Position numbers and translations under genes: made by a program. A stretch of 64,000 bases of DNA, taken from the NCBI GenBank assembly GCA_029262635.1, contig JAJCZA010000002.1:124001-188000 (forward strand). Direction: 5' to 3'. This document shows, piece after piece, positions 1 to 64,000 of this stretch; within the stretch, counting starts at the first letter, position 1, and each line of letters opens with the position of its first letter. Below the pieces are notes generated by a model that had not been told where the DNA came from, ran no database searches, and worked only from the letters and a program-made list of their open reading frames with translations. Source of the stretch: Vampirovibrionales bacterium (lineage in GTDB: Bacteria; Cyanobacteriota; Vampirovibrionia; Vampirovibrionales; Vampirovibrionaceae).

Positions 1-168
1 CATAATCCCGCTCCCGGCAAAGAGATCCAAAAAACGAGCTTCCGTAAGCCGAGGATGGATTTTAGCAAACAGACTTTTTCGAACGCGGCCTGTGGTCGGC
101 CGAATGGCTTTATTTTTAGGCGAATTGATTTGTCGTCCGTTCAAACGCCCACCGGTTAATCGGATCAT
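1..168 (-). CDS. rsmD: 16S rRNA (guanine-N2)-methyltransferase RsmD, N-terminal part
   Basis: The 5' end of a gene that runs off the left edge of the window. About 56 codons are visible on the minus strand from an ATG at 168. They hold the usual RsmD N-terminus: an IRLTGGRLNGR start, then RPTTGRVRKSLF and LDLFAGSG, the last being the SAM-binding motif I. The family methylates G966 of 16S rRNA in the 30S subunit. The ATG overlaps the TGA of the upstream ccdA-like gene as ATGA, which suggests translational coupling. The catalytic NPPY-type motif lies outside the window. Confidence 0.85.
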   Translation of the reverse strand, partial: MIRLTGGRLNGRQINSPKNKAIRPTTGRVRKSLFAKIHPRLTEARFLDLFAGSGIM

Positions 169-914
169 AGAAGCCCCAGTTGAATCAACCAATCCGCTAA
201 TACGCCAGAGCCTTCCAGAATCAGAATGATGCCTGCGAGAATAAAGACGATGGCGCTCATCTTTGTAATGACTGTGCCAACCCGTTGTAGTTGCGCCTGA
301 TGCTTTAATAAGCCTGTAAATAGCCCGACTGTTACCAGCAAAACACCCTGACCAAGAGCATAAGCAAATAAACTGGCACCACCCAGAAGAAAGTTTTTCA
401 CTTGGCTAATGAGTACGATAATTCCAGCAAGAAAAGGGGTTCCACAGGGAGATGAGGCAGCACCAAAAGCCATTCCAAGAAGAATAGGTGCTATATATCG
501 GGCCACTCCTTGTTTCCCCGTACCACTTTCGGGTAATTGCTTGATAAATTGAGGGAAAGGAAAGTGAAGGATATCTAATAGAACCAATCCCATTAAAATA
601 GCAATGGCTGCCGCTCCGTAATACCACCAACTTCCTGCCCAAGCGCCGAATGTTATGCCCATAACACCCGCAATAAGCCCAAGTAAAGTCATAATAATCG
701 AAAGGCCAACCACAAAAAGAATCACCTGAATTAGAACGTCCCACTTGTTGCTGGTTTCAGCATAGCCGCCCATATACCCGACTAAAATCGGTAACATGGC
801 AATGGTACAAGGAAGCAGTGTACTGGCAACACCACCGACAAAAGAAAGGGCAATGAGCAATAAAGATTGTTCCGCCAGAGCGGCTTGAAACAGGGCCTGA
901 AGATCAAATGTCAT
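165..914 (-). CDS. ccdA: CcdA/DsbD-type transmembrane thiol-disulfide transporter
   Basis: A 249-residue membrane protein with about six hydrophobic segments and almost no soluble part. It matches the short CcdA form of the DsbD transmembrane domain. The two cysteines that carry electrons across the membrane in this family are seen at C36 (STLLPCTIAM) and C157 (AASSPCGTPF), both followed by helix-breaking prolines. The family passes reducing power from cytoplasmic thioredoxin to proteins outside the membrane, such as apocytochrome c or periplasmic thioredoxins. The ATG at 914 overlaps the stop of the upstream thioredoxin-like gene by 4 bp, so the two probably work as donor and acceptor. The same overlap links it to rsmD downstream. 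Confidence 0.85.
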   Translation of the reverse strand: MTFDLQALFQAALAEQSLLLIALSFVGGVASTLLPCTIAMLPILVGYMGGYAETSNKWDVLIQVILFVVGLSIIMTLLGLIAGVMGITFGAWAGSWWYYGAAAIAILMGLVLLDILHFPFPQFIKQLPESGTGKQGVARYIAPILLGMAFGAASSPCGTPFLAGIIVLISQVKNFLLGGASLFAYALGQGVLLVTVGLFTGLLKHQAQLQRVGTVITKMSAIVFILAGIILILEGSGVLADWLIQLGLL

Positions 915-1450
915 GAGCCTATACCTTCATTGGTCAGTTGGCTCTGAGCTGAGTTTAACAAATCCAGCTCGCCTTTCAGATCGGCTTTGGGATGGAAGCC
1001 GTACAGTATGTTTTGAATGGTCCCGTCAAACCGAACAAAGACCAGGATTGGGACAATCGAAGGCTGAAAGGCTTCAAAAACAGCCCGGTTCTTTTTGCGA
1101 TCGGTTTTGATGTCATAAACTCGGGTTTGCATATTGGGATAATGAGGAAAAAGTCCTTCAAGAACGGGAGCCATTCGTTTGCAATCAAGACAGTATTTTG
1201 AACGAAACTCTATTAATAGGGGCTTTCCGGCCATCTCAGGATAAATCGCCTTAATGTCTTCCGAGGTAACGGGCTTAATCCCGGAAAACATGGCGTTTGA
1301 GTTTGAGACGGTTGTTTCAGGAATGTTTCTGGTTGCAGGGTCTGTTTTATCAGGCGCTTCATTGAGTACCCAGAAAGTACTGATAGCGAGGAGTAGAATC
1401 ATGACGACGCTGACCCAGAATTTTTCTTTAAATGTTTTTGGAGGAACCAT
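911..1450 (-). CDS. membrane-anchored thioredoxin-like protein
   Basis: About 179 residues: a basic start, one hydrophobic segment (WVSVVMILLLAISTFWVL) acting as an uncleaved anchor or signal, a linker, then a thioredoxin-like domain with a CLDC redox motif near residues 87-90 and a PSIVPILVFV stretch that holds the cis-proline. The reading frame also opens at a TTG at 1468, but the ATG at 1450 is better because AAGAGA lies a few bases upstream of it. It overlaps the ccdA-like gene by 4 bp. The likely role is an extracytoplasmic thiol reductase fed by CcdA, as in cytochrome c maturation or disulfide repair. No cytochrome gene is nearby to decide between these. Confidence 0.75.
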   Translation of the reverse strand: MVPPKTFKEKFWVSVVMILLLAISTFWVLNEAPDKTDPATRNIPETTVSNSNAMFSGIKPVTSEDIKAIYPEMAGKPLLIEFRSKYCLDCKRMAPVLEGLFPHYPNMQTRVYDIKTDRKKNRAVFEAFQPSIVPILVFVRFDGTIQNILYGFHPKADLKGELDLLNSAQSQLTNEGIGS

Positions 1451-1635
1451 TAAATATCTCTTTTTCAATTGGAAAACGACCTTATCCTATAATAAAAAAC
1501 AGGGGGCTTCTATTGAGGACTTGTCATCGCTTATTTTGCGTCAGTTCTCTTATCATTCTGTCTTGATGATTTTCGACGGCCGCATCATCTGAAAGTTCCT
1601 TTGAACGCCCATTTTTCAGAGGAGGCGGGCTTATT

Positions 1636-1707
1636 ATGAAAAAAGTTAGAGTGGAGATAGATAGCACAGATCAGGAGATTTGTTCCCTATGGGGTTTCGT
1701 TTTTTAA
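1636..1707 (+). CDS. possible 23-codon upstream ORF
   Basis: A short frame of 23 codons (MKKVRVEIDSTDQ...) opens at an ATG ten bases after a very strong AGAGGAGG ribosome-binding site at 1617-1625. It ends inside the start of the next gene, overlapping it in another frame. It could be a leader peptide coupling translation of the following membrane-anchored protein, or the true start of that protein with a frameshift between. No homology is recognised. The case rests only on the ribosome-binding site. Confidence 0.22.
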   Translation: MKKVRVEIDSTDQEICSLWGFVF

Positions 1708-2135
1708 GCCTTATCGCCTTATTCACCGGCCTACTTCTCTTTCTTTTGGTAGGTTCGTTTCATCTGGAATGGCAGCCTCAGCCTAGCGGGACAACCCGAA
1801 TGCTTCTCTCTGTCGAGTTTAAACTCCCGAAACCCGTAATCGAAGATATTAATAAAAACCCGCTGGATTCTTCAGCCACATGGCGTAAAGCTTTTGGTAA
1901 TCGTTTACGCCATGCGATTATTCAAGTACTGGCTGATCCTCAGGAGGCTCCCGAAAAGTCACTTAAAAAAACAAAAATACGCTCTAAAAACCGGATGCCG
2001 ACAGGATTTAAGGGCCTTTTCTCACAACCTTTCGATAAAAAAGAGGCTTCAAAATGGCACGCGCTGAAGCACCAACTCAACCGACCCAAAAGTCGTCCAT
2101 CCTCCCAAACCGCCTCTGGTGGGAGCATGGGCTAG
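1689..2135 (+). CDS. uncharacterized protein with single N-terminal membrane anchor
   Basis: Not recognised. About 148 residues from the ATG at 1689; a TTG at 1680 is also possible but sits only 2 bases after AGGAG, against 11 for the ATG. Residues 3-25 form one hydrophobic segment (FRFLSLIALFTGLLLFLLVG). The rest is hydrophilic and strongly basic toward the C-terminus, with many Lys, Arg, Ser and Pro and no cysteine pair or repeat. This suggests a bitopic inner-membrane protein with a disordered basic tail. It stands alone on the plus strand after the divergent thioredoxin operon. Confidence 0.5.
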   Translation: MGFRFLSLIALFTGLLLFLLVGSFHLEWQPQPSGTTRMLLSVEFKLPKPVIEDINKNPLDSSATWRKAFGNRLRHAIIQVLADPQEAPEKSLKKTKIRSKNRMPTGFKGLFSQPFDKKEASKWHALKHQLNRPKSRPSSQTASGGSMG

Positions 2136-2502
2136 AGTAAACTCCTTGACAGATAGAGACAAAAAAATAAATAAACAACTTAATATAAATTAATGCTAAT
2201 TCGAGTTAGGTGGAAGTTGTAAAAGGTACACAATGCTTGTTTTACAAGAGGGATTTGTGATTTTGATACGTCTCTTAACATGAACTCGAACTATGAGAAA
2301 TGGACGATCACTGGTATTATGAGTGAAGCTAAAAACACAACTCAATCCAATTGAAGTGTAACATTAAGTTACGTTTTCTCTCTCTCTATCAACTTCCCCG
2401 AGCGATCTGCCTTTATGCATATGCAAGGACATATTAGGCCGTAGTGAATCGTAAAGGGGGTTTATCATGTAACAGTCACGATTTTCGGGAGGAACTGGTT
2501 TC
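2136..2502 (+). other. 367-bp intergenic region, no gene seen
   Basis: No open frame with a ribosome-binding site was found. The region holds a near-perfect 14-bp palindrome, CTAATTCGAGTTAG, at 2196-2209, and a related AACTCGAACT at 2283-2292. It also has a CT-rich tract near 2376-2388. It may contain the promoter and a long leader of the HEAT-repeat gene, or a small RNA. No known riboswitch was recognised. Confidence 0.3.
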
Positions 2503-3366
2503 ATGGCAACTCAAACCAGCGTAAAAAAAACACAAGCAACAAAAACCTTTGAAGAACTTCTTGAGGAACTGATGAACAGTCCCTCTGAAAAAATCCGCTA
2601 CAATGCGGCTCGGGTTCTTGGTGAACTGGGCGATACCAATGCAGTTGAACCATTAATTGACGTTCTAAAGAACGACAAAAACGGTTCGGTTCGGCTTTAT
2701 GCCGCACGTGCTTTGGGTGAACTGGGCGATCCGTCGGCCACCATGCCTCTCATCGAGTCACTTCAGGAAGACCGTAACGTGGATGTTCGCGTTCGGGCTG
2801 CTCGCGCTCTGGGCCGTTTAGGTGGCGAAGAAGTCGTTCTACCTTTGGTTGAAGCACTCAGCGATAATAATAGTCAGGTCTGTATGACCGCTGCCGATGC
2901 CCTTGTTGAAATTGGGGATATCGCAGTGGGGCCGTTAACCAAGAGCCTTAAGCACGATAAAGTGAACGTTCGATGTGACGCCACTCGTGCCCTCGGTGAA
3001 CTGGGTGACGCCACGGCTGTTCCGCCACTGATTGAAATGTTGAGCGACGAATGGGTTAACGTTCGTATCTACGCCGTTCAATCTTTGGGTAAGCTGGGCG
3101 AAGCAATGGCCACACCTGCACTCATCGGTGTTCTTCAAAATACCGAAGAAAATGATCTCGTTCGTGCCGGTGCTGGTGCCGCTCTAGGTCTCTTGAAAGA
3201 TCCAAGAGCTTTGCTTCCGCTACGGGAACTGATTATGCAAGCTGATGAACTGGGTGAAATCGAAGATACCGCTTTAAAGGCATACAAAATGATTATGGCG
3301 GCTAACTGGCAATCCGTGCCGGGAGCTACGGCCAACAAAAAGAGCCAACAAGCGAAAAAAGTCTAG
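2503..3366 (+). CDS. HEAT-repeat (PBS-lyase-like) protein
   Basis: A 287-residue protein made almost entirely of HEAT-like repeats of about 31 residues, each with the core RxxAARALGELGD followed by AxxPLIxxL. About seven repeats are visible from residue 25 to 260, then a Lys/Gln-rich tail. In Cyanobacteria this repeat occurs in phycobilin lyases and related scaffolds; elsewhere it is a general protein-binding solenoid. Nothing here shows lyase activity, and no pigment genes are nearby, so only a binding role is supported. GGAGG precedes the ATG by about ten bases. The gene is monocistronic, ending at a clear terminator. Confidence 0.75.
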   Translation: MATQTSVKKTQATKTFEELLEELMNSPSEKIRYNAARVLGELGDTNAVEPLIDVLKNDKNGSVRLYAARALGELGDPSATMPLIESLQEDRNVDVRVRAARALGRLGGEEVVLPLVEALSDNNSQVCMTAADALVEIGDIAVGPLTKSLKHDKVNVRCDATRALGELGDATAVPPLIEMLSDEWVNVRIYAVQSLGKLGEAMATPALIGVLQNTEENDLVRAGAGAALGLLKDPRALLPLRELIMQADELGEIEDTALKAYKMIMAANWQSVPGATANKKSQQAKKV

Positions 3367-3424
3367 ACTAATTGAGACGAAGGCTTTGAATTGATTCGAT
3401 AACAACCCTTTATTCATTGATTTA

Positions 3425-3462
3425 GAGCCACTCTGCATCTGATGTCAGGGTGGCTCTTTTTT
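3425..3462 (+). terminator. rho-independent terminator of the HEAT-repeat gene
   Basis: An 11-bp stem (GAGCCACTCTG with CAGGGTGGCTC, one G-T pair) and a 10-base loop, followed directly by TTTTTT. Confidence 0.85.
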
Positions 3463-3550
3463 AAGTCCTAACTTCCTTAATGGACTCATCCCCAGATATG
3501 CAGTACCATAGGTAGAGAGACAATATAACAGGCCAACAGGAGGCTCCCCC

Positions 3551-3871
3551 TTGTATCGAAAACTACTGCCTTATATTAATAAGTTTGTCATGATTCGTCA
3601 GGGCATGCTTAGTCAAATCTACGTGGGCCGCATTCTGGATGTGGATCAAGAGGCCCTTGAGCTTCAGACGTTTCAACAAGATGGTACCAAAGCCGCTTGC
3701 TGGACCATTAGTCTTTCGACCATCACTGAATTTTTAACCGAATCGCGTCAGCTGGATACTCTGGCGCTTAAAGTTAAATGGGCTAACTCAAAAGAAGAGG
3801 ACGAAGCGGGTCCGGATCATATAACGGAAGTTGGACTTTCTGGAGAGCAGGGAGCGAGCAAGCCCTTTTAA
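3551..3871 (+). CDS. uncharacterized small protein, possibly with an SH3/Sm-like beta barrel
   Basis: 106 residues from a TTG start at 3551, which lies seven bases after AGGAGG; no ATG has comparable support. Not recognised at family level. The pattern IYVGRILDVDQEALELQTF...WTISLSTITEF alternates hydrophobic strands as in Sm or SH3-like barrels, and the C-terminal 25 residues are acidic and probably disordered. It is soluble, with no signal peptide. Its stop lies next to the stop of the convergent hydrolase gene. The fold guess is inference only. Confidence 0.5.
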   Translation: MYRKLLPYINKFVMIRQGMLSQIYVGRILDVDQEALELQTFQQDGTKAACWTISLSTITEFLTESRQLDTLALKVKWANSKEEDEAGPDHITEVGLSGEQGASKPF

Positions 3872-3872
3872 T

Positions 3873-5129
3873 TTAAAATTGGTTCAGGAATTGTTTAATG
3901 GGGTTAAAATATTGGTCCCCTCCCCGGCAGGCCGAGGCGTACTTTTTGCCATCTTTAAAAGGCTTCCAGTTTTCTCCGAGATGGCCTAGCCCTTCTAAGG
4001 CCACAAAGAGGAAATTGTCCTTATTGTATTGTTGAAGCCGCCGTTCAATATGTTTGGCATGGTCAAAAGGGGTGATTAAATCCTGAGTCCCGTGGAGGAG
4101 CCTTAGCGGCTTTTGAGCCAATGGAGCATAGGAGGTCAGGACATCAGCCGGGCTCATCTCCCGAATGGGGAAATCATAGTTTGTTTCCCACGTCTCGGAA
4201 TCGTTTAGATGCGCATTAAACCGTTCGGTAAACCGTTTAATGCTCTTCTCAGGCCACAAAAACCGAAGAATACGGCTAATGGGTTTCATATGAACCAGTG
4301 CCATCAAGTGCCTTGTAATAAATGAGTCCAGTGACGCATAGGGTGAATCCAGTATAATACCATCGACTTGAGCGGTTAAGCGTTCTAGAGCGTTTTTGTA
4401 CGGGGTCTCTTCGGGTGTTTTAAATTGATCGGGCAGGGTGGATAGTGTTTTGGGCGTCATCATCATGGCTGCTGCTCCGAGAGAATAACCCATATAAACT
4501 AAAGTCTGGCTCTGTGCAGGGTAAGTGGATTTTACAAACTGAACCGCCGCCGCAATATCCTTGCCCTCATGGAAGCCAATACTCGACTTTAATCCGCCAC
4601 TGTCGCCATGGGCTCGAAAATCAAACAGAAAAATGTTGTAGCCGATTTCTCTAAAGTGCTCCGCCGTGGCGAGCATCGAACGATAGTCTCCAGAATAGCC
4701 ATGGCCTAAGACCATTGTCTTTTCGGAGTCCTCTGAGCTGGGCATCCAGTATCCTTTTAGGTTGAGTTTCTGGTCATGATCCAAGCTTGGAAAGGTGACC
4801 TCTGAAATTGGGCTAAACCGCTGCAATTCCTTATGTGGCAAGTCTCTAGCTACACTTGGACTGAAAAGAGAAAGAGTATCTCTGACAAACGCGATGCTTC
4901 GAGGCCGCAAGCTGAAGTAGGTAAATACCTGAATTAGTGGATCAAAGAAGAGAAAGTCGGCTAGCGATGTTGTCTTTTCAGGTGGGCTTGTTGCCACGGC
5001 GGTTCCCGCCGAAAAATGAACAGACGGATGGAACCTCACAGAAGCAGGCTGTGCTGTGCGGTTCAATGAGGGCAAGAAACCCTCGTGGTTGGGTGGGTAT
5101 GGGCAGGGTAAAGCTGAAACGGAAAGCAA
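3873..5129 (-). CDS. alpha/beta hydrolase with N-terminal extension
   Basis: 418 residues, TTG start at 5129 with AAGGAA upstream. The hydrolase core starts near residue 105. It has an oxyanion-type LGHGYSGDYRSM, the FDFRAHGDSGG strand-turn, the nucleophile elbow GYSLGA with Ser216, a late HGTQDLITP acid motif and a GLGHLGE histidine. All three triad positions are therefore present, as in serine aminopeptidase S33/BAAT-like esterases. The substrate cannot be told. The first 100 residues are not part of the fold; they include VRF and VHFSAG at 31-42, resembling the F-[G/S/K] motif of other proteins in this window, and a modest hydrophobic stretch near 60-80. Confidence 0.75.
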   Translation of the reverse strand: MLSVSALPCPYPPNHEGFLPSLNRTAQPASVRFHPSVHFSAGTAVATSPPEKTTSLADFLFFDPLIQVFTYFSLRPRSIAFVRDTLSLFSPSVARDLPHKELQRFSPISEVTFPSLDHDQKLNLKGYWMPSSEDSEKTMVLGHGYSGDYRSMLATAEHFREIGYNIFLFDFRAHGDSGGLKSSIGFHEGKDIAAAVQFVKSTYPAQSQTLVYMGYSLGAAAMMMTPKTLSTLPDQFKTPEETPYKNALERLTAQVDGIILDSPYASLDSFITRHLMALVHMKPISRILRFLWPEKSIKRFTERFNAHLNDSETWETNYDFPIREMSPADVLTSYAPLAQKPLRLLHGTQDLITPFDHAKHIERRLQQYNKDNFLFVALEGLGHLGENWKPFKDGKKYASACRGGDQYFNPIKQFLNQF

Positions 5130-5333
5130 GACAACAGGTTCCTTTTGAGTTTACAGTTGCTCAAAACCCCCTAAAACCTTTTTGTTGCTCTCAGGCTTGC
5201 TAGGGCTTATAAAAAGCCGACTTGGAATTTTTCTAGCCCTGATTTTGATGTTAAATCCGTATATTTCTTTGGTGGCCCATGTTTTTAGTTATTCTCGGCA
5301 AGCGTTCAAAACCACATTCCCAGAAATCGATGT

Positions 5334-5822
5334 TTACTTTTTCCTAGCCATTGGAACATTCGGGTGCTTTTGCTTCCAGGTTTTGGCCAATGCTTCGCTC
5401 TGCTTTTGTTCTTCTTTGGTTAGTTCGGTGGTTAATTTTTCGGTTAATTCCTTTTGCAAATGGACCCGCGTGAGGTGTTGAGTCTCCAGGTCTTCTATAG
5501 AGAGTGTGTTTGAAGCCAGGTGCAGCCATTTATAGGCTTGAACATAGTCAACAGGAAGGCCGTTGCCGTAAGTGTAAGCTAATGCCAGCATCAATTGAGC
5601 TTGAGGGTGTCCGTTTTCAGCCGCCAGTCGGTACCAGTGTTCAGCCTTTACCGCGTCGTGATCCACCCCATTGCCATGGCCATACGCTTGCCCGAGCATG
5701 AATTGTGCTTCCGTATTGCCTTCTTTTGCCGCTGCTTCTACTTGTGTTATAGGCGATTGAGCACACCCAATAAACACGAGGAGACCGAAGAATAAACCTA
5801 AAAGTACTGAAGAAAAACGCAC
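5334..5822 (-). CDS. Sel1-repeat lipoprotein
   Basis: 162 residues from a GTG start at 5822 with AAGGAA about ten bases upstream. The N-terminus is a lipoprotein signal (LLGLFFGLLVFIGC, lipid-accepting Cys20). Two Sel1-type TPR repeats follow: AQFMLGQAYGHGNGV...AEHWYRLAAENGHPQ and AQLMLALAYTYGNGL...AYKWLHLAS. The tail is a charged helix rich in Glu, Lys and Gln. Sel1 repeats bind partner proteins; with a lipid anchor this would act at the membrane outside the cytoplasm. No partner is evident from context. Confidence 0.75.
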   Translation of the reverse strand: MRFSSVLLGLFFGLLVFIGCAQSPITQVEAAAKEGNTEAQFMLGQAYGHGNGVDHDAVKAEHWYRLAAENGHPQAQLMLALAYTYGNGLPVDYVQAYKWLHLASNTLSIEDLETQHLTRVHLQKELTEKLTTELTKEEQKQSEALAKTWKQKHPNVPMARKK

Positions 5823-6049
5823 CCGTAAAGTGTTCCTTAAAATTTAAAATACCCTGAGTATCATACAAGGAAGGAACGAGTCGGTAAAGTCGTGCTGAAA
5901 TAGCGGGTTAAAGTTGCTTTAGCGTTATTAGAGGCGGGGATATAAAAGGGTCTTTAAAAAGTCCTCATTTAAGAGGATCCCTCTTGGGTCAATACCACGG
6001 ATAATAAAGCAATGCGAAGATTAACATTGGCCTTGGAAGGGCGTTTCAT

Positions 6050-8527
6050 TTGAAACAACGGGTTCGAGTCTTTTTTATTGTGGTTATGGTGTTCCTGCTT
6101 TTTGGGGGAGCGGGCGATGGCGCTTTTTCCAAAACGGCTCCTAATTCATCGAACCCTTCGGGTAAAGTAAAAACGACCTTGGGTGTCTTAAGCCCTCCGG
6201 TTGTTTCTAAAACCGATAAAGTTCGATGGGGATCCATTGCTCAATATTTAAACCGTCAGATTCAGACCCACCAGTTTGTGGTCCGCTTTCTTGATGCGGC
6301 TGAACTTCAAACCTTGAGTCAGGGTAATCGCAAGGATTTCCCAGAAGAAATCGACTTCCTCCTGTTGGATCCGGGGACGTTTCAAAAGCTCAATGACCAG
6401 AAGCAATTGACCGGACTGGCGACACTGAAAAATAGAATCGATGCTCAGGGAAAAAGTCCGTTGGCAACTACAGAAACCGGTGCTGTTGTCTTTATTCAGG
6501 GTGACTGGGCAAATGTTGAACTCCTTACAGCCCTAAAGGACAAATCGTTGATGGGCAATACGGAAAGCGAATTCGAATGGCGCATTGTCTGGGAGGAAAT
6601 GAAGCGACAGGGTGTTGATCCTTATCACGATCTCAAACTCTCGTTTGCGGGAGGGGCTCCTGAGAAAGTTGCTCAGGCCGTTAAAGCGGGGACGGTTTAT
6701 GCGGGTGTTTTATCCATTGAGCATTACTATAACCTGATTCGAAGTCAAGAATTTAAGAAAACTGATTTTCGGGTACTGAATATGAAAAAGAGGAATGCGG
6801 CGTTCCCTCTTGTCCATAGTACAAAAACTTACCCTGAGAAAGCTTTTGCTGCCTTGCCTCATGTTTCCACCTCCCTTCAGGAACAGGTCAGTCTAGCATT
6901 AATTGGCATGCCTATTCATTCATCAGAGGCCCAGGCGGCGGATATTTCGGGCTGGACGGTTCTTCAGGATTATCGTTCAGCGGGGCAGTTGAACGATGCT
7001 TTTGAAAAAAGCAAAAACTGGAATGGGCTGGACTTCTTTATAGATACAGTCGTCCAGAACTACAAAGCCGTTTGGCTTATTGCCATCTTGTTTCTCGGAC
7101 TTTTTACTTATGCTTTATGGAAAGAGGGCCGAGCTCGGCGAGAACTTGAAATTTTAAGGCTCGATCAGACCTCTATGGGCAAGAAGCTAGAGTTTCAAGC
7201 CTTTAACGATCCTTTGACCGGTCTCCCTAACCGACGACTGTTACAGGATCGTCTTTTGCAAACCATTAAGCTTTCGAATCGAGATAAACGATCCTTTTGT
7301 GTCGTTATGGCGGATCTCGATCATTTTAAAGAAGTGAATGATACGTTGGGTCATGATGCCGGTGATCAATTAATTAAAACCGTGGCTCGACGGCTACAGG
7401 ATACCCTGCGGGAGTCGGATACCATTTGCCGGGTTGGTGGTGATGAATTTGCGTTTATCTGTAACGATCTTGCGGGAGATTATGCACTTCCGCTCATTGC
7501 TAACCGGCTGATTGACGTGCTGACTGAGCCGATTGTGGTGAGCGGCACCGCATGTACAGTGGGTGTTAGTTTAGGGATTTCTCTTTATCCGGAACATGGG
7601 CAGGACCCGGAAATTCTGATGCGTAAAGCCGATATCGCTATGTATAAGGCCAAAGAAAAACGCAATTGCTTTGCGATTTTCGATCAAAATACCGATACTC
7701 GAAGCCGAGACATGTTTGTTCTACAGAACGACATTCGTACCGCCATCTCTAAAGATCAGCTTGAAGTCCATTTCCAGCCCATTATCAATGTGGCCGATAA
7801 AACGATTGTGGGCGTGGAAACCTTGGTTCGTTGGCTTCATCCGAAAAAAGGCATTATCATGCCGGATGATTTTATTCCTCTTGCTCGAAAAACCGGGCAG
7901 ATTAAGGCACTTAGTCAACTTGTCTTGAAAAAAGCCATTAAGGCAGGTGGCGAGTGGACGGCCCAACATGACCTCCCCCTTAGAATTTCGGTCAATATTA
8001 CCTCGGATGACTTGGAAGATAGTCATTTTTCAGAACAAGTCATTTCGCTTTTGAAAGAATACCAATATCCACCCAGTTATTTAGGGCTGGAAATAACCGA
8101 AGACTCACTCATTACGGAACTAGAAGATACGATTCATACTATCAATGAGCTAAGTGCAGAAGGTGTTAATTTCTACCTGGACGATTACGGTACGGGTTAT
8201 TCTTCGATTGCTTACCTGAAAAAACTGCCGATTCAGGCCCTTAAAATCGATCGTTCCTTTATTCAAGCTCTGGAGACAAGTGAAAACGACCTGACCATTG
8301 TTAAATCTACTATTGCACTGGCTCACAGCCTAGGGCTCAATATTGTTGCCGAGGGTGTGGAAAATGCCGAAATCCTTAAAACCCTTAGCCTGCTGGGGTG
8401 TCATTTGATTCAGGGGTACTACATTTGCCGACCGTTATCGGAATCCGAAATCGTTAGTTGGCTTAAGAATCCACCGTCCGGATTTGCTATCAAGCACCCT
8501 AACGAGATGATTCGGGTTATTCGTTAG
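6050..8527 (+). CDS. diguanylate cyclase/phosphodiesterase with PhnD-like periplasmic sensor
   Basis: 825 residues. A signal or TM segment (7-25) is followed by a periplasmic domain (about 40-320) like phosphonate/phosphate-binding PhnD proteins (RWGSIAQYL, IDFLLLDPGTF). A TM helix lies near 340-358, then GGDEF (DPLTGLPNRR near 386, intact GGDEF near 461 preceded by RESD, an I-site-type RxxD), then EAL. The EAL signature reads ETL (VETLVRWLHP near 589), with DDYGTGYSS and EGVE present, so hydrolysis is plausible. It should make and/or break c-di-GMP in response to an external ligand. TTG start at 6050 with GGAAGG upstream. Monocistronic; no ABC partner is adjacent. Confidence 0.88.
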   Translation: MKQRVRVFFIVVMVFLLFGGAGDGAFSKTAPNSSNPSGKVKTTLGVLSPPVVSKTDKVRWGSIAQYLNRQIQTHQFVVRFLDAAELQTLSQGNRKDFPEEIDFLLLDPGTFQKLNDQKQLTGLATLKNRIDAQGKSPLATTETGAVVFIQGDWANVELLTALKDKSLMGNTESEFEWRIVWEEMKRQGVDPYHDLKLSFAGGAPEKVAQAVKAGTVYAGVLSIEHYYNLIRSQEFKKTDFRVLNMKKRNAAFPLVHSTKTYPEKAFAALPHVSTSLQEQVSLALIGMPIHSSEAQAADISGWTVLQDYRSAGQLNDAFEKSKNWNGLDFFIDTVVQNYKAVWLIAILFLGLFTYALWKEGRARRELEILRLDQTSMGKKLEFQAFNDPLTGLPNRRLLQDRLLQTIKLSNRDKRSFCVVMADLDHFKEVNDTLGHDAGDQLIKTVARRLQDTLRESDTICRVGGDEFAFICNDLAGDYALPLIANRLIDVLTEPIVVSGTACTVGVSLGISLYPEHGQDPEILMRKADIAMYKAKEKRNCFAIFDQNTDTRSRDMFVLQNDIRTAISKDQLEVHFQPIINVADKTIVGVETLVRWLHPKKGIIMPDDFIPLARKTGQIKALSQLVLKKAIKAGGEWTAQHDLPLRISVNITSDDLEDSHFSEQVISLLKEYQYPPSYLGLEITEDSLITELEDTIHTINELSAEGVNFYLDDYGTGYSSIAYLKKLPIQALKIDRSFIQALETSENDLTIVKSTIALAHSLGLNIVAEGVENAEILKTLSLLGCHLIQGYYICRPLSESEIVSWLKNPPSGFAIKHPNEMIRVIR

Positions 8528-8599
8528 GAGAATTAAAGCCAAATGGCGAGTGGAGAGTTAATATGTCCTGATGAACCTCCAGTCGCCCTGATTTTGAAA

Positions 8600-8730
8600 G
8601 AGTTATTTACATTTGTTCATAGACTAACATCAAAACCCTAATAATTGTTTTTATGCAGATACAAAGGTTAATCCCTTTTCAAACCAAAGATTTTTATTCT
8701 CTACAAACTTTAAACTTTATTTTCTCTACT
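8600..8730 (+). repeat. dispersed non-coding repeat, copy A
   Basis: An A/T-rich segment closely matching 60242-60370. Shared blocks include ATTTACATTT, ATAGACTA, TAATAATTGTTTTTATGCA and ACAAAGGTTAA, and order and orientation are kept. Both copies lie just after a plus-strand gene, before a hairpin terminator, and opposite a minus-strand exported peptidase. Single-base insertions between the copies break any shared reading frame, so the conserved unit is DNA or RNA rather than protein. Confidence 0.7.
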
Positions 8731-8810
8731 TATCAAAATCCAAACCACAACATTTTCTATTTCTCTCTCTTTTCAGTTTTTTTCTCTATTTTCTTTTACT
8801 TAGACGATTT

Positions 8811-8840
8811 ATAACTCGCCGGAACAGGCGGGTTATTTTT
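8811..8840 (+). terminator. rho-independent terminator after repeat copy A
   Basis: A stem of ATAACTCGCC with GGCGGGTTAT (one G-T pair) and a six-base loop, followed by TTTT. It may end the GGDEF-EAL transcript or a separate RNA made from the repeat. Confidence 0.75.
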
Positions 8841-8871
8841 CTGCTCTTGGCTCTTGATGAGATAAGTTTTA

Positions 8872-9795
8872 TTAACAGCGTTTGGGGTGAACCCATTGTG
8901 CGGGATTCACCGGCAGTCCATTAACGTAAAGCCCCCAATGTAAATGGGGGCCGGTGGCAAAGCCGGTCGAACCGACTCGACCGATGACCTGACCTTTTTC
9001 TACTTTTTCGCCGGGCTTGACATCTAATTTGGACATGTGGATATAGATGGAACTAATGCCTTGTCCATGGTCTAACCCGACGGTTCCGCCATGAAGCCGA
9101 TAAAACCGGGAAATTTTAACTGTTCCACCCGTGGTCGCCCGAATGGGTCGGCCTTGAGGCGAGCGCAGATCAATTCCCTTATGATAATTTCCCGTGAATT
9201 TTCCGTTGTGGAGGCGCAGGTTGCCAAAACGGGAGTTCATACAGTCTGTTGTGGGCGCGACAAAGGGAACGGTCCAATAGCGGGTGCCCCCGGTTTCTTT
9301 CTTTAGTTTGCCAATGGTTTCTAGTTCACCCGACTCCGGCTGAGTCCCTTTCATGGACGAACTCACCCGAATATTTTGCTTTGAGTAATGGGCGTTAACC
9401 ACTTCAACCTTACTCTCATAAAGGGTTTTTCCGTCCCGGTTCTGTATTTTAAACGTATAGCCCCCCGGCTTTTGATTGACTTTTACCGGCATGACCCCTT
9501 GTAGTGAGCCGTTGGTTTGCTTAAATAAGGGTGCCTTTACTCCTGTCAGCCATGCGGTCCCTTCGTCAAAACCTTTTCTGGGGTGGAGAATCTGAATCAT
9601 AAACGTCTCACCCTGTTTGACGGTGTGCGCCATTTTCAGCTCTTCCTTTAACAGGGGCGTCTTATTTCTGGGGTGAGAAGCGTCATGAGGCACTGGTGCC
9701 TGACCAACGGCTTCGGCGTTTTTGATGAAAAGACTGATACCTAAACAGAAAACGGAAAAAAGTACACTTAATATAAGCAAGCTCGGACGCTTCAC
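8872..9795 (-). CDS. M23 family (LytM-like) metallopeptidase
   Basis: 307 residues with a cleavable signal peptide (hydrophobic 5-24, likely cut after AEA near 29). An Ig-like middle region (60-135) precedes the LytM zinc peptidase domain (about 175-300). Zinc ligands are visible as H205 and D209 (NYHKGIDL) and H286 in GPHLHWG, with H284 and H253 as the catalytic histidines. Such enzymes cut peptidoglycan cross-links outside the membrane or activate amidases. All key residues are kept, so activity is expected. No coiled coil is present, unlike EnvC/NlpD. It is convergent with the GGDEF-EAL gene across the repeat. Confidence 0.88.
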   Translation of the reverse strand: MKRPSLLILSVLFSVFCLGISLFIKNAEAVGQAPVPHDASHPRNKTPLLKEELKMAHTVKQGETFMIQILHPRKGFDEGTAWLTGVKAPLFKQTNGSLQGVMPVKVNQKPGGYTFKIQNRDGKTLYESKVEVVNAHYSKQNIRVSSSMKGTQPESGELETIGKLKKETGGTRYWTVPFVAPTTDCMNSRFGNLRLHNGKFTGNYHKGIDLRSPQGRPIRATTGGTVKISRFYRLHGGTVGLDHGQGISSIYIHMSKLDVKPGEKVEKGQVIGRVGSTGFATGPHLHWGLYVNGLPVNPAQWVHPKRC

Positions 9796-9915
9796 GAAAA
9801 CTCTCCTTTAAAAAGCTTTATTAACACCGTAATGTATTATAGTATTGATTTTCTGATTTAACCGGGCTTCGTCGGTTATTTTCCTGTTGTTTTTGTGAAG
9901 TCCTCTAATTCCATC

Positions 9916-11205
9916 ATGCAATTTGTCGATAAGGTGACTATTGAAATCGAGTCCGGCTCAGGTGGAGACGGCATTGTCTCCTGGCGTCGGGAAAAATATG
10001 AACCCATGGGCGGCCCTGCTGGTGGCGACGGCGGCCATGGCGGGAGTGTAATTATTGAAGCCACTGACGAACTGAATACCTTGCTGGATTTTAAGTATAA
10101 ATCTATTTTCAAGGGGGAAGAGGGGCAAAAAGGTCGAAGTAAAAACCGCCATGGTAAACGAGGCCAAAGCCTGATTATTAAAGTCCCGTGCGGCACGATT
10201 GTTCGGGATTCCGAGACGGGTAACGCCATTGGTGATTTAACAGAAAAAGGTCAACAATTGCTGGTTGCCACCGGTGGTCGGGGTGGACGAGGCAATGCCC
10301 GATTTACGTCCTCCATTCGTCAGGCACCTCAATTTTGCGAACCTGGTGAAGCCGGTATTAACAGGGTTTTGGAACTAGAACTGAAGCTTATCGCTGATAT
10401 TGGTATTATTGGCATGCCCAATGCAGGAAAATCGACGCTCATTAGTGTGATTAGTGCGGCTAAACCAAAAATTGCCGACTATCCCTTTACGACGTTGACC
10501 CCTAATCTGGGTGTGGTTAAAAGAGATTCAGGCGACGGCGTTTTTGTGGCTGATATTCCTGGACTGATTGAGGGGGCGAGCGATGGGCTGGGCTTGGGTC
10601 ACGAGTTTCTCCGTCATGTGGAGCGAACCCGGTTTTTGTTGCATTTGGTGGACATCTCGTCCTGTGAAGACCCTGACGAAGCACTTTTACTGTTTCGGGT
10701 GATTAATAATGAACTGGCGCAATACAGTGAAAAACTTTCCCAAAAACCGCAAATTGTGGTTCTCAGTAAAATAGACGCTGTGGATGAGGCAACCCTTGAC
10801 GCTATGCTGATGGCCTTTAAATCTGAAACCAGCCAGCGCATGTTGGCCATCTCTTCAGTGGCTCAGCAAGGGCTGGAACCCTTAAAAAATGCCATGTTCT
10901 CGTTGTTGGATAGTATGCCGAGGGAAGAGGAGGCCGTGGACATTGTTCTGGATCCGAAAGCCATGGATCATGATGACAGCGATTATGAAATCACCCGTGA
11001 GGGCAAGGTGTTCTTCATCTCAGGCGGGAAAATTGAGCGTTTATTGAAAGTCATGGATGTTCGCAACAAGGCGGCTGTCTTCCGAACCCTGAACATCCTA
11101 AAAGCCATGGGCGTGTATAAGGCTTTGGAGAAAGCCGGTGCTCAGGAAGGCCATATTGTCAACATGGCGGGCATGGAGTTTGAATATTACCCGGACGATA
11201 AATAG
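9916..11205 (+). CDS. obg: Obg family GTPase (ribosome assembly)
   Basis: About 429 residues from the ATG at 9916 (MQFVDKVTIEIESG, the usual Obg start); a GTG at 9895 would add seven residues. Neither has a clear ribosome-binding site. Domains: glycine-rich Obg fold (1-155), G domain (about 156-335) with P-loop GMPNAGKST, ADYPFTTLTPN and DIPGLIEGA, then the OCT domain (REGKVFFISGGKIERL to GMEFEYYPD). Obg acts in late 50S assembly and stress control. One oddity: the base-specificity motif NKxD reads SKID (VVLSKIDA), with Ser in place of Asn, while G5 reads ISS. Confidence 0.95.
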   Translation: MQFVDKVTIEIESGSGGDGIVSWRREKYEPMGGPAGGDGGHGGSVIIEATDELNTLLDFKYKSIFKGEEGQKGRSKNRHGKRGQSLIIKVPCGTIVRDSETGNAIGDLTEKGQQLLVATGGRGGRGNARFTSSIRQAPQFCEPGEAGINRVLELELKLIADIGIIGMPNAGKSTLISVISAAKPKIADYPFTTLTPNLGVVKRDSGDGVFVADIPGLIEGASDGLGLGHEFLRHVERTRFLLHLVDISSCEDPDEALLLFRVINNELAQYSEKLSQKPQIVVLSKIDAVDEATLDAMLMAFKSETSQRMLAISSVAQQGLEPLKNAMFSLLDSMPREEEAVDIVLDPKAMDHDDSDYEITREGKVFFISGGKIERLLKVMDVRNKAAVFRTLNILKAMGVYKALEKAGAQEGHIVNMAGMEFEYYPDDK

Positions 11206-11234
11206 GGGTTCGGACGTTTTCTGTTTTCTACTCT

Positions 11235-12299
11235 TTAGTCTGAAGTCGTTTTTCGACGTTGAAGCAAGCGGTTGCGTTCGTCCACTTCAAAGACAATCCG
11301 GGAAAACTGGCAGGCCGCGTTAAGGACTACCACGGATACTCCTTTAGAGGGCGATATAGACAGCTTTTTTCGATCGGTTTGGAGGGTTTTAAAGTTATCC
11401 ACGCCAGATTGTTCTTCCAAGACCGATGGATCCGTCATGGCTTGTTTCCGGCTGGCCGCGGATTCTGTAAACGCGAATGTGGGTGGTGGGATTCCGTCCC
11501 GACTCAGGTTTTCGGTGACAAATCGCTGAATGGCCTCAATATAGGGTTCGGCTATTTTCTCATATTCGATTTTAAACACGAGTTGGGTCTGATGCCTTAC
11601 TCCGGCGGCAATCCGAAATTTTCCCATGGTATCGGTTTCCAGATAAAGTACCAACGTGTAGCTTTCGCCCTCTTCTCCTTCTTCGGCCTCGCCCCATTCA
11701 CTTTCAAACTGCAATTCTAGCTTTTGAGGGTCCACCAGCGGGTACCACGGTATATAGAGTAATATTAGGGTATTAAGAGCCTCCATGGGCGAGGTATTAA
11801 CCCGTAGGGAAAGCTGGGTTGTAAATTTTAATAACTCGGTCATCTTTTGGCTATCGCCCGTGTACGATTGCGCCATGTTGGCCTGCATCAACTGGAGCAT
11901 CTTGTTGGAACTGCCCTGTGTTTTTTGTCCTAACATCTCCTGAAGCCGTTCTAGTGAAACGTTTAAATCGGGATTTTCTTTTAGGAGCTGTTCTAATAGC
12001 TTTTTAGTCACTCCCCCATCCTGTGTTGCTAGTTGAGCTAGCAGGGTTTGGATATCATCGGGTAAATCCAGAAGCGCTTTTAAAAAAGCGCTGGTTTCCT
12101 GAGGGGTCATGGCACTTTGTAGCATCATCATTTGCTGAAATAAAGCCGCTGAACTCAGTGTATTTAAAGGTAAGCCTGTATTCGCCAACGGAAGGCTATT
12201 TGTCCCGGCCTGAGAGCTTGCCGGGAAAGCGGTTTTATTCACCAGTTGCTGATACTGTTTCAGGAAATTGGAGTAGCTGAAATTGTTTGGAAAGCCCAA
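11235..12299 (-). CDS. uncharacterized protein, weakly FliK-like C-terminal pattern
   Basis: 354 residues, TTG start at 12299 with AAGGAA upstream. Not recognised with confidence. It is Gln/Leu-rich and low in cysteine. The first 60 residues are Ser/Asn/Gln-rich and probably flexible, 60-165 is helical (LLEQLLKEN, LERLQEML), and 190-275 alternates beta-strands (KLELQFESEWG, YTLVLYLETDTMGKFRIAAG, TQLVFKIEYE) interrupted by an acidic loop EAEEGEEGE. Such a 'secretion/hook-length' strand pattern occurs in FliK-type C-terminal domains, but similarity is only impressionistic. No signal peptide or TM helix. It is convergent with obg. Confidence 0.5.
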   Translation of the reverse strand: MGFPNNFSYSNFLKQYQQLVNKTAFPASSQAGTNSLPLANTGLPLNTLSSAALFQQMMMLQSAMTPQETSAFLKALLDLPDDIQTLLAQLATQDGGVTKKLLEQLLKENPDLNVSLERLQEMLGQKTQGSSNKMLQLMQANMAQSYTGDSQKMTELLKFTTQLSLRVNTSPMEALNTLILLYIPWYPLVDPQKLELQFESEWGEAEEGEEGESYTLVLYLETDTMGKFRIAAGVRHQTQLVFKIEYEKIAEPYIEAIQRFVTENLSRDGIPPPTFAFTESAASRKQAMTDPSVLEEQSGVDNFKTLQTDRKKLSISPSKGVSVVVLNAACQFSRIVFEVDERNRLLQRRKTTSD

Positions 12300-12530
12300 A
12301 AGCGATGATTCCTTATATATGTAGGGGAGTTGCTAAATAAACGCTCGTTTTGGTTTTATCGGCTAAGATGACATGGACTTGAAAGCCTTTTCTCTCTTTA
12401 TTGTAAGCGTTTTTTTAGCGTAAGCCGATTGTTGCGTCTGTTAAATGGGTAGAACGGGCAAAACCGATTGTTTCGAGGGTGGGGTATAATGGTCATAATC
12501 TATTTAACAGGTGATGAGAGAGGAGAACTC

Positions 12531-13406
12531 GTGTTTACCCCGCCCAAGTCGTTTTTGTCCGTCTTTTTTGGCCTCGGTGCGCTGAGTCTTTTTCTGCTTT
12601 TTCTTTATGGGTGTGGTCAGTCCGGCTCCTCTTCAGGTCAGGATGACTTGTTGACAAGCATTATTGAGAAAAAAGAACTTATCGCCGGGGTTAAGTATGA
12701 TGCCAAACCTTTTGGCTTTCTGGATACCGATGGGCAGGTTAAAGGTTTTGATATTGATCTGATTAACGAGCTTAGCCGGCGCATGGCCCAAAAGCACAAG
12801 CTTGAGGCCCCTATTAAAGTCCGCTTTCAGCAAGTGCTCTCCTCCACCCGTATTATCGGTCTGAACATGGGCAAGCTGGATTTAGTAGCGGCGACCATGA
12901 CCATTACCCCGGAGCGGGAAAAGCTCATTGACTTTTCAGACAATTACTACACGGCCCACCAAGCCGTTTTGGTACCGGATAACAGCCGGTTCAAATCGGT
13001 TCATGACATGAAGAAAAGCACAATTTTATACGTGATTGGTACCACCAGCGAGCAAAATATCCGACTGGCTTTGCCTACCGCTACGTTTAAAGGGTTCAAA
13101 AATTCTGTGGAAGCCTTTTCTGCCCTGAAGGCTGGTCGAGGGGATGCCATGACCAGTGATGACACGATTTTATATGGCTTTATTGGTGATACGTGCCAGT
13201 ATCACCTTATGCCCGAAGAGCTTTCACGAGAACCCTACGGACTTGGCATTCGTCAGGATGATACCCATCATGCGACCCAACGGTTCCGCCTGATGATTAA
13301 CGAGTTGCTTCAGGAAATGAAAGCGGACGGTACGCTAAAGGCTCTTGAAAAAAAATGGATGGCACCTTATCGGGATCTCTCTATTTGTCAGCCCAAAACC
13401 AATTAA
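12531..13406 (+). CDS. polar amino acid ABC transporter substrate-binding lipoprotein
   Basis: About 291 residues from a GTG at 12531, which has AGGAG five bases upstream; an upstream ATG frame from 12468 would bury the signal peptide. Hydrophobic residues 8-25 end in a lipobox, LYGC. The mature part is a type II periplasmic binding fold of the SBP_bac_3 family: IAGVKYDAKPFGF, KGFDIDLINEL, DLVAATMTITPEREKLIDFS, AVLVP and GDAMTSDD. It captures a polar amino acid such as Glu, Gln or His for import. Two permease genes follow with almost no gap. Confidence 0.9.
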   Translation: MFTPPKSFLSVFFGLGALSLFLLFLYGCGQSGSSSGQDDLLTSIIEKKELIAGVKYDAKPFGFLDTDGQVKGFDIDLINELSRRMAQKHKLEAPIKVRFQQVLSSTRIIGLNMGKLDLVAATMTITPEREKLIDFSDNYYTAHQAVLVPDNSRFKSVHDMKKSTILYVIGTTSEQNIRLALPTATFKGFKNSVEAFSALKAGRGDAMTSDDTILYGFIGDTCQYHLMPEELSREPYGLGIRQDDTHHATQRFRLMINELLQEMKADGTLKALEKKWMAPYRDLSICQPKTN

Positions 13407-13407
13407 A

Positions 13408-14121
13408 ATGACGCCATTTCTGCTCTCATTAACGGATTATATGGAAACGGTTTTAAAAGCCGACTTTCTTCAGGCTATTTGGACGACGGTTTATCTTTCC
13501 GGCGCCTCGGCGCTGATGGCCATGGCCATTGGTTTTCTTATGGCCTTTGCTTCTCTGGTCAACATTCGTTTCGTCAAAGGGCTTGCTCAGGCCTATATCG
13601 AGGTCTTTCGAAACACTCCTCTGCTGATTCAGCTTTATATCTATTACCGTGGCTTGCAAAGCATTGGTGTGATTCTCCCGCCGGAAGTCTGTGGTATTTT
13701 AGGGCTGTCACTTTATACGGGAGCCTATTTGGCGGAAATCATCCGCTCCGGACTGTTGGCGGTTCCCCGTCAGCAATTAGACTCAGGGCTGTCTCTTGGG
13801 TTCAACCGGTTTCAGGTCTATTTCCTCATTCTCATTCCGCAAGCCGTTCGTGTTATTTTGCCTGCTTTAACCAATCAATGGATTAACCTGATGAAGAATT
13901 CATCGCTGGTCGCCTTTATTACGGTTTCCGATATTTTTTATATGGTTTATGTTGGTGCGGTTCAGGAGTTTAAGCCCCTCAAATTTTTTCTGATTGGCGC
14001 TTCGCTTTACGTGACCCTGACCCTACTCATTACCCTGATGTCTCAAATTATCGACTGGCTTTTGGCTTCAAAAACCCTTCGGTTTCCGGTACTGGTTCGT
14101 CGGCAGGAGCTTTGTACTTGA
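13408..14121 (+). CDS. polar amino acid ABC transporter permease 1
   Basis: About 237 residues from the ATG at 13408, one base after the stop of the binding-protein gene. The frame is open upstream to 13345, but that would overlap the preceding gene by about 60 bases. It has five or so TM helices and the His/Glu/Gln/Arg/opine permease signature: FRNTPLLIQLY near residue 65 and the EAA loop YTGAYLAEIIRSGLLAVPRQQLDSGLSLGF. The EAA loop contacts an ATPase subunit. It should form a heterodimeric channel with the next gene, whose start overlaps its stop (TGATG). Confidence 0.9.
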   Translation: MTPFLLSLTDYMETVLKADFLQAIWTTVYLSGASALMAMAIGFLMAFASLVNIRFVKGLAQAYIEVFRNTPLLIQLYIYYRGLQSIGVILPPEVCGILGLSLYTGAYLAEIIRSGLLAVPRQQLDSGLSLGFNRFQVYFLILIPQAVRVILPALTNQWINLMKNSSLVAFITVSDIFYMVYVGAVQEFKPLKFFLIGASLYVTLTLLITLMSQIIDWLLASKTLRFPVLVRRQELCT

Positions 14122-14825
14122 TGATACCCACGTTTCATTTTGAAGACATTGTGATGGGCTGGCCGCTTTTACAACAAGGCTTGTTAGTGACACTGGGTAT
14201 GTCCTTGGTGGTCATACTGTTCAGCCTGATTTTTGGCACGTTGCTGGGCTTTATTCGCCATGAAGATCGATTTATGTTGCGTCGGATAGCGGCGTTGTAC
14301 ATTGAATTTATCCGAAGCATTCCCCTGATTCTCTTTATGGCATTCATTCATTATGGCGTCATGTTTTCGTTGAACACCGGGCTGGGGCGTAGCGCGAGTT
14401 TTCTGGAATCGGCCATTGTTGCCATGGTTCTATTCGAATCCGCTTATATTGCGGAAATTATTCGGGGCGGCTTTCGGAGTGTTTCAACGGCTGAGCGGGA
14501 TGCCGCTAAAAGTTTGGGACTCTCCTACCCCCAACGGCTTTTTTCCATTTACCTGCCACTCGTATACGCCCGCTCTCTCCCCGCTCTAATGGGTCAGCTG
14601 ATCGCCCTGATCAAAGATACCTCGCTGGCTTCTATTATTGGGGTGATGGAATTGACCCGTCAGGGCGAGATTATTTACCAAAACACGTTTCATGATTTTG
14701 AGATTCTACTTTTTACCGCCCTGATTTATTTTGCGATTTGTTTTAGCCTGTCCCGATTGAGTCGCCGTTTTGAATTTGGCGCCAACCAGCGCCAGACGGC
14801 TTTAATGTTTATGGAACCCGCATAA
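14121..14825 (+). CDS. polar amino acid ABC transporter permease 2
   Basis: About 234 residues from the ATG at 14121, which shares its A with the TGA of permease 1 and has AGGAG eleven bases upstream; an in-frame TTG at 14112 is too close to that site. It carries five TM helices, IEFIRSIPLILFMAF and the EAA loop ESAYIAEIIRGGFRSVSTAERDAAKSLGLSYPQ (abridged: AEIIRGGFRSV to AKSLGL). It is the partner channel subunit to the preceding permease. The cluster ends here: no ATP-binding gene follows, because glpD lies convergent four bases away. Confidence 0.9.
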   Translation: MIPTFHFEDIVMGWPLLQQGLLVTLGMSLVVILFSLIFGTLLGFIRHEDRFMLRRIAALYIEFIRSIPLILFMAFIHYGVMFSLNTGLGRSASFLESAIVAMVLFESAYIAEIIRGGFRSVSTAERDAAKSLGLSYPQRLFSIYLPLVYARSLPALMGQLIALIKDTSLASIIGVMELTRQGEIIYQNTFHDFEILLFTALIYFAICFSLSRLSRRFEFGANQRQTALMFMEPA

Positions 14826-14828
14826 CGG

Positions 14829-16544
14829 CTACTGCCTTAAGGCGGCTGTGTTGGGTCGATTGAGTAAAATCACCTGCTCTGTAAACGCCTTGGCATCCGC
14901 TTTTATTTGTTCTGGCGTCCATTTTAATTCTTGCCCAATCAGTTCGGCGGTTCTTTGAGCCGCGGCCAGACCCACGTTCTCTCTTAAAGCAGTTCCCGTT
15001 CGCCGCATTAGGACGTCGGCTGTGGTTCGGGCAAATTCGTTTCTTACAGAATAAATAACCTGCGCTTCAATATCCTGAGTAAACGGACTCAACGGCTTTA
15101 GCCAGTCTGTATTTTCATCCGTCAGTTGAAGCACCTTTTTAAACCGGGACCCATAAAGGTTAATCAAATGATCAGCCGTTTCTTTCGGAATCTTAAAATC
15201 CGCCATCGCTTTTGGAATTTCTATTTCCTTATACTGGTTAATATTTTCAATCCCCTGGCCGCCAGGCAACGGCGTTTTTACGGTCGTGCACTTTTTCAGA
15301 GGGTTGCCCTTGCTTTTTGGGGCTTCATTTAGGTTAAAGCGCTCAATGGCATAAGTAACGGTTTCTTCGGCCAGATTACGGAACGTGGTGATTTTCCCTC
15401 CGATAATCGAAAGCACCCGATCCAACCCGTCGCCTTTTTTAAAATGATCAAAAATCACATGGTTTCTTGTGATTTTCCCAGCGGGAGTACCGGGTTCGGC
15501 ATAAGGTAAGGGTCGGATCCCTGCATAGGAAAATAGTACATCGTCCCGGGTCAGGGTGGCGTTAGGTAAAACCCAATTGGTTTCCTGTAACAGGTAATCT
15601 ATCTCATTATCTGTTGGCACCACCGCATCTAAACTCTCCTGATAGTGGTCGTCCGTGGTGCCAATCAGGTAATAATCCTTTTGCCAGGGGATAATAAAAT
15701 ACGGGCGCTGATTGGACTGAGCTTCCACATACAGAGCACTGTTCGGCCCATTCTCAAACCGTTTAACGATAATATGGGTTCCTTTGGTGCCCCCGATTTT
15801 TTGAGCGGACTCAGTCTGGGCGAGGTTGAGTACCTCATCCACCCACGGCCCGGCGGCATTCACAATCACCTTGCCTTCGGCCAAAAACTGTTCGCTGGTA
15901 ATTAAATCCTGAAGGTAAACGCCGGTGGCTTTTTTATTTTCTTGCTGAACGGCTGTTAGCTGGGTGTGATTCAGGATCGTGGCCCCGTGCTCTTTGGCGG
16001 CTATGGCGTTTTCCACACAAATACGCTCAGGCAAGTTAATTTGCGCGTCAAAATATTTGAAGCCCCCTTTAAGCTGGTCGGGGCGAATACCCTTAAACCG
16101 TTTTGAGAAGCCCGCTTTCCCATACAGTCGATGCCACGCCACATGGGCCGTTCCCGTTAAACGGGCCAGCACATCGTAGAGAATCATGCCGCATTCCACA
16201 AACCAGCGAGGCCGTTTATTGCCTTCATAAACGGGGATCCCAAATCCCAAGGGCCGAACCAGATGCGGGGCGTTTTCCAAAAGCCGGGTGCGTTCGTGAA
16301 GGGATTCTCGAACCAGTCCGATATCAAAGTTTTCTAGATAACGTAGGCCGCCATGAATCAATCGGCTGGAATACGCTGTGGTGCCTGCGCCAAAGTCATT
16401 TTTATCAACCAGAAGAACGTCCAACCCCCGCTCCGTTGCGTCTCGTGCGATACCCGAGCCGTTAATCCCGCCGCCAATGACAATCATGTCAAACGGTTTT
16501 TTATTTTTAAAGGACGCTACCGTGGGTCTTTGAATGGTCGTCAT
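14829..16544 (-). CDS. glpD: aerobic glycerol-3-phosphate dehydrogenase
   Basis: 571 residues, an ordinary GlpD length. The FAD dinucleotide-binding motif is at the N-terminus (VIGGGINGSGIARDATERG, about 22-40), followed by YSSRLIHGGLRYLE, WVDEVLNLA, the FSYAGIRPLP segment and GGKITTFRNLAEE. It oxidises glycerol 3-phosphate to dihydroxyacetone phosphate at the membrane and passes electrons through FAD to quinone. ATG start at 16544. It is a single gene with no glpK or glpF alongside, and ends four bases from the ABC permease. Confidence 0.93.
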   Translation of the reverse strand: MTTIQRPTVASFKNKKPFDMIVIGGGINGSGIARDATERGLDVLLVDKNDFGAGTTAYSSRLIHGGLRYLENFDIGLVRESLHERTRLLENAPHLVRPLGFGIPVYEGNKRPRWFVECGMILYDVLARLTGTAHVAWHRLYGKAGFSKRFKGIRPDQLKGGFKYFDAQINLPERICVENAIAAKEHGATILNHTQLTAVQQENKKATGVYLQDLITSEQFLAEGKVIVNAAGPWVDEVLNLAQTESAQKIGGTKGTHIIVKRFENGPNSALYVEAQSNQRPYFIIPWQKDYYLIGTTDDHYQESLDAVVPTDNEIDYLLQETNWVLPNATLTRDDVLFSYAGIRPLPYAEPGTPAGKITRNHVIFDHFKKGDGLDRVLSIIGGKITTFRNLAEETVTYAIERFNLNEAPKSKGNPLKKCTTVKTPLPGGQGIENINQYKEIEIPKAMADFKIPKETADHLINLYGSRFKKVLQLTDENTDWLKPLSPFTQDIEAQVIYSVRNEFARTTADVLMRRTGTALRENVGLAAAQRTAELIGQELKWTPEQIKADAKAFTEQVILLNRPNTAALRQ

Positions 16545-16716
16545 CTATCATCCCGCTAACGTTTTTAATTAAAGCAAGATTTGAATTATACCAAAAACAA
16601 AACCTTTTTTATCAGACAAGATACCGTAGCTGGATTTCGATTGGCTCTAGCTTCTTGCCAGCCTTCTGGCACGTAACCATGCTTTCAGGTTGCTGGGAAT
16701 AGTGTGTAGAGGCTTA

Positions 16717-17097
16717 TTAAGCTAACCATTCCATCAGTTTGGTTATAAATACTTCAGGCGGTGTGTCGTGGGTTGTGTGTTTAAACGTGGGTACATCATA
16801 GCCCACGGGTGGTTTACCATTGGCTATCCGTTGCTTATTGGCTTTCATAGCCTCAATGGGAACTTTGCCGCCAATATAAAATGGATACCCGGTGGCATGT
16901 TTACTCACCTTAACCAGGACATGGAAACCATCTTTCTTCAGCGCCTTGAGTTGTGGCTTGAACGAATCGCCCGCTTTGTTCAGCTTTTTAACGGCAGTAT
17001 TACCTTTCCGGAAATAGTAGTTCCTTTCTTCTGGAGAAACATCCACCACTAATTTTCCAAAATGAACCGGACGGAAAGGGAGATCTGTGATTGTCAT
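16717..17097 (-). CDS. uncharacterized protein with N-terminal VHFGK motif
   Basis: 126 residues from an ATG at 17097 with AAGGAA nine bases upstream. Not recognised. Soluble, basic, with no signal peptide. Residues 11-15 read VHFGK, similar to the LQFG, IRFG and IRFSG starts of other small proteins in this window. A YYFRKGNTAVKKLNKAG stretch (27-43) loosely resembles the YYVTGRDRARLNKAS stretch of the gene at 34142. The C-terminal half holds PFYIGGKVPIEA and ends in a Trp-containing helix. It stands alone between glpD and the divergent prp operon. Confidence 0.6.
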   Translation of the reverse strand: MTITDLPFRPVHFGKLVVDVSPEERNYYFRKGNTAVKKLNKAGDSFKPQLKALKKDGFHVLVKVSKHATGYPFYIGGKVPIEAMKANKQRIANGKPPVGYDVPTFKHTTHDTPPEVFITKLMEWLA

Positions 17098-17201
17098 AGT
17101 GAGTTCCTTTTGTTTTTAACATGAGAGTCAAATTATTGATAATCATCATAAACCAACTCAAGCCCTAAAATTGCGTTTGATTCCATATTTTACGTTTTTA
17201 C

Positions 17202-17230
17202 TTGGGAAATCCGTATGCTTTGGGTAAAAT
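17202..17230 (+). promoter_or_regulatory. candidate promoter of the prpDBC operon
   Basis: TTGGGA at 17202-17207 and TAAAAT at 17225-17230 with a 17-base spacer, about 43 bases before the prpD start. The -35 box is imperfect. No operator was identified. Confidence 0.35.
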
Positions 17231-17272
17231 AATAAAACCGTATTTTGAATTTTTGATAGTAGGGGAAGGGCG

Positions 17273-18688
17273 ATGAGTACCATGAGCACCGTGAAAGCAA
17301 CAGAAAAAAAGACGTTACTGGCTGAGCGACTGGCCGACTATGCGGAGAATCTCCGGTTTGAGGATATTCCAGCCGACTGTATTTTAGAAGCCAAGCGCCG
17401 CATTATTGATTCGTTGGGATGTGCCATGGGGGCCATTGATAGCAATCCTGCCACCATTTCCCGTAATCTGGGCAAAATGGTCTCCACCACCGAAAAAGGC
17501 GCCACGATTATTGGTACGACGCATAAAACCACCCCCGACTTGGCCACGTTTGCCAATGGTATCCTCTTTCGTTATTTAGACTTCAACGATACTTATTTAT
17601 CGCTAGAGCCCGCTCACCCCAGCGATAACATTGCCGCCGTTCTGGCCGTTGGCGAAACCCTGAAATCTACCGGAAAAGAGATTTTAACCGCTATTGTGCT
17701 GGCTTACGAAATTCAGTGTCGCATGTGCGATGCTATTAGTATCCGGGCCCGAGGTTGGGACCATGTGACGTTTGGCCCGTTTTCTGTCGCTCTAGCGGTT
17801 GGTAAACTCTATGGTTTTAAGAAACAGCAGTACGTCCACGCTTTAGGGCTGGCAGGTACGCCGAACCACGCTGTTCGACAGACTCGTGTGGGTGAGCTAT
17901 CTAACTGGAAAGGGTGCGCCTTTGCCAATGCCGCCCGAAACGGCGTGTTTGCCGCCATGTTGGCTAAAAATGGCATGACCGGGCCTTCTGAAATTTTTGA
18001 AGGTGAAATGGGCTTTTTCGCTCAAGTCTCGGGCGAGTTCGAGCTGGTGCCTATGGGTGCAGAGAAAGGGACTGACAACGTCGATGACTTTATGATCATG
18101 CACACCTACATTAAGCATTTTCCAGCGGAATACCACTCCCAAAGTGCTATCGAAGCGGCTTTAGAATTGCGTCCCGACACTGGCGGCTGGGAAAATATCG
18201 AAGAAATTAATATTGACACCTTTGACGCCGCCGTGGAGATTATCGCCGGATTTAAAGAGCACTGGCGCCCTAAAAGCCGGGAAACCGCTGACCATAGTAT
18301 GCCTTATGTTACTTCGGCAGCCTTTATGGATGGGGATATTACGCTAGATACGTTTACGGACGCCCGTATTAATGACCCAAAATTGGTCGAGTTGATTCAA
18401 ACCGTTAAAATCCATCGGGCCGACGATATGAACGCCGGTTACCCGGAAGGTATCCCCAATCGATTGCGGGTCAAACTCAAAGACGGTAAGGAACTGACCA
18501 AGACGATCTCCTTTCCTTTGGGTCATGCAAAGAACCTGATGAACAACGAACAGATTGAAGCCAAGTTCCGTCCGTTGGCTGAACGGGTGTTTGACGCTGC
18601 CCAAGTCTCCCAGCAACTGGAAAAGCTCTGGGCATTTGATTCCGTTGCCGATGTGACTGATGTATTAGCGACGTTTAACCGGGAGTAA
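17273..18688 (+). CDS. prpD: 2-methylcitrate dehydratase (MmgE/PrpD family)
   Basis: 471 residues of the MmgE/PrpD fold: AEYAENLRFEDIP-type start, IDSLGCAMGA, FRYLDFNDTYL, HPSDNIAAVLA, GWDHVTFGPF, and CAFANAARNGVFAA. The family dehydrates 2-methylcitrate to 2-methyl-cis-aconitate and does not need an iron-sulfur cluster. The assignment to this step rather than to a relative rests on the following prpB and prpC genes, nine bases and about one kilobase downstream. GGGGAAGGG precedes the ATG. No AcnD/PrpF pair is seen, in keeping with PrpD being the dehydratase. Confidence 0.92.
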   Translation: MSTMSTVKATEKKTLLAERLADYAENLRFEDIPADCILEAKRRIIDSLGCAMGAIDSNPATISRNLGKMVSTTEKGATIIGTTHKTTPDLATFANGILFRYLDFNDTYLSLEPAHPSDNIAAVLAVGETLKSTGKEILTAIVLAYEIQCRMCDAISIRARGWDHVTFGPFSVALAVGKLYGFKKQQYVHALGLAGTPNHAVRQTRVGELSNWKGCAFANAARNGVFAAMLAKNGMTGPSEIFEGEMGFFAQVSGEFELVPMGAEKGTDNVDDFMIMHTYIKHFPAEYHSQSAIEAALELRPDTGGWENIEEINIDTFDAAVEIIAGFKEHWRPKSRETADHSMPYVTSAAFMDGDITLDTFTDARINDPKLVELIQTVKIHRADDMNAGYPEGIPNRLRVKLKDGKELTKTISFPLGHAKNLMNNEQIEAKFRPLAERVFDAAQVSQQLEKLWAFDSVADVTDVLATFNRE

Positions 18689-18697
18689 GTACTTATC

Positions 18698-19633
18698 ATG
18701 GCTACAGGGAGCGACGCTTTACTGACCCCGACCCTTAATAAGCCCAGCCGCTTGAAAGAGCTGATTACTGAGGGGAAGGCTCTTCCGGTGCCGGGGGCGT
18801 TCAATGCTATTTGCGCTAAAATTATTGAATCCGTTGGCTTTCCGGCCGTCTATGTTTCGGGTGCGGGTTTGAACAACGGTGTGGGAGGGTACCCGGATAT
18901 TGGCATGATGACCTTGCCTGAAATGGCAAAAGAATCCGGTTATATTGCCCGAGCCGTAAATATCCCCGCCATTGCTGATGCTGACACCGGTTTTGGAGAA
19001 GCCATTAACGTTTACCGAACCGTTCAGGAATACGAACGAGAAGGACTTTCCGGTATTCATATCGAAGATCAGGTGTTCCCCAAGCGTTGTGGCCATGTGG
19101 GCGGGAAACAGGTTATTCCAGCCAGAGAGATGGTTCAAAAAATCCGCGCTGCGGTCCGGGCCCGGCAAAACCCGGATTTCCTTATTATTGCTCGGGTGGA
19201 CTCCAAAGCGGTCCATGGGTTTGATGATGCGTTGGAGCGGGCCTGTCAGTACATGGACGCCGGTGCTGATATGATTTTTCCCGAAGCCATGGAAACGCCG
19301 GATGAATTTCAGCACTTTGCAGAGAGATTACACAGGGCGCATCCGCAAGCCTATTTGTTGGCCAACATGACTGAATTTGGCAAAACTCCCATGATCCCCC
19401 TTCAAGACTTCGAACGTTTTGGGTACAATATGGTTATCTATCCAATGACTGCCTTTCGTATTATGATGAAATCCATGGAAGAAGCCATGAGCCAACTTTT
19501 AAGCGAGGGGTCCCAAGCCGGTCTGCTGGATAAAATGACAACCCGAAAGGCCCTGTATGAGTTGATTCACTATGAATCATATGAATCGCTGGACTCATCG
19601 CTTGCCACAGATTACAGTTCAAACCAAATTTAA
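18698..19633 (+). CDS. prpB: methylisocitrate lyase
   Basis: 311 residues of the isocitrate lyase/PEP mutase superfamily. PGAFNAICAKIIE, AIADADTGFGE and the catalytic KRCGHVGGK motif with Cys131 are present, which mark PrpB. It splits 2-methylisocitrate to pyruvate and succinate, the last step of the methylcitrate cycle. Nine bases separate it from prpD, so they are co-transcribed. No feature suggests loss of function. Confidence 0.93.
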   Translation: MATGSDALLTPTLNKPSRLKELITEGKALPVPGAFNAICAKIIESVGFPAVYVSGAGLNNGVGGYPDIGMMTLPEMAKESGYIARAVNIPAIADADTGFGEAINVYRTVQEYEREGLSGIHIEDQVFPKRCGHVGGKQVIPAREMVQKIRAAVRARQNPDFLIIARVDSKAVHGFDDALERACQYMDAGADMIFPEAMETPDEFQHFAERLHRAHPQAYLLANMTEFGKTPMIPLQDFERFGYNMVIYPMTAFRIMMKSMEEAMSQLLSEGSQAGLLDKMTTRKALYELIHYESYESLDSSLATDYSSNQI

Positions 19634-19687
19634 AAAATGAAGAAGTTAGTCCGTTAATCGGAGAGACAGGGAAAGAGGAACATGCAT

Positions 19688-20818
19688 ATGACCACTAAAG
19701 CTTATAGTCCAGGATTAGAGGGCGTTATCGCTGGAGAAACAAAACTATCGTTTGTGAACCCGGAACTCAATAGCCTGATGTATCGAGGGTTTGATATTCG
19801 TGATTTGGCAGAAAACGCCTGTTTTGAAGAAGTGGCCTACCTCATGATTTATGGCAAACTGCCGAATCAGACTGAATTTGACGCTTTTGATGCCCTCCTG
19901 AAAAGAGAACGAGAACTTCCAGACACTCTTATCGAGAGCATGAGACAGTTTCCTAAAAACAGTATTCCAATGGATCTTCTCCGAACGGGCGTGTCTCTTT
20001 TGGCGCTTTACGAGGAGGAAGTGGGCGATATTTCTCATGAGGCCAACGTACGAAAAGCGACCCGGCTTATCGCTAAATTTCCGGCCCTCATTACTTACAG
20101 CTATCGTCTGACCCGTGGTCAGGATATTGTTCGTCCCGATAACACACTGGGTCATGCGGCTAACTTTCTTTATATGCTGAATGGTGAAAAACCGAATGCA
20201 GAAACTGCCAAATTGTTTGATACCACGCTGATCGCTTATACGGATCATGGTTTTAATGCCTCCACCTTTGCGGCACGCGTTACCACTTCGACCTTATCTG
20301 ATATTCATTCGGGTATGATTTCCGCCATCGGCACCCTAAAAGGGCCGCTTCATGGGGGTGCTAACGAGGAAGCCATGAAAATGATTCTGGAAATTGGTAC
20401 CCCGGATAAAGCGGAGGCATTTACCCTGAACGCACTGGCCACCAAACGAAAAATTATGGGCTTTGGGCACCGAGCTTACAAAACCGGTGATCCTCGTGCT
20501 TTCATGCTGACTGAAAAAGGCAAGGAGCTTTGCGAACGTACGGGTAATGAAAAATGGTATGAAATTGCCGCTATTGTTCGAGAAACCATGATCCGGGAAA
20601 AGAATATTTTCCCGAATGTCGACTTTCCCACCGCTTATATCTACTACGTCATGGGACTTCCCATCGAAATCTACACCCCCATTTTCGCTGTGGCACGGAT
20701 TGCCGGCTGGGCGGGTCATGTGATCGAACAACAGGACGCCAACCGCTTAATTCGTCCCAAGGCCATCTACGAAGGTCCTAGACATGAAGCCTTTGTCCCC
20801 ATGGCTGAGCGACGATAG
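19688..20818 (+). CDS. prpC: 2-methylcitrate synthase / citrate synthase family
   Basis: About 376 residues. The ATG at 19688 is preferred over that at 19682 because AGAGG lies nine rather than three bases upstream. Citrate synthase motifs: TKLSFVNPELNSLMYRG, GPLHGGANEEAM with the first catalytic His, IMGFGHRAYKTGDPRA with the second His, and a late Asp-containing NVDFPTAYIYY. Placement after prpD and prpB favours condensation of propionyl-CoA with oxaloacetate, but activity on acetyl-CoA cannot be excluded from sequence. It ends the operon at a bidirectional terminator. Confidence 0.88.
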   Translation: MTTKAYSPGLEGVIAGETKLSFVNPELNSLMYRGFDIRDLAENACFEEVAYLMIYGKLPNQTEFDAFDALLKRERELPDTLIESMRQFPKNSIPMDLLRTGVSLLALYEEEVGDISHEANVRKATRLIAKFPALITYSYRLTRGQDIVRPDNTLGHAANFLYMLNGEKPNAETAKLFDTTLIAYTDHGFNASTFAARVTTSTLSDIHSGMISAIGTLKGPLHGGANEEAMKMILEIGTPDKAEAFTLNALATKRKIMGFGHRAYKTGDPRAFMLTEKGKELCERTGNEKWYEIAAIVRETMIREKNIFPNVDFPTAYIYYVMGLPIEIYTPIFAVARIAGWAGHVIEQQDANRLIRPKAIYEGPRHEAFVPMAERR

Positions 20819-20847
20819 AATCAAAAGAAAATAATAAATAGAAATGG

Positions 20848-20879
20848 AAAAGGGAAAGTTCAATGACTTTCCCTTTTTC
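20848..20879. terminator. bidirectional terminator between prpC and the etf operon
   Basis: A 12-bp perfect stem (AAAAGGGAAAGT with ACTTTCCCTTTT) and six-base loop. The T-run on the plus strand and the A-run before the stem let it serve both convergent transcripts. Confidence 0.85.
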
Positions 20880-20899
20880 TATGAAACCTTATAAAAGGG

Positions 20900-21391
20900 T
20901 TACGGCAATTTGTTGGTCTGGACAAACGGGGTCATCAGCAGTAACAACACCCCAAGCAAAAGTTCCATCTTGGCCATTCGCTCGTTCAGTTTATGGGCTT
21001 TATTAAACGTTTCCCTTAACTCAACATTCGTCCGAAAATCAGGCTTTTGATGCATCTTAACCATTTTAGGAGTCACCCCGAGCGTAGAAAAGAGGGTCAT
21101 CCCAACTAATACGACAATGACAACATAGCGAGCAATGACCAGAAAGGACATCGTCGGCAACCCTGCAGGAATCAGTCGACAGACTTCTCCGCCAATGATT
21201 AGCCCGGCGGCGGCCAATAGCACAATATCGTAGCGCTTGAAAATAATCATCATGGCCTCACCGGCTTCAGGACGAGCAAAACTTTTGAACAGCACAGGTG
21301 CTGTAAAGGCACCTAATGCCAGTAAGCCGCCGATTAATAGAGCGAGGCCCAAACCTTGTAGAGCTGTTCCCAAGGGGGTTAAAAACGACAT
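20900..21391 (-). CDS. TMEM205/DUF4149-like four-helix membrane protein
   Basis: 163 residues from the ATG at 21391, seven bases after AAAGGAG; a TTG one codon upstream is less likely. Four hydrophobic helices, with a GLGLALLIGGLLALGAFTAPVLF first helix and FARPEAGEAMMIIFKRYD in the first loop, as in DUF4149/TMEM205-like proteins. Function in bacteria is unknown. It is the last gene of the minus-strand etf cluster, after the EVE-domain gene, though the 55-base gap leaves co-transcription open. Confidence 0.6.
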   Translation of the reverse strand: MSFLTPLGTALQGLGLALLIGGLLALGAFTAPVLFKSFARPEAGEAMMIIFKRYDIVLLAAAGLIIGGEVCRLIPAGLPTMSFLVIARYVVIVVLVGMTLFSTLGVTPKMVKMHQKPDFRTNVELRETFNKAHKLNERMAKMELLLGVLLLLMTPFVQTNKLP

Positions 21392-21446
21392 CAATGTGAT
21401 CTCCTTTACGAGTTAAACTTATCATTTAAATGTAAAATAACGCATC

Positions 21447-21953
21447 CTATACAACCGTCGTTGCTGGGGTGCAATGTTTCAGGAACAAAGCTTCGACCAG
21501 TCGGTAGTCGGCCTCCGGCCAATGATGCACATTGCCCTGAAAGCCGAGCGTCCAGTTTTTTTCAGGCCATTTTTTCAGGTATTGCAGTTGGGTATGAATG
21601 GGTGCCACTTCCACAAAACCGGACTCGTCCGCCGGAATCAGGTACGGTTCAATTCGAAAACGAAAGGGATACACCTCTTTCTTCCCTTTTCGCTCGCCTG
21701 ATTTCATAGATGATGAGCAATTCCAGATTTCGGTATAATCTTCCACGTAAGGCGATTTGACCGTGACAATCCCGCCCAGCGATTTTAACCCGCCTGTTAG
21801 ATAGTAAATCATCTTATCGTCCGGCTGAATCTGCTCGGCCTTTTTCTGGTGTCGGGATTTCAAACCCTGAAGGGTAAAGCCCAGTTTTTTTGAAATGTCA
21901 TAGTTCTCTTTCGAACCCACAACCACCCAGTAATTAATCTCTTTATCAGCCAT
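21447..21953 (-). CDS. EVE domain protein (putative modified-base reader)
   Basis: 168 residues: NYWVVVGSKENYDISKKLGF at the N-terminus, then a basic QGLKSRHQKKAEQIQPDDKMIYYLTG core with a later FRFRIEPYLIP strand. This is the EVE fold, related to PUA and YTH domains, which bind modified nucleobases. It has no fused nuclease or restriction partner. It sits 18 bases after a peroxiredoxin gene in the etf cluster, so a stress or RNA-quality role is possible but unproven. Confidence 0.75.
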   Translation of the reverse strand: MADKEINYWVVVGSKENYDISKKLGFTLQGLKSRHQKKAEQIQPDDKMIYYLTGGLKSLGGIVTVKSPYVEDYTEIWNCSSSMKSGERKGKKEVYPFRFRIEPYLIPADESGFVEVAPIHTQLQYLKKWPEKNWTLGFQGNVHHWPEADYRLVEALFLKHCTPATTVV

Positions 21954-21970
21954 AGCGAAGGGGTTTCCTA

Positions 21971-22429
21971 TTAAAAATGACGAATGGCTTCAGCGAGTTC
22001 TTCATCACTGGGCAAACCCTGTTTGGCATAGCGAATCATACCATTGCTATCAATAATATAAACGGTTCGTTGAATACTGGTGCCGTTTTCCTTTAACGCT
22101 TGATAAGCTTTGGCCATCTCTCGATTCGCATCAACGAGAATGGGAAATTCATACCCCTGCTTCTCGGAAAAACGTTCGTGACTTTCTCTGCTGGCTGGAT
22201 TGGATGCGAGTACCTCGGTATTCAGTTCTCGAAACATGTTGCGATCCGTTTGCAAAGCACAAAGCTGACGGGTACATCCGGGGGTTTGATCCTTGGGGTA
22301 AAACACCAGAATTAAATTCTTTCCGGCAAAATCCGCTAAACACACGTTCGCTTTGGAATGGCTTGCGGGTAGATCAAATGCCGGTGCTTGAGTGCCTAGG
22401 GATAAGGGGGCGTCTACGGTTGTTGTCAT
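21971..22429 (-). CDS. BCP-type peroxiredoxin
   Basis: 152 residues of the AhpC-TSA fold. The peroxidatic site reads DQTPGCT with C52, and C57 five residues on is the resolving cysteine typical of one-helix 2-Cys PrxQ/BCP enzymes. The rest follows the family (APAFDLPAS, LILVFYPKD, VYIIDSNGMIRY). It reduces hydrogen and organic peroxides using thioredoxin. It lies about 45 bases after etfA on the same strand, so its transcription may be tied to electron-transfer flavoprotein genes. Confidence 0.88.
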   Translation of the reverse strand: MTTTVDAPLSLGTQAPAFDLPASHSKANVCLADFAGKNLILVFYPKDQTPGCTRQLCALQTDRNMFRELNTEVLASNPASRESHERFSEKQGYEFPILVDANREMAKAYQALKENGTSIQRTVYIIDSNGMIRYAKQGLPSDEELAEAIRHF

Positions 22430-22473
22430 GATGATAGCTCTCCAAGGGGTTGGGAATATAAATGTTTTAGGCG

Positions 22474-23496
22474 CTATACGCTAACGGGACTGCCTTCTTT
22501 TTTTAAGGCGTCGACTAGGGCAGGAACGACGTCAAAGACATCGCCGACAATGCCAAAATCCGCCGTTTTAAAAATCGGCGCTTCCGCATCCCGGTTAATG
22601 GCAATAATCGTGCCGCTGGTTCGCATGCCGACCAGGTGTTGAATGGCTCCGGAAATACCGAGCGCAATATAAAGTTTCGGACTGACTGTTTTACCAGTTT
22701 GCCCCACTTGTTCAGAATGAGGGCGCCATCCGGCATCCACGACTGCACGAGAGGCACCAACGGCGGCGCCCAGCTGGGCAGCCAGGTTTTCAACCAGTAC
22801 AAATTGCTCGGCACTTTGTAGGCCTCGTCCGCCGGATACCACAATATCCGCATCCTCCAATTTCTTCTTAGCCGTGTCACCGGCCTGGACTTCCAGCAGA
22901 CGGGTTTTCGCTAAATCAGCAGAAAGTTCTGGGGTTACCACCTCAACGACAGCATTTCGATTGGCGTCCGGTTGTCCTGTGGCATAGGATTTTCCTCGAA
23001 CCGTTGCCATTTGGGGGCGAGCTTTATCCGTTCGGTAGCTTACCAGCATGGATTCTGCTAAACAGGACTTCACACCATCTAACTCGCCGTTGTCATTCAC
23101 GCTTAGTTCGCTTACATTGGACATTAGTCCGCCGCCGATTCGAACCGTAACACGAGGCGCGTAATCCATCGCTGTTGGCGTGCCAGAGAACAGAACAATA
23201 TTAGGTTTCTTCGCCAAAATTAAATCCGACAACGCCTTTGTATAAAGTTGGCTCTGATACTGAGCTAGCAAATCATGTTTAATGGAATAGACCGTATCCG
23301 CACCCAACTGTCCCAATAGGGTCTCTGTCGAGGTCGTATCATCGGAGGTGCCTGACAGCACCACAGCGCTAATCGATTGCCCCAGCTTGGCCGATAACTC
23401 TTTAGCTACGGTCAACAATTCCTGAGCCGGTTCGGTAGAACGGCCTTCAGAGGCTTCCGCCACAACCCAAATCCCTTTGTATTCTTCAAATCCCAT
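22474..23496 (-). CDS. etfA: electron transfer flavoprotein alpha subunit
   Basis: 340 residues. An N-terminal adenine-nucleotide hydrolase-like domain is followed by the C-terminal FAD domain with GASRAVVDAGWRPHSEQVGQ and the signature ALGISGAIQHLVGM, then NRDAEAPIFKTADFGIVGD. With EtfB it carries electrons from acyl-CoA dehydrogenases to a quinone reductase. It is 27 bases downstream of etfB. Its presence near the methylcitrate genes fits odd-chain or branched acyl-CoA oxidation, which yields propionyl-CoA. Confidence 0.93.
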   Translation of the reverse strand: MGFEEYKGIWVVAEASEGRSTEPAQELLTVAKELSAKLGQSISAVVLSGTSDDTTSTETLLGQLGADTVYSIKHDLLAQYQSQLYTKALSDLILAKKPNIVLFSGTPTAMDYAPRVTVRIGGGLMSNVSELSVNDNGELDGVKSCLAESMLVSYRTDKARPQMATVRGKSYATGQPDANRNAVVEVVTPELSADLAKTRLLEVQAGDTAKKKLEDADIVVSGGRGLQSAEQFVLVENLAAQLGAAVGASRAVVDAGWRPHSEQVGQTGKTVSPKLYIALGISGAIQHLVGMRTSGTIIAINRDAEAPIFKTADFGIVGDVFDVVPALVDALKKEGSPVSV

Positions 23497-23523
23497 GATG
23501 CGAAATCCTCTTCGTTTGAAAAG

Positions 23524-24324
23524 CTATAATACTTTTTGCGTTTTTAGAAACCCAAGTAGCTGTTCCACAGCTACCGTGGGGTCAGCTTCCTCTACTTTTA
23601 TACCGGCCGATTTTTCAGGCCGTTGCCATAGGCGAGTCAGGGTGGTGGTAGAAGCATTCGCCCCCACCTGCTCCGAAGATAACCCTAAATCGGCTGGCGT
23701 TTTAACCGGAATTTGAGTTTTATTGGCCTTCATGACCCCTTTAATATTAGCGGTTCGCAGTTCATAATCGCATTTCATCATACAAATCACGCCGGGTAAG
23801 GTCATCTCATGGAACTCAACCCCGCGTTCGGTTTCCCGCATGATTTTTAAGGTGCTTTCACCTGTAATCTCAGCGTTTTTACACGCTGTTAAACTCGGGT
23901 ATTCTAAAAGTTCCGCTACCTTGGGACCGGTTTGGCTGGTGCCATCATCTAGTGATGTTTGGCCGAATAGCAACATATGGTGGTCTGGCACTAATGTCTT
24001 GGCTGCGTTGGCCAGTGCAAGGGCTGTTGCCGTATTATCGCCCTCAAGAAAAACCGGATCCGTTAGTAAAAAGGCTTCATCGCCACCGGCGGCAATGGCT
24101 TTTTTGACCACATCTTTAGCCGAACCACTGCCCAAGCTAATAATTGAAACCTTTGAACCTTCGCCCCCGGCTTCTTTTAACCGAAGTGCTGTCTCAAGGG
24201 CATACTCGTCGAAAGGGTTCACCATCATCTCAACCCCTTCCCGCGGAATACCGGCCTCCCCGAGCTGTTCAGGTTTTAACTTTGTGTTATCCGGCACTTG
24301 TTTAATGAAAACTACGATATTCAT
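23524..24324 (-). CDS. etfB: electron transfer flavoprotein beta subunit
   Basis: 266 residues starting MNIVVFIKQVPDNTKLK, a typical EtfB start, with NPFDEYALETALRLKE and LFGQTSLDDGTSQTGPKVAELL and a C-terminal arm (IKGVMKANKTQIP). It binds AMP and forms a dimer with EtfA. It is the first gene of a five-gene minus-strand cluster (etfB, etfA, peroxiredoxin, EVE, TMEM205-like). ATG start at 24324. Confidence 0.93.
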   Translation of the reverse strand: MNIVVFIKQVPDNTKLKPEQLGEAGIPREGVEMMVNPFDEYALETALRLKEAGGEGSKVSIISLGSGSAKDVVKKAIAAGGDEAFLLTDPVFLEGDNTATALALANAAKTLVPDHHMLLFGQTSLDDGTSQTGPKVAELLEYPSLTACKNAEITGESTLKIMRETERGVEFHEMTLPGVICMMKCDYELRTANIKGVMKANKTQIPVKTPADLGLSSEQVGANASTTTLTRLWQRPEKSAGIKVEEADPTVAVEQLLGFLKTQKVL

Positions 24325-24500
24325 GGATCAGGACTCTCTCTAAAACCGCTCTTATTATGGGATATAGTCTATTTCAAACAGAAAGCCAAATCAAGCCTTC
24401 AGGGTGATTAAAAAGTTTAAATTAGTTCCTATAGTTCTATTTTTTATGTATTCTTTAACCTGCCTAGATATATAAAAATTGAGAAAGGGGTACAAGGTTT

Positions 24501-25010
24501 ATGCGTCCAATTCGATTTTCTGGCGAATACGGTATTGTTTATAAGGTCTCCATTCGAAGCAACGGAAAAGTGCCTAGTTTGGGGGGCAACGACAAAGTTC
24601 TGCAAGCAGAACAGCGAATTAGAGAAGAAGCAAAACGACAAAAAGTTCCCATTTCAATCCGAGTGGATGATTTTGTGGAAGCGGATAAAAACGGCCAAAT
24701 TAAGAGTATTAGCCAAGGGCTTGCCGTTTTTACCGGTAAAGAGAAAAAGAGTTATGACGACAATATGGTTAAAGCCCGTGTCTATAGCGTTGTCGGATTC
24801 TTACTGCCTGCCTTTATCTCAAAAGGAATACAAACAGTACAACAAGCATTAAAAGTTAAAACTCTAGACTTTGATGCCGCCGATAGCGAATTAGAAAAAA
24901 CAATGAAACACATACAAAGCATGGTTAAGGACTCACCCCTCACAACGGAAAATATGCAGGATGGTTCAGGTAAACTGACATTTGATCTAGAGACAGGTGA
25001 AAAGCTATAA
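24501..25010 (+). CDS. uncharacterized protein starting MRPIRFSG
   Basis: 169 residues, ATG at 24501, with AAAGGGG upstream. Not recognised. It begins MRPIRFSGEYG, an example of the recurring N-terminal F-[G/S/K] motif, and then has a SLGGNDKVLQAE stretch loosely like the TGNDRILLTRA of the gene at 34558. The middle is Lys-rich and mixed, the C-terminal 70 residues look helical with an acidic amphipathic segment (DFDAADSELEKTMKHIQ). It has no signal peptide or TM helix. It is divergent from etfB and followed by an independent uspA promoter. Confidence 0.6.
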   Translation: MRPIRFSGEYGIVYKVSIRSNGKVPSLGGNDKVLQAEQRIREEAKRQKVPISIRVDDFVEADKNGQIKSISQGLAVFTGKEKKSYDDNMVKARVYSVVGFLLPAFISKGIQTVQQALKVKTLDFDAADSELEKTMKHIQSMVKDSPLTTENMQDGSGKLTFDLETGEKL

Positions 25011-25041
25011 ATTTGCGAACGGTTCTTATTCGGTCTTTTAT

Positions 25042-25070
25042 TTGATTCACTCTAATGTTTTCAGTACAAT
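25042..25070 (+). promoter_or_regulatory. sigma70-type promoter of uspA
   Basis: TTGATT at 25042-25047 and TACAAT at 25065-25070 with a 17-base spacer. The start of transcription would fall near 25077, leaving a leader of about 75 bases before the uspA ATG. Confidence 0.6.
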
Positions 25071-25153
25071 GACTAGTAGAACAAGGAGTTCAGGAGGCTA
25101 TTTTATAGTTTTACCCCTATTCTAATATCAATCTTAAAAGAGGAGAGTCCATA

Positions 25154-25579
25154 ATGAAAGTTTTAATTCCGATTGATGGGTCTGATACATCACTGAGAAC
25201 ATTATCTTGGGCTTGCGAGTTGCTGGATACATCCTCCACTGAGTTCCACCTTTTGCACGTCGTGCCTAAAGAAGTGCCTGAGTTGGTAACCCCAACGTAT
25301 GAAATTGAAGATACGCTGAAAATGTTAAAAGAAGCGGAAAAAATGGTGGCGGGTAACGGTGGTAAAGTCGGTTCGGCCAAATACATTGAAGGTGAGCCGG
25401 TTCATTCTATTTGCGCTTATGCTAAGGAAATCAATGTGGATCAAATCCTAATGGGCTCTCACGGTCGCTCAGGCCTGATGAAGGTTCTGCTGGGTAGTGT
25501 TAGTTCGGGTGTCTTAGAGAAAAGTGAAACACCGGTTTTTATCTACAAGAACCTGAACAAAAAATTGGCCAACGTTTAG
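25154..25579 (+). CDS. universal stress protein (UspA family)
   Basis: 141 residues with a MKVLIPIDGSDTSLRTL start and the ATP-binding signature GSHGRSGLMKVLLGSVSSGVL (abridged GSHGRSGLMK...GSVS) near 112-132. The G-2x-G-9x-G(S/T) spacing marks an ATP-binding Usp. The physiological role is usually in stress or growth arrest. It has its own promoter and lies ahead of clpB, but a 208-base gap suggests separate transcription. Confidence 0.88.
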   Translation: MKVLIPIDGSDTSLRTLSWACELLDTSSTEFHLLHVVPKEVPELVTPTYEIEDTLKMLKEAEKMVAGNGGKVGSAKYIEGEPVHSICAYAKEINVDQILMGSHGRSGLMKVLLGSVSSGVLEKSETPVFIYKNLNKKLANV

Positions 25580-25787
25580 CTTGTTGCTCTTTTTTATAGA
25601 TGTGCGGCACAAATATTAAATCATCCTAATCTTTGAGCCTATTTCTTCTACGCTCTGGCATAATACAATCAGGTTAGGTTTAGTTAGAGCGCATGAATAC
25701 ATTTTTTAATCCTTATTAAAGGCTAAGATTCAGCCCATTAAATTGTGATTATTCACTGTTCAAGCAAAAGAAAAGGAACTGTGAGCC

Positions 25788-28493
25788 ATGATGATCGACC
25801 CCAATAAATGTACGGCCCAAGCACAGCAGGCCCTATCGAATGCCCATGATATTTTATCTCGTTTCCAGCAAAACCAGTTGGATAGCGAACACCTGTTGCT
25901 GGCTTTGGTGGAAGATGAAAAAGGCATTATTTTTAAACTTCTTGGCGGTTTGGATGTTGATATTAATGCCATGAAAAAGGATCTTGAGACCCTTCTGGCT
26001 CAACGACCTCGAGCGTCGGTCAGCTCGTTAGAGGGGGGTAATATTTACATCACTCCCCACTTCAAAAAAATGTTTGATGCGGCGGAAGCGGAAGCCAAAC
26101 GGTTTAAAGACGATTTTGTTAGCACGGAGCATTTTCTTTTGGCCATGGTGCAGGCCAGTGGTGACGCCAGTGTGATCCTGAATAAAAATAAGGTGACGAA
26201 GGATCAATTATTTAAGGCCCTGAAGGACATTCGAGGCTCTAAGCGAGTGGATAGTCCTCATGCGGAAGACAATTATCAATCTCTTGAAAAATATGGACAA
26301 GACCTGACCCAAGCGGCCCGAGACGGTAAGCTGGATCCGGTTATTGGTCGTCAGGATGAAATTCGCCGGGTAATTCAGGTGTTAAGTCGACGCACCAAAA
26401 ATAATCCCGTGTTGATTGGCGAGCCGGGTGTGGGTAAAACCGCTATTGTCGAAGGGTTAGCCCAACGAATTGTTCATGGTGATGTCCCTGAAAGCCTGAA
26501 AGAACGTCGACTGATTACATTGGATATGGGCTCACTTATTGCGGGCGCCAAATTTCGGGGTGAATTTGAGGAACGGCTAAAAGCGGTTCTCAAAGAAGTG
26601 AAAGACGCAGAAGGCGAGATTATTCTTTTTATTGACGAGCTTCATCTGGTCGTCGGTGCTGGAGCCACGGGTGAAGGCGGTATGGATGCCAGTAATCTAC
26701 TTAAGCCCATGCTGGCTCGGGGCGAACTCCACTGTGTTGGTGCCACCACATTGAATGAGTATCGAAAGTACATTGAAAAAGACACCGCACTGGAACGGCG
26801 ATTTCAGCCGGTGCTGGTTAATGAGCCTACGGTTGAGGACACGGTTAGTATCTTGCGTGGGCTGAAAGAGCGCTATGAAGTTCATCACGGGGTTCGGATT
26901 AAAGATTCAGCTATTGTAGCGGCAGCCAAGCTTTCTCATCGCTACATCCGAGATCGCTTTTTACCAGACAAGGCCATCGACCTCATTGACGAAGCCGCCT
27001 CCAAAGCCCGGATGGAGATGGATAGCATGCCGGTGGAACTGGATCGGGTGTCTCGTCAACTCATACAATTGGAAATTGAGCAAGAAGCGTTGAAAAAGGA
27101 AAAGGACGAAGCTTCCCTCGAGCGACTAGTGAAGGTCGAGAAAGAGATCAAGGAACTGGCAAAGCAAAAAAACACCTTGCAAACGCGCTGGGAAAATGAA
27201 AAAAATGCCGTACAATCCTTGACCGAACTGAAGGAAGCCATTGAGAAAGTAAAGCTGGAAATCGAACAAGCTGAACGAAGTGCTGAACTGGCCAAGGCCG
27301 CCGAGCTAAAATACGGCAAACTGCCAGAACTGATGAACAAACTGGGCGCTGAAGAAACCCGTCTGGCAGAAAGAGCCAAAGTCCACAACACGGATGATGG
27401 ACAGGAAAAGCCTCTGATTTCTGAGGAAATTGGCGAAGAGGAAATTGCTGAGGTTATTAGCCGGTGGACCGGTATTCCCATCACCAAACTAGTGGAAAGC
27501 GAAGTGGAAAAACTGACTCAGATGGAGAGTTTTCTCCATGAGCGTATTATCGGGCAGTCTGAAGCGGTTCGAGTCGTTTCCGAAGCGGTTCGACGTTCCC
27601 GTGCGGGTCTGAGTGATGAAAATAGACCCGTGGGCTCGTTTGTTTTTCTCGGCCCTACTGGTGTCGGAAAAACCGAAGTTGTTAAAGCACTGGCCGAATT
27701 CATGTTCAACGATGAGAACTCGGTTATTCGTATTGATATGTCCGAATACATGGAGAAACACGCTGTTTCTCGTCTGATTGGTTCGCCGCCCGGCTATGTT
27801 GGTCACGAGGAAGGAGGTCAGCTAACGGAAGCTGTGCGCCGAAAACCTTACAGCGTGGTTTTGTTTGACGAAATTGAAAAAGCTCATCCCGATGTTTTCA
27901 ACATTTTGCTTCAAGTGTTGGATGAGGGTCGTCTGACCGATTCCAAGGGGCGAACCGTGGACTTTAAAAATACGGTTATTATTATGACCAGTAACATGGG
28001 TAGTCAATTGATTCTGGAAAACCGGATGAAAATCTCTCTGGGTGAAAATAGTGGTTCAAGCGATGTTGCCGCACAAGAGCGCTTGCAGGAAAATGTTATG
28101 GCCGAGCTAAGGCAGCACTTTCGTCCAGAGTTTCTAAATCGGATTGACGACATTGTGTTCTTTGAATCCTTGACGCCAAGCCATTTGCGTCAAATTGTAG
28201 ACATTCAACTGGCTCACTTGCAAAATCGATTGGCGGATCGCAACATGGTTATTCATCTGAGCGATGAGGCCAAAGATTATCTGGCTAATCTCGGCTATGA
28301 TCCTGTCTATGGGGCTCGACCTTTGAAACGGGTGATTCGTCGGTATATCGAAAATCCGCTGGCTTCTATGTTGATTCGTCATGAGTTTTCCGACGGAGAC
28401 TCCATCGCCGTGAACGTTCATGAAAACAACACCGAAGAATTTGTCTTCAAAAAGGACAGGTCAGTGAAGCAGGCCGAGAAAAGCAAACAATAG
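25788..28493 (+). CDS. clpB: ATP-dependent disaggregase ClpB
   Basis: 901 residues. The N-terminal double Clp repeat (1-150) is followed by NBD1 (GEPGVGKT near 210, IILFIDELH as Walker B), a long coiled-coil M domain (about 410-540, rich in Glu, Lys and Leu) and NBD2 ([23 protein letters not shown]), then the D2 small domain. The M domain separates ClpB from ClpA and ClpC. It extracts proteins from aggregates with DnaK. No CIRCE operator is visible upstream. AAGGA precedes the ATG. Confidence 0.96.
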
Positions 28494-28514
28494 AAAGTAG
28501 ACTATAATAAAACC

Positions 28515-28730
28515 ATGATTGAAGTCACTCGCCTGAATGGCACCCTCTTTTTTTTAAACCCGGACTTGATTGTTATGGCCGAATCCACGCCGGATACGGT
28601 GATCCGTTTGAGTCACGGGGAAAAACTGGTGGTGAGAGAATCGGTGGATGAAATTGTTCAGCAGTTTATAGATTATAAAAAACAAATCATGAGTGGCGGA
28701 TTTATGACAAAACCCCATTCCCCTGTTTAA
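28515..28730 (+). CDS. flbD: FlbD family protein
   Basis: 71 residues with the FlbD pattern: MIEVTRLNGTLFFLNPDLIVMAESTPDTVI, here split as VTRLNG, LNPDLI and TPDTVI, then a G-K-V strand and a helix EIVQQFIDYKK. The family is a small beta-rich protein usually found in flagellar or motility operons, with no fixed molecular role. Here it lies alone, 22 bases after clpB, with no flagellar gene in the window. It may share the clpB transcript. Confidence 0.8.
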   Translation: MIEVTRLNGTLFFLNPDLIVMAESTPDTVIRLSHGEKLVVRESVDEIVQQFIDYKKQIMSGGFMTKPHSPV

Positions 28731-28762
28731 CGGATTAACGGAAAAGTCTGACGTTAGAAAAC

Positions 28763-29344
28763 CTAGTCTAATCGTCGTACGGTTGGAAAATTAATCACCA
28801 TCGGAATAGAATACGTTTTTTGTGTCGCTTCATCGAACCAAGGGAAGGAGAGGAACACCTTATTGGGTAGCCTTTCTCCTTGTTCCCTAAACGCATCATT
28901 TTCCATTGTGGCATAGAGTTCGTTTTTCTCTGTATCCAATTCGGCGTCAGCAACAACCGTTAGACGGCTCGTAATCATCTCTTCACTCCGCCCCGGTTCT
29001 GGGGTAACGGTAATAAAGGGTTCGCCACTTTCAATAAGTTGTTTAAACTCTGTGGCATCAGATATTTGGGGGTTTAATTCGACCCCCTTAATAGCGCCTC
29101 CTCTTGAGACGGTGCCTTCAATTTTTTTAAAGATTTCGTTTTTCAAGGTTTCGAGCTCTAACCCTTGAAAGTCTTTTTCTTTGGCCAGCTCTATTTCGGC
29201 TATTTTTGCATCTATTTCTTTCTCTAAGTCACTTCTTGTATTCTCATCTTTCTTCTCTGCACCTTTAAAGCGCGGCTGAGCCAAAGGATAAGAGCGATAA
29301 TGTCCAGCTGTCGAAGAAGAGAAAGAAAGGGCCGGATGAAACAC
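28763..29344 (-). CDS. uncharacterized protein with N-terminal PRFKG motif
   Basis: 193 residues from a GTG at 29344 with GAGG ten bases upstream. Not recognised. A Ser-rich start leads into PRFKGAEKK at 24-32, an instance of the window's F-[G/S/K] motif, then a highly charged helical stretch to about residue 70. The rest looks like a mixed beta domain with FITVTPEPGRSEE, SRLTVVADAELD and VFLSFPWFDEATQ. No signal peptide. It is convergent with flbD. Base composition looks like that of its neighbours. Confidence 0.6.
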   Translation of the reverse strand: MFHPALSFSSSTAGHYRSYPLAQPRFKGAEKKDENTRSDLEKEIDAKIAEIELAKEKDFQGLELETLKNEIFKKIEGTVSRGGAIKGVELNPQISDATEFKQLIESGEPFITVTPEPGRSEEMITSRLTVVADAELDTEKNELYATMENDAFREQGERLPNKVFLSFPWFDEATQKTYSIPMVINFPTVRRLD

Positions 29345-29492
29345 GTTTTAAAGACCTCAAATGATGTTAATGTCGTAAAAATAAGTGGATTAGAACTGGT
29401 TACTATATATATAACAACCCCGCATCAGAATCAATTGCTTTAATGCCCCTGAAGTTTAAGTTATGTAATCAAAGGGGCTTTTAAAAGTCGTT

Positions 29493-30893
29493 TTACGCCG
29501 CTCGAAAATGATCCAGATAGATCGTTAAAATATAAAGGTATAAGGTAAAGGTGAGAATATCGCTTAGTGTGGTAATAAAAGGCCCGCCTACCCCAGCCGG
29601 ATCCTGTTTTAGAAATTTTTGGTAGCAGTATGGAACCAGTATCCCTGTTAGTGACGTGGTTATTAGTGAAATAATGATCCAGGCTGATAAAAGCAAGGTT
29701 AAATCCATATCCCGATAAACAAAAAGTGAAAAGAAAGCGACAAACGACGCGAATAGCCCTCCCGTGATGATAGCCACACGAAATTCGCGGGTTAGCTTTT
29801 CTTTGATGTTGTCATCCGTAATAAGGCCCTGGGCAATTCCGCGTACGGCAATGGTATCGCTTTGGGTACCCATATTTCCAGCCAGCCCTGTCAGTAAAGG
29901 CATAAATGATACTGCAATTACCGCCGCCTGAATGGTTGTTTCATACGAAGCAATGATAAATGAGGCAAATAGATGCCCCACGACCGTAATCGAAAGCCAG
30001 GGCATTCGAGCCTTCACTGCATTTAGAGCCGAGCCGGTGAGCAGGTTTTTTTCGTCCATTTCTTCCAAATGAATCCCCGAGACCCGGTACAAATCTTCGG
30101 AGGTCTCTTCTTCAATGACATCAATAATGTCATCCAGTGTTATGATTCCCTTCAAGATATTGAATTCATCCACCACGGGCATTGCCAGTAAGTTATAGTA
30201 TTTTCTGAATAAGTTCGCCGCAAAGGCTTGATCATAACTGGTTAAAATCGATTTTACGTCTGTTGTCACAACCTGAGAAAGGGGTGCATCGTCTTCGACC
30301 AGAATTAGTTGCTTTAAGCTGACAACCCCCTGTAAATGGTCGCTCTCATCCACCAGGTAGCAGTAATAGACGAAATCTTTTTCTTCCGCCTGTCGAATCA
30401 GTTCCAGTGCCTTTTGTGTGGTTTGATCCTGGGATACTTTTATAAAATCTGTTGACATAATACCGGCTGCCGTGTCCGGTTCTTCCATCATCAGGTCTCT
30501 AATCGCTCGTGTGTCGCTATCGTAAGGCATTTCTTGCAGTAGTTTTTGGCTTTGGGCCGTGTCCAAATCCTGGAGAATTGCCACCGCGTCATCGGCTGGC
30601 ATCAAGCGTAGAATATCTCCGCCCATTTTCCCAGAAAGCGATGCAAGACAGGCTTGCTGTAAGTCTTCATCGAGACTGGTTAAAACCTGAGCCGCCTGAC
30701 CAATGTTTAGATACTGAAAGCAGGTGAGCGCTTCTTCTTCTGTCAGCAGAATTTCCATGACTTCAGCAATATCCGCAAAGTGGCTCTTGGCAAGTAGCCG
30801 ACGTAACCCTGTCGGGTTCTTCAGGATTAAAAATCGTTTTATTTTCCCGCCCAAAGAACTGGAGCGGTCACCGGTTACATGAGAGGTTGTCAT
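29493..30893 (-). CDS. mgtE: magnesium transporter MgtE
   Basis: 466 residues. Cytoplasmic N domain (about 20-140, superhelical, DDAVAILQDLD), two CBS domains (about 145-270, with MSTDFIKVSQDQTTQKALE and VTTDVKSIL), a plug helix and five TM helices with the pore signature GNMGTQSDTIAVRGIAQG. It is a Mg-gated Mg channel; CBS and N domains close it at high Mg. The long leader on the minus strand shows no M-box that could be recognised. ATG start at 30893. Confidence 0.94.
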   Translation of the reverse strand: MTTSHVTGDRSSSLGGKIKRFLILKNPTGLRRLLAKSHFADIAEVMEILLTEEEALTCFQYLNIGQAAQVLTSLDEDLQQACLASLSGKMGGDILRLMPADDAVAILQDLDTAQSQKLLQEMPYDSDTRAIRDLMMEEPDTAAGIMSTDFIKVSQDQTTQKALELIRQAEEKDFVYYCYLVDESDHLQGVVSLKQLILVEDDAPLSQVVTTDVKSILTSYDQAFAANLFRKYYNLLAMPVVDEFNILKGIITLDDIIDVIEEETSEDLYRVSGIHLEEMDEKNLLTGSALNAVKARMPWLSITVVGHLFASFIIASYETTIQAAVIAVSFMPLLTGLAGNMGTQSDTIAVRGIAQGLITDDNIKEKLTREFRVAIITGGLFASFVAFFSLFVYRDMDLTLLLSAWIIISLITTSLTGILVPYCYQKFLKQDPAGVGGPFITTLSDILTFTLYLYILTIYLDHFRAA

Positions 30894-31047
30894 GAATATT
30901 ACGTCCTAGTCTCGGTTATTCCAAGGTCCGTTTTAGCTGTTCTGATTGCTTTCAACAGATGACGGTGCTTTTCTTGCTGAACGTTTCATTCTAGGTGAAT
31001 TGTCTGTTTTTGACCAGAACGGGATGTGTGGATGTTTCTTATAATAG

Positions 31048-31084
31048 AACAAAAAGCGCCCAGAAAGGATGGACGCTTTTTGTT
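31048..31084 (-). terminator. rho-independent terminator after rplA
   Basis: An 11-bp stem (AACAAAAAGCG with CGCTTTTTGTT) and a 15-base loop. Read on the minus strand, the stem ends in CTTTTTGTT, 18 bases beyond the rplA stop. Confidence 0.8.
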
Positions 31085-31101
31085 AAAAGGAGGTGTGTGT
31101 C

Positions 31102-31836
31102 TTAAGAAGCCGACAAGAAATCTTTGGCTTCGGCGGTTAGTTTACTGGTATCCAGCGTAATGCCTGGCCCCATCGTCGATGTTAGGGCGACCGACTTTAC
31201 GTAGGTACCTTTAGCCGCGGAAGGGCGGTTTCGGATAATTGCATCATACAGCGTGGAAAAATTGGTCATCAGCTGTGTTTCTGAAAAACTCGATTTTCCA
31301 ATGGCCACGTGGACAATTCCGGCTTTATCGGCTCGGAACTCTACTTTACCCGCTTTACTGTCTTTTACGGCTTGGGCAATGTCAAAGGTCACGGTACCGG
31401 TTTTCGGGTTTGGCATTAAACCACGCGGTCCCAAAAATCGAGCGACTTTAGCCAGTGCGCCCATGATATCTGGTGTTGCGATTAATACATCGAAATCAAT
31501 GAAATTTTCTTTTTGGATGCGCTCAATCAGTTCATCACCACCCGCGATATCCGCACCAGCGGTTTCAGCTTCTTTAACCTTTTCGCCTTTGGCGATAACT
31601 GCAACCCGAACCGTCTTACCGGTACCTTCAGGCAGAATAACCGTGTTTCTTACCTGTTGATCGGCTTGTTTCACGTCAATACCAAGACGAATATGGCATT
31701 CAATTGTTTCATCAAACTTGGTGTTTCCATCGAGTGCTTTTTTCAACACATTCACCGCTGCCTGAGCCGTAACGGGATCAACCAGAGTATCCGTTACTTC
31801 CTTAAACCGTTGTTGTCGTCGTGTTAGTTTTGCCAT
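31102..31836 (-). CDS. rplA: 50S ribosomal protein L1
   Basis: About 244 residues from the ATG at 31836 ([16 protein letters not shown]), with AGAGGA just upstream; the frame is open 15 codons further but that is not L1-like. Motifs: [51 protein letters not shown] and [17 protein letters not shown]1 forms the stalk at the E site and in many bacteria represses its own operon by binding mRNA. It is the last gene of tRNA-Trp-secE-nusG-rplK-rplA. Confidence 0.97.
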
Positions 31837-31934
31837 GATTCCTCTTTCTGTGGTCAAACAGACGGTTAAACGTCCTTCCACGCCATTAATGTGTTAATAA
31901 ATAGGGTTTAAAAGTATAATGATGCTTTTAACAG

Positions 31935-32360
31935 CTAGCTTGCAACGGTCACGCCCATGCTTCGAGCGGTTCCTGCAACAATTTTCATCGCCGCTTCAAT
32001 GTCATTAGCGTTGAGATCCGGCATTTTTGCTTCGGCAATCTCCTTTACCTGTGCCTGAGTTAGCTGGGCAACCTTATCTTTATGGGGTGTTGCAGAACCT
32101 TTGGGGATGTTAACCGCTTGCTTAATCAGAAAGGCCATGGGTGGGCATTTCAGAACAAAGCTGAATGAACGATCCTCGTAAACAGTAATTTCAACAGGAA
32201 TAACCTGTCCAGCTTTATCGGCTGTTGCCGCATTGTAAGCCTTGCAAAATTCCATGATGTTGACACCGTGCTGACCCAATGCAGGGCCGACGGGAGGAGA
32301 GGGGTTTGCTTTTCCGGCTTCAATTTGAAGTTTGATTCTACCTGTAATTTTTTTAGCCAC
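31935..32360 (-). CDS. rplK: 50S ribosomal protein L11
   Basis: 141 residues with the family start [35 protein letters not shown] (in pieces: [24 protein letters not shown]) and C-terminal [12 protein letters not shown]11 organises the GTPase-associated centre of 23S rRNA with L10/L12. Order nusG-rplK-rplA is the usual one; 96 bases separate it from nusG. Confidence 0.97.
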
Positions 32361-32456
32361 GGTAACGGTCTAACCTCCGATTATAGATGTTTGTTGTTTT
32401 AATAAATAGTGAGTGATGGGTATTATACATGTAACAAAATAGATTGTCTTGTAAAA

Positions 32457-33341
32457 TTAAAGCTTCTGAACTTGGTTGAAGACCAGTTCGACCGGGGTGT
32501 CTCGTCCGAAAATGGAAACCGAGGCCTTGATTTTGCCCTTTTCCGGCGATACTTCTGTAACGGTTCCTTCAAATTCGGCAAACGGTCCGCTGATAATTCG
32601 GATGTTTTCGCCCACCTTGAGATCGACTTCCACTTTTTCGGTGGTGGGTACCGAACGGAAGAGAATACGCTTGATTTCTGAGTCACGAGCAGGAACCGGC
32701 TTTTTCTCGCTTCCTACAAACTTGGTGACGCCCGGCGTATGCCGAACAACGTACCAGGAATCATCCTCCATCAGCATTTCCACGAGCACGTAGCCGGGAA
32801 AGAGCCGTTCTTCTTTTTCCTGCCGCTTTCCGCCTTTAATTTTTGTGACTGTTTTTTGAGGCACTTCCACCCGGAAAATCTTGTTGGCCATGTTCATGGA
32901 CTCAATCCGGCGTTCCAGATTGATTTTCACCTTATTTTCGTGGCCAGAATACGTATGGACGATATACCAGCGAGCACGCTTGGCTCTTGGAACCTTGGGT
33001 TTTGACTTTTCCTCATCCTCTTCCCGTGCGGTACCTGGCTCTAGCCGAGTTAGGGACGGGTCCCCCAGGGACGATTCGCCTTCCTCTGTTTCGGGCTCAT
33101 CATCCGTAGTGACAACGCCCAGAGGCTGAACCGTTTCTTCTTTTAAGGCAGGAAAAGTGGTTTCGTCTTGTTCGGATCCTGTTTCCTCAAAAGCGGCTTC
33201 AGGTGAAATGGATGCCTCTTCGGAAGCGGGTAAATCTTCAACACTCACCGCAGAGGACTCGACTGTTTTCCCTGATTCGTTCAAGGGACTTTCACTTAAA
33301 GCGTCTGGGGTGTCAAATTCTTGCTCTTTATTGGATTCCAT
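32457..33341 (-). CDS. nusG: transcription antitermination factor NusG with long acidic N-terminal extension
   Basis: About 294 residues from the ATG at 33341; an ATG at 33374 would add eleven. The NGN domain begins only near residue 124 (RARWYIVHTYSGHENKVK), then PGYVLVEMLMEDDSWYVVRHTPGV and a KOW domain (VGENIRIISGPFAEFEGTV). The first 120 residues are rich in Glu, Ser, Asp and Pro and should be disordered. NusG normally has about 180 residues, so this extension is unusual in bulk. It couples RNA polymerase to ribosomes or Rho. Location between secE and rplK confirms identity. Confidence 0.96.
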   Translation of the reverse strand: MESNKEQEFDTPDALSESPLNESGKTVESSAVSVEDLPASEEASISPEAAFEETGSEQDETTFPALKEETVQPLGVVTTDDEPETEEGESSLGDPSLTRLEPGTAREEDEEKSKPKVPRAKRARWYIVHTYSGHENKVKINLERRIESMNMANKIFRVEVPQKTVTKIKGGKRQEKEERLFPGYVLVEMLMEDDSWYVVRHTPGVTKFVGSEKKPVPARDSEIKRILFRSVPTTEKVEVDLKVGENIRIISGPFAEFEGTVTEVSPEKGKIKASVSIFGRDTPVELVFNQVQKL

Positions 33342-33402
33342 CAATAGGTACTCTCGTTTTCGTTGATATAACATGCGTACAATATTTATTTAATGTTCTG
33401 AC

Positions 33403-33675
33403 TTACGTTAAGTATTTGGGCAGTTCCTCGGTTAAAAACTGAATGACAATACGGAACGTGTTATCCGCAATCCACATGCCAAGGCTTACAATAGCGACCA
33501 TGACAATGACGATAATGGTATTACCCCAGATTTGTGGCACGGTGGGCCAGGTGATTTTGGTAAATTCTTTTTGAATCGCCTTCAGCTCGTTCAGAAGTCC
33601 GCCATCGTTTTTCGGCGTGTTGGGTTTCGGCTTCTTGGCGTTGGTCTTTTTTTTCGGGGGGTTTGTGGTGGCCAT
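33403..33675 (-). CDS. secE: protein translocase subunit SecE
   Basis: 90 residues from the ATG at 33675. The same frame runs open through the upstream tRNA to 33924, but only the shorter form is SecE-like. A Lys/Pro/Asn-rich head (1-24) leads to ELKAIQKEFTKITWPTVPQIWGNT and one TM helix (IIVIVMVAIVSLGMWI). SecE clamps SecY in the translocon. The gene lies between tRNA-Trp and nusG, the usual bacterial arrangement. Confidence 0.94.
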   Translation of the reverse strand: MATTNPPKKKTNAKKPKPNTPKNDGGLLNELKAIQKEFTKITWPTVPQIWGNTIIVIVMVAIVSLGMWIADNTFRIVIQFLTEELPKYLT

Positions 33676-33749
33676 GGTACTCACAGTATCATTGATCTCT
33701 TGGTTAGGTTCATTAATATCGAGCTTGTTTCGGTGAGGTAGAGGAGATT

Positions 33750-33822
33750 CGCGCCCTGGAGGACTCGAACCCCCGACATTCGGTTTTGGAGACCGACGTT
33801 CTACCAACTGAACTAAGGACGC
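33750..33822 (-). tRNA. tRNA-Trp (anticodon CCA)
   Basis: A 73-base cloverleaf on the minus strand. The acceptor arm is GCGTCCT with AGGGCGC (one T-G pair) plus discriminator G. The D loop is AGTTCAGTTGGTAGAAC, the anticodon CCA at 33787-33789 lies in the loop CTCCAAA, and the T arm carries GGTTCGAGTCC. CCA is not encoded. It is immediately upstream of secE, as in many bacteria. Confidence 0.95.
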
Positions 33823-33971
33823 AGTCACCTCTAGGTTAGTTCTAATTCTGGGATTGTGGAGAACAGACTCCTTTTTGAAGGTTCTTTCTGAAGACACACG
33901 GTAGCAAGCGGGGAAGAGAATCATTTGATCTACAGCTTATTCAGCCATAACTTGACCATGTGTAAGCCGTT

Positions 33972-34000
33972 ATTCTAATGATAATAAACCCCTATGTCAA
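33972..34000 (-). promoter_or_regulatory. strong sigma70-type promoter of tRNA-Trp-secE-nusG-rplK-rplA
   Basis: On the minus strand, a perfect TTGACA (33995-34000) and TAGAAT (33972-33977) are separated by 17 bases. Transcription would begin near 33965, about 140 bases before the tRNA. Confidence 0.75.
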
Positions 34001-34062
34001 CCGACGATTCTCACGTTTTTTCAGGAGGTAAAAATAACGTTACATGATGAAATAAAAACGCA

Positions 34063-34089
34063 TTTACACCGTTTCACCCTCGTTATAAA
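34063..34089 (+). promoter_or_regulatory. candidate promoter of the first small motif gene
   Basis: TTTACA at 34063-34068 and TATAAA at 34084-34089. The 15-base spacer is short, so strength is uncertain. The start of transcription would be about 45 bases before the ATG at 34142. Confidence 0.35.
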
Positions 34090-34141
34090 GAATAATCAAC
34101 ACGCACATATACCTTTAACCTCCAGAAGGATTCTCTCAATC

Positions 34142-34411
34142 ATGCGAATCACCCCACAGAACACGACTCCACTACAGTTTGGAGCCATCTCGACCACAAG
34201 GCCAAAGAGAACTAAAGAGTATGACCAATTTACCCTGACCTATTATGTTACAGGAAGGGACCGGGCCCGTTTAAACAAGGCTTCTTTAGCTCTACTGAAC
34301 GAAACTAAAGGGATGGACGACAAGACCTTTGAGAAACACCTTAAAATCTCTCCTGCTCTTCAGAAATTGAGCCAGCTCAGAGAAACACTGGCCCGGAAAG
34401 CCTATCAATAA
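34142..34411 (+). CDS. small uncharacterized protein, paralog 1 of a tandem pair (LQFG motif)
   Basis: 89 residues, ATG at 34142 with AGAAGGA ten bases upstream. Not recognised as any known family. It begins MRITPQNTTPLQFGAIS and has YYVTGRDRARLNKAS near 34-48, ending LARKAYQ. The next gene keeps the same plan: MRISAQSTPIRFG, then YYATGNDRILLTRAY, then LARKAE. The pair therefore arose by duplication. It is basic and soluble, without signal peptide, TM helix or cysteine. Its function is unknown; the N-terminal LQFG is shared with unrelated proteins in the window. Confidence 0.65.
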   Translation: MRITPQNTTPLQFGAISTTRPKRTKEYDQFTLTYYVTGRDRARLNKASLALLNETKGMDDKTFEKHLKISPALQKLSQLRETLARKAYQ

Positions 34412-34468
34412 ACCCAGTTCACAAGGAGTTAAGGCATGGCGCGCCAATTTGCTTTACCGCTGTTTTAC

Positions 34469-34498
34469 TTGTATTTTTGCTCCTGTCTTTATTATAAT
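34469..34498 (+). promoter_or_regulatory. sigma70-type promoter of the second small motif gene
   Basis: TTGTAT at 34469-34474 and a perfect TATAAT at 34493-34498 with an 18-base spacer. Transcription would start near 34505, about 53 bases before the ATG. The second paralog is therefore separately transcribed. Confidence 0.6.
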
Positions 34499-34557
34499 CT
34501 TGCAAAAGATTTGTATTTTAATAATTAGAAGTAAAAGCCAATAGGAGTTTTTCCGTT

Positions 34558-34803
34558 ATGCGAATTTCCGCTCAAAGTACCCCGATTCGATTTGGTGAGG
34601 TTTATAGAAATGAGTCTCAACTTGGGACCACGCCCTCTAGAACGTTTAAATACAATAATGAAATTTACTATGCCACCGGTAATGATCGAATTTTACTCAC
34701 TCGAGCCTACGAAGCAACCGTTATGGCTACGGGGGATGCGAAAACTAAAAAAGAAAATGTGCTTGAGATGTTTAAGAGAAGATTAGCCCGAAAAGCTGAG
34801 TAA
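34558..34803 (+). CDS. small uncharacterized protein, paralog 2 of a tandem pair (IRFG motif)
   Basis: 81 residues, ATG at 34558 with AGGAG ten bases upstream. It parallels the preceding gene from end to end (MRIS-Q-T start, IRFG at 10-13, YYATGNDRILLTRA, LARKAE end), with short length differences between. Not recognised beyond that. Soluble and basic, with no cysteine. It has its own promoter. Conservation of the RFG motif after duplication suggests that the motif is under selection. Confidence 0.65.
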   Translation: MRISAQSTPIRFGEVYRNESQLGTTPSRTFKYNNEIYYATGNDRILLTRAYEATVMATGDAKTKKENVLEMFKRRLARKAE

Positions 34804-34819
34804 CTTCCTTTTCATGCGG

Positions 34820-37261
34820 TTAAAGCTCGATAGGCTTTGGGGTGATTTGCTCAAGCACTTCATCTCGCAAGAGTAACTCTGAAGCTTCTCGGGCTTTTTT
34901 GCGCATTTCATCAGAAATTAATACCGGCGAAGCCAGCCCCAGGTTGCCCTGCTCGGCTTGAGTCAGGTTGGGCAGTTCGGCGATTTGTCTCAGAAGGTTA
35001 GCCGTTCGTCGCATGACATCCAGAATGTTTCCGGCCTCATGGGTCGGGTTATTCATAATATCCTGAACCCAGTCGCTTCCTTCGCACCAGCCCTGAACGA
35101 CGGAATAGTAGGCGCTGTCCATGGTTTCTCGTGCCATGCCCAGTTTATCGCTTACAAGGCTTTCCGCTTTTTGTAAGCTTGTGGCCATGCTTCGAATGCT
35201 GTCCTTACCGCCATTGGGCAGATTGACAAACTGATTTTTATGCCCATTGTTATCTTCCTGAAGCTGGGTGACGAATAAAGTCATGAGTCCGGCCAGCTCA
35301 GATGGTTCTAAATCCAAAAACAGCTCGGAATCAAGCGCTTCCGCTAACACCAGCTCATGCTCATTAAACAGGTTTTTGGCCATATGCCCTAATTGGGTCG
35401 GTTTTCCGGTCTCTGTTAAAAAGCCGGTCTCGAACATGGCTTTTTTTAAGTCCTGAAAACGGTTGAAAACCTCAGTGAGCGCCTCGGTTTTTAATTGTTT
35501 CTTAATGGCCGGTTCCGCATGACGGCCTTCGATCTTGCCATTCAGTTGATGAACCAGAAAGGATTTTCCTAAGTAAGCTTTCACTTCATCATCCGATTTT
35601 AGCCGACTCAGGGTTTGTAAGACAAATCGGGGATTAACCTCGATACGGCTACTCACCGAGTTGGAGTCCGCCCTCATAAAGTCCAGAAATTCCTGTTTAT
35701 TCATGGCCTCTTTTGGGTGAGGAACAATGGCATACCCGCGATTGTACATATTCAAACGCCCTGCCCGTCCGGTCATTTGAGTTAAATCGCTATGGCTTAT
35801 TCGCTCGTTTCCACGCTCGAATTGCGTCAGCATGACTGTTCGAGCTGGTACATTCATGCCAGCGGCCAGTGTGTCGGTCGCAAAGACGGCCTTTAATAAT
35901 CCTTTTTTTAGTAGGGTTTCCACCAGTTTGCGTTCCGCCGGAAGCATTCCCCCATGGTGTGGTGCGACCCCGCGGGTCAGCATGTTATCACTCGGGCCCA
36001 TGGGTTCGTCGGTTTCCATGTTCAGGTCGTTTTGTTCCGTTAGTAAATGGCTGTGAATCAACCAGGGGTACTGCTTAATAAAACTGGCCGTGATCTCCCG
36101 GATTTTTTCCTGCTCTTCAGCGGTGGTCAGGAAAGGCTGGTCTTGATTTTCTTGGCTTTCAGACCTTGTTTCCACTGGCTGAACTTCGCTTTGGGCTTTT
36201 GGCTTGTTTTGCCTCGCAAACCCTTTATATCCGGCAAGCCGCTCTGCGAGTTGGGTGCATCCTCTTCGGCTAAATTTAAAGAAGATAGCGGGTAGCTTCT
36301 CTGAATGAAACATTTTTTTGACCAATTGAACCGGATTCATTGGAGAAGGTGTTTTGTTCAGGGATGAAGTAAATGCCTTCTCAAACTCTCTTGAGACCTG
36401 GCCATTCTCATTAAAAATAGGCACGAGGCGGGGTGGATTATCCAGCGTCATCATCATTTTGGTTAAGGGAACCGGGCGCTCGACCTTGGGGGCTAATTCA
36501 GCCTGAGGGCCTCCTAAGCTATTGATCCATTTCGTGTATTCATCCGCGTTATTCATTGTCGCGCTTAGGTGAATTTGCTGAACGCCCTTTGGCGCGTTCA
36601 TAATGGTTTCTTCCCAGACCATGCCCCGGTAGGGTTCATCAATAAAATGACACTCGTCCAGCACAAAATACTTTAAGTTGTTTAAGAGATCGCCGTTTTC
36701 CGCCTGATCGTAAAAAGCGTTTCGCAAAATCTCTGTTGTCATAACGACCACTGGGGCGTCTCGGTTGATGGTCAGGTCGCCAGTCATTAAGCCCACGTTC
36801 TCGGCACCATAACGCTGGACAAATTCCTCATATTTTTCGTTGCTCAATGCTTTTCGAGGTGTGGTGTAAAACACGCGATCTTTTAAAACGTTTTCGTTAT
36901 TCGGGTTTTTTAGCACATCCCAAACCGCGTACTCCGCAATCAACGTTTTTCCGCTACTGGTTGGTGTGGGGGCGACCACACTATTTCCAGCTTCCAAAGC
37001 GTTCATCAAGAGATGTTGAAAATCCTGCAAGCTCTTAATCGCCCCGTCCTCAATCAGGCTTTCTTCAAACAAATGAACCGATGAAAGCTTCTCCCGGCCA
37101 AAACGAATCTGAGGCGAGACATAGCTGGCGTTGGCTAATCGAGGAGGGACCATACTAAAGGGCTTTTCCCCAACAGAAGGCGCAACAACAGGCCGGGAGT
37201 GAAACGGTAATAACCGTTCGCGCATGCCCGAAGGCGAAAACCCTTTTAAAGGGACATCCAT
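34820..37261 (-). CDS. Ski2-like DExH-box RNA helicase
   Basis: 813 residues. SF2 helicase motifs: PTPTSSGKTLIAEYA (I, near 100), DECHF (II), LSATMNNADEY (III), VFATDTLAAGMNVPARTVML (V, near 470) and QMTGRAGRLNMYNRG (VI). The DExH box, AGMNxPA and QMxGRAGR pattern place it with Ski2/Mtr4-type RNA helicases, also found in Cyanobacteria. About 50 residues precede the fold and include QIRFGREKL at 51-59, the shared F-G motif. The C-terminal part is helical and lacks an obvious arch domain. It likely unwinds RNA for decay, though no partner nuclease is nearby. ATG start at 37261. Confidence 0.85.
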   Translation of the reverse strand: MDVPLKGFSPSGMRERLLPFHSRPVVAPSVGEKPFSMVPPRLANASYVSPQIRFGREKLSSVHLFEESLIEDGAIKSLQDFQHLLMNALEAGNSVVAPTPTSSGKTLIAEYAVWDVLKNPNNENVLKDRVFYTTPRKALSNEKYEEFVQRYGAENVGLMTGDLTINRDAPVVVMTTEILRNAFYDQAENGDLLNNLKYFVLDECHFIDEPYRGMVWEETIMNAPKGVQQIHLSATMNNADEYTKWINSLGGPQAELAPKVERPVPLTKMMMTLDNPPRLVPIFNENGQVSREFEKAFTSSLNKTPSPMNPVQLVKKMFHSEKLPAIFFKFSRRGCTQLAERLAGYKGFARQNKPKAQSEVQPVETRSESQENQDQPFLTTAEEQEKIREITASFIKQYPWLIHSHLLTEQNDLNMETDEPMGPSDNMLTRGVAPHHGGMLPAERKLVETLLKKGLLKAVFATDTLAAGMNVPARTVMLTQFERGNERISHSDLTQMTGRAGRLNMYNRGYAIVPHPKEAMNKQEFLDFMRADSNSVSSRIEVNPRFVLQTLSRLKSDDEVKAYLGKSFLVHQLNGKIEGRHAEPAIKKQLKTEALTEVFNRFQDLKKAMFETGFLTETGKPTQLGHMAKNLFNEHELVLAEALDSELFLDLEPSELAGLMTLFVTQLQEDNNGHKNQFVNLPNGGKDSIRSMATSLQKAESLVSDKLGMARETMDSAYYSVVQGWCEGSDWVQDIMNNPTHEAGNILDVMRRTANLLRQIAELPNLTQAEQGNLGLASPVLISDEMRKKAREASELLLRDEVLEQITPKPIEL

Positions 37262-37625
37262 TAGTTTTTTACCCCTATTTTTATCCCAACCCTATTCTTT
37301 ATATTTGTTTGTCCATTCATTATCCCAAAACCATTCTTAATCCGCAAATGCGAATTATCCTATTCTTTCTCATAGACAAAACCAAAAGCCTGTTTAAAAT
37401 TGCGCTTTTTTAATCTTTTCGAAAAGAGGCAAGGGGAGAGGAGACATCAGGACCGTAAACTTTTTTAAAGAATTGATACAAGTTGTATGCATTCCATTGT
37501 TTACTATCGGATTCCTATAGTAAACTAACCGTGTCATTAATTTATTAGATGACTAAATTTAAAGTCGATTTGTTAAACCGGTTTTAAATCTGTCAAAAAA
37601 ATAAGTAGAAGAGACTGAATGATCG
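37262..37625. promoter_or_regulatory. divergent intergenic region with two inverted repeats upstream of coaD
   Basis: No gene is seen in these 364 bases. ATACAAGTTGTAT at 37476-37488 is a perfect 6-1-6 palindrome. A perfect 9-bp inverted repeat, GTTTACTAT with ATAGTAAAC, spans 37499-37525 and encloses TATAGT (37516-37521), a good -10 box for coaD without a clear -35. The arrangement suggests a regulated promoter, but no regulator gene is adjacent. Confidence 0.4.
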
Positions 37626-38099
37626 ATGTCCGTCGCTGTTTATCCTGGAAGCTTTGACCCCATTACCTTGGGGCATCTTGATATTGTCGGGCGAGCCGCA
37701 CGGTTGTTTGAGCATATTGTCATGGCGGTTGTAAACAACCCGAGTAAAACGTCTTTTTTACCCACCTCGGATCGGGTTCGGCTTTTAAAAGAAAGTGTTG
37801 AGCATTTATCCAACGTGGAAGTGAAAAGCTTTGAGGGGTTAACCGTCGATTTTGCCAAAAACGAAAAAGCGAATGTCATTATTCGGGGTTTGCGTGCGGT
37901 TTCTGATTTTGAGTACGAGTTTAAGATGTCTCAAATGAACAAGAGCTTGAACCCGACGATTGAAACCCTTTTTATGATGGCAGGGTTAGAGTATCAATTT
38001 ATGTCATCCAGTCTCGTTCAGGAAGTTTTTAAATTCGGGGGCGACATCTCACAGGTGGTTCCCCCTCAGGTTATTCAACATTTAAAAGCCGTCAAGTGA
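37626..38099 (+). CDS. coaD: phosphopantetheine adenylyltransferase
   Basis: 157 residues, the usual length. Nucleotidyltransferase motifs are present: AVYPGSFDPITLGHLDIV with the T/HxGH site, the NPSKTSFLPTSDRVRLL loop, IIRGLRAVSDFEYEFKMSQMN and the ISSTSLVQEV-like SSSLVQEVFKFGGDI. It makes dephospho-CoA from ATP and phosphopantetheine, the fourth step of CoA synthesis. ATG start at 37626. A coiled-coil gene follows on the same strand. Confidence 0.96.
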   Translation: MSVAVYPGSFDPITLGHLDIVGRAARLFEHIVMAVVNNPSKTSFLPTSDRVRLLKESVEHLSNVEVKSFEGLTVDFAKNEKANVIIRGLRAVSDFEYEFKMSQMNKSLNPTIETLFMMAGLEYQFMSSSLVQEVFKFGGDISQVVPPQVIQHLKAVK

Positions 38100-38153
38100 C
38101 CATCTTGAAATTAAGAATTAAAAGGAGAGAGAGCCATTAGTAACTTTGCAAAA

Positions 38154-38873
38154 ATGATAGAACGAATCGAAGACTTTATTCTGTCGGGCATTGGTATTCC
38201 TCTAACGCCATGGACCTTGGTCAACGGCGAAAAGCTCGTTCCTCTCCTTGATCGGGTGCGCGAGAACTTGCCGGATGAAATTCGTCAGTCTCAGATGATT
38301 ATGAATCGCCGGGATGACATTATTGTAGAGTCCCAGCGCAAGGGCACGCAAATTCTGGAAGATGCCAAGGCACAAGCGGAAGCCATGTTGAGTGAATCAA
38401 AGCTGATGGAAGCCGTTCAGCAAGAAGCCGAGCGCATTCGCCAGCAAGTGATGACCGAATTGGACATGCATCGTAAAAAAGCGTTTGAAGAATCAGAATC
38501 CATGAAAGCCGCCGCTTACGAAGAGGCTCGCATGACCCGTGAAGGTGCGGACCGATACGCCGAGGCGATTTTAAATACCTTGGGTAAAAACCTGCATGAG
38601 TTTCAGACCGTGGTTCACAACGGCCAGCAACACCTGAGCCGAACGCGCGCTGAAGCCTCCCGTATGGTCAGTCCGTTGGTGGGGGGTACCGTTTATGCTC
38701 CTGGATCGCCGCAACAACCACAGAAAAAAGGCATGCCACCTCAGTTAAATACTCATGCCACTCCGCCGCCTCAACAACGGGGCGTCGCACCGACCTCCTA
38801 TTCGAGAGCGTCTCAGGAATACCTGAAACGCCGACAAGAACACCAAGAAAAACACCGGAAGTTAGAAGTCTAG
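38154..38873 (+). CDS. coiled-coil protein (DivIVA/AtpF-like pattern) downstream of coaD
   Basis: 239 residues from the ATG at 38154. Residues 45-165 form a long charged helix (RRDDIIVESQRKGTQILEDAKAQAEAML), with a Pro/Gln-rich tail. The ATG has no ribosome-binding site; an excellent AAGGAGAG (from 38122) lies eight bases before an in-frame ATT at 38136, giving SNFAKM before the reported Met. The true start may thus be ATT. Cyanobacterial coaD is, from memory, often followed by a similar protein, but this was not verified. It may act in cell-pole or envelope organisation, by analogy only. Confidence 0.7.
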   Translation: MIERIEDFILSGIGIPLTPWTLVNGEKLVPLLDRVRENLPDEIRQSQMIMNRRDDIIVESQRKGTQILEDAKAQAEAMLSESKLMEAVQQEAERIRQQVMTELDMHRKKAFEESESMKAAAYEEARMTREGADRYAEAILNTLGKNLHEFQTVVHNGQQHLSRTRAEASRMVSPLVGGTVYAPGSPQQPQKKGMPPQLNTHATPPPQQRGVAPTSYSRASQEYLKRRQEHQEKHRKLEV

Positions 38874-38903
38874 TTACAAGACTACTTCCATCGTCGATCA
38901 ATC

Positions 38904-38940
38904 AGCATCCTTTCCGTCAAAAAGGATGCTTTTCTTTTTG
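38904..38940 (+). terminator. rho-independent terminator after the coaD operon
   Basis: Stem GCATCCTTT with AAAGGATGC and a seven-base loop, followed by TTTTCTTTTT. The apparent ATG at 38926 lies within the stem, so the next gene must start later. Confidence 0.85.
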
Positions 38941-38976
38941 TACCTATTTTCTGAAAAACCTCTAAACTATAAAAGT

Positions 38977-39555
38977 ATGACGTCTTCACCCACTGAAAAG
39001 ACCCCAACAACCGGGGGGTATCCCTCTGAGTCTCTGGCTGCTTATCGGGATTTCCGTCAACGGCTGGATGGGCTTATTGCAAACGCCTGGGCTGTTTATC
39101 AGGATAAAATGGCCTGCAAGGCCGGGTGTTTTTCGTGTTGTCGCAATGATTTTCGGATTAGTCTGATTGAGGGGTTTGAACTCCGGCAGGCGTTTCAGGC
39201 GCTTCCGCCGGCGGTTCAGCAAATGATTATGTCCCAGCGGGCTGAACCGGAGCGAACCTTGTGCCCATTGCTCGTCGACGGGCAATGCAGTGTCTATGAG
39301 AGCCGTCCGGTTTTGTGTCGAATCTTTGGCTTCCCCGTGTCTGATGGAAAAACCATTGCCACGTGTGAATTGAATTTTACGGATGATCGAACGGAGACAT
39401 TTACGGCGAAAGCGTTTGATACCCAAGTGCTTTCCGAAACCACACAGGCGATTTCGGCTTTGTACCTAACCGAAACGGGGAAGCAGGCCGAGCATACCCA
39501 TGAGCCGCCGCCCATGTTCCGAATTGAAGAAGTGTTACAAGCCTTTTCTGAATAA
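38977..39555 (+). CDS. YkgJ-family zinc/iron-chelating domain protein
   Basis: About 192 residues from the ATG at 38977; the frame opens earlier but within a terminator stem. A cysteine cluster CKAGCFSCC (near 46-54) and later CPLLVDGQCSVYESRPVLCRIFG form the CxxxCxxCC/CxxYxxRPxxCR pattern of YkgJ-type proteins, which are thought to bind zinc or an iron-sulfur cluster. Function is unknown. A 26-base gap precedes miaB, so it probably begins the miaB-folK operon. Confidence 0.8.
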   Translation: MTSSPTEKTPTTGGYPSESLAAYRDFRQRLDGLIANAWAVYQDKMACKAGCFSCCRNDFRISLIEGFELRQAFQALPPAVQQMIMSQRAEPERTLCPLLVDGQCSVYESRPVLCRIFGFPVSDGKTIATCELNFTDDRTETFTAKAFDTQVLSETTQAISALYLTETGKQAEHTHEPPPMFRIEEVLQAFSE

Positions 39556-39581
39556 CCGCTTTTTGGTATGGTGGTCGTCTT

Positions 39582-41033
39582 ATGAATACCGCCTTCGCCT
39601 CCCAATCTCGTCAGGTTTATATTGAGACCCTCGGCTGTCAAATGAACGTCAATGACAGCGAATTAATGATGGGCTTGTTGGAACAGGAAGGGTTTTCGCC
39701 AGTTCAAGATCCTAAGAAAGCGGATTTGTTGATCATTAATACTTGCCAGATTCGAGGGCACTCTGAAGATAAGGCTTATAGTTATTTGGGCCGTTGGGGG
39801 AGTCTGAAAAAACAGCGCCCGGCGCTAAAAATTGCCATGGCGGGTTGTGTCTCCCAACAAACGAAGGACGGTGTCTTCAAACGGGCGCCTTATGTGGACA
39901 TTGTGTTCGGTACGCAAAATATTCATGATTTGCCTCAGTTGGTTCGTCGGGCCTTTGAAGGTGAGACCCAGATCTTAAAAACGGATCGCCAAAAACAGCA
40001 AAGCACCTACGACTTTACGGTGGAGGTTTCCCCTCGGCGTGAAAGTGATATCTCGGCCTGGGTGACCATTATCGAAGGGTGTGACTATTTTTGCACTTAT
40101 TGCGTAGTGCCTTACACCCGTGGTCGACAAATTAGCCGTCCGCCGGAATCGATTATTCGGGAAGTGAACGAGCTTGCCAGCATGGGCTTTAAGGAAATTA
40201 CCCTGTTGGGGCAAACGGTGGATTCCTACGGGCGAGATTTCAAAGGCTCTCATCAGGGCTATGGGTTGGCCCAATTACTGAAAGAACTCAATGGGGTTCC
40301 CGGGTTGGAACGTATCCGCTTTATGACCTCCCACCCGTTGGACCTGACCGATGATATTATTGATGCCATTGCCACCCTGCCCAAAGTCATGGAATACATT
40401 CATATCCCGATGCAGGCCGGGGATACCGAGGTGTTAAAGCGTATGAGTCGGGGTTACACGGCCGAGGAGTATTACACGCTGGTCGATAAACTGCATGAGC
40501 GTATTCCGGGGGTTGCTGTTTCCGGCGATTACATTGTGGGCTTCCCTGGTGAAACGGAAGAACAATTTCAGCGTACGGTTGAGTCTGTTAGCCGAGCCAA
40601 TATTGATAATGCCAACACGGCGGCCTACTCACCCCGCCCTCAAACGCCAGCGGGAGTCTGGGAATCTCGGGGTGAAGGCGATATTTCCGCCGAGGAAAAA
40701 ACCCGGCGCCTCGCCATTTTGAATGATAAAATTACGGAAAACGGCATGCGAATCAACCGGGCGTATCAGGATCAGGAGGTAGAGGTTTTGGTCGAAGGCC
40801 GAAGCCGTCGCAATAAAAATCGGCTCACCGGGCGTACCCGCAATAACAAGGTGGTTAATTTTGACTCTCCCTTTACGGACAGTGATGCGTTAGAGGCTGC
40901 TTTGGTTGGGAAATTGGTCACCGTCAAGATCACTGAACCCTTCCCCTTTTCCCTTACGGGTGTTCAGCGTTTGTCTGCGGAAGACAGGGCGTTGCTCTTG
41001 TCAAAGAATCAGCTTGAATCGGTTCCCGTTTAA
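39582..41033 (+). CDS. miaB: tRNA-2-methylthio-N6-isopentenyladenosine synthase MiaB
   Basis: 483 residues. Methylthiotransferase N-domain with ETLGCQMNVNDSE, ICQIRGHSED-like NTCQIRGHSEDKAYS, and AGCVSQQ; radical SAM core with CDYFCTYCVVPYTRG (CxxxCxxC); and a C-terminal TRAM domain (VLVEGRSRRNKNRLTGRTRNNK, abridged). It adds a methylthio group to i6A37 in tRNAs using two iron-sulfur clusters. MiaB rather than MtaB or RimO is favoured by GCQMN and NTCQIR. It precedes folK. Confidence 0.94.
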   Translation: MNTAFASQSRQVYIETLGCQMNVNDSELMMGLLEQEGFSPVQDPKKADLLIINTCQIRGHSEDKAYSYLGRWGSLKKQRPALKIAMAGCVSQQTKDGVFKRAPYVDIVFGTQNIHDLPQLVRRAFEGETQILKTDRQKQQSTYDFTVEVSPRRESDISAWVTIIEGCDYFCTYCVVPYTRGRQISRPPESIIREVNELASMGFKEITLLGQTVDSYGRDFKGSHQGYGLAQLLKELNGVPGLERIRFMTSHPLDLTDDIIDAIATLPKVMEYIHIPMQAGDTEVLKRMSRGYTAEEYYTLVDKLHERIPGVAVSGDYIVGFPGETEEQFQRTVESVSRANIDNANTAAYSPRPQTPAGVWESRGEGDISAEEKTRRLAILNDKITENGMRINRAYQDQEVEVLVEGRSRRNKNRLTGRTRNNKVVNFDSPFTDSDALEAALVGKLVTVKITEPFPFSLTGVQRLSAEDRALLLSKNQLESVPV

Positions 41034-41048
41034 GAAGGAAGCTGGCTG

Positions 41049-41555
41049 GTGAGTATCGTTTATCTTGGGCTAGGCAGTAACATGGGTGACCGGGTGGGGT
41101 ATATCCAGCAAGCCCTGCACCTGCTAACGGATTCTCCTGAAATAACCATGGTTCAGACCTCCAGTTTCTATGAAACGGAACCCGTCGGGTTTAAAGAGCA
41201 GGAGTGGTTTGTTAATGCCGCTGTCGAAGTTCAGACGACCTTTACCCCGGAAGAGTTATTAACGCATTGTCAGGCTATTGAATCGCGACTGGGTCGTGTT
41301 CGGGATCCCGATAACCAAGATGGTCCCCGGACGATTGATCTGGATATTTTATTTTATGATGCTCAGGTTATTTCTGCTAAACATCTCATGATCCCACATC
41401 CTCGCTTTCATGAACGGGCTTATGCGCTGGTTCCCATGCTGGAACTAAACGATAGTCTGGAGCACCCCATTATTCATCAGAGTGTTACCCAACTGCACCA
41501 AAACCTAAAATCACCGGAAGAGGTTTTTCTTTACGGTACTCGAGGCATTCATTAG
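41049..41555 (+). CDS. folK: 2-amino-4-hydroxy-6-hydroxymethyldihydropteridine pyrophosphokinase
   Basis: 168 residues from a GTG at 41049. HPPK motifs: YLGLGSNMGDRVGYI, SSFYETEPVGF and the RxxxxQDGPRTIDLDILFYDA region (LGRVRDPDNQDGPRTIDLDI). It transfers pyrophosphate from ATP to the pterin in folate synthesis. It follows miaB by 15 bases and is the last gene of the operon. No folP or folB is adjacent. Confidence 0.95.
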   Translation: MSIVYLGLGSNMGDRVGYIQQALHLLTDSPEITMVQTSSFYETEPVGFKEQEWFVNAAVEVQTTFTPEELLTHCQAIESRLGRVRDPDNQDGPRTIDLDILFYDAQVISAKHLMIPHPRFHERAYALVPMLELNDSLEHPIIHQSVTQLHQNLKSPEEVFLYGTRGIH

Positions 41556-41567
41556 CGGTCTGCCTGA

Positions 41568-42461
41568 CTATCGTTGAGTATACGTCTCTGAATCCATTAT
41601 TTGTCCGTTTTTGTCGATGGCTTGCAGACGAATCGTTTTTCCGTTGACATAGAAATGAAGAAAGTGATGTTTTTTTAAGCGAATAAACGAGTTGTTTTCT
41701 GGTTTTCTAATAAAATCTCTCAAGTAAGCGCCGCCGCCGCCGCTCACAACATAGGTCACCCCGAGAATGGGCCGAAATCGTTCGTAATTATGATCGTGCC
41801 CCGCCAGATAGAAATCCACATGGTGTTTGGCAAGAATGGGTGCTAAATGTCTGATTTGGGAATGACTGCTTCGATGAGCACCGGAAGAGTAAACCGGGTG
41901 GTGGGCATAGACAATTTTCCATTGAGCCTTGCTCTCACGAAGCACTTTATCCAGCCAGTTTCGTTGGGTTTGGTTCATGATATTTGTATCGATGGCGAAA
42001 AAATCGACGTTTTGATAGGAAAAAGTATAGTACCGGTTGGGCATTTGGTAATATTCAAGGGTTCCCTGCTTGTAGCCATAACGTACATCATGGTTGCCTA
42101 AGACTGGACGCATTTTAACGCCCTGTTGAAAGAGAGGGGCATAGATGTTTTTATAGCGGCTCGCCCCCAGCTTATCCCACTCACCATTGGGATAAATAAT
42201 ATCGCCCAGGTGGAGAATAAAGGGAAAAGGGGTTGCTTCATATTGTCGGACCAGTTGTTTCGCAATGTCCTTTTGAAAGGAAGCGCCTGAACCGCTGTCT
42301 CCGATCACCGTAAAATAGAATCCAGCTTGTTGGGTATTGGTATAGGGCTTTAGTTTTGCAGGAACGGGCTCGGCTTTATTTGCGCAGTTTAACAGAAAAA
42401 AGCCGGTAAAAATGAGGCATAAAGAGGACAAAACCACTTGGAATAGTCGGGTCGGGCGCAT
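41568..42461 (-). CDS. exported metallophosphoesterase (purple acid phosphatase-like)
   Basis: About 297 residues from the ATG at 42461 (MRPTRLFQVVLSS), which places a hydrophobic signal segment at the N-terminus; a longer frame starts at 42533. The segment ends in LLNC, an imperfect lipobox. Calcineurin-type metal motifs follow in order: VIGDSGSG, HLGDIIYPNG, LGNHDVRYG, YAHHPVYSSG and AGHDHNYERF. Dinuclear-metal phosphatase activity outside the cytoplasm is likely. The substrate is unknown. It is convergent with folK, 12 bases away. Confidence 0.85.
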   Translation of the reverse strand: MRPTRLFQVVLSSLCLIFTGFFLLNCANKAEPVPAKLKPYTNTQQAGFYFTVIGDSGSGASFQKDIAKQLVRQYEATPFPFILHLGDIIYPNGEWDKLGASRYKNIYAPLFQQGVKMRPVLGNHDVRYGYKQGTLEYYQMPNRYYTFSYQNVDFFAIDTNIMNQTQRNWLDKVLRESKAQWKIVYAHHPVYSSGAHRSSHSQIRHLAPILAKHHVDFYLAGHDHNYERFRPILGVTYVVSGGGGAYLRDFIRKPENNSFIRLKKHHFLHFYVNGKTIRLQAIDKNGQIMDSETYTQR

Positions 42462-42693
42462 AATAACTCTCAAACAGACATTGAAGTTTAAAAACATAAA
42501 ATATAAAAATAGATAAGGCGAGGCGGTTGACAAGACCTCACTCCAAATTATAGCGAAAAGTAAAAAAGAAGCGAAAAGAGAAATAATCCGGCTTGCAACG
42601 GATTTTGCCCTTGTGTTAAAGTGACCATTCTACTTTTTACTTTTTTGTCACAGAGACAAAATAAAATAATATAAAGAAGGATTTGGAATTACG

Positions 42694-43257
42694 ATGGATA
42701 ACAATAAACCCAATCAGTCGTCCCAGGAAAAGGGACCAAATCCGAGTCAGGGTGGTCGTCGACAAGGCCAAGCTGGCGACAGCGAATGGAAAGAAAAAGT
42801 TATTCAAATCCGCCGGGTGACGAAAGTCGTCAAAGGCGGTAAGAAGCTCAGCTTTCGTTCCGTAGTTGTTGTAGGCAATGGTAAAGGTCAAGTCGGCGTA
42901 GGCGTTGGTAAATCCAATGAAGTCATTGGTGCGATTCAAAAAGGCGTCGCCGCGGCTCGAAAAAACTTGATCGATGTAGCGATTCATAACAAGACCATTC
43001 CTCATGCGGTCACAGCGAAAGCCAGTGGAAGTAAATTGGTTATGCGCCCAGCCTCCGAAGGTACCGGGGTGATTGCGGGTGGTGCGGCTCGTGCTGTCTT
43101 TGAATTAGCTGGCATTGGCAACATTCTTGCAAAATCCCTAGGATCAAATTCCCCCTTAAACGTGGCTCGTGCGGCGGTTCAAGGACTCTCTGAATTGAGA
43201 ACCTTTGAAACCATTGCCCGTAATCGAGGCATGACGGTAAAAGAAATTTTAAATTAG
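42694..43257 (+). CDS. rpsE: 30S ribosomal protein S5
   Basis: 187 residues. The family start EKVIQIRRVTKVVKGGKKLSFRS appears only after about 32 Gln/Asn/Gly/Ser-rich residues. Later: VVVVGNGKGQVGVGVGKSNEV, AARKNLIDVAI, SEGTGVIAGGAARAV and NVARAAVQGL. S5 guards decoding accuracy near the mRNA entry. It opens the ribosomal cluster, preceded by a convergent phosphoesterase rather than by rplR, so this is a shortened spc operon. AAGAAGGA precedes the ATG. Confidence 0.97.
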   Translation: MDNNKPNQSSQEKGPNPSQGGRRQGQAGDSEWKEKVIQIRRVTKVVKGGKKLSFRSVVVVGNGKGQVGVGVGKSNEVIGAIQKGVAAARKNLIDVAIHNKTIPHAVTAKASGSKLVMRPASEGTGVIAGGAARAVFELAGIGNILAKSLGSNSPLNVARAAVQGLSELRTFETIARNRGMTVKEILN

Positions 43258-43285
43258 AGCTACGCTCTAACGGAGGTTTAATACT

Positions 43286-43489
43286 ATGTCTGACAACAAA
43301 CAGTCCGGCAGTGGCAAGCTGAAGATTACGCTGACGCGTAGTCTCATTGGCCGTCCGGAAAAACACCGTCGCATCGTACGGGCACTGGGTTTAGGAAAAC
43401 GTTTTAACCCTGTGTTTCACGATGATTCGCCAACCATCCGTGGTATGGTGACCAAGATTTCCCACCTGTTAACCGTGGAGGGCGCGTAA
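43286..43489 (+). CDS. rpmD: 50S ribosomal protein L30
   Basis: 67 residues: [29 protein letters not shown], written here as [17 protein letters not shown] and ALGLGKR, then [14 protein letters not shown]. This is the bacterial L30 pattern. It lies between rpsE and rplO in the standard order, with four bases to rplO. Confidence 0.95.
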
Positions 43490-43492
43490 GCC

Positions 43493-44170
43493 ATGGCCGA
43501 TGAAAAGAAAGAAACTCAAAAAAAGCCGAAAGCGTCAGCTAAAAAAGAAGTAAAGGCGGAAAAAGTGGAAAAAGCGGAAACGCCTGCGACAAAAGAAACA
43601 AAACCAAAAGCAAGCAAAACTGAAAAAGTCGAAAAAGTCGAAAAAGTGGCAAAACAGGCAAAACAGGACGCTATCTCAGAAGAATCCACCGGATTGACCT
43701 TGGGTACGATTGCTCCGGCTAAAGGAGCACACCGTGGTAAAATGCGGGTGGGCCGTGGCCGGGCAACCGGCTGTGGAAAAACCTGTAATCGAGGTCATAA
43801 CGGAGAAGGGCAACGCTCCGGTCGTTCTCGCAAGCGAGGGTTTGAAGGTGGTCAGATGCCTGGCTATCGAAAGATCCCCAAGGTTGACGGATTCAAACTG
43901 GTTAATCCACGCAAATGGCTGGAACTCAACATTTGTGATCTGGATCGTGTTTTATTGAAAGATGAATCCGAGCTGACTTATGCCATGTTGAAAGAGCGCG
44001 GGTTCCTGCGTAACGGCATGGATGGCTTGCGTATTCTGGGCAAAGGTGATTGTGGCCGAAAGGTAACTATTCATGCCCATTATGCCACCGCAGGCGCTCA
44101 GAAGAAAATTGAAGCCGCTGGCGGCTCGGTGGTCATTGTGCCGCCAGCTACAAAAGCTGTGGCCCAATAA
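43493..44170 (+). CDS. rplO: 50S ribosomal protein L15 with Lys-rich N-terminal extension
   Basis: 225 residues, against about 145-150 for ordinary L15. The normal start (LTLGTIAPAKGAHRGKMRVGRG) appears after about 66 residues of Lys, Glu, Ala and Thr, including EKVEK repeats at 45-52. The rest is typical: GCGKTCNRGHNGEGQRSG, FEGGQMPGYRKIPK and HAHYATAGAQKKIEAAGG. L15 joins domains of 23S rRNA late in assembly. The extension is probably disordered, positively charged and surface-exposed; histone-tail-like, by composition only. Confidence 0.96.
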   Translation: MADEKKETQKKPKASAKKEVKAEKVEKAETPATKETKPKASKTEKVEKVEKVAKQAKQDAISEESTGLTLGTIAPAKGAHRGKMRVGRGRATGCGKTCNRGHNGEGQRSGRSRKRGFEGGQMPGYRKIPKVDGFKLVNPRKWLELNICDLDRVLLKDESELTYAMLKERGFLRNGMDGLRILGKGDCGRKVTIHAHYATAGAQKKIEAAGGSVVIVPPATKAVAQ

Positions 44171-44217
44171 GTAAGCGTCAATAGTTTAACCAATCGTTTT
44201 GATAAAGGCTTAATCTG

Positions 44218-45558
44218 GTGAGTAGACCGACACAACACAATTCAAAATCCAACGTGCCTAGCCTTCATGAGCTGAAAGGTATTTTTCAGGCGTCGGGTCT
44301 GAAAAATAAAATTTTGTTCACGATCATTGCGATTTTAATTTATCGCCTGGGAGTCCAAATCCCGATTTGGGGTGTGGTCCCAGGCGCCCTTGAAAAATAT
44401 TTAGGTGGCTTGGGCGGTTTACTCAACATGTTTTCGGGTGGTGCGCTGGGCAGTTTGTCCGTTCTCGCCTTGGGAATTGGCCCTTATATTACGTCATCCA
44501 TTATTATGCAGTTGATGACCGTGGTGATTCCTCGCCTGGAAGAAATGCAAAAAGAGGAAGGTGAGCAGGGACGTAAAAAACTGTCTCAAATTACTCGCTA
44601 TGGCACTGTTATCTTGGCCGTTTTACAAGGGTCGCTGATTATCCGCCTGATTGCGGGGAGTTCGGCAAATTTACTGCCAGGTGTGGATCCGACCATGTTC
44701 TGGATTGCCGGTATTGTTTCGCTCACGGCAGGTGCCGTATTTGCCCTGTGGCTGGCGGAGATTATTACGGAAAAAGGGATTGGCAACGGGGGTTCGTTGC
44801 TTATTTTTATTGGAATTCTGGCCTCGGTGCCAACTTACGTGGAAAAAACACGTGTCATGGTGGCCGGAGATAACAGCAAAATTTTTCTCCTGCTGATTTT
44901 ACTTGCCATATTTCTTGCCCTGATTGCCCTGATTATTATTTTACAGGAAGCGGCTCGCAACGTGTTTGTGGTGAATGCGAAACGACAAATTGGGAATAAA
45001 GTGTATGGCGGACAAAACACCCATATCCCCTTTAAAATTAATCCGGCGGGTGTGATGCCGATTATTTTTGCTTTTGCGGTCATGGCCTTTCCCGCGACTG
45101 TTTTTCAGATGTCGACCCCCTTGCCTGATACGTGGTTGTATGACGTAAAAAATATTTACGATCAGTACTTTGGATTTTCCGGCTCCTTATATGGGGTGGT
45201 CATGTTTGTGATGGTGATCTTCTTCAGTTTTTTCTACGCCTCGATTATCCCCAGCATGCAGCCGAAAGAAATCGCTGAGAATTTGAAGAAGTATGGTGCT
45301 TCGATTCCTGGGATTAAGCCCGGTAAGCCAACGGCTGAGAAACTGGAAGAAATTCTAACCCGGATCATTTGGATTGGTGCGTTTGCCTTGGCAGGGATTA
45401 CACTAGCGGCCAGTTCAGCGCCGATATTGTTAAAAATACCTACACTGGCAGGGCTTGGCGCAACGTCGCTGATTATTTTGGTTGGTGTGGCGCTAGATAC
45501 GGTGAATCAAATTCGAGTTCACCTCTTGTCTCGGCAGTATCAAGGCTTTATGAAATAG
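44218..45558 (+). CDS. secY: preprotein translocase subunit SecY
   Basis: 446 residues from a GTG at 44218, ten TM helices. Motifs: YRLGVQIPIWGV, SSIIMQLMTVVIPRLEEMQKEEGEQG-type (here ITSSIIMQLMTVV and QKEEGEQGRKK), LLEIITEKGIGNGGSLLIF-like WLAEIITEKGIGNGGSL, ARQIGNK-like KRQIGNKVYGGQ and PKEIAENLKKYGASIPGIKPGKPT. It forms the secretion channel with SecE, whose gene is at 33403. Order rplO-secY-adk-map is the classic spc end. Confidence 0.97.
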   Translation: MSRPTQHNSKSNVPSLHELKGIFQASGLKNKILFTIIAILIYRLGVQIPIWGVVPGALEKYLGGLGGLLNMFSGGALGSLSVLALGIGPYITSSIIMQLMTVVIPRLEEMQKEEGEQGRKKLSQITRYGTVILAVLQGSLIIRLIAGSSANLLPGVDPTMFWIAGIVSLTAGAVFALWLAEIITEKGIGNGGSLLIFIGILASVPTYVEKTRVMVAGDNSKIFLLLILLAIFLALIALIIILQEAARNVFVVNAKRQIGNKVYGGQNTHIPFKINPAGVMPIIFAFAVMAFPATVFQMSTPLPDTWLYDVKNIYDQYFGFSGSLYGVVMFVMVIFFSFFYASIIPSMQPKEIAENLKKYGASIPGIKPGKPTAEKLEEILTRIIWIGAFALAGITLAASSAPILLKIPTLAGLGATSLIILVGVALDTVNQIRVHLLSRQYQGFMK

Positions 45559-45672
45559 TCTTCGCTTACCTTCTCCGTTTTTAAACTACAATGATTAGAG
45601 ACTTGGGTGAATGGAGCCAACATGTTTCATTCATCTTTTGAAAGAGCTAGCGAAGGAAGAAGGAGTTAAATT

Positions 45673-46419
45673 ATGAAAGAAAACCAAGCCCTTCAAGGAA
45701 AAAAGCTATTCCCTTTTATAGCCCCTCCCAGTGGTGGAAAGGGGACACAGACGGCCGCCTTGTTGAAAACGTTTCCTGAACAATTGGGTAAATTCGACAT
45801 GGGAGCCACGTTTCGAACCGCCATAAAAGACCCGGAAAACCCTCTGGGGCAAAAAATTCGGGATGCAATGCAAGCGGGCCAACTGGTGGATATTTCCATT
45901 GTGATGCAATTGTTTGAAAAAGGCTTAAAAGACGAGGCGAAAGCGCACCCGAATTTAACGGCCTTTATTCTGGATGGGTTTCCTCGCAATGTGGAACAGC
46001 TCGATAACCTGCTAGCATTGTGCGCGAAAGAAGGTGCCTCGGTCGCGCAAGCCTTTTATTTGGATGTGCCTGAGCAGGTGATTATTGACCGCTCAGCGGG
46101 CCGTGCGTTTTGTCACCATTGTAACGAACCGTTTAACTTGCGAATTCAAGGCATGGATATTCACGAATGCGTCGAGACAAAGCGAACCATCACCCCTTCG
46201 GATACGGCGGATTATTATCAGCGGGAAGACGATGCCGAAGCAACGGTACGCAAGCGGCTTCAGTCGTTTAGCGATGAAACCCAACCCATGATCGCTCGTT
46301 TCCGGGAAAAAGGACTCCTCAATGATGTGAACGGGAATCGGGCACCGGAAGCGGTTACAGCGGAATTATTGAAGCAGATGGAAGGTTATCTAAAGCCCGA
46401 AAAAGCGACGGCAGGCTAA
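45673..46419 (+). CDS. adk: adenylate kinase family protein with divergent nucleotide-binding site
   Basis: 248 residues, longer than usual (about 215). Several Adk features are intact: LDGFPRNVEQ near 101-110, a LID with C148/C151 and C167, and REDDAEATVRKRL. Others differ. The P-loop, GxPGxGKGTQ in the family, reads APPSGGKGTQ (17-26), and the AMP-site STGDxxR reads FDMGATFR (42-49). It should be a nucleoside monophosphate kinase by location between secY and map, but phosphoryl donor or acceptor may have changed. ATG start at 45673. Confidence 0.85.
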   Translation: MKENQALQGKKLFPFIAPPSGGKGTQTAALLKTFPEQLGKFDMGATFRTAIKDPENPLGQKIRDAMQAGQLVDISIVMQLFEKGLKDEAKAHPNLTAFILDGFPRNVEQLDNLLALCAKEGASVAQAFYLDVPEQVIIDRSAGRAFCHHCNEPFNLRIQGMDIHECVETKRTITPSDTADYYQREDDAEATVRKRLQSFSDETQPMIARFREKGLLNDVNGNRAPEAVTAELLKQMEGYLKPEKATAG

Positions 46420-46484
46420 TAAGGGATTAAATAAAAGAATCAATAAGTGTAGTGTAAAAAGAATAGGCAGGTTTTAACAGGATT

Positions 46485-47252
46485 ATGGCAGGGATTGTGG
46501 ATCGCAAGTCTCGAGAAGAGATAAAAATGATGCGACGGGCGGGGCAAATTGTCGCCGAGGTGCATGCGTTGGTTCGGGAGAACTTGCGTTCGGGAATTTC
46601 AACATTCGAGCTGGATGAGTTGGCCGAGGCCCATATCCGAAAATCCGGTGCTTTGCCGACGTTTAAGGGTTACCATGGGTTTCCCGCGACCCTGTGTACG
46701 TCGATTAATGCCGAGGTAGTTCATGGAATTCCCAGCAAAGAAGCCATTCTGAACGAAGGTGATATTGTCAGCATTGATGTGGGCGCAACCTATCGAGGCT
46801 TAATTGCGGATGCGGCCTTTACTGCCGGAGTCGGTGAAATTACCGAGGATTTGAAAAACTTACTCATCGCGACGGAAGAAAGCTTGTTTGCGGCTATTGA
46901 GCAGATGCGCGAAGGGCGCTATTTGGAGGATGTTTCGGGCGCTGTTGAAGACGTTAACAAAAAATATAAGTATGGACTGGTGCGCAATTATGGTGGCCAT
47001 GCGGTGGGACGAAAACTTCACGAAGAACCTTTTGTTCATAATTTTAGAACAGGAAATCAGGGTCCTATGCTTAAAGTGGGTTCGTGTCTGGCGATTGAAC
47101 CCATGTTTAATCTGGGAGGTGATGACGTTTACACGGCCAAAGACGAATGGACGGTTTTGACAACTGACCACTTGCCATCAGCGCATTTTGAGCATACAGT
47201 GGTGGTGACTGAATCGGACCCGGAAGTTTTAACTCGCTTAAAAAGCGACTAG
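46485..47252 (+). CDS. map: methionine aminopeptidase type I
   Basis: 255 residues. Metal ligands are visible in the usual order: [20 protein letters not shown] (two Asp), [14 protein letters not shown] (His), LAIEPMF (Glu) and HTVVVTE (Glu). It removes the initiator Met from new proteins when residue 2 is small. It is followed 44 bases on by infA. Nothing suggests a second domain or SH3 extension. Confidence 0.96.
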
Positions 47253-47295
47253 AGCTGTTATAGTAGTCGAGAACAGGGAAGCCAGGAATACACGA

Positions 47296-47511
47296 ATGTC
47301 AAAAGATGTAATTGAAATGGAAGGCGTGATCAATGAGTCATTGCCCAATGCGACCTTTATGGTGAAATTGGAAAATGGTCTAGTTGTTTTGGCGCATATT
47401 TCTGGTAAGATACGTAAGCATTTTATCCGTATTCTTCCTGGGGATAAGGTCAAGGTTGAGCTTTCGCCTTACGACTTGACTCGGGGACGAATTACGTATC
47501 GCTTAAAGTAA
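47296..47511 (+). CDS. infA: translation initiation factor IF-1
   Basis: 71 residues: [28 protein letters not shown] as its OB-fold start, here with [18 protein letters not shown], and [31 protein letters not shown] with [19 protein letters not shown]. It occupies the 30S A site during initiation. Length and order (map-infA-rpmJ) are standard. Confidence 0.96.
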
Positions 47512-47555
47512 ACTGGTTTATTTATTAACACCCCCAATAATAAAGGATGGTTATC

Positions 47556-47669
47556 ATGAAGGTTAGAACCTCCGTCAAAAAAATGTGTGACAAGTGTAAG
47601 GTAATTCGACGACGAGGCCGTGTTGCGGTCATTTGCGAAAACCCAAAGCATAAACAGCGCCAAGGCTAG
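47556..47669 (+). CDS. rpmJ: 50S ribosomal protein L36
   Basis: 37 residues: [20 protein letters not shown], then [15 protein letters not shown]. The zinc-type L36 ligands Cys11, Cys14, Cys27 and His32 are all present, so this is the C+ form. AAAGGA precedes the ATG by about eight bases. It is the last gene before a terminator and a long leader. Confidence 0.93.
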
Positions 47670-47701
47670 CCTATTATTGGTCAAGGGCCTCTGCTCTGTT
47701 T

Positions 47702-47736
47702 AAAGTCGGCTTGATTTGATTGAGCCGACTTTATTA
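47702..47736 (+). terminator. terminator after rpmJ
   Basis: A 10-bp perfect stem, AAAGTCGGCT with AGCCGACTTT, and an 11-base loop. The T-run after it is broken (ATTATT). It separates infA-rpmJ from the rpsM-led group, which are usually transcribed together. Confidence 0.65.
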
Positions 47737-47739
47737 TTG

Positions 47740-48176
47740 GCTTACTTTTAAAAATTTTTTCACGTCTTGCTTCTTAACGAATCAATGGCGGTGGAGAGGA
47801 GGGTTAAAGGAGAGCTTTTTTAGCTGAGGTAAAACAGGTTAATTCGGGGTTGGGGTTCTGTCTTTATCGTGTTCTCGATTTTAAAGGGTTGCTATGGTCC
47901 GTTTGACCGTAAATCTGGGTGGTCTGAGAGAGGTTTAACCGTTATTCCAGTAAAAAAGCAGGACAAGGGCTTGTTTTATGTGGGTGTTTTGGAGACACTT
48001 CGAGTTCATTCTTTTCGTTCAAGAACCCCGGTTATTACAAAAGTTCATTCTCTTACGATGTTTTCAATGGTTCTGCTTGATTCTTGATCGTTTTTACATT
48101 ACTTTATTCTCCCTAATCCCTATACGTCTGTAGAATATATTGCAGACTTTCTAGTTAAACAGGAGTTCTTTATTCA
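47740..48176 (+). promoter_or_regulatory. long non-coding leader before rpsM
   Basis: About 435 bases with no convincing gene; a GTG frame at 47869 (72 codons) lacks a ribosome-binding site and any family resemblance. An imperfect 8-bp hairpin, GTCTGTAG...TTGCAGAC, lies at about 48128-48149, roughly 28 bases before the rpsM ATG. It may be a promoter-proximal operator or the RNA target for autoregulation by S4, which represses this operon in several bacteria. Confidence 0.4.
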
Positions 48177-48545
48177 ATGGCAAGACTAGTTGGTGTCGAC
48201 CTTCCCAGACGAAAGAAAATTCGTTTTGCGTTGACCTATATTTATGGTGTCGGTCCGACCCTCAGTAAGAAAATTTTAGAAAAAGCCAAGGTGGATCCAG
48301 ACTGTCTGGTTGAGAATTTGGCCGAAAGCGAAGTCATTGGACTGAAAGAAGCCATTGAAGAAAACTGCCAGGTGGAAGGTGATTTGCGCCGGATGACCAG
48401 TCTGAACATTAAGCGGTTGTCTGAAATTGGGTCCTTTCGTGGGACTCGTCACCGAAAAGGGTTGCCCGCTCGTGGACAACGAACAAAGACCAATGCGAGA
48501 ACTCGTCGTGGCCGACGTTCTGCCCCGATGAAGAAAAAGGCTTAG
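48177..48545 (+). CDS. rpsM: 30S ribosomal protein S13
   Basis: 122 residues: [25 protein letters not shown] (in part), [21 protein letters not shown] and [22 protein letters not shown], written as [20 protein letters not shown]13 lies in the 30S head and contacts the P-site tRNA. First gene of the alpha-type group rpsM-rpsK-rpsD-rpoA-rplQ. AGGAG precedes the ATG. Confidence 0.97.
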
Positions 48546-48607
48546 AAAACAGCGATAAAGCGATAATTAGATTTAAATATGACTGTAGCAACGATTTAGG
48601 TTAGATC

Positions 48608-49000
48608 ATGGCGAAAGCAAAACAACCCACCCGAAAAAGAAAAGAAAAGAAAAACGTCCTTCAGGGCGTGGTTCATATTCAATCGACCTTTAACAATACC
48701 ATTGTGACCTCCACGGATCCGCAAGGAAATACCATTGCATGGTCGAGTGCCGGGTCTTCAAATTTTAAAGGGGCACGAAAAGGAACCCCTTTTGCCGCTC
48801 AACTTGCCGCTGAGACGGTGGCGAAGAAGTCGATTGATCAAGGCATGCGCTCTGTTGAGGTTTATGTTAGTGGCCCTGGTGCCGGACGTGAAACCGCGAT
48901 CCGAGCGCTTCAAGTCGCTGGCTTGGCCATTACCCTGATTAAAGATGTAACCCCGATTCCACACAACGGATGCCGACCACCTAAGCGTCGTCGGGTCTAG
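48608..49000 (+). CDS. rpsK: 30S ribosomal protein S11
   Basis: 130 residues with [31 protein letters not shown] (pieces [14 protein letters not shown] and [20 protein letters not shown]) and the end [18 protein letters not shown]11 forms part of the platform near the Shine-Dalgarno helix. Standard length and place after rpsM. Confidence 0.97.
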
Positions 49001-49050
49001 TTCTTTGTTTTCGGACGTTACCAGATTCTAAAAGAAAAGGAGTTTCAGCA

Positions 49051-49650
49051 TTGGCTCGTTACACGAAATCAGTTACAAAACTGGCAAGAAATTCAGGCGG
49101 AACCTTAGATGGGTTTCCAAAAACCGAAAATTTGAAGCGTGAATACGGTTCTGGCCAACATGGTCAAGCCCGTAAGAAGTTGTCTGAATATGCCATTCAG
49201 TTACGAGAAAAGCAAAAGGTCAAGCGGACTTATGGTATTCAGGAGAAACAATTCCGTCGTTACTATAAAGATGCTGTTCGAAGAACTGGTGTAACCGGTA
49301 CGACCTTATTACAACGGCTGGAATCCCGACTAGATAACATTGTTTACCGGACAGGGCTTGCTTATTCACGGCCCCAAAGTCGTCAGTTAGTGACCCATGG
49401 ACATATCTTGGTCAATGGGCAGCGGGTCAATGTACCGTCCTATATTTTAAAGCCCGGTGATGAAATTACCATCCGGGAGCGAAGCAAAAAGTTGCTGACT
49501 GAACTGCAGGAAGGGCGCTCTCCGGTTGTTCCTGAGTGGCTTTCGGTTGATTCAAAAGCTTTAACCGCTCGATTTGCGGCCATTCCTGAACGTCAGGATC
49601 TGGATCAAAGTATTAATGAACAGCTTATTATTGAATTTTATTCAAGATAA
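49051..49650 (+). CDS. rpsD: 30S ribosomal protein S4
   Basis: 199 residues from a TTG at 49051, nine bases after AAAAGGAG. ARYTKSVTKLARNSGGTLDGF starts it; LSEYAIQLREKQKVKRTYGI and an S4 RNA-binding domain (RLDNIVYRTGLAYSRPQSRQLVTHGHI, in part) follow. S4 begins 30S assembly and often controls this operon. It lacks the N-terminal cysteine zinc site of the C+ S4 type. Confidence 0.97.
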   Translation: MARYTKSVTKLARNSGGTLDGFPKTENLKREYGSGQHGQARKKLSEYAIQLREKQKVKRTYGIQEKQFRRYYKDAVRRTGVTGTTLLQRLESRLDNIVYRTGLAYSRPQSRQLVTHGHILVNGQRVNVPSYILKPGDEITIRERSKKLLTELQEGRSPVVPEWLSVDSKALTARFAAIPERQDLDQSINEQLIIEFYSR

Positions 49651-49726
49651 GATTGGCTTCATCCTTTTTTTATCCCTCATTAAATTTTAAACGTTTTATC
49701 GCTATAAGTTTGGAGACCTCTACCAC

Positions 49727-50725
49727 ATGGAGCATCAACTGAATATCAAATGTGTGAATACAACCACCGATTCAGATGGATCGATTTATGGGAAATTCGT
49801 GATTGAGCCACTGGAAAATGGCTTTGGTACGACCTTGGGTAATTCCTTGCGACGGGTATTGCTTTCGAGTTTGCCGGGTGTCGCGGTGACCTCGGTTCGA
49901 ATTGAAGGTGTGAATCATGAATTTACAACGATTCCAGGGGTGGTTGAAGATGTACTGGACGTCATGCTCAATTTAAAAGGGGCGGTTCTCAAGTGTGATG
50001 ACTCAACCTTGATTAGCGACGAGCCACAGTACATGAGACTCGACATGGATAAGCCGGGTATTGTAACGGCGGGTGATATTGAAGTGCCGGCAGGGGTCAT
50101 GGTCGTTAACCCGGATTGGAAAATAGGCACCATAACCGAAGGTGGCAGTCTCCATGCGGACTTAACTTGCGAGGCCGGATATGGTTATGTCCCGGCGGAG
50201 CAAAACGAAAGCAATAAAAACAAGGCTGTTGATACGCTTATGATCGATGCGGCTTTTATGCCGATTCGTCGAGTTGCTTATACGGTTGAGGAAACTCGGG
50301 TGGGCCAGCGTACCGATTATGACAAATTAGTCCTTGAAATCTGGTCTAATGGTAGTTTAGATGTTAGTTCCGCATTAAGTCAGGCGGCGAATATCTTGAT
50401 TGAGCACCTTCTGCCTGTGGCATCCCTCTCGGGTATCCCGACTTTGGTTCCTCAGTTGCCTAAGGAAGAAGAAAAGTCACCCGAAGAAGAAATGGCCGCC
50501 AATGTGACGGTTGAAGATTTGGAGTTGTCGGTTCGTGCGTTTAACTGCCTGAAACGGGCCAATATTAACAGTATTTCCGAACTTCTTCATAAATCCGAAG
50601 CGGATTTGCTGTCCATTAAGAATTTTGGTAAGAAATCTTCGGATGAAGTGATTGAGCGTTTGAAAGCCTTTGGCCTGAATCTGAAACCCAATCCGGAAGA
50701 CGTCGACATTGAGGCGCTCATTTAG
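49727..50725 (+). CDS. rpoA: DNA-directed RNA polymerase alpha subunit
   Basis: 332 residues. The N-terminal domain carries KFVIEPLENGFGTTLGNSLRRVLLSSLPG (LENGFGTTLGNSLRRVLL) for dimer formation; the C-terminal domain (about 250-320) has VEDLELSVRAFNCLKRANI and NFGKKSSDEVIERL, which binds UP elements and activators. The linker is acidic (KEEEKSPEEE). Place between rpsD and rplQ is standard. Confidence 0.98.
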   Translation: MEHQLNIKCVNTTTDSDGSIYGKFVIEPLENGFGTTLGNSLRRVLLSSLPGVAVTSVRIEGVNHEFTTIPGVVEDVLDVMLNLKGAVLKCDDSTLISDEPQYMRLDMDKPGIVTAGDIEVPAGVMVVNPDWKIGTITEGGSLHADLTCEAGYGYVPAEQNESNKNKAVDTLMIDAAFMPIRRVAYTVEETRVGQRTDYDKLVLEIWSNGSLDVSSALSQAANILIEHLLPVASLSGIPTLVPQLPKEEEKSPEEEMAANVTVEDLELSVRAFNCLKRANINSISELLHKSEADLLSIKNFGKKSSDEVIERLKAFGLNLKPNPEDVDIEALI

Positions 50726-50760
50726 TTATTAAAACCGTATCAATTTAGGAATGACACATT

Positions 50761-51162
50761 ATGAGACACCGTAAAAAAATACACCTTTTAGGCAAACCGG
50801 CCGATCAGCGAAAGGCGATGTTACGCAGTTTGGCGTCCAGCTTTTTCATGCATGGGCAGATTACGACCACGCTCCATCGTGCCAAGGCCTTAAAAGAAAT
50901 CACGGATAAAATTGTCACGCTGGCGAAGCGGGATGATGTCCATGCGATTCGTCAGGTGTCAAAGTTAATCTATAATCAAAAAACCGGAAACATGATTCAG
51001 GACAAAAACGGTAAGGAAATTGAAGAAACCGTTTTGCGTCGAATTTTTCGAACCGTGGCCCCTCGCTTTTCAGGCAGGAAAGGTGGTTACACGCGTTTGA
51101 TTCACTCACCTCCCCGTCGGGGCGACGCGGCAAAAATGGCCGTTATAGAATTGGTGGATTAA
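50761..51162 (+). CDS. rplQ: 50S ribosomal protein L17
   Basis: 133 residues: MRHRKKIHLLGKPADQRKAML, LASSFFMHGQITTTLHRAK and, near the end, GRKGGYTRLIHSPPRRGDAA. The family's LRNLATSLIEHGRI-like segment varies (LRSLASSFFMHGQI). L17 lies near the exit tunnel. It is followed by a hairpin without T-run and then truA. Confidence 0.96.
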   Translation: MRHRKKIHLLGKPADQRKAMLRSLASSFFMHGQITTTLHRAKALKEITDKIVTLAKRDDVHAIRQVSKLIYNQKTGNMIQDKNGKEIEETVLRRIFRTVAPRFSGRKGGYTRLIHSPPRRGDAAKMAVIELVD

Positions 51163-51183
51163 TTTTTCTTATACCCAAAGACT

Positions 51184-51207
51184 CAGAGCCCTTTCTTAAG
51201 GGCTCTG
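51184..51207 (+). terminator. perfect hairpin between rplQ and truA
   Basis: A 10-bp perfect stem, CAGAGCCCTT with AAGGGCTCTG, and a four-base loop TCTT. No T-run follows, so it is more likely an attenuating or RNA-processing site than a full terminator. Confidence 0.45.
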
Positions 51208-51235
51208 AACGTTAAAACCCGGTGCTATTAACAAT

Positions 51236-52165
51236 ATGAGTACTTCCTCTCCCTATTCGCATTTATCAGCTGAAGCTTACGAGTCCACCATGACGCGCCA
51301 CGTGTTATTGGTAGAGTATCTTGGGTCGGCTTATTGTGGAAGTCAGTACCAGTATCAAGATGGTGAAGTACGTCCGACCATTCAGCATTCGCTGGAGGTG
51401 GGGTTAAAAAAGCTGGGAATCATCAGCTCTAAGGTGAGTTTTGCGAGCCGAACTGATGCGGGTGTGCACTCTCTTGGACAACGGGCTCATTTTGATACCT
51501 TAAATGGTGCATTGGAGACGATGCCCCAACTGGCAACAGCTTTAAACTCGGTTTTGCCAAAAGATATGAGTGTTCGAGGGGCCGCTTATGATGTTGGACT
51601 GAATTTTCATGTGCGCCGAGAGGCTGTTCGAAAATGGTATCGTTATACGGTCTTTAATGCCTCAACTCGTTCCGCTTTTTGTCCAGCGAATGCGCTTTGG
51701 TGGAAGCATAGTCTGAACGAAACCCGGATGAATCAAGCCGCAAAATCCCTGGTAGGAACCCGAAATTTTAAAAGTGTTAAGTGCCCGGATACATTAGTGG
51801 TTGATGATGTCTGTTGTGTGGAGTATGCTAGGGTGTTCCGTGACGGTGATCTGATTCATTTTGATATTGTTGCCACACGTTTTTTATATAAAATGGTTAG
51901 AAACCTGATGGGTCTATTGTTTGCCGTTGGCCGAGACAAGAACCCCATTCCACCCGAGATGGTTCTCGAACTTTTGGAAAAGCAGGATCAATCTCAAGCC
52001 AGTCAGTGCGGGGCAACCGCCAAAGCTGATGGATTAACCTTGATGGCAACCGGCTATCCAGATACAATAAGTTTCTTTAAAGACGATACACAGGTTCAGA
52101 CGATGAACCAATTAGTAACAATGGAGTTACCCGATAATGAAAACCTTTTCTGCAAAGCCTCTTGA
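51236..52165 (+). CDS. truA: tRNA pseudouridine(38-40) synthase TruA
   Basis: 309 residues, ATG at 51236; an in-frame ATG at 51290 ([12 protein letters not shown]) is nearer the usual start, and neither has a strong ribosome-binding site. [14 protein letters not shown], the catalytic [12 protein letters not shown] with Asp74, YRYTVFNA and [11 protein letters not shown] are all seen. It isomerises uridines at 38-40 of many tRNAs. Its end overlaps rplM by 29 bases, a usual order truA-rplM-rpsI. Confidence 0.95.
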
Positions 52166-52580
52166 ACTTGAGCGCAAATGGTGGCTGATTGATGCCGAGG
52201 GACAAACCTTGGGTCGTTTGGCTACGCTGACGGCTAACCTGCTTCGAGGCAAGCACAAACCACAATATACGCCCCATATTGATACCGGAGATTTTGTTGT
52301 GGTCATTAACGCGGATAAAATTAAAGTCACCGGCAAAAAGATGGATCAAAAGCTCTACCGGCACCATACAGGTTATATTGGTGGGCTTAAAACGGTTGCG
52401 TTAAAAGATTTGCTGGCCAAGCACCCGACCCGTCCCGTTGAAAAAGCGGTTTGGGGCATGTTGCCACACAACACGCTGGGGCGTCAGCAATTACTGAAGT
52501 TAAAAGTTTACGCTGGCGCGGAACACCCGCATCAGGCACAAAAAGTGGAAGCTTATACGGATCTGGAGGTTGCTCAATAA
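52137..52580 (+). CDS. rplM: 50S ribosomal protein L13
   Basis: 147 residues: [49 protein letters not shown] in order, with [18 protein letters not shown] as the core, then [21 protein letters not shown]13 is an early assembly protein of the 50S. Its ATG is inside the end of truA and its TAA shares a base with the ATG of rpsI, so the three are coupled. Confidence 0.97.
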
Positions 52581-52990
52581 TGGCGAAAACAACATACCCA
52601 CAAAACGGTGTCCGAGGTACGGGGCGACGAAAAGAAGCCATTGCCCGGGTTCGTGTGAAGCCCGGTACAGGTAAGATTCTGATTAATGGCCGATTAATGA
52701 CTGACTATCTGGATAACCGTAAAGCGCTTGAGATTCCTATCCTTCAGCCGCTGGTTGCGGCAGGTGTTGAAGAGCAATACGATGTGATTTGTCGGGTCAA
52801 CGGTGGTGGTAAAGCGGGTCAGGCCGATGCCATCAAAATGGGACTGGCTCGTGCGTTATCCGAAACCAATGCCGAATACGAAAAAATTATGCGTGAAGAA
52901 GGGTTTATGACGCGAGACGCTCGTGTGAAAGAACGAAAGAAATACGGCTTGAAAAAAGCCCGAAAAGCTTACCAGTTCTCCAAACGATAA
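52580..52990 (+). CDS. rpsI: 30S ribosomal protein S9
   Basis: 136 residues from the ATG at 52580 (TAATG overlap with rplM); a longer open frame from 52451 is not S9. GTGRRKEAIARVRVKPGTG, VNGGGKAGQADAIKMGLARAL and the conserved end RDARVKERKKYGLKKARKAY (then QFSKR) are intact. The C-terminal tail reaches the P-site tRNA. It ends the ribosomal cluster at a terminator. Confidence 0.97.
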   Translation: MAKTTYPQNGVRGTGRRKEAIARVRVKPGTGKILINGRLMTDYLDNRKALEIPILQPLVAAGVEEQYDVICRVNGGGKAGQADAIKMGLARALSETNAEYEKIMREEGFMTRDARVKERKKYGLKKARKAYQFSKR

Positions 52991-53029
52991 ATCGTCTTTC
53001 TTTACCTTACTCCAAGGGTTACTTCATTC

Positions 53030-53064
53030 AAAAGCCCTCTGTGCCATTTGGCTAGAGGGCTTTT
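53030..53064 (+). terminator. terminator of the ribosomal cluster
   Basis: An 11-bp stem, AAAAGCCCTCT with AGAGGGCTTTT, and a 13-base loop. The A- and T-rich stem ends suit termination from either side, so it could also serve the small minus-strand gene that follows. Confidence 0.8.
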
Positions 53065-53095
53065 CAAATGAAGAGGGATAATTGGAACGCAGGTG

Positions 53096-53242
53096 TTATA
53101 GGCCCGGCACAATAAACGTTTTAGCAAGCCCGAGAGCAATAACGGCCAGCGTGAGCATGGTCAGGGTAATCAAGGGGAACAGTATCAGCATGAACCGCTC
53201 ATAATTGGGAGGGGTCGATTGAATTTTGGATTTAGGAATCAT
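53096..53242 (-). CDS. 48-residue single-helix membrane protein
   Basis: A small open frame on the minus strand from an ATG at 53242. It reads MIPKSKIQSTPPNYERFM, then one hydrophobic segment of about 25 residues (LILFPLITLTMLTLAVIALG, then LAKTF), and ends IVPGL. GAGAGG lies about eleven bases upstream, and a terminator stem lies just beyond the stop. Not recognised. Its composition is plausible for a bitopic small membrane protein that might join a larger complex. It sits alone between rpsI and an amidohydrolase gene. Confidence 0.5.
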   Translation of the reverse strand: MIPKSKIQSTPPNYERFMLILFPLITLTMLTLAVIALGLAKTFIVPGL

Positions 53243-53323
53243 GGGAAGGGTGCCTCTCTTGTCCAGTATGATTTGAATCTATTGGATTGATTATACTGAT
53301 TCCGGCGTTAAAATAAAAGGGTG

Positions 53324-54664
53324 ATGACCGATTCTTTATCTGTTTTAAATGGTTTTAAACATGCTGAACAAACGTATCTTTGGGCGCATTGGGTACTTCC
53401 GGTGTCTTCCCCGCCGATTGAACGAGGGTTTATTGCTTTAGATAAAGGGCGCCTCAGTGCTGTCGGCGCTGTGAGTGAACTGCCCGAAGCGCTTCAACAT
53501 CAGGCTCGTCGTTTTTTTGAGTCAGAGGCGTTAAACCCGATTTTGCTAACACCGGGCTTGGTGAATACCCATGCGCATTTGGAGCTGTCGTTTGAGGCCA
53601 TGATCCCTCGGGAGCCGGGTGAGGATATGACGGATTGGCTGTTTCGGGTGGTGGCCTGTCAAAAGCAGGAGAGTACCTGCTCGGCTCAGCAAATCCGTTG
53701 TGAGCAAGGTGTAGCGGAGTTATTGCGAACGGGAACTACTTGTGTCAATGATATCAGTTCGCAGGGAGCGAGTTTTAAGGCTTTGGAACGAGCAGGCTTA
53801 CGGGGAGTGGTGTCCATGGAGTTTTTTCACCCGGATTGGGAAGTTTTGAACCTTGGACAGTGGACTCACCGCTATGAATCTATGTTTTCACCCTACGCCA
53901 CGCACGATCGGATTCACCCAGGGCTTTCTCCCCACTCTCCCTATAATGTCTCGCCAAACGCCTGGCAAACAATGGTTGAAGCCTGTCAGCCCAAGCTGGT
54001 TCACTCTCATTGCGCTGAGTCGAAAGCCGAAATAGCATGGCTGTCGGGTCAGCCATCGTCTCTGAACCGCTTGCATGAAACGATGCTCGGTCGGCGGTTT
54101 TCCTCTCAACCTCAACGGCCTGCTGGTGATACCGTGCCACCCTTGTGGATGATTGGAACTTATTTGAAAGCCAACGGCTTGCTTGAATTGGATTCACCAT
54201 TGGTTTTGACTCATTGCGTGTATACGCAGACTTCGGATCGTAAGCTGTTTGAACAGGCTGGGGTAGGCGTTAGCCATTGCCCACGGAGCAATTTGCATTT
54301 GCAGGGGGAAACACTCCATTGGGCCGACTGGGATTCGCTGGCGATCTCGATAGCATTGGGGACGGATAGCCGCTTGAGCGCACCATCGTTAGATATGCGG
54401 GATGAGGCACGTCAGGCGGTAGCGTGCCATGGCTGGTCGGCGAAGCAGGCGCTTGAAGCCATCACACTGGCAGGAGCCAAGGTGATGGGGTTGGAGTCTC
54501 AAATTGGTTCACTGGCACGAGGCAAACAGGCGGATGTTGTTTCTTGGCGTGCAAACGGACCTTCAAAAAGCAACGCGCCAGAATCACTTTGGCTGGAGGG
54601 GTCAACCACAATGGAACAGCTTTGGGTGCAAGGGCGGCCACTTAATACATCGGTTCGTGTTTAA
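53324..54664 (+). CDS. amidohydrolase, TrzN/MtaD/SsnA-like
   Basis: 446 residues from the ATG at 53324 (or GTG 53321). The amidohydrolase barrel has its metal site: LVNTHAHLELS (first His pair), VHSHCAESKAEI, LTHCVYT and ALGTDSRLSAPSLDMRDE, where the Asp is the last ligand, plus HCPRSNLHL. An N-terminal beta sandwich (YLWAHWVLPVSSPPIERG, FIALDKGRL) completes the fold. It matches deaminases of adenosine- or guanine-like substrates (MtaD/SAH deaminase group), but the substrate cannot be fixed from sequence. It is transcribed alone. Confidence 0.8.
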   Translation: MTDSLSVLNGFKHAEQTYLWAHWVLPVSSPPIERGFIALDKGRLSAVGAVSELPEALQHQARRFFESEALNPILLTPGLVNTHAHLELSFEAMIPREPGEDMTDWLFRVVACQKQESTCSAQQIRCEQGVAELLRTGTTCVNDISSQGASFKALERAGLRGVVSMEFFHPDWEVLNLGQWTHRYESMFSPYATHDRIHPGLSPHSPYNVSPNAWQTMVEACQPKLVHSHCAESKAEIAWLSGQPSSLNRLHETMLGRRFSSQPQRPAGDTVPPLWMIGTYLKANGLLELDSPLVLTHCVYTQTSDRKLFEQAGVGVSHCPRSNLHLQGETLHWADWDSLAISIALGTDSRLSAPSLDMRDEARQAVACHGWSAKQALEAITLAGAKVMGLESQIGSLARGKQADVVSWRANGPSKSNAPESLWLEGSTTMEQLWVQGRPLNTSVRV

Positions 54665-54758
54665 GAACTTTTAGTCCTTCAGGACTTCAGAAAGGTATAA
54701 TGGATGAGGCTTGTCCATTGTTTAGTTTAAATAAGATAGAAACGGCAGGGTAATACAC

Positions 54759-57521
54759 ATGTTTAGCACTCAATCGATTGAAAAAATTCAGGAAATTCAT
54801 TTAAAAGATTACACCCCGCCGTCTCACTTATTTGAGACAACGGATATGACGTTTGAGCTGAACCGCGAAGACGAGGTGCTGGTTTCGACGATTATTAAAG
54901 TGCGTATTAATCCGGACTCAACCGAGGACGCTTGTCGGATGACCTTAAATGGCGCACCGGAAAAAGCGCCCGAAGGAACCGATACACCGACCATGGCGCT
55001 GTTGGAAATAATGGTTAACGGCAAGACACTTGAACCCGAGGCTTATACTCGCCAAGGGGAGGAACTGATCCTTCATGCTTTGCCTGAAGAGGGTGAATTT
55101 ACGTTGGGAATTAAAACCCGAATTAACCCCAAGGCCAATCGTTCGTTAAACGGGCTTTATACGTCGGGCGGAAAAATGACGACTCAGTGTGAGTCCCAAG
55201 GGTTCCGAAACATGACCTTTTATCTGGATCGCCCGGATGTTATGAGTAAATTCACCACGACGATTATTGCCGACAAAGGCAAGTACCCGCAGATGCTTTC
55301 CAATGGAAATCCGGGCAAGCGTATTGAATTGCCCGATGGGCGGGAAAGCATGACTTGGGAAGATCCGTTTAAAAAGCCGGCGTATTTGTTTGCTTTGGTC
55401 GCTGGCGATCTAGCATTGACGGAAGGGACGTTTATGACCCAATCCGGGCGGAAAGTCGATATTCATATTTATGTGGATAAGGGCGATGAAAATAAAGTTG
55501 AGCATGCCATGAAATCCCTAAAAAAAGCTATGAAGTGGGATGAAGAGGCCTTTGGTCGAGAGTATGATCTGGATCTTTTCCAAATTGTAGCGGTAAATGA
55601 TTTTAACTTTGGCGCCATGGAAAACAAGGGGTTGAATATCTATAATTCATCCGCTATTTTGGCCGATCCCAGCACCGCCACGGACACCCGTTATAAGTTT
55701 ATTGAAGCGGTGATTGGTCATGAGTATTTTCATAATTGGTCTGGCGATCGGGTTACGTGCCGGGACTGGTTCCAACTCTCCCTCAAAGAAGGATTAACGG
55801 TGTTCCGGGATTCTGAGTTTACGTCTGATATGAACTCTCGCCCCGTTAAGCGAATCGAAGACGTTGTCGACATACGAACCCGCCAGTTTCCTGAGGATGC
55901 CGGCGCCATGGCACATCCTATTCGCCCGGCCTCTGTTGGTTCCATTGAAAACTTCTATACCTCGACCGTGTATGAAAAAGGCGCCGAGGTCATTCGGATG
56001 ATACATACCTTAATGGGCGGGCAAGACGGCTTCCGTCAAGGGACGGATCTGTATTTTGAACGCCATGATGGTCAGGCGGTTACCACCGAAGACTTTGTGA
56101 AAGCCATGGAAGACGCTTCCGGGTTGGATTTGAGTCAGTTTCAAAAAACCTGGTATAACCAGGCAGGAACGCCGACGCTGGCGATCACGGATCGTTATGA
56201 TCCTCATACAAAAGAATACGCCTTGACCATTAAGCAATCCACCCCTGCCACACCGGAAAAAAAGGTGAAAGATCCCTTCCATATTCCGATTCGCTTGGGC
56301 TTGCTAGACTCCAAAGGTCAGGATATTCCTCTGGTGTTGAAAAATTCAGGCGAGGTGTCCCTAACCCATAGGGATATTTTAAATTTAACCAAAAACCAAG
56401 CCACGTTTGTCTTCAAAAATGTGCCGGAAAAACCGGTGCCATCTTTATTAAGAAACTGGTCTGCTCCCGTTAAACTCAATTACGATTACACGCGGGATGA
56501 GCTTACTTTTTTAATGGCCAACGATAACGATGGATTTAACCGTTGGGAGGCCGGACAAAAACTCGGTGAGATGGTTTTAAAAGAGCAGGTAGTTGCTATT
56601 CAGAAAGGCGAACCCATACCCGTCGATCCACGGCTGATTGATGCTTTTAAACGGGTTTTGGGGGATAAAGCTCTGGATCCGGCGTTGGTGGCAAGCACGC
56701 TTGCATTGCCTAGCCTAACCTATTTGCTCGAGCTTTACCCCGCTGGTCAGGTGGACATTGATGCCATTTATGAAGCCCGGAAAAAAACACGCCAAGCTAT
56801 TGGGCAGGACTTGGAATCCACTTTGCTGGAACGTTTTAACGCTAGCCGTTCAACGGAAAACCGACCTTATACCTGGAACAAGGAGGACGCTGGCGAGCGG
56901 GCGGTTAAAAATACAATGCTCGCTTACCTGATTGCGGGAAACCCGAACAAACACCTGCCCTTGGCCATTGAGCAGCTTGATCGCCATCACAATATTACAG
57001 ATGATCGTTCGGCCATAGGGCATCTCATTAACCATGCCGATGAAGCTACTCGTCAGGAAAAGCTGAATCAGGTGTATCAGGCCCATAAAGAGAATGCGCA
57101 AATCATTGATCAGTGGTTTACGGATCAGGCGATTGCGGATCGGGACGATGTTCTGACGCAAGTAAAAGCCTTAACCTCTCATGAAGCCTACATGGAACCG
57201 GATCCAAAAGAGGCCTCAAAAATGCGGAAGACCACGAATCCAAACCGGGTGCGTTCGCTGGTGGGCGGCTTTACGGTTAATAAAATTTACTTTCACAAAA
57301 AAGACGGGTCAGGTTATCAGTTTGTGGCGGATCAAATTATTGCGATTGATAAATTCAACCCGATGTTAGCCGCGGGTTTGGCCAAAAGCTTTTCGTCAGC
57401 CCATAAATTTGATTCAGCCCGGCAAACACTGATGATTCAGCAGTTAGAACGCATTCAGAAGCATGTTGAGTCGGGTAATGTGAAAGAGATTGTCGGTAAA
57501 ACCCTCGAATCGCTTTCGTAA
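54759..57521 (+). CDS. pepN: aminopeptidase N (M1 family)
   Basis: 920 residues. The exopeptidase motif GAMEN lies near 285 (FNFGAMENKGLNIYN), and the zinc motif HEYFH plus the third ligand Glu in KEGLTVFRDSEF near 320-345. A DUF3458-type Ig domain and a long helical C-terminal domain follow, as in proteobacterial PepN. It removes N-terminal residues from peptides in the cytoplasm; no signal peptide is present. ATG start at 54759. Confidence 0.94.
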   Translation: MFSTQSIEKIQEIHLKDYTPPSHLFETTDMTFELNREDEVLVSTIIKVRINPDSTEDACRMTLNGAPEKAPEGTDTPTMALLEIMVNGKTLEPEAYTRQGEELILHALPEEGEFTLGIKTRINPKANRSLNGLYTSGGKMTTQCESQGFRNMTFYLDRPDVMSKFTTTIIADKGKYPQMLSNGNPGKRIELPDGRESMTWEDPFKKPAYLFALVAGDLALTEGTFMTQSGRKVDIHIYVDKGDENKVEHAMKSLKKAMKWDEEAFGREYDLDLFQIVAVNDFNFGAMENKGLNIYNSSAILADPSTATDTRYKFIEAVIGHEYFHNWSGDRVTCRDWFQLSLKEGLTVFRDSEFTSDMNSRPVKRIEDVVDIRTRQFPEDAGAMAHPIRPASVGSIENFYTSTVYEKGAEVIRMIHTLMGGQDGFRQGTDLYFERHDGQAVTTEDFVKAMEDASGLDLSQFQKTWYNQAGTPTLAITDRYDPHTKEYALTIKQSTPATPEKKVKDPFHIPIRLGLLDSKGQDIPLVLKNSGEVSLTHRDILNLTKNQATFVFKNVPEKPVPSLLRNWSAPVKLNYDYTRDELTFLMANDNDGFNRWEAGQKLGEMVLKEQVVAIQKGEPIPVDPRLIDAFKRVLGDKALDPALVASTLALPSLTYLLELYPAGQVDIDAIYEARKKTRQAIGQDLESTLLERFNASRSTENRPYTWNKEDAGERAVKNTMLAYLIAGNPNKHLPLAIEQLDRHHNITDDRSAIGHLINHADEATRQEKLNQVYQAHKENAQIIDQWFTDQAIADRDDVLTQVKALTSHEAYMEPDPKEASKMRKTTNPNRVRSLVGGFTVNKIYFHKKDGSGYQFVADQIIAIDKFNPMLAAGLAKSFSSAHKFDSARQTLMIQQLERIQKHVESGNVKEIVGKTLESLS

Positions 57522-57548
57522 ACATTATTTATGGCTGATAAGAATTGT

Positions 57549-59168
57549 TTACGGTCGATACTGATAAAGCTGAATGCGATTCTCTGACGATGCGTAGATC
57601 CGTGTGAAATGTTCAGGAAACTGGCGGACAAGTTCGCCTGCGACCGGATTCTCTGCGGCCAAAACCTGATGACCTTTTAGTTTGGGTTCGACCATCAGAT
57701 AATTCACCCCGTAGTGACGCATACTGTTATTCAGCGTGGCGATAGACTTGGGGTTATGAACGGGGTACTTGCCGTCTATTTTCTTCAGACTCCAGTAACT
57801 AACGGTATAGGTCAGTCGTCCTGTATATAGATGAACCATAGGACCCCAAGCGGTTCCAATGACTGCTTTTTCCGGGAGGTTTTGTCGGATGTAGTGAAAG
57901 GTTGTTTGATACTCAGACCAGAGGCTGCGATCGACTTCACTAAAATGGTTGGCGCGAAGCTCTCGTAAGTTCCCGTAGCTTATGAATGAAAAGATAACTT
58001 CAGCAACCAGAAACAGGGCTAGAAGACTGGTTTTCCATTGGGGGGCCTGCTTCCACTGGAAGGACGCAAGAGGGATTAAGGCGTAATACCAAAGCCAGGG
58101 CAGAATATCCACAATAAATCGATAGACCTGATCGTCATAGCGCCAGAGAATAATGAATCCGCTATAAATCAGCAGGTATAAAAAAGAAAAAGAGGCCGGG
58201 GCTTTTCGCAGGTGGTTCCACCCAAGGGGAACAAGGTAGCGTGTTAAAAGAAGCAGAGGAACAAGGGCTATCCAAAGATTACCCACTGGAAACAAGTAGA
58301 GCTTGAGGGAATACAGAAAGGGTAGAAACCCATCCTGAATCAGGGAAAGTAAAAACGCCTTACGGGTAAATAGGTCTTCGATGAAAATACCGGCGTAGCT
58401 TCCATATTCATAAACCAGCGGGTAGTTCAGGTCATTAATTTCCGGCGGCTTATTGAGTGAAACCCAGGCCATCCAGGGGAGAAGCGAAAAAATTGTGCTA
58501 CCTCCGCCATAAATTAGGGCTTGTTTCCATTGCTTGCGTAAAATAAGCCCCAGTACGATGGCGCCAATCAAGGCAATCCCCAGCATACGTGCGTGAAAAG
58601 CCAAGGCTGATAAAAGAATAAGCCCAATAAGCCGTTTGGTGCTGAAGGGAGGGGGTGCTTTTTCGGCCAGAAAGAGGACAGCAATGGAAAAGGGGAGGTA
58701 GAAAATTTCCGACATAATTGACGTGGAAAAATACAGGTAGAAAAAATTGGAGGCGATGAAAAACAAGAGAACAACGCTCAGCCAGCGGGGTGTGTTTTTG
58801 CATCGCCGAAGGTAAACATAAAAAAGCCCAAGGGAGGTGAGGGAGCAGAAAATGCTTAACCCGGCGAAAAGCGGAATATTCTCCGGGAACGACGGAGAGA
58901 TGAGCCACCCAAGAGAAAGCACCAGTGGGTAAAGCGCGGGCAGGTGAAGCTGATTAGGCGTGCCGACCATGTAAGGTAGTTTATAGCCCCCCCCCTCTGC
59001 AATGGAGCGGGCTGAGCTAAGGTAAATGCCGTCATCATAAATAAGCCCCACGATGGCGGGATCAATGCACGTGCTGTAAATACAGGCAAGCGCAATACCC
59101 GTCAGAGTAAAAAGCAGACTAAAAAGCAACTGTTTTTTAGAGAAAGAGTGTTTAAAAAACAGCTTCAT
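57549..59168 (-). CDS. GT-C-like membrane glycosyltransferase (ArnT/PMT type)
   Basis: About 539 residues from the ATG at 59168, with AAAGGA eleven bases upstream; the frame is open to 59243. About 11 TM helices. After the first helix comes LIYDDGIYLSSARSIAEGGGY, the acidic first loop of GT-C enzymes (DD). A large soluble C-terminal part (about 420-539) has IGTAWGPMVHLYTGR. It likely moves a sugar from a polyprenyl lipid to a lipid or protein outside the membrane. Acceptor and donor are unknown. Alone; no sugar-lipid genes nearby. Confidence 0.7.
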   Translation of the reverse strand: MKLFFKHSFSKKQLLFSLLFTLTGIALACIYSTCIDPAIVGLIYDDGIYLSSARSIAEGGGYKLPYMVGTPNQLHLPALYPLVLSLGWLISPSFPENIPLFAGLSIFCSLTSLGLFYVYLRRCKNTPRWLSVVLLFFIASNFFYLYFSTSIMSEIFYLPFSIAVLFLAEKAPPPFSTKRLIGLILLSALAFHARMLGIALIGAIVLGLILRKQWKQALIYGGGSTIFSLLPWMAWVSLNKPPEINDLNYPLVYEYGSYAGIFIEDLFTRKAFLLSLIQDGFLPFLYSLKLYLFPVGNLWIALVPLLLLTRYLVPLGWNHLRKAPASFSFLYLLIYSGFIILWRYDDQVYRFIVDILPWLWYYALIPLASFQWKQAPQWKTSLLALFLVAEVIFSFISYGNLRELRANHFSEVDRSLWSEYQTTFHYIRQNLPEKAVIGTAWGPMVHLYTGRLTYTVSYWSLKKIDGKYPVHNPKSIATLNNSMRHYGVNYLMVEPKLKGHQVLAAENPVAGELVRQFPEHFTRIYASSENRIQLYQYRP

Positions 59169-59467
59169 GGGACTTGGATCCTTTGGCTTCCTTGGAGAAG
59201 TAAAGATCATATCACGTTTCGATTTAGGCTGCCGGGCCGGCACAGCCGGCTTTATTTAGGGCTGGATTTGTAAACACCATAAATTTTACTGCCCTTACCG
59301 CACAGGCGGGAGTCCAGGCCAACTGGGTCCACGACCGAGTGGTGATTTGGCTCTTGTCTTTCAAAGATGTCTGCGAGAAAATTAGCCATGATATAAGGAC
59401 GTTATGACGGCTTAAAATCTAACGTACCTCTCTCAATAAGCCCATAAAATAAGAGATTTTTAGATCG

Positions 59468-60220
59468 ATGACCACGACCACACAACGACCGGAACAACTA
59501 CCATCGGAGTACGAAAGCAAGATTCGGGAAATCGAAAAACAGATTTATGGTGCCCCGGAAAAAGAATGCACCGGCGGGTGTCAGGATAAACAGGACGAGA
59601 AGCAGGAAGGGTGTCCGAACTACGCGCCGGACGAGTCCTTGCTCAACCCGGTTGGACGTTTGATTGTTGACGGCTTTTATAATGCCATGGAAGTGTGTTT
59701 CGATGAATTGGGCCAGTTAAGCGACCCGCCTAAAAATATTCTGGTGATTGGTGGGTGTCGTCAGCGAGATATGGCTCGTCGTTTGGGCTTCTTACTCCCT
59801 TTTTCAAAAATTTATACGCTGGATCCCGATCTGGAGCAGGTTCAACGGGCGGAAGTCGAAATTAAATGCCGTTTTAAATTTACCCATGGTTCGGTTGAAG
59901 CCTTGCCGTTTGAGGATAAAGCCATCGACTTAACTCTGGCGCATAATGCGTTTGAATACATTGCGGATTGGGAACAAGCCGCTGAGGAAATTAGACGGGT
60001 CACTCGCCATTATGCCGTTGTCGGCCTGCATCGCCCACTGATGGGTAAGCTGTTGGGAGCGATTCCTGGTGTTCAGAGAGCCATAACCCATCTGGGCTGT
60101 TCGGTGCCTCAAAAACAACCGTCCAAAAGAACGGTTATCGAGAAGCTAAAAGAAATCAGTACCATTAAAACCACAGCTCAACCTGCCCCTTGGCAGTTAA
60201 TGATGTGCCGAATCAAATAA
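59468..60220 (+). CDS. SAM-dependent methyltransferase with N-terminal Cys motif
   Basis: 250 residues. The methyltransferase core shows a motif-I-like NILVIGGCRQRDMARRLG near 90, KIYTLDPD, FTHGSVEALPFEDKAIDLTLAHNAFEYI (motif IV region) and VTRHYAVVGLH. The usual GxGxG is altered to GGCRQ. Before the core, CTGGC and a further Cys (C34, C38, C49) form a possible metal site. Substrate unknown. Transcribed alone and followed within 25 bases by copy B of a repeat. Confidence 0.72.
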   Translation: MTTTTQRPEQLPSEYESKIREIEKQIYGAPEKECTGGCQDKQDEKQEGCPNYAPDESLLNPVGRLIVDGFYNAMEVCFDELGQLSDPPKNILVIGGCRQRDMARRLGFLLPFSKIYTLDPDLEQVQRAEVEIKCRFKFTHGSVEALPFEDKAIDLTLAHNAFEYIADWEQAAEEIRRVTRHYAVVGLHRPLMGKLLGAIPGVQRAITHLGCSVPQKQPSKRTVIEKLKEISTIKTTAQPAPWQLMMCRIK

Positions 60221-60241
60221 TCGTTACCTCTTTAAAAAAAA

Positions 60242-60370
60242 GAGTGTATTTACATTTCGTAATAGACTAGCATCAAAAGCATAATAATTGTTTTTATGCA
60301 AACACAAAGGTTAAACCCCTTTTCAAAACAAAGATTTTTTATTCTCTACAATCTTATTTTCTCAACTGAT
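60242..60370 (+). repeat. dispersed non-coding repeat, copy B
   Basis: Matches copy A at 8600-8730 in the same orientation, with the blocks ATTTACATTT, ATAGACTA, TAATAATTGTTTTTATGCA, ACAAAGGTTAA and ATTCTCTACAA. Compared with A it has one extra C in the run after GGTTAA, one extra T in the next T-run and an 11-base deletion further on. A terminator hairpin follows about 40 bases later. Confidence 0.7.
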
Positions 60371-60407
60371 TAACATTCTCTTCTCTCTCTTAAACTCTTT
60401 TAAATCA

Positions 60408-60446
60408 AAAGAAACCCCTCTCCTAAGACGGTAGAGGGGTTTCTTT
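60408..60446. terminator. bidirectional terminator after repeat copy B
   Basis: A 14-bp stem, AAAGAAACCCCTCT with AGAGGGGTTTCTTT, and an 11-base loop, between convergent transcripts. Its A- and T-rich ends suit both directions, including the HtrA gene read from the right. Confidence 0.8.
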
Positions 60447-60475
60447 GTGCATTTTCAGAGGCTCTCTGGACTTCT

Positions 60476-61789
60476 TTACCGGTGCTGGTAATTGTCCGGG
60501 AGTTTTGCCGTTTTAACGGGCAGGGCCATCAAGCGACCTTCTCGAATAATCTGGAAATTCAGGGTGGTGTCGATGGGTTTACCTTGTACCAAGTTCTGGA
60601 TGTTTTTGGCTTCGCCCACTTTTTTGCCATCGACGCGCTGAATAATGTCTCCGTAACGGAATCCGCCTTGCTCAGCCGGACTTCCGGGCATGACTTGAGC
60701 CACAATAACACCGACTGTATTTTTCGATAAGCCAAGGCTTCTAGCAAGTTCTGGGGTGATCTTACTCATGGCAATTCCAATCCAGGGGCGGCTGATGTTG
60801 CCTTCCGTGATTAAGATTTCTGAGACATTTCGGGCCACGTTGGCCGGAATGGCAAAACCAATATTTTGCCCCCGACCGGAAATGGCCGTGTTAATACCCA
60901 CGACTTCGCCGTGAAGATTGACCAGCGGCCCTCCCGAATTACCCGGATTAATCGCGGCGTCAGTCTGGATGAAGTCCAGGTTTACGTTGATGTCAGGTAC
61001 TCGACGGGAGATGGCACTGATAATGCCCAAGGTTACAGTGTGGTCAAACCCCAGAGGACTACCCACAGCAATCACCCATTCACCAGGACGTAACTTTTCA
61101 CTGTCGCCCAGAGGGGCGGGAACCAGATTGTCCGCCTCGATTTTGAGAACAGCGATATCTGAGAATCGATCGGAGCCGACTTTTTTGGCGGGGAAGACCC
61201 GGCCGTCGTTTAGAGTGACTTGTACTTCGTCGGCACCTTGGATAACGTGGTTATTGGTCAGAATATGACCTTTCTTGTCAATAATGACTCCAGAGCCATT
61301 GCCCTGAATTACTCGCTTTGGGGCAGACCGTTGAGAGTAATGACGAAAGGGAGATTGTCCCTGTTCAAAGCCGAAAAAACGACGGAAAATTTCATCCTCA
61401 AAAGGCGAAATAACGCCCGAATCATAAGCTGGACGACGTGCCCGTTTTGAAATGTCAATGTTGACGACTGAAGGCGCCATTTGTTCAGCGACATCCGCAA
61501 TGAGGTTCGGGTTATTGCCGAACATGACACCAAACCCACTGCGTCGATCCCGGTTATCCGCCAGTTGAATATCTGGATGGGAAGTTTGATGAGATTGTCC
61601 AAATTCAGAGGGTTCTATTTCTTGAGAGTGCTCTTGAATCCCTAATTTGGGGACGCCTGCGGAAAACACAGCGCCAACAGCTGTTAGAGAAAGAACAATC
61701 ATTAGTCCGGCTATAATTATAGCTAAGGGGAACATTCGTTTGGACGAGCGGCTGACACTTGCTTTTTCGGACAGCTTATCGGGCTTCAT
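60476..61789 (-). CDS. HtrA/DegP family serine protease
   Basis: 437 residues. An N-terminal TM or signal segment (20-44) is followed by a trypsin-like domain with the triad H181 (LTNNHVIQG), D211 (FSDIAVLKIE) and S285 (NPGNSGGPL), then a single PDZ domain (about 340-425, GVIVAQVMPGSPAEQGGF). One PDZ domain resembles DegS and cyanobacterial Hho proteases rather than DegP, which has two. It degrades misfolded envelope proteins or senses them. Monocistronic, convergent with the methyltransferase across repeat B. Confidence 0.92.
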   Translation of the reverse strand: MKPDKLSEKASVSRSSKRMFPLAIIIAGLMIVLSLTAVGAVFSAGVPKLGIQEHSQEIEPSEFGQSHQTSHPDIQLADNRDRRSGFGVMFGNNPNLIADVAEQMAPSVVNIDISKRARRPAYDSGVISPFEDEIFRRFFGFEQGQSPFRHYSQRSAPKRVIQGNGSGVIIDKKGHILTNNHVIQGADEVQVTLNDGRVFPAKKVGSDRFSDIAVLKIEADNLVPAPLGDSEKLRPGEWVIAVGSPLGFDHTVTLGIISAISRRVPDINVNLDFIQTDAAINPGNSGGPLVNLHGEVVGINTAISGRGQNIGFAIPANVARNVSEILITEGNISRPWIGIAMSKITPELARSLGLSKNTVGVIVAQVMPGSPAEQGGFRYGDIIQRVDGKKVGEAKNIQNLVQGKPIDTTLNFQIIREGRLMALPVKTAKLPDNYQHR

Positions 61790-62041
61790 AAGGCAAAGAA
61801 CCTCCGTAGGGTCAATTGAGTAACAGGTAAAATAGGCGTAAAAGCTTGATCTGTCTATCTTATTGTATAGTTATAACAAATATGACTTAAAACCGCCAGA
61901 AAGGTTCCCTGGTTTTTTATTTTTTTAAGATTTTGATTAAAACCGGGAGTGAGCTTTATGGTTTAATGCGACTCCATGGCTTGGACGCTTGAGTAAAAGC
62001 AGGCTTTAGGGTATATTCTCAACGAAGATAAGGGAGATATT

Positions 62042-63517
62042 GTGTTACACGAAATCGTTCTGAAAAACTTGCAACAGGAAGGCCTTCTGGTTGATCAAAG
62101 GCAGGTTCACCTCGTGTTGGCTTACTCGGGTGGAATGGACTCCACTGTATTGCTGCATGTTCTGAGTACGCTTCAAAAAAATTACAACCTGAAAATCACG
62201 GCGGCTTACTTTGATCATGGTTGGCGAGAACAGCCTGCTGAGGAACTGCCTCTCATCCATACCCACTGTAAAATGATGAACATTCCGCTTGTCATGGCCC
62301 CGGCGAGTCGGCAGATTCCTCATACGGAAACCGCCGCACGAGAGGCCCGTTATTATACGCTGACTCACCTGACTCAGGACATTAAAGCGCAAGCCCTGAT
62401 TACAGCCCATCAAGCGGATGATCAGATTGAGACCATGTTGTTTCGGATTTTTCGAGGGACAGGCATCGACGGTTTAATCGGGATTCAGAGAAAGCAGGTG
62501 CTTCACCCCGATATTGCCGCTCCGGTGTCGATTTTACGTCCCATGTTGGATATCAAACGAGCGGACGTGAAGGCTTATGCTAAAGCCAATGGCTTAGAGT
62601 ATTTTAACGATCCTTCCAATAGCAGTCGACGACACCAGCGAAATATTATTCGAAACGAAGTGGTGCCCTTTATTGAAGAGCGTTTCCCTCAGGTTAAAAA
62701 CACGTTGTATCGTCTAAGCCACGTGACTGATGGTGATTTAACGATTTTGAACGATAAAATTGATGAAATCTGGGCACGGATTTACCGAAAAGAGACATTG
62801 GATTCGGCTCTCTTGAATCAATTGGGGCGGCCTTACCAGCGTCGAGTCGTCAAACGTTTCCTTCTTCACCATCACCTGGAGTTCGATTTTCATCATATTG
62901 AGGACATTATTGATTTTGTCGAAGGTGAAAACCGGAAAAACCTGAGTTCCGCTTTAATGTCGCTGAACGATAAAAAGTTTTTGTCGATTTATAAAGGTCG
63001 AATCTCAGTGGTTCAGAAGACCCAAAAAGCTACATTGGAGAGTCTTAACCAGATTGAGGCATTAGCGCTTTCCATTCCGGGCCGAGTCTCCTCTGATACG
63101 TTGGGTGTAACGGTTGAGGTGATTGAACTATCCGAAAAAGAAAAAGCGACGCCTGAGTTGTTTAATACTCAGGCCTCGTCAGAAATCTATGTGGACCTGT
63201 CTCATTATCAGGCCGAAGGAACGGCGCTTCAGCTGCGAACCCGAAAACCCGGGGATCGAATTCATCCGTTCGGGATGGCGTCATCCATGCGACTGAAAAA
63301 CTACTTTATTAATCGAGGGGTCCCCCGGTTTGAACGAGATCGAACGCCGCTACTGACTGATGGTAAAAATATCCTGTGGGTTGCGGGGGTTGGTATTAGT
63401 GAGTCACTTCGCGTTGAGAACTACCCAACCCACCGGTTAAAAATTGTCAAACACGATCCGGAAAAAACGGTTACAGAAGATGAATTGGCTTTAGCACCGA
63501 CAGAATCATTGAAATGA
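62042..63517 (+). CDS. tilS: tRNA(Ile)-lysidine synthase TilS
   Basis: 491 residues from a GTG at 62042. The ATP-pyrophosphatase loop LAYSGGMDST spans residues 26-35. FDHGWREQ, TAHQADDQIETMLFRIFRG and the NRRHQRNIIRNEVVP-like SRRHQRNIIRNEVVPFIEE mark TilS; the C-terminal domain (about 400-470) has LRTRKPGDRIHPFGM and KNYFINRGVPRFERD. It converts C34 of tRNA-Ile to lysidine. Its stop overlaps the next ATG (ATGA), the common tilS-hpt pairing. Confidence 0.95.
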   Translation: MLHEIVLKNLQQEGLLVDQRQVHLVLAYSGGMDSTVLLHVLSTLQKNYNLKITAAYFDHGWREQPAEELPLIHTHCKMMNIPLVMAPASRQIPHTETAAREARYYTLTHLTQDIKAQALITAHQADDQIETMLFRIFRGTGIDGLIGIQRKQVLHPDIAAPVSILRPMLDIKRADVKAYAKANGLEYFNDPSNSSRRHQRNIIRNEVVPFIEERFPQVKNTLYRLSHVTDGDLTILNDKIDEIWARIYRKETLDSALLNQLGRPYQRRVVKRFLLHHHLEFDFHHIEDIIDFVEGENRKNLSSALMSLNDKKFLSIYKGRISVVQKTQKATLESLNQIEALALSIPGRVSSDTLGVTVEVIELSEKEKATPELFNTQASSEIYVDLSHYQAEGTALQLRTRKPGDRIHPFGMASSMRLKNYFINRGVPRFERDRTPLLTDGKNILWVAGVGISESLRVENYPTHRLKIVKHDPEKTVTEDELALAPTESLK

Positions 63518-64000
63518 AAGAAAGACAAATGACCCATACTGTTGAAAACTCTCCTATCAAGACACTTCGACCCGATCAACTGACCACGGTTATTGACGAA
63601 GAGACTATTCAGAAGCGGCTAAAGGAAATGGGTGCCGCCATTAGTGAAACTTATAAAGAGACAGATAAACTGGTGATTGTCGCCATCTTAAAAGGTTCTT
63701 TTATGTTTTTAGCCGATCTGGTGCGCTACATTGACGTGCCGTGTCAGCTAGAATTTGTCCGGTTGGCCAGCTACGGGAACAGCAAAAAATCCAGCGGATC
63801 CATTCGTCCGGTGGATCTGACTCTGCCGAATCTGGCTGATGAAGATGTGTTGCTGGTGGAGGATATTATCGATTCCGGCCTGACTTTGAGCTTTTTTATC
63901 GATTACCTTCAGTCGCTCCATAAAACCAAATCCCTTCGGTTGGCGGTTTTGCTTAATAAACCGGAGGCTCGTAGCCCTCAAGTTGACCCGGTGGCCATTG
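63514..64000 (+). CDS. hpt: hypoxanthine phosphoribosyltransferase, 5' part
   Basis: About 162 codons before the right edge; no stop is reached. Starts MKERQMTHT at an ATG overlapping the TilS stop; an ATG at 63529 is an alternative. ISETYKETDKLVIVAILKGSFMFLADLV (ILKGSFMFLADLVR), a flexible SYGNSKKSSG loop and the PRPP site VLLVEDIIDSGLTLSF are seen. It salvages hypoxanthine and guanine. The C-terminal end is outside the window. Confidence 0.93.
   Translation, partial: MKERQMTHTVENSPIKTLRPDQLTTVIDEETIQKRLKEMGAAISETYKETDKLVIVAILKGSFMFLADLVRYIDVPCQLEFVRLASYGNSKKSSGSIRPVDLTLPNLADEDVLLVEDIIDSGLTLSFFIDYLQSLHKTKSLRLAVLLNKPEARSPQVDPVAI

Follow-up and report, generated by a model that had tools for sequence, protein, structure and literature searches.

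The Qrr sRNAs of Vibrio are siblings that are driven by sigma-54, depend on Hfq and carry a strongly conserved seed. CsrB/RsmZ and CrcZ are titrating RNAs for CsrA and for Hfq-Crc. Yfr1, from photosynthetic cyanobacteria, is a single-copy RNA of about 55-65 nt that carries ACUCCUCACAC, while merRNA of the predatory Bdellovibrio is an abundant, structured c-di-GMP riboswitch RNA made from a regulon promoter. LhrC of Listeria monocytogenes is encoded in five copies of 111-114 nt under a common regulator (PMC4132741). It exposes redundant CU-rich target-binding motifs in single-stranded or loop regions, and Hfq is dispensable for its regulation of lapB (PMC4132741).

Gene regulation in the Vampirovibrio lineage appears to be little studied. 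No literature on its sRNAs, promoters or sigma factors was found in a search that covered few subscription journals, and the genome paper on V. chlorellavorus does not mention sigma factors, promoters or small RNAs in its main text (PMC4451040). The stretch of DNA analysed here (the window) covers 64 kb, positions 124001-188000 of contig 2 in a Vampirovibrionales genome of 2.99 Mb (G000). A preliminary description had pointed to a repeat at two sites, colinear and on the same strand, each site with a plus-strand gene end upstream, a hairpin terminator and a facing peptidase gene. The repeat was recovered when the whole genome was searched, with 8604-8750 (copy A) matching 60247-60376 (copy B) at 82% over 143 positions (E = 1e-33), and the gene ends, terminators and peptidase genes were all found in place. 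A common protein frame, which had been said to be absent, is indeed broken between the copies because of indels. The features of both copies are as follows.

6050..8527, plus strand: upstream neighbour of copy A, a periplasmic-binding, GGDEF and EAL protein (Pfam)
8606..8619, plus strand: copy A, upstream A/T-rich element TTTACATTTGTTCA (conserved profile columns)
8624..8635, plus strand: copy A, -35-like box CTAACATCAAAA (promoter model R2 match at 8615-8664, E = 8.5e-15 in the window)
8645..8657, plus strand: copy A, -10-like box TTGTTTTTATGCA, with the near-invariant GnTTTTAT
8661..8843, plus strand: copy A, predicted sRNA of about 183 nt, its start placed from the motif geometry
8663..8678, plus strand: copy A, 5' hairpin AAAGG-loop-CCUUU, weak here (folding)
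8680..8811, plus strand: copy A, G-depleted, unstructured pyrimidine/A-rich body (4 G in 132 nt)
8795..8807, plus strand: copy A, 3' box UUUACUUAGACGA (alignments; 3'-region model R3 match at 8787-8840, E = 7e-8)
8811..8841, plus strand: copy A, intrinsic terminator AACUCGCC-GGAACA-GGCGGGUU plus U run (hairpin of -15.1 kcal/mol)
8872..9795, minus strand: convergent neighbour of copy A, an exported M23 peptidase (Pfam, BLASTP)
59468..60220, plus strand: upstream neighbour of copy B, a methyltransferase-like protein
60250..60263, plus strand: copy B, upstream element of the promoter motif (profile)
60267..60278, plus strand: copy B, -35-like box CTAGCATCAAAA (R2 match at 60257-60307, E = 4e-14)
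60288..60300, plus strand: copy B, -10-like box TTGTTTTTATGCA (profile and R2)
60304..60447, plus strand: copy B, predicted sRNA of about 144 nt (R3 match at 60389-60446, E = 3e-5)
60410..60446, plus strand: copy B, intrinsic terminator AACCCCUCU...AGAGGGGUUU (-17.3 kcal/mol)
60476..61789, minus strand: convergent neighbour of copy B, an HtrA-type protease

In the 64-kb window, both R2 and R3 match exactly two loci, copies A and B, which are also the only stretches this poor in G on either strand. A third full copy, overlooked before because it lies outside the window, was found at G000:C2:536561-536803 (81%, E = 2e-61) and aligns over the whole unit including the terminator; weaker matches in the same genome lie at C2:116314 and C2:474442. 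Together with homologues that occur in another six genomes of the family, spread over several genera, these copies support the earlier proposal of a small RNA family; the same holds for the promoter motif and the terminator and for the conservation of a 3' box and of the neighbouring genes. A family of non-coding sRNA genes with a dedicated promoter is a reading in which we have high confidence.

Compared with LhrC, the Vampirovibrionales copies are likewise multicopy siblings with one promoter type and CU-rich exposed repeats, in an order in which Hfq was not found. However, LhrC copies are nearly identical whereas those described here are strongly divergent, with a longer and almost G-free body, an unrelated box (UCUACUCARACAA), a promoter class common to protein genes and a distant host. 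An Rfam scan of the window, on which this comparison is based, shows no homology to LhrC; with Rfam 15, only one tRNA reaches the gathering cut-off in the whole 64 kb, and the repeat matches no family. Like Qrr, the copies are several siblings at scattered intergenic sites behind one dedicated promoter type, but the motif is unlike a sigma-54 site and Hfq was not detected. An Hfq-dependent trans-acting sRNA of the Qrr or RyhB type was accordingly rejected (Hfq in 0 of 17 genomes). Multiple short repeats per RNA and co-regulation with a regulon recall CsrB/RsmZ and CrcZ, from which the RNA differs in having no GGA loops and in a setting where Hfq was not found. Yfr1 is likewise a small cyanobacterial RNA with an exposed, conserved pyrimidine/A-rich stretch, whereas the present sRNA is multicopy, carries another box and has no Rfam match. 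With merRNA it has in common a position behind a regulon promoter in a predatory bacterium, but it is unstructured and belongs to no Rfam family. From its sequence features, the repeat is best described as a putative and so far undescribed multicopy family of trans-acting sRNAs with an unusual composition, belonging to a likewise undescribed, lineage-specific promoter class.

In the RNA body, conservation lies mainly in composition (few G), the 3' box and the overall architecture, whereas the best-conserved 50 bp or so are probably a promoter-like motif rather than transcribed RNA. The preliminary description had overlooked this promoter motif, which is found across the lineage and surpasses the rest of the repeat in conservation. 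An alignment of matches from relatives gives a motif of about 50 bp and fixed length, consisting of an upstream A/T element, CTAaCAnCaAAA, N9 and TTGTTTTTATrCA. In a profile of 75 sites the upstream element (consensus TTWACATTTcTTAAca) is moderately conserved at columns -18 to -3 and the -35-like box is well conserved, and within the -10-like box GnTTTTAT is nearly invariant. Box spacing is identical in 76 of the 86 sites inspected and 1 bp longer in six more (82 within 1 bp), as expected for a promoter contacted by polymerase, although this uniformity is partly ascertainment because most sites came from models trained on related sites. The centres of the two boxes are about 23 bp apart, a geometry as for sigma-70-family promoters, and both boxes differ from the usual -35/-10 consensus. 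Only 6 of 81 sites fall inside ORFs of at least 100 aa and 75 fall outside, compared to 71% of random positions inside. A ribosome binding site (RBS) and start codon follow within 330 nt at 52 of 81 sites, versus 34% of random positions, and at sites other than the sRNA copies they usually lie 45-200 nt downstream of the motif. Two conserved boxes, nearly fixed spacing, an intergenic location and a place upstream of genes are thus found together, as in sigma-70-family promoters.

A genome survey with a model built from 67 sites (E ≤ 0.001) detected the motif in all 18 Vampirovibrionales genomes searched, with 2-27 mostly intergenic sites each and about 10-25 in most family members. Among the other genomes of the class, 6 of 69 gave a match, in each case one single marginal hit. 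Therefore, the motif can be considered a lineage-specific promoter class. When named genomes were scanned with the motif core, 15 stretches were retrieved, all from records of Vampirovibrio/Vampirovibrionales or of 'Cyanobacteria'/'cyanobacterium' except for one of Phycisphaerales. A phage origin was rejected: 2.9 million viral contigs contain no exact match to the motif, and one regulon protein queried there had no relative.

At most sites the motif is found a short distance before a start codon, and the proteins encoded there are for the most part lineage-specific. Within G000, genes of the regulon (contigs C2, C4, C5, C17, C18, C20 and C29; loci L097-L120) encode a transglycosylase of the SLT type with a LysM trace, an adenylate/guanylate cyclase and a regulator that carries GntR-type HTH domains in four copies; one further product matches subtilase weakly, and many are lineage-specific low-complexity proteins, often rich in Gly/Pro/Asn, without a Pfam match. 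In four genera (G000, G001, G002 and G003) the motif stands upstream of the gene for a protein marked by the signature RRyDGGsEieLI, a conservation that gives phylogenetic support to the regulon. This is the first regulon map found for the predatory Vampirovibrio lineage, and the motif alone predicts both co-expressed genes of unknown function and intergenic sites that make sRNAs.

About 24 motif sites, the two of the window among them, are directly followed not by a gene but by a short unit that ends in a strong terminator. These units measure 65-210 nt and comprise, in many copies, a 5' hairpin, then a pyrimidine-rich body, the box UCUACUCARACAA and an intrinsic terminator. Their bodies are mostly 1-5% G and 60-75% pyrimidine, with fold energies near zero outside the ends. 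The 5' hairpins vary in sequence while the pairing persists, from AAAGG/CCUUU in G000 to AAAGAGAAA/UUUCUCUUU and CGAAGAG/CUCUUCG in G002 and a long hairpin in copy G008b; in several copies, those of the window included, the hairpin is no stronger than in shuffled sequences. The box stands directly before the terminator and is conserved over several genera in the alignments, and in copy G004a the terminator is the near hairpin, directly after the box. RNAalifold returned no common base pairs for the 3' region, and no covariation is claimed, because the sequence of the terminator hairpin changes from copy to copy.

The 3'-region model R3, which was built without promoter sequence, gave 21 matches at E ≤ 1.4e-3, nearly all of which directly follow a promoter match. 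They are distributed over seven genomes at one to five copies each (G000, 3; G002, 4; G004, 2; G005, 5; G006, 1; G008, 5; G009, 1), and the same search recognised no copies in G001, G003 and G007. Shorter relatives with CU-rich bodies (family f2, in G010 and G014) stand behind the same motif.

The neighbourhood is also conserved, with the htrA-sRNA arrangement kept in five genomes. HtrA homologues with Trypsin_2 and PDZ domains, 55-63% identical to that of the window, face sRNA copies in G002, G005, G006 and G008, and an M23 peptidase homologue (53% identity, BLASTP) faces one in G005. Methyltransferase-like homologues (33-34% identity) precede copies in G005 and G008. Since neighbours are conserved across genera, the copies are probably old, vertically kept genes rather than transient insertions, with some recent duplication; three copies in G005 are near-identical.

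As a single statement, an sRNA family that belongs to a promoter-defined regulon and pairs in trans with mRNAs without Hfq has, in our judgement, about an even chance of being right. Each copy would be a complete gene, with its own promoter of the class that also drives protein genes, recognised by an alternative sigma factor or a dedicated activator. From the inferred start, transcription would end at the intrinsic terminator and give an RNA of 65-210 nt, produced whenever the regulon is on. The exposed pyrimidine-rich body or the box could then pair redundantly with purine-rich mRNA stretches. Pairing is preferred because LhrC is built in this way, as exposed CU-rich RNA present in redundant copies. 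A single candidate target was detected, an mRNA leader in G005 (L273, C2 near 270300, minus strand), in which two tandem box complements, one of them a perfect 13-mer, precede an RBS, an ATG and a Gln/Gly-rich ORF. Exact box complements are rare elsewhere, and none occurs in the leaders of 56 motif-driven mRNAs. The body diverges quickly between genera, a pattern that would suit selection on its composition better than selection on a pairing seed. This drift at constant composition, the near-zero fold energy and the several copies per genome would also fit a sponge, in which G-free unstructured repeats sequester an RNA-binding protein when the regulon is on, like CsrB/RsmZ and CrcZ. Short motifs are repeated within the RNA as well, UCUACUCAAA-like in G002 and CUAC and CACUC in G008 and G005. 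However, the bodies lack the GGA motifs required for CsrA. Hfq was detected in none of 17 genomes of the order, nor were the Rho RNA-binding domain and the cold-shock domain (CSD), while the positive controls were detected; no RRM protein was detected in three genomes with the sRNA, G000, G006 and G008. Hfq, Rho, cold-shock and RRM proteins were on this basis rejected as partners, which leaves no candidate protein for a sponge, and titration, the main rival to pairing, is a tentative and somewhat unlikely explanation. A wider version of it is rather unlikely: a dedicated Vampirovibrionales transcription programme in which a sigma factor or activator not yet recognised acts via CTAaCAnCaAAA-N9-TTGTTTTTATrCA on lineage-specific low-complexity and envelope-acting proteins and on nearly G-free sRNAs, the latter titrating an RNA-binding protein in cells without Hfq, Rho, cold-shock and, in several genomes, RRM proteins. 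Such a programme might perhaps be tied to a predatory or host-associated phase. Nearly G-free sRNAs in cells in which the usual RNA chaperones were not found pose a clean question on their mode of action.

The remaining explanations dispense with a trans-acting RNA or derive it otherwise. That the promoter is the best-conserved part, and that convergent genes flank several copies and have a terminator in common, would suit a unit whose product has no function, serving to insulate convergent 3' ends or as a decoy for a sigma factor or activator; this is improbable, as G-depletion over 80-140 nt, a 3' box kept across genera and the 5' hairpins are left unexplained. Processing from the 3' UTR of the upstream gene, one of the alternatives raised in the preliminary description, agrees with the co-directional upstream gene at both window copies. 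It is nevertheless very unlikely, given that every copy is preceded by a promoter motif of its own, the same that serves as leader promoter at protein-gene sites, and that the upstream genes vary, with an ORF on the opposite strand at G002d. The other alternative raised there, a mobile non-coding element of the MITE or REP type, could account for dispersed copies and for the near-identical trio in G005, but similarity does not extend beyond the promoter and the terminator, copies beside htrA and M23 have positional orthologues in other genera, protein genes use the motif as well, no exact match to it occurs in the viral contigs, and the window repeat scan found no inverted pair of at least 30 nt at the copies; we regard such an element as hardly to be expected. 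Finally, an ATG inside the -10-like box (ATGCA) opens 54 codons in copy A, as a short conserved peptide would require. No RBS accompanies it, longer genes have this ATG in their promoters too, sometimes with a stop close behind, and the frame is lost between copies, making a peptide extremely unlikely.

For the sRNA family as part of a regulon, possible regulators were considered among the sigma-70-family genes, of which each genome has 2-11. A SigB/F-like sigma factor, encoded beside a prepilin-peptidase-like gene, is present in most genomes but was not found in the motif-bearing G003 and was rejected as the cognate factor. FliA was also rejected, since its promoter (TAAA-N15-GCCGATAA) is unlike the motif. 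Strong motif copies at sigma-like genes are limited to one cluster, G010:C81, where the gene for a divergent sigma-70-like protein of 685 aa with a long insertion has a motif copy on either side, one of which belongs to an sRNA gene (L209, 2500-8000). This protein is a candidate regulator. Another divergent sigma factor, FliA-like and with a long N-terminal extension, is encoded in G000 (L200, C20, 123-914, minus strand).

Runs of G6-G7 or C6-C8 were observed in six leaders of the G000 regulon (L103, L107, L110, L112, L114 and L119). Such G/C homopolymer runs occur at 1.27 per kb in these regulon leaders versus 0.125 per kb in the window, an excess that is weak in relatives, and they are possibly phase-variable. 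In family f3 (L080 and L082, G013 and G011), the motif is followed by a long CU-rich mRNA leader and then by a Tyr/Asn-rich protein, which suggests a common origin or a common binding partner for CU-rich leaders and sRNA bodies.
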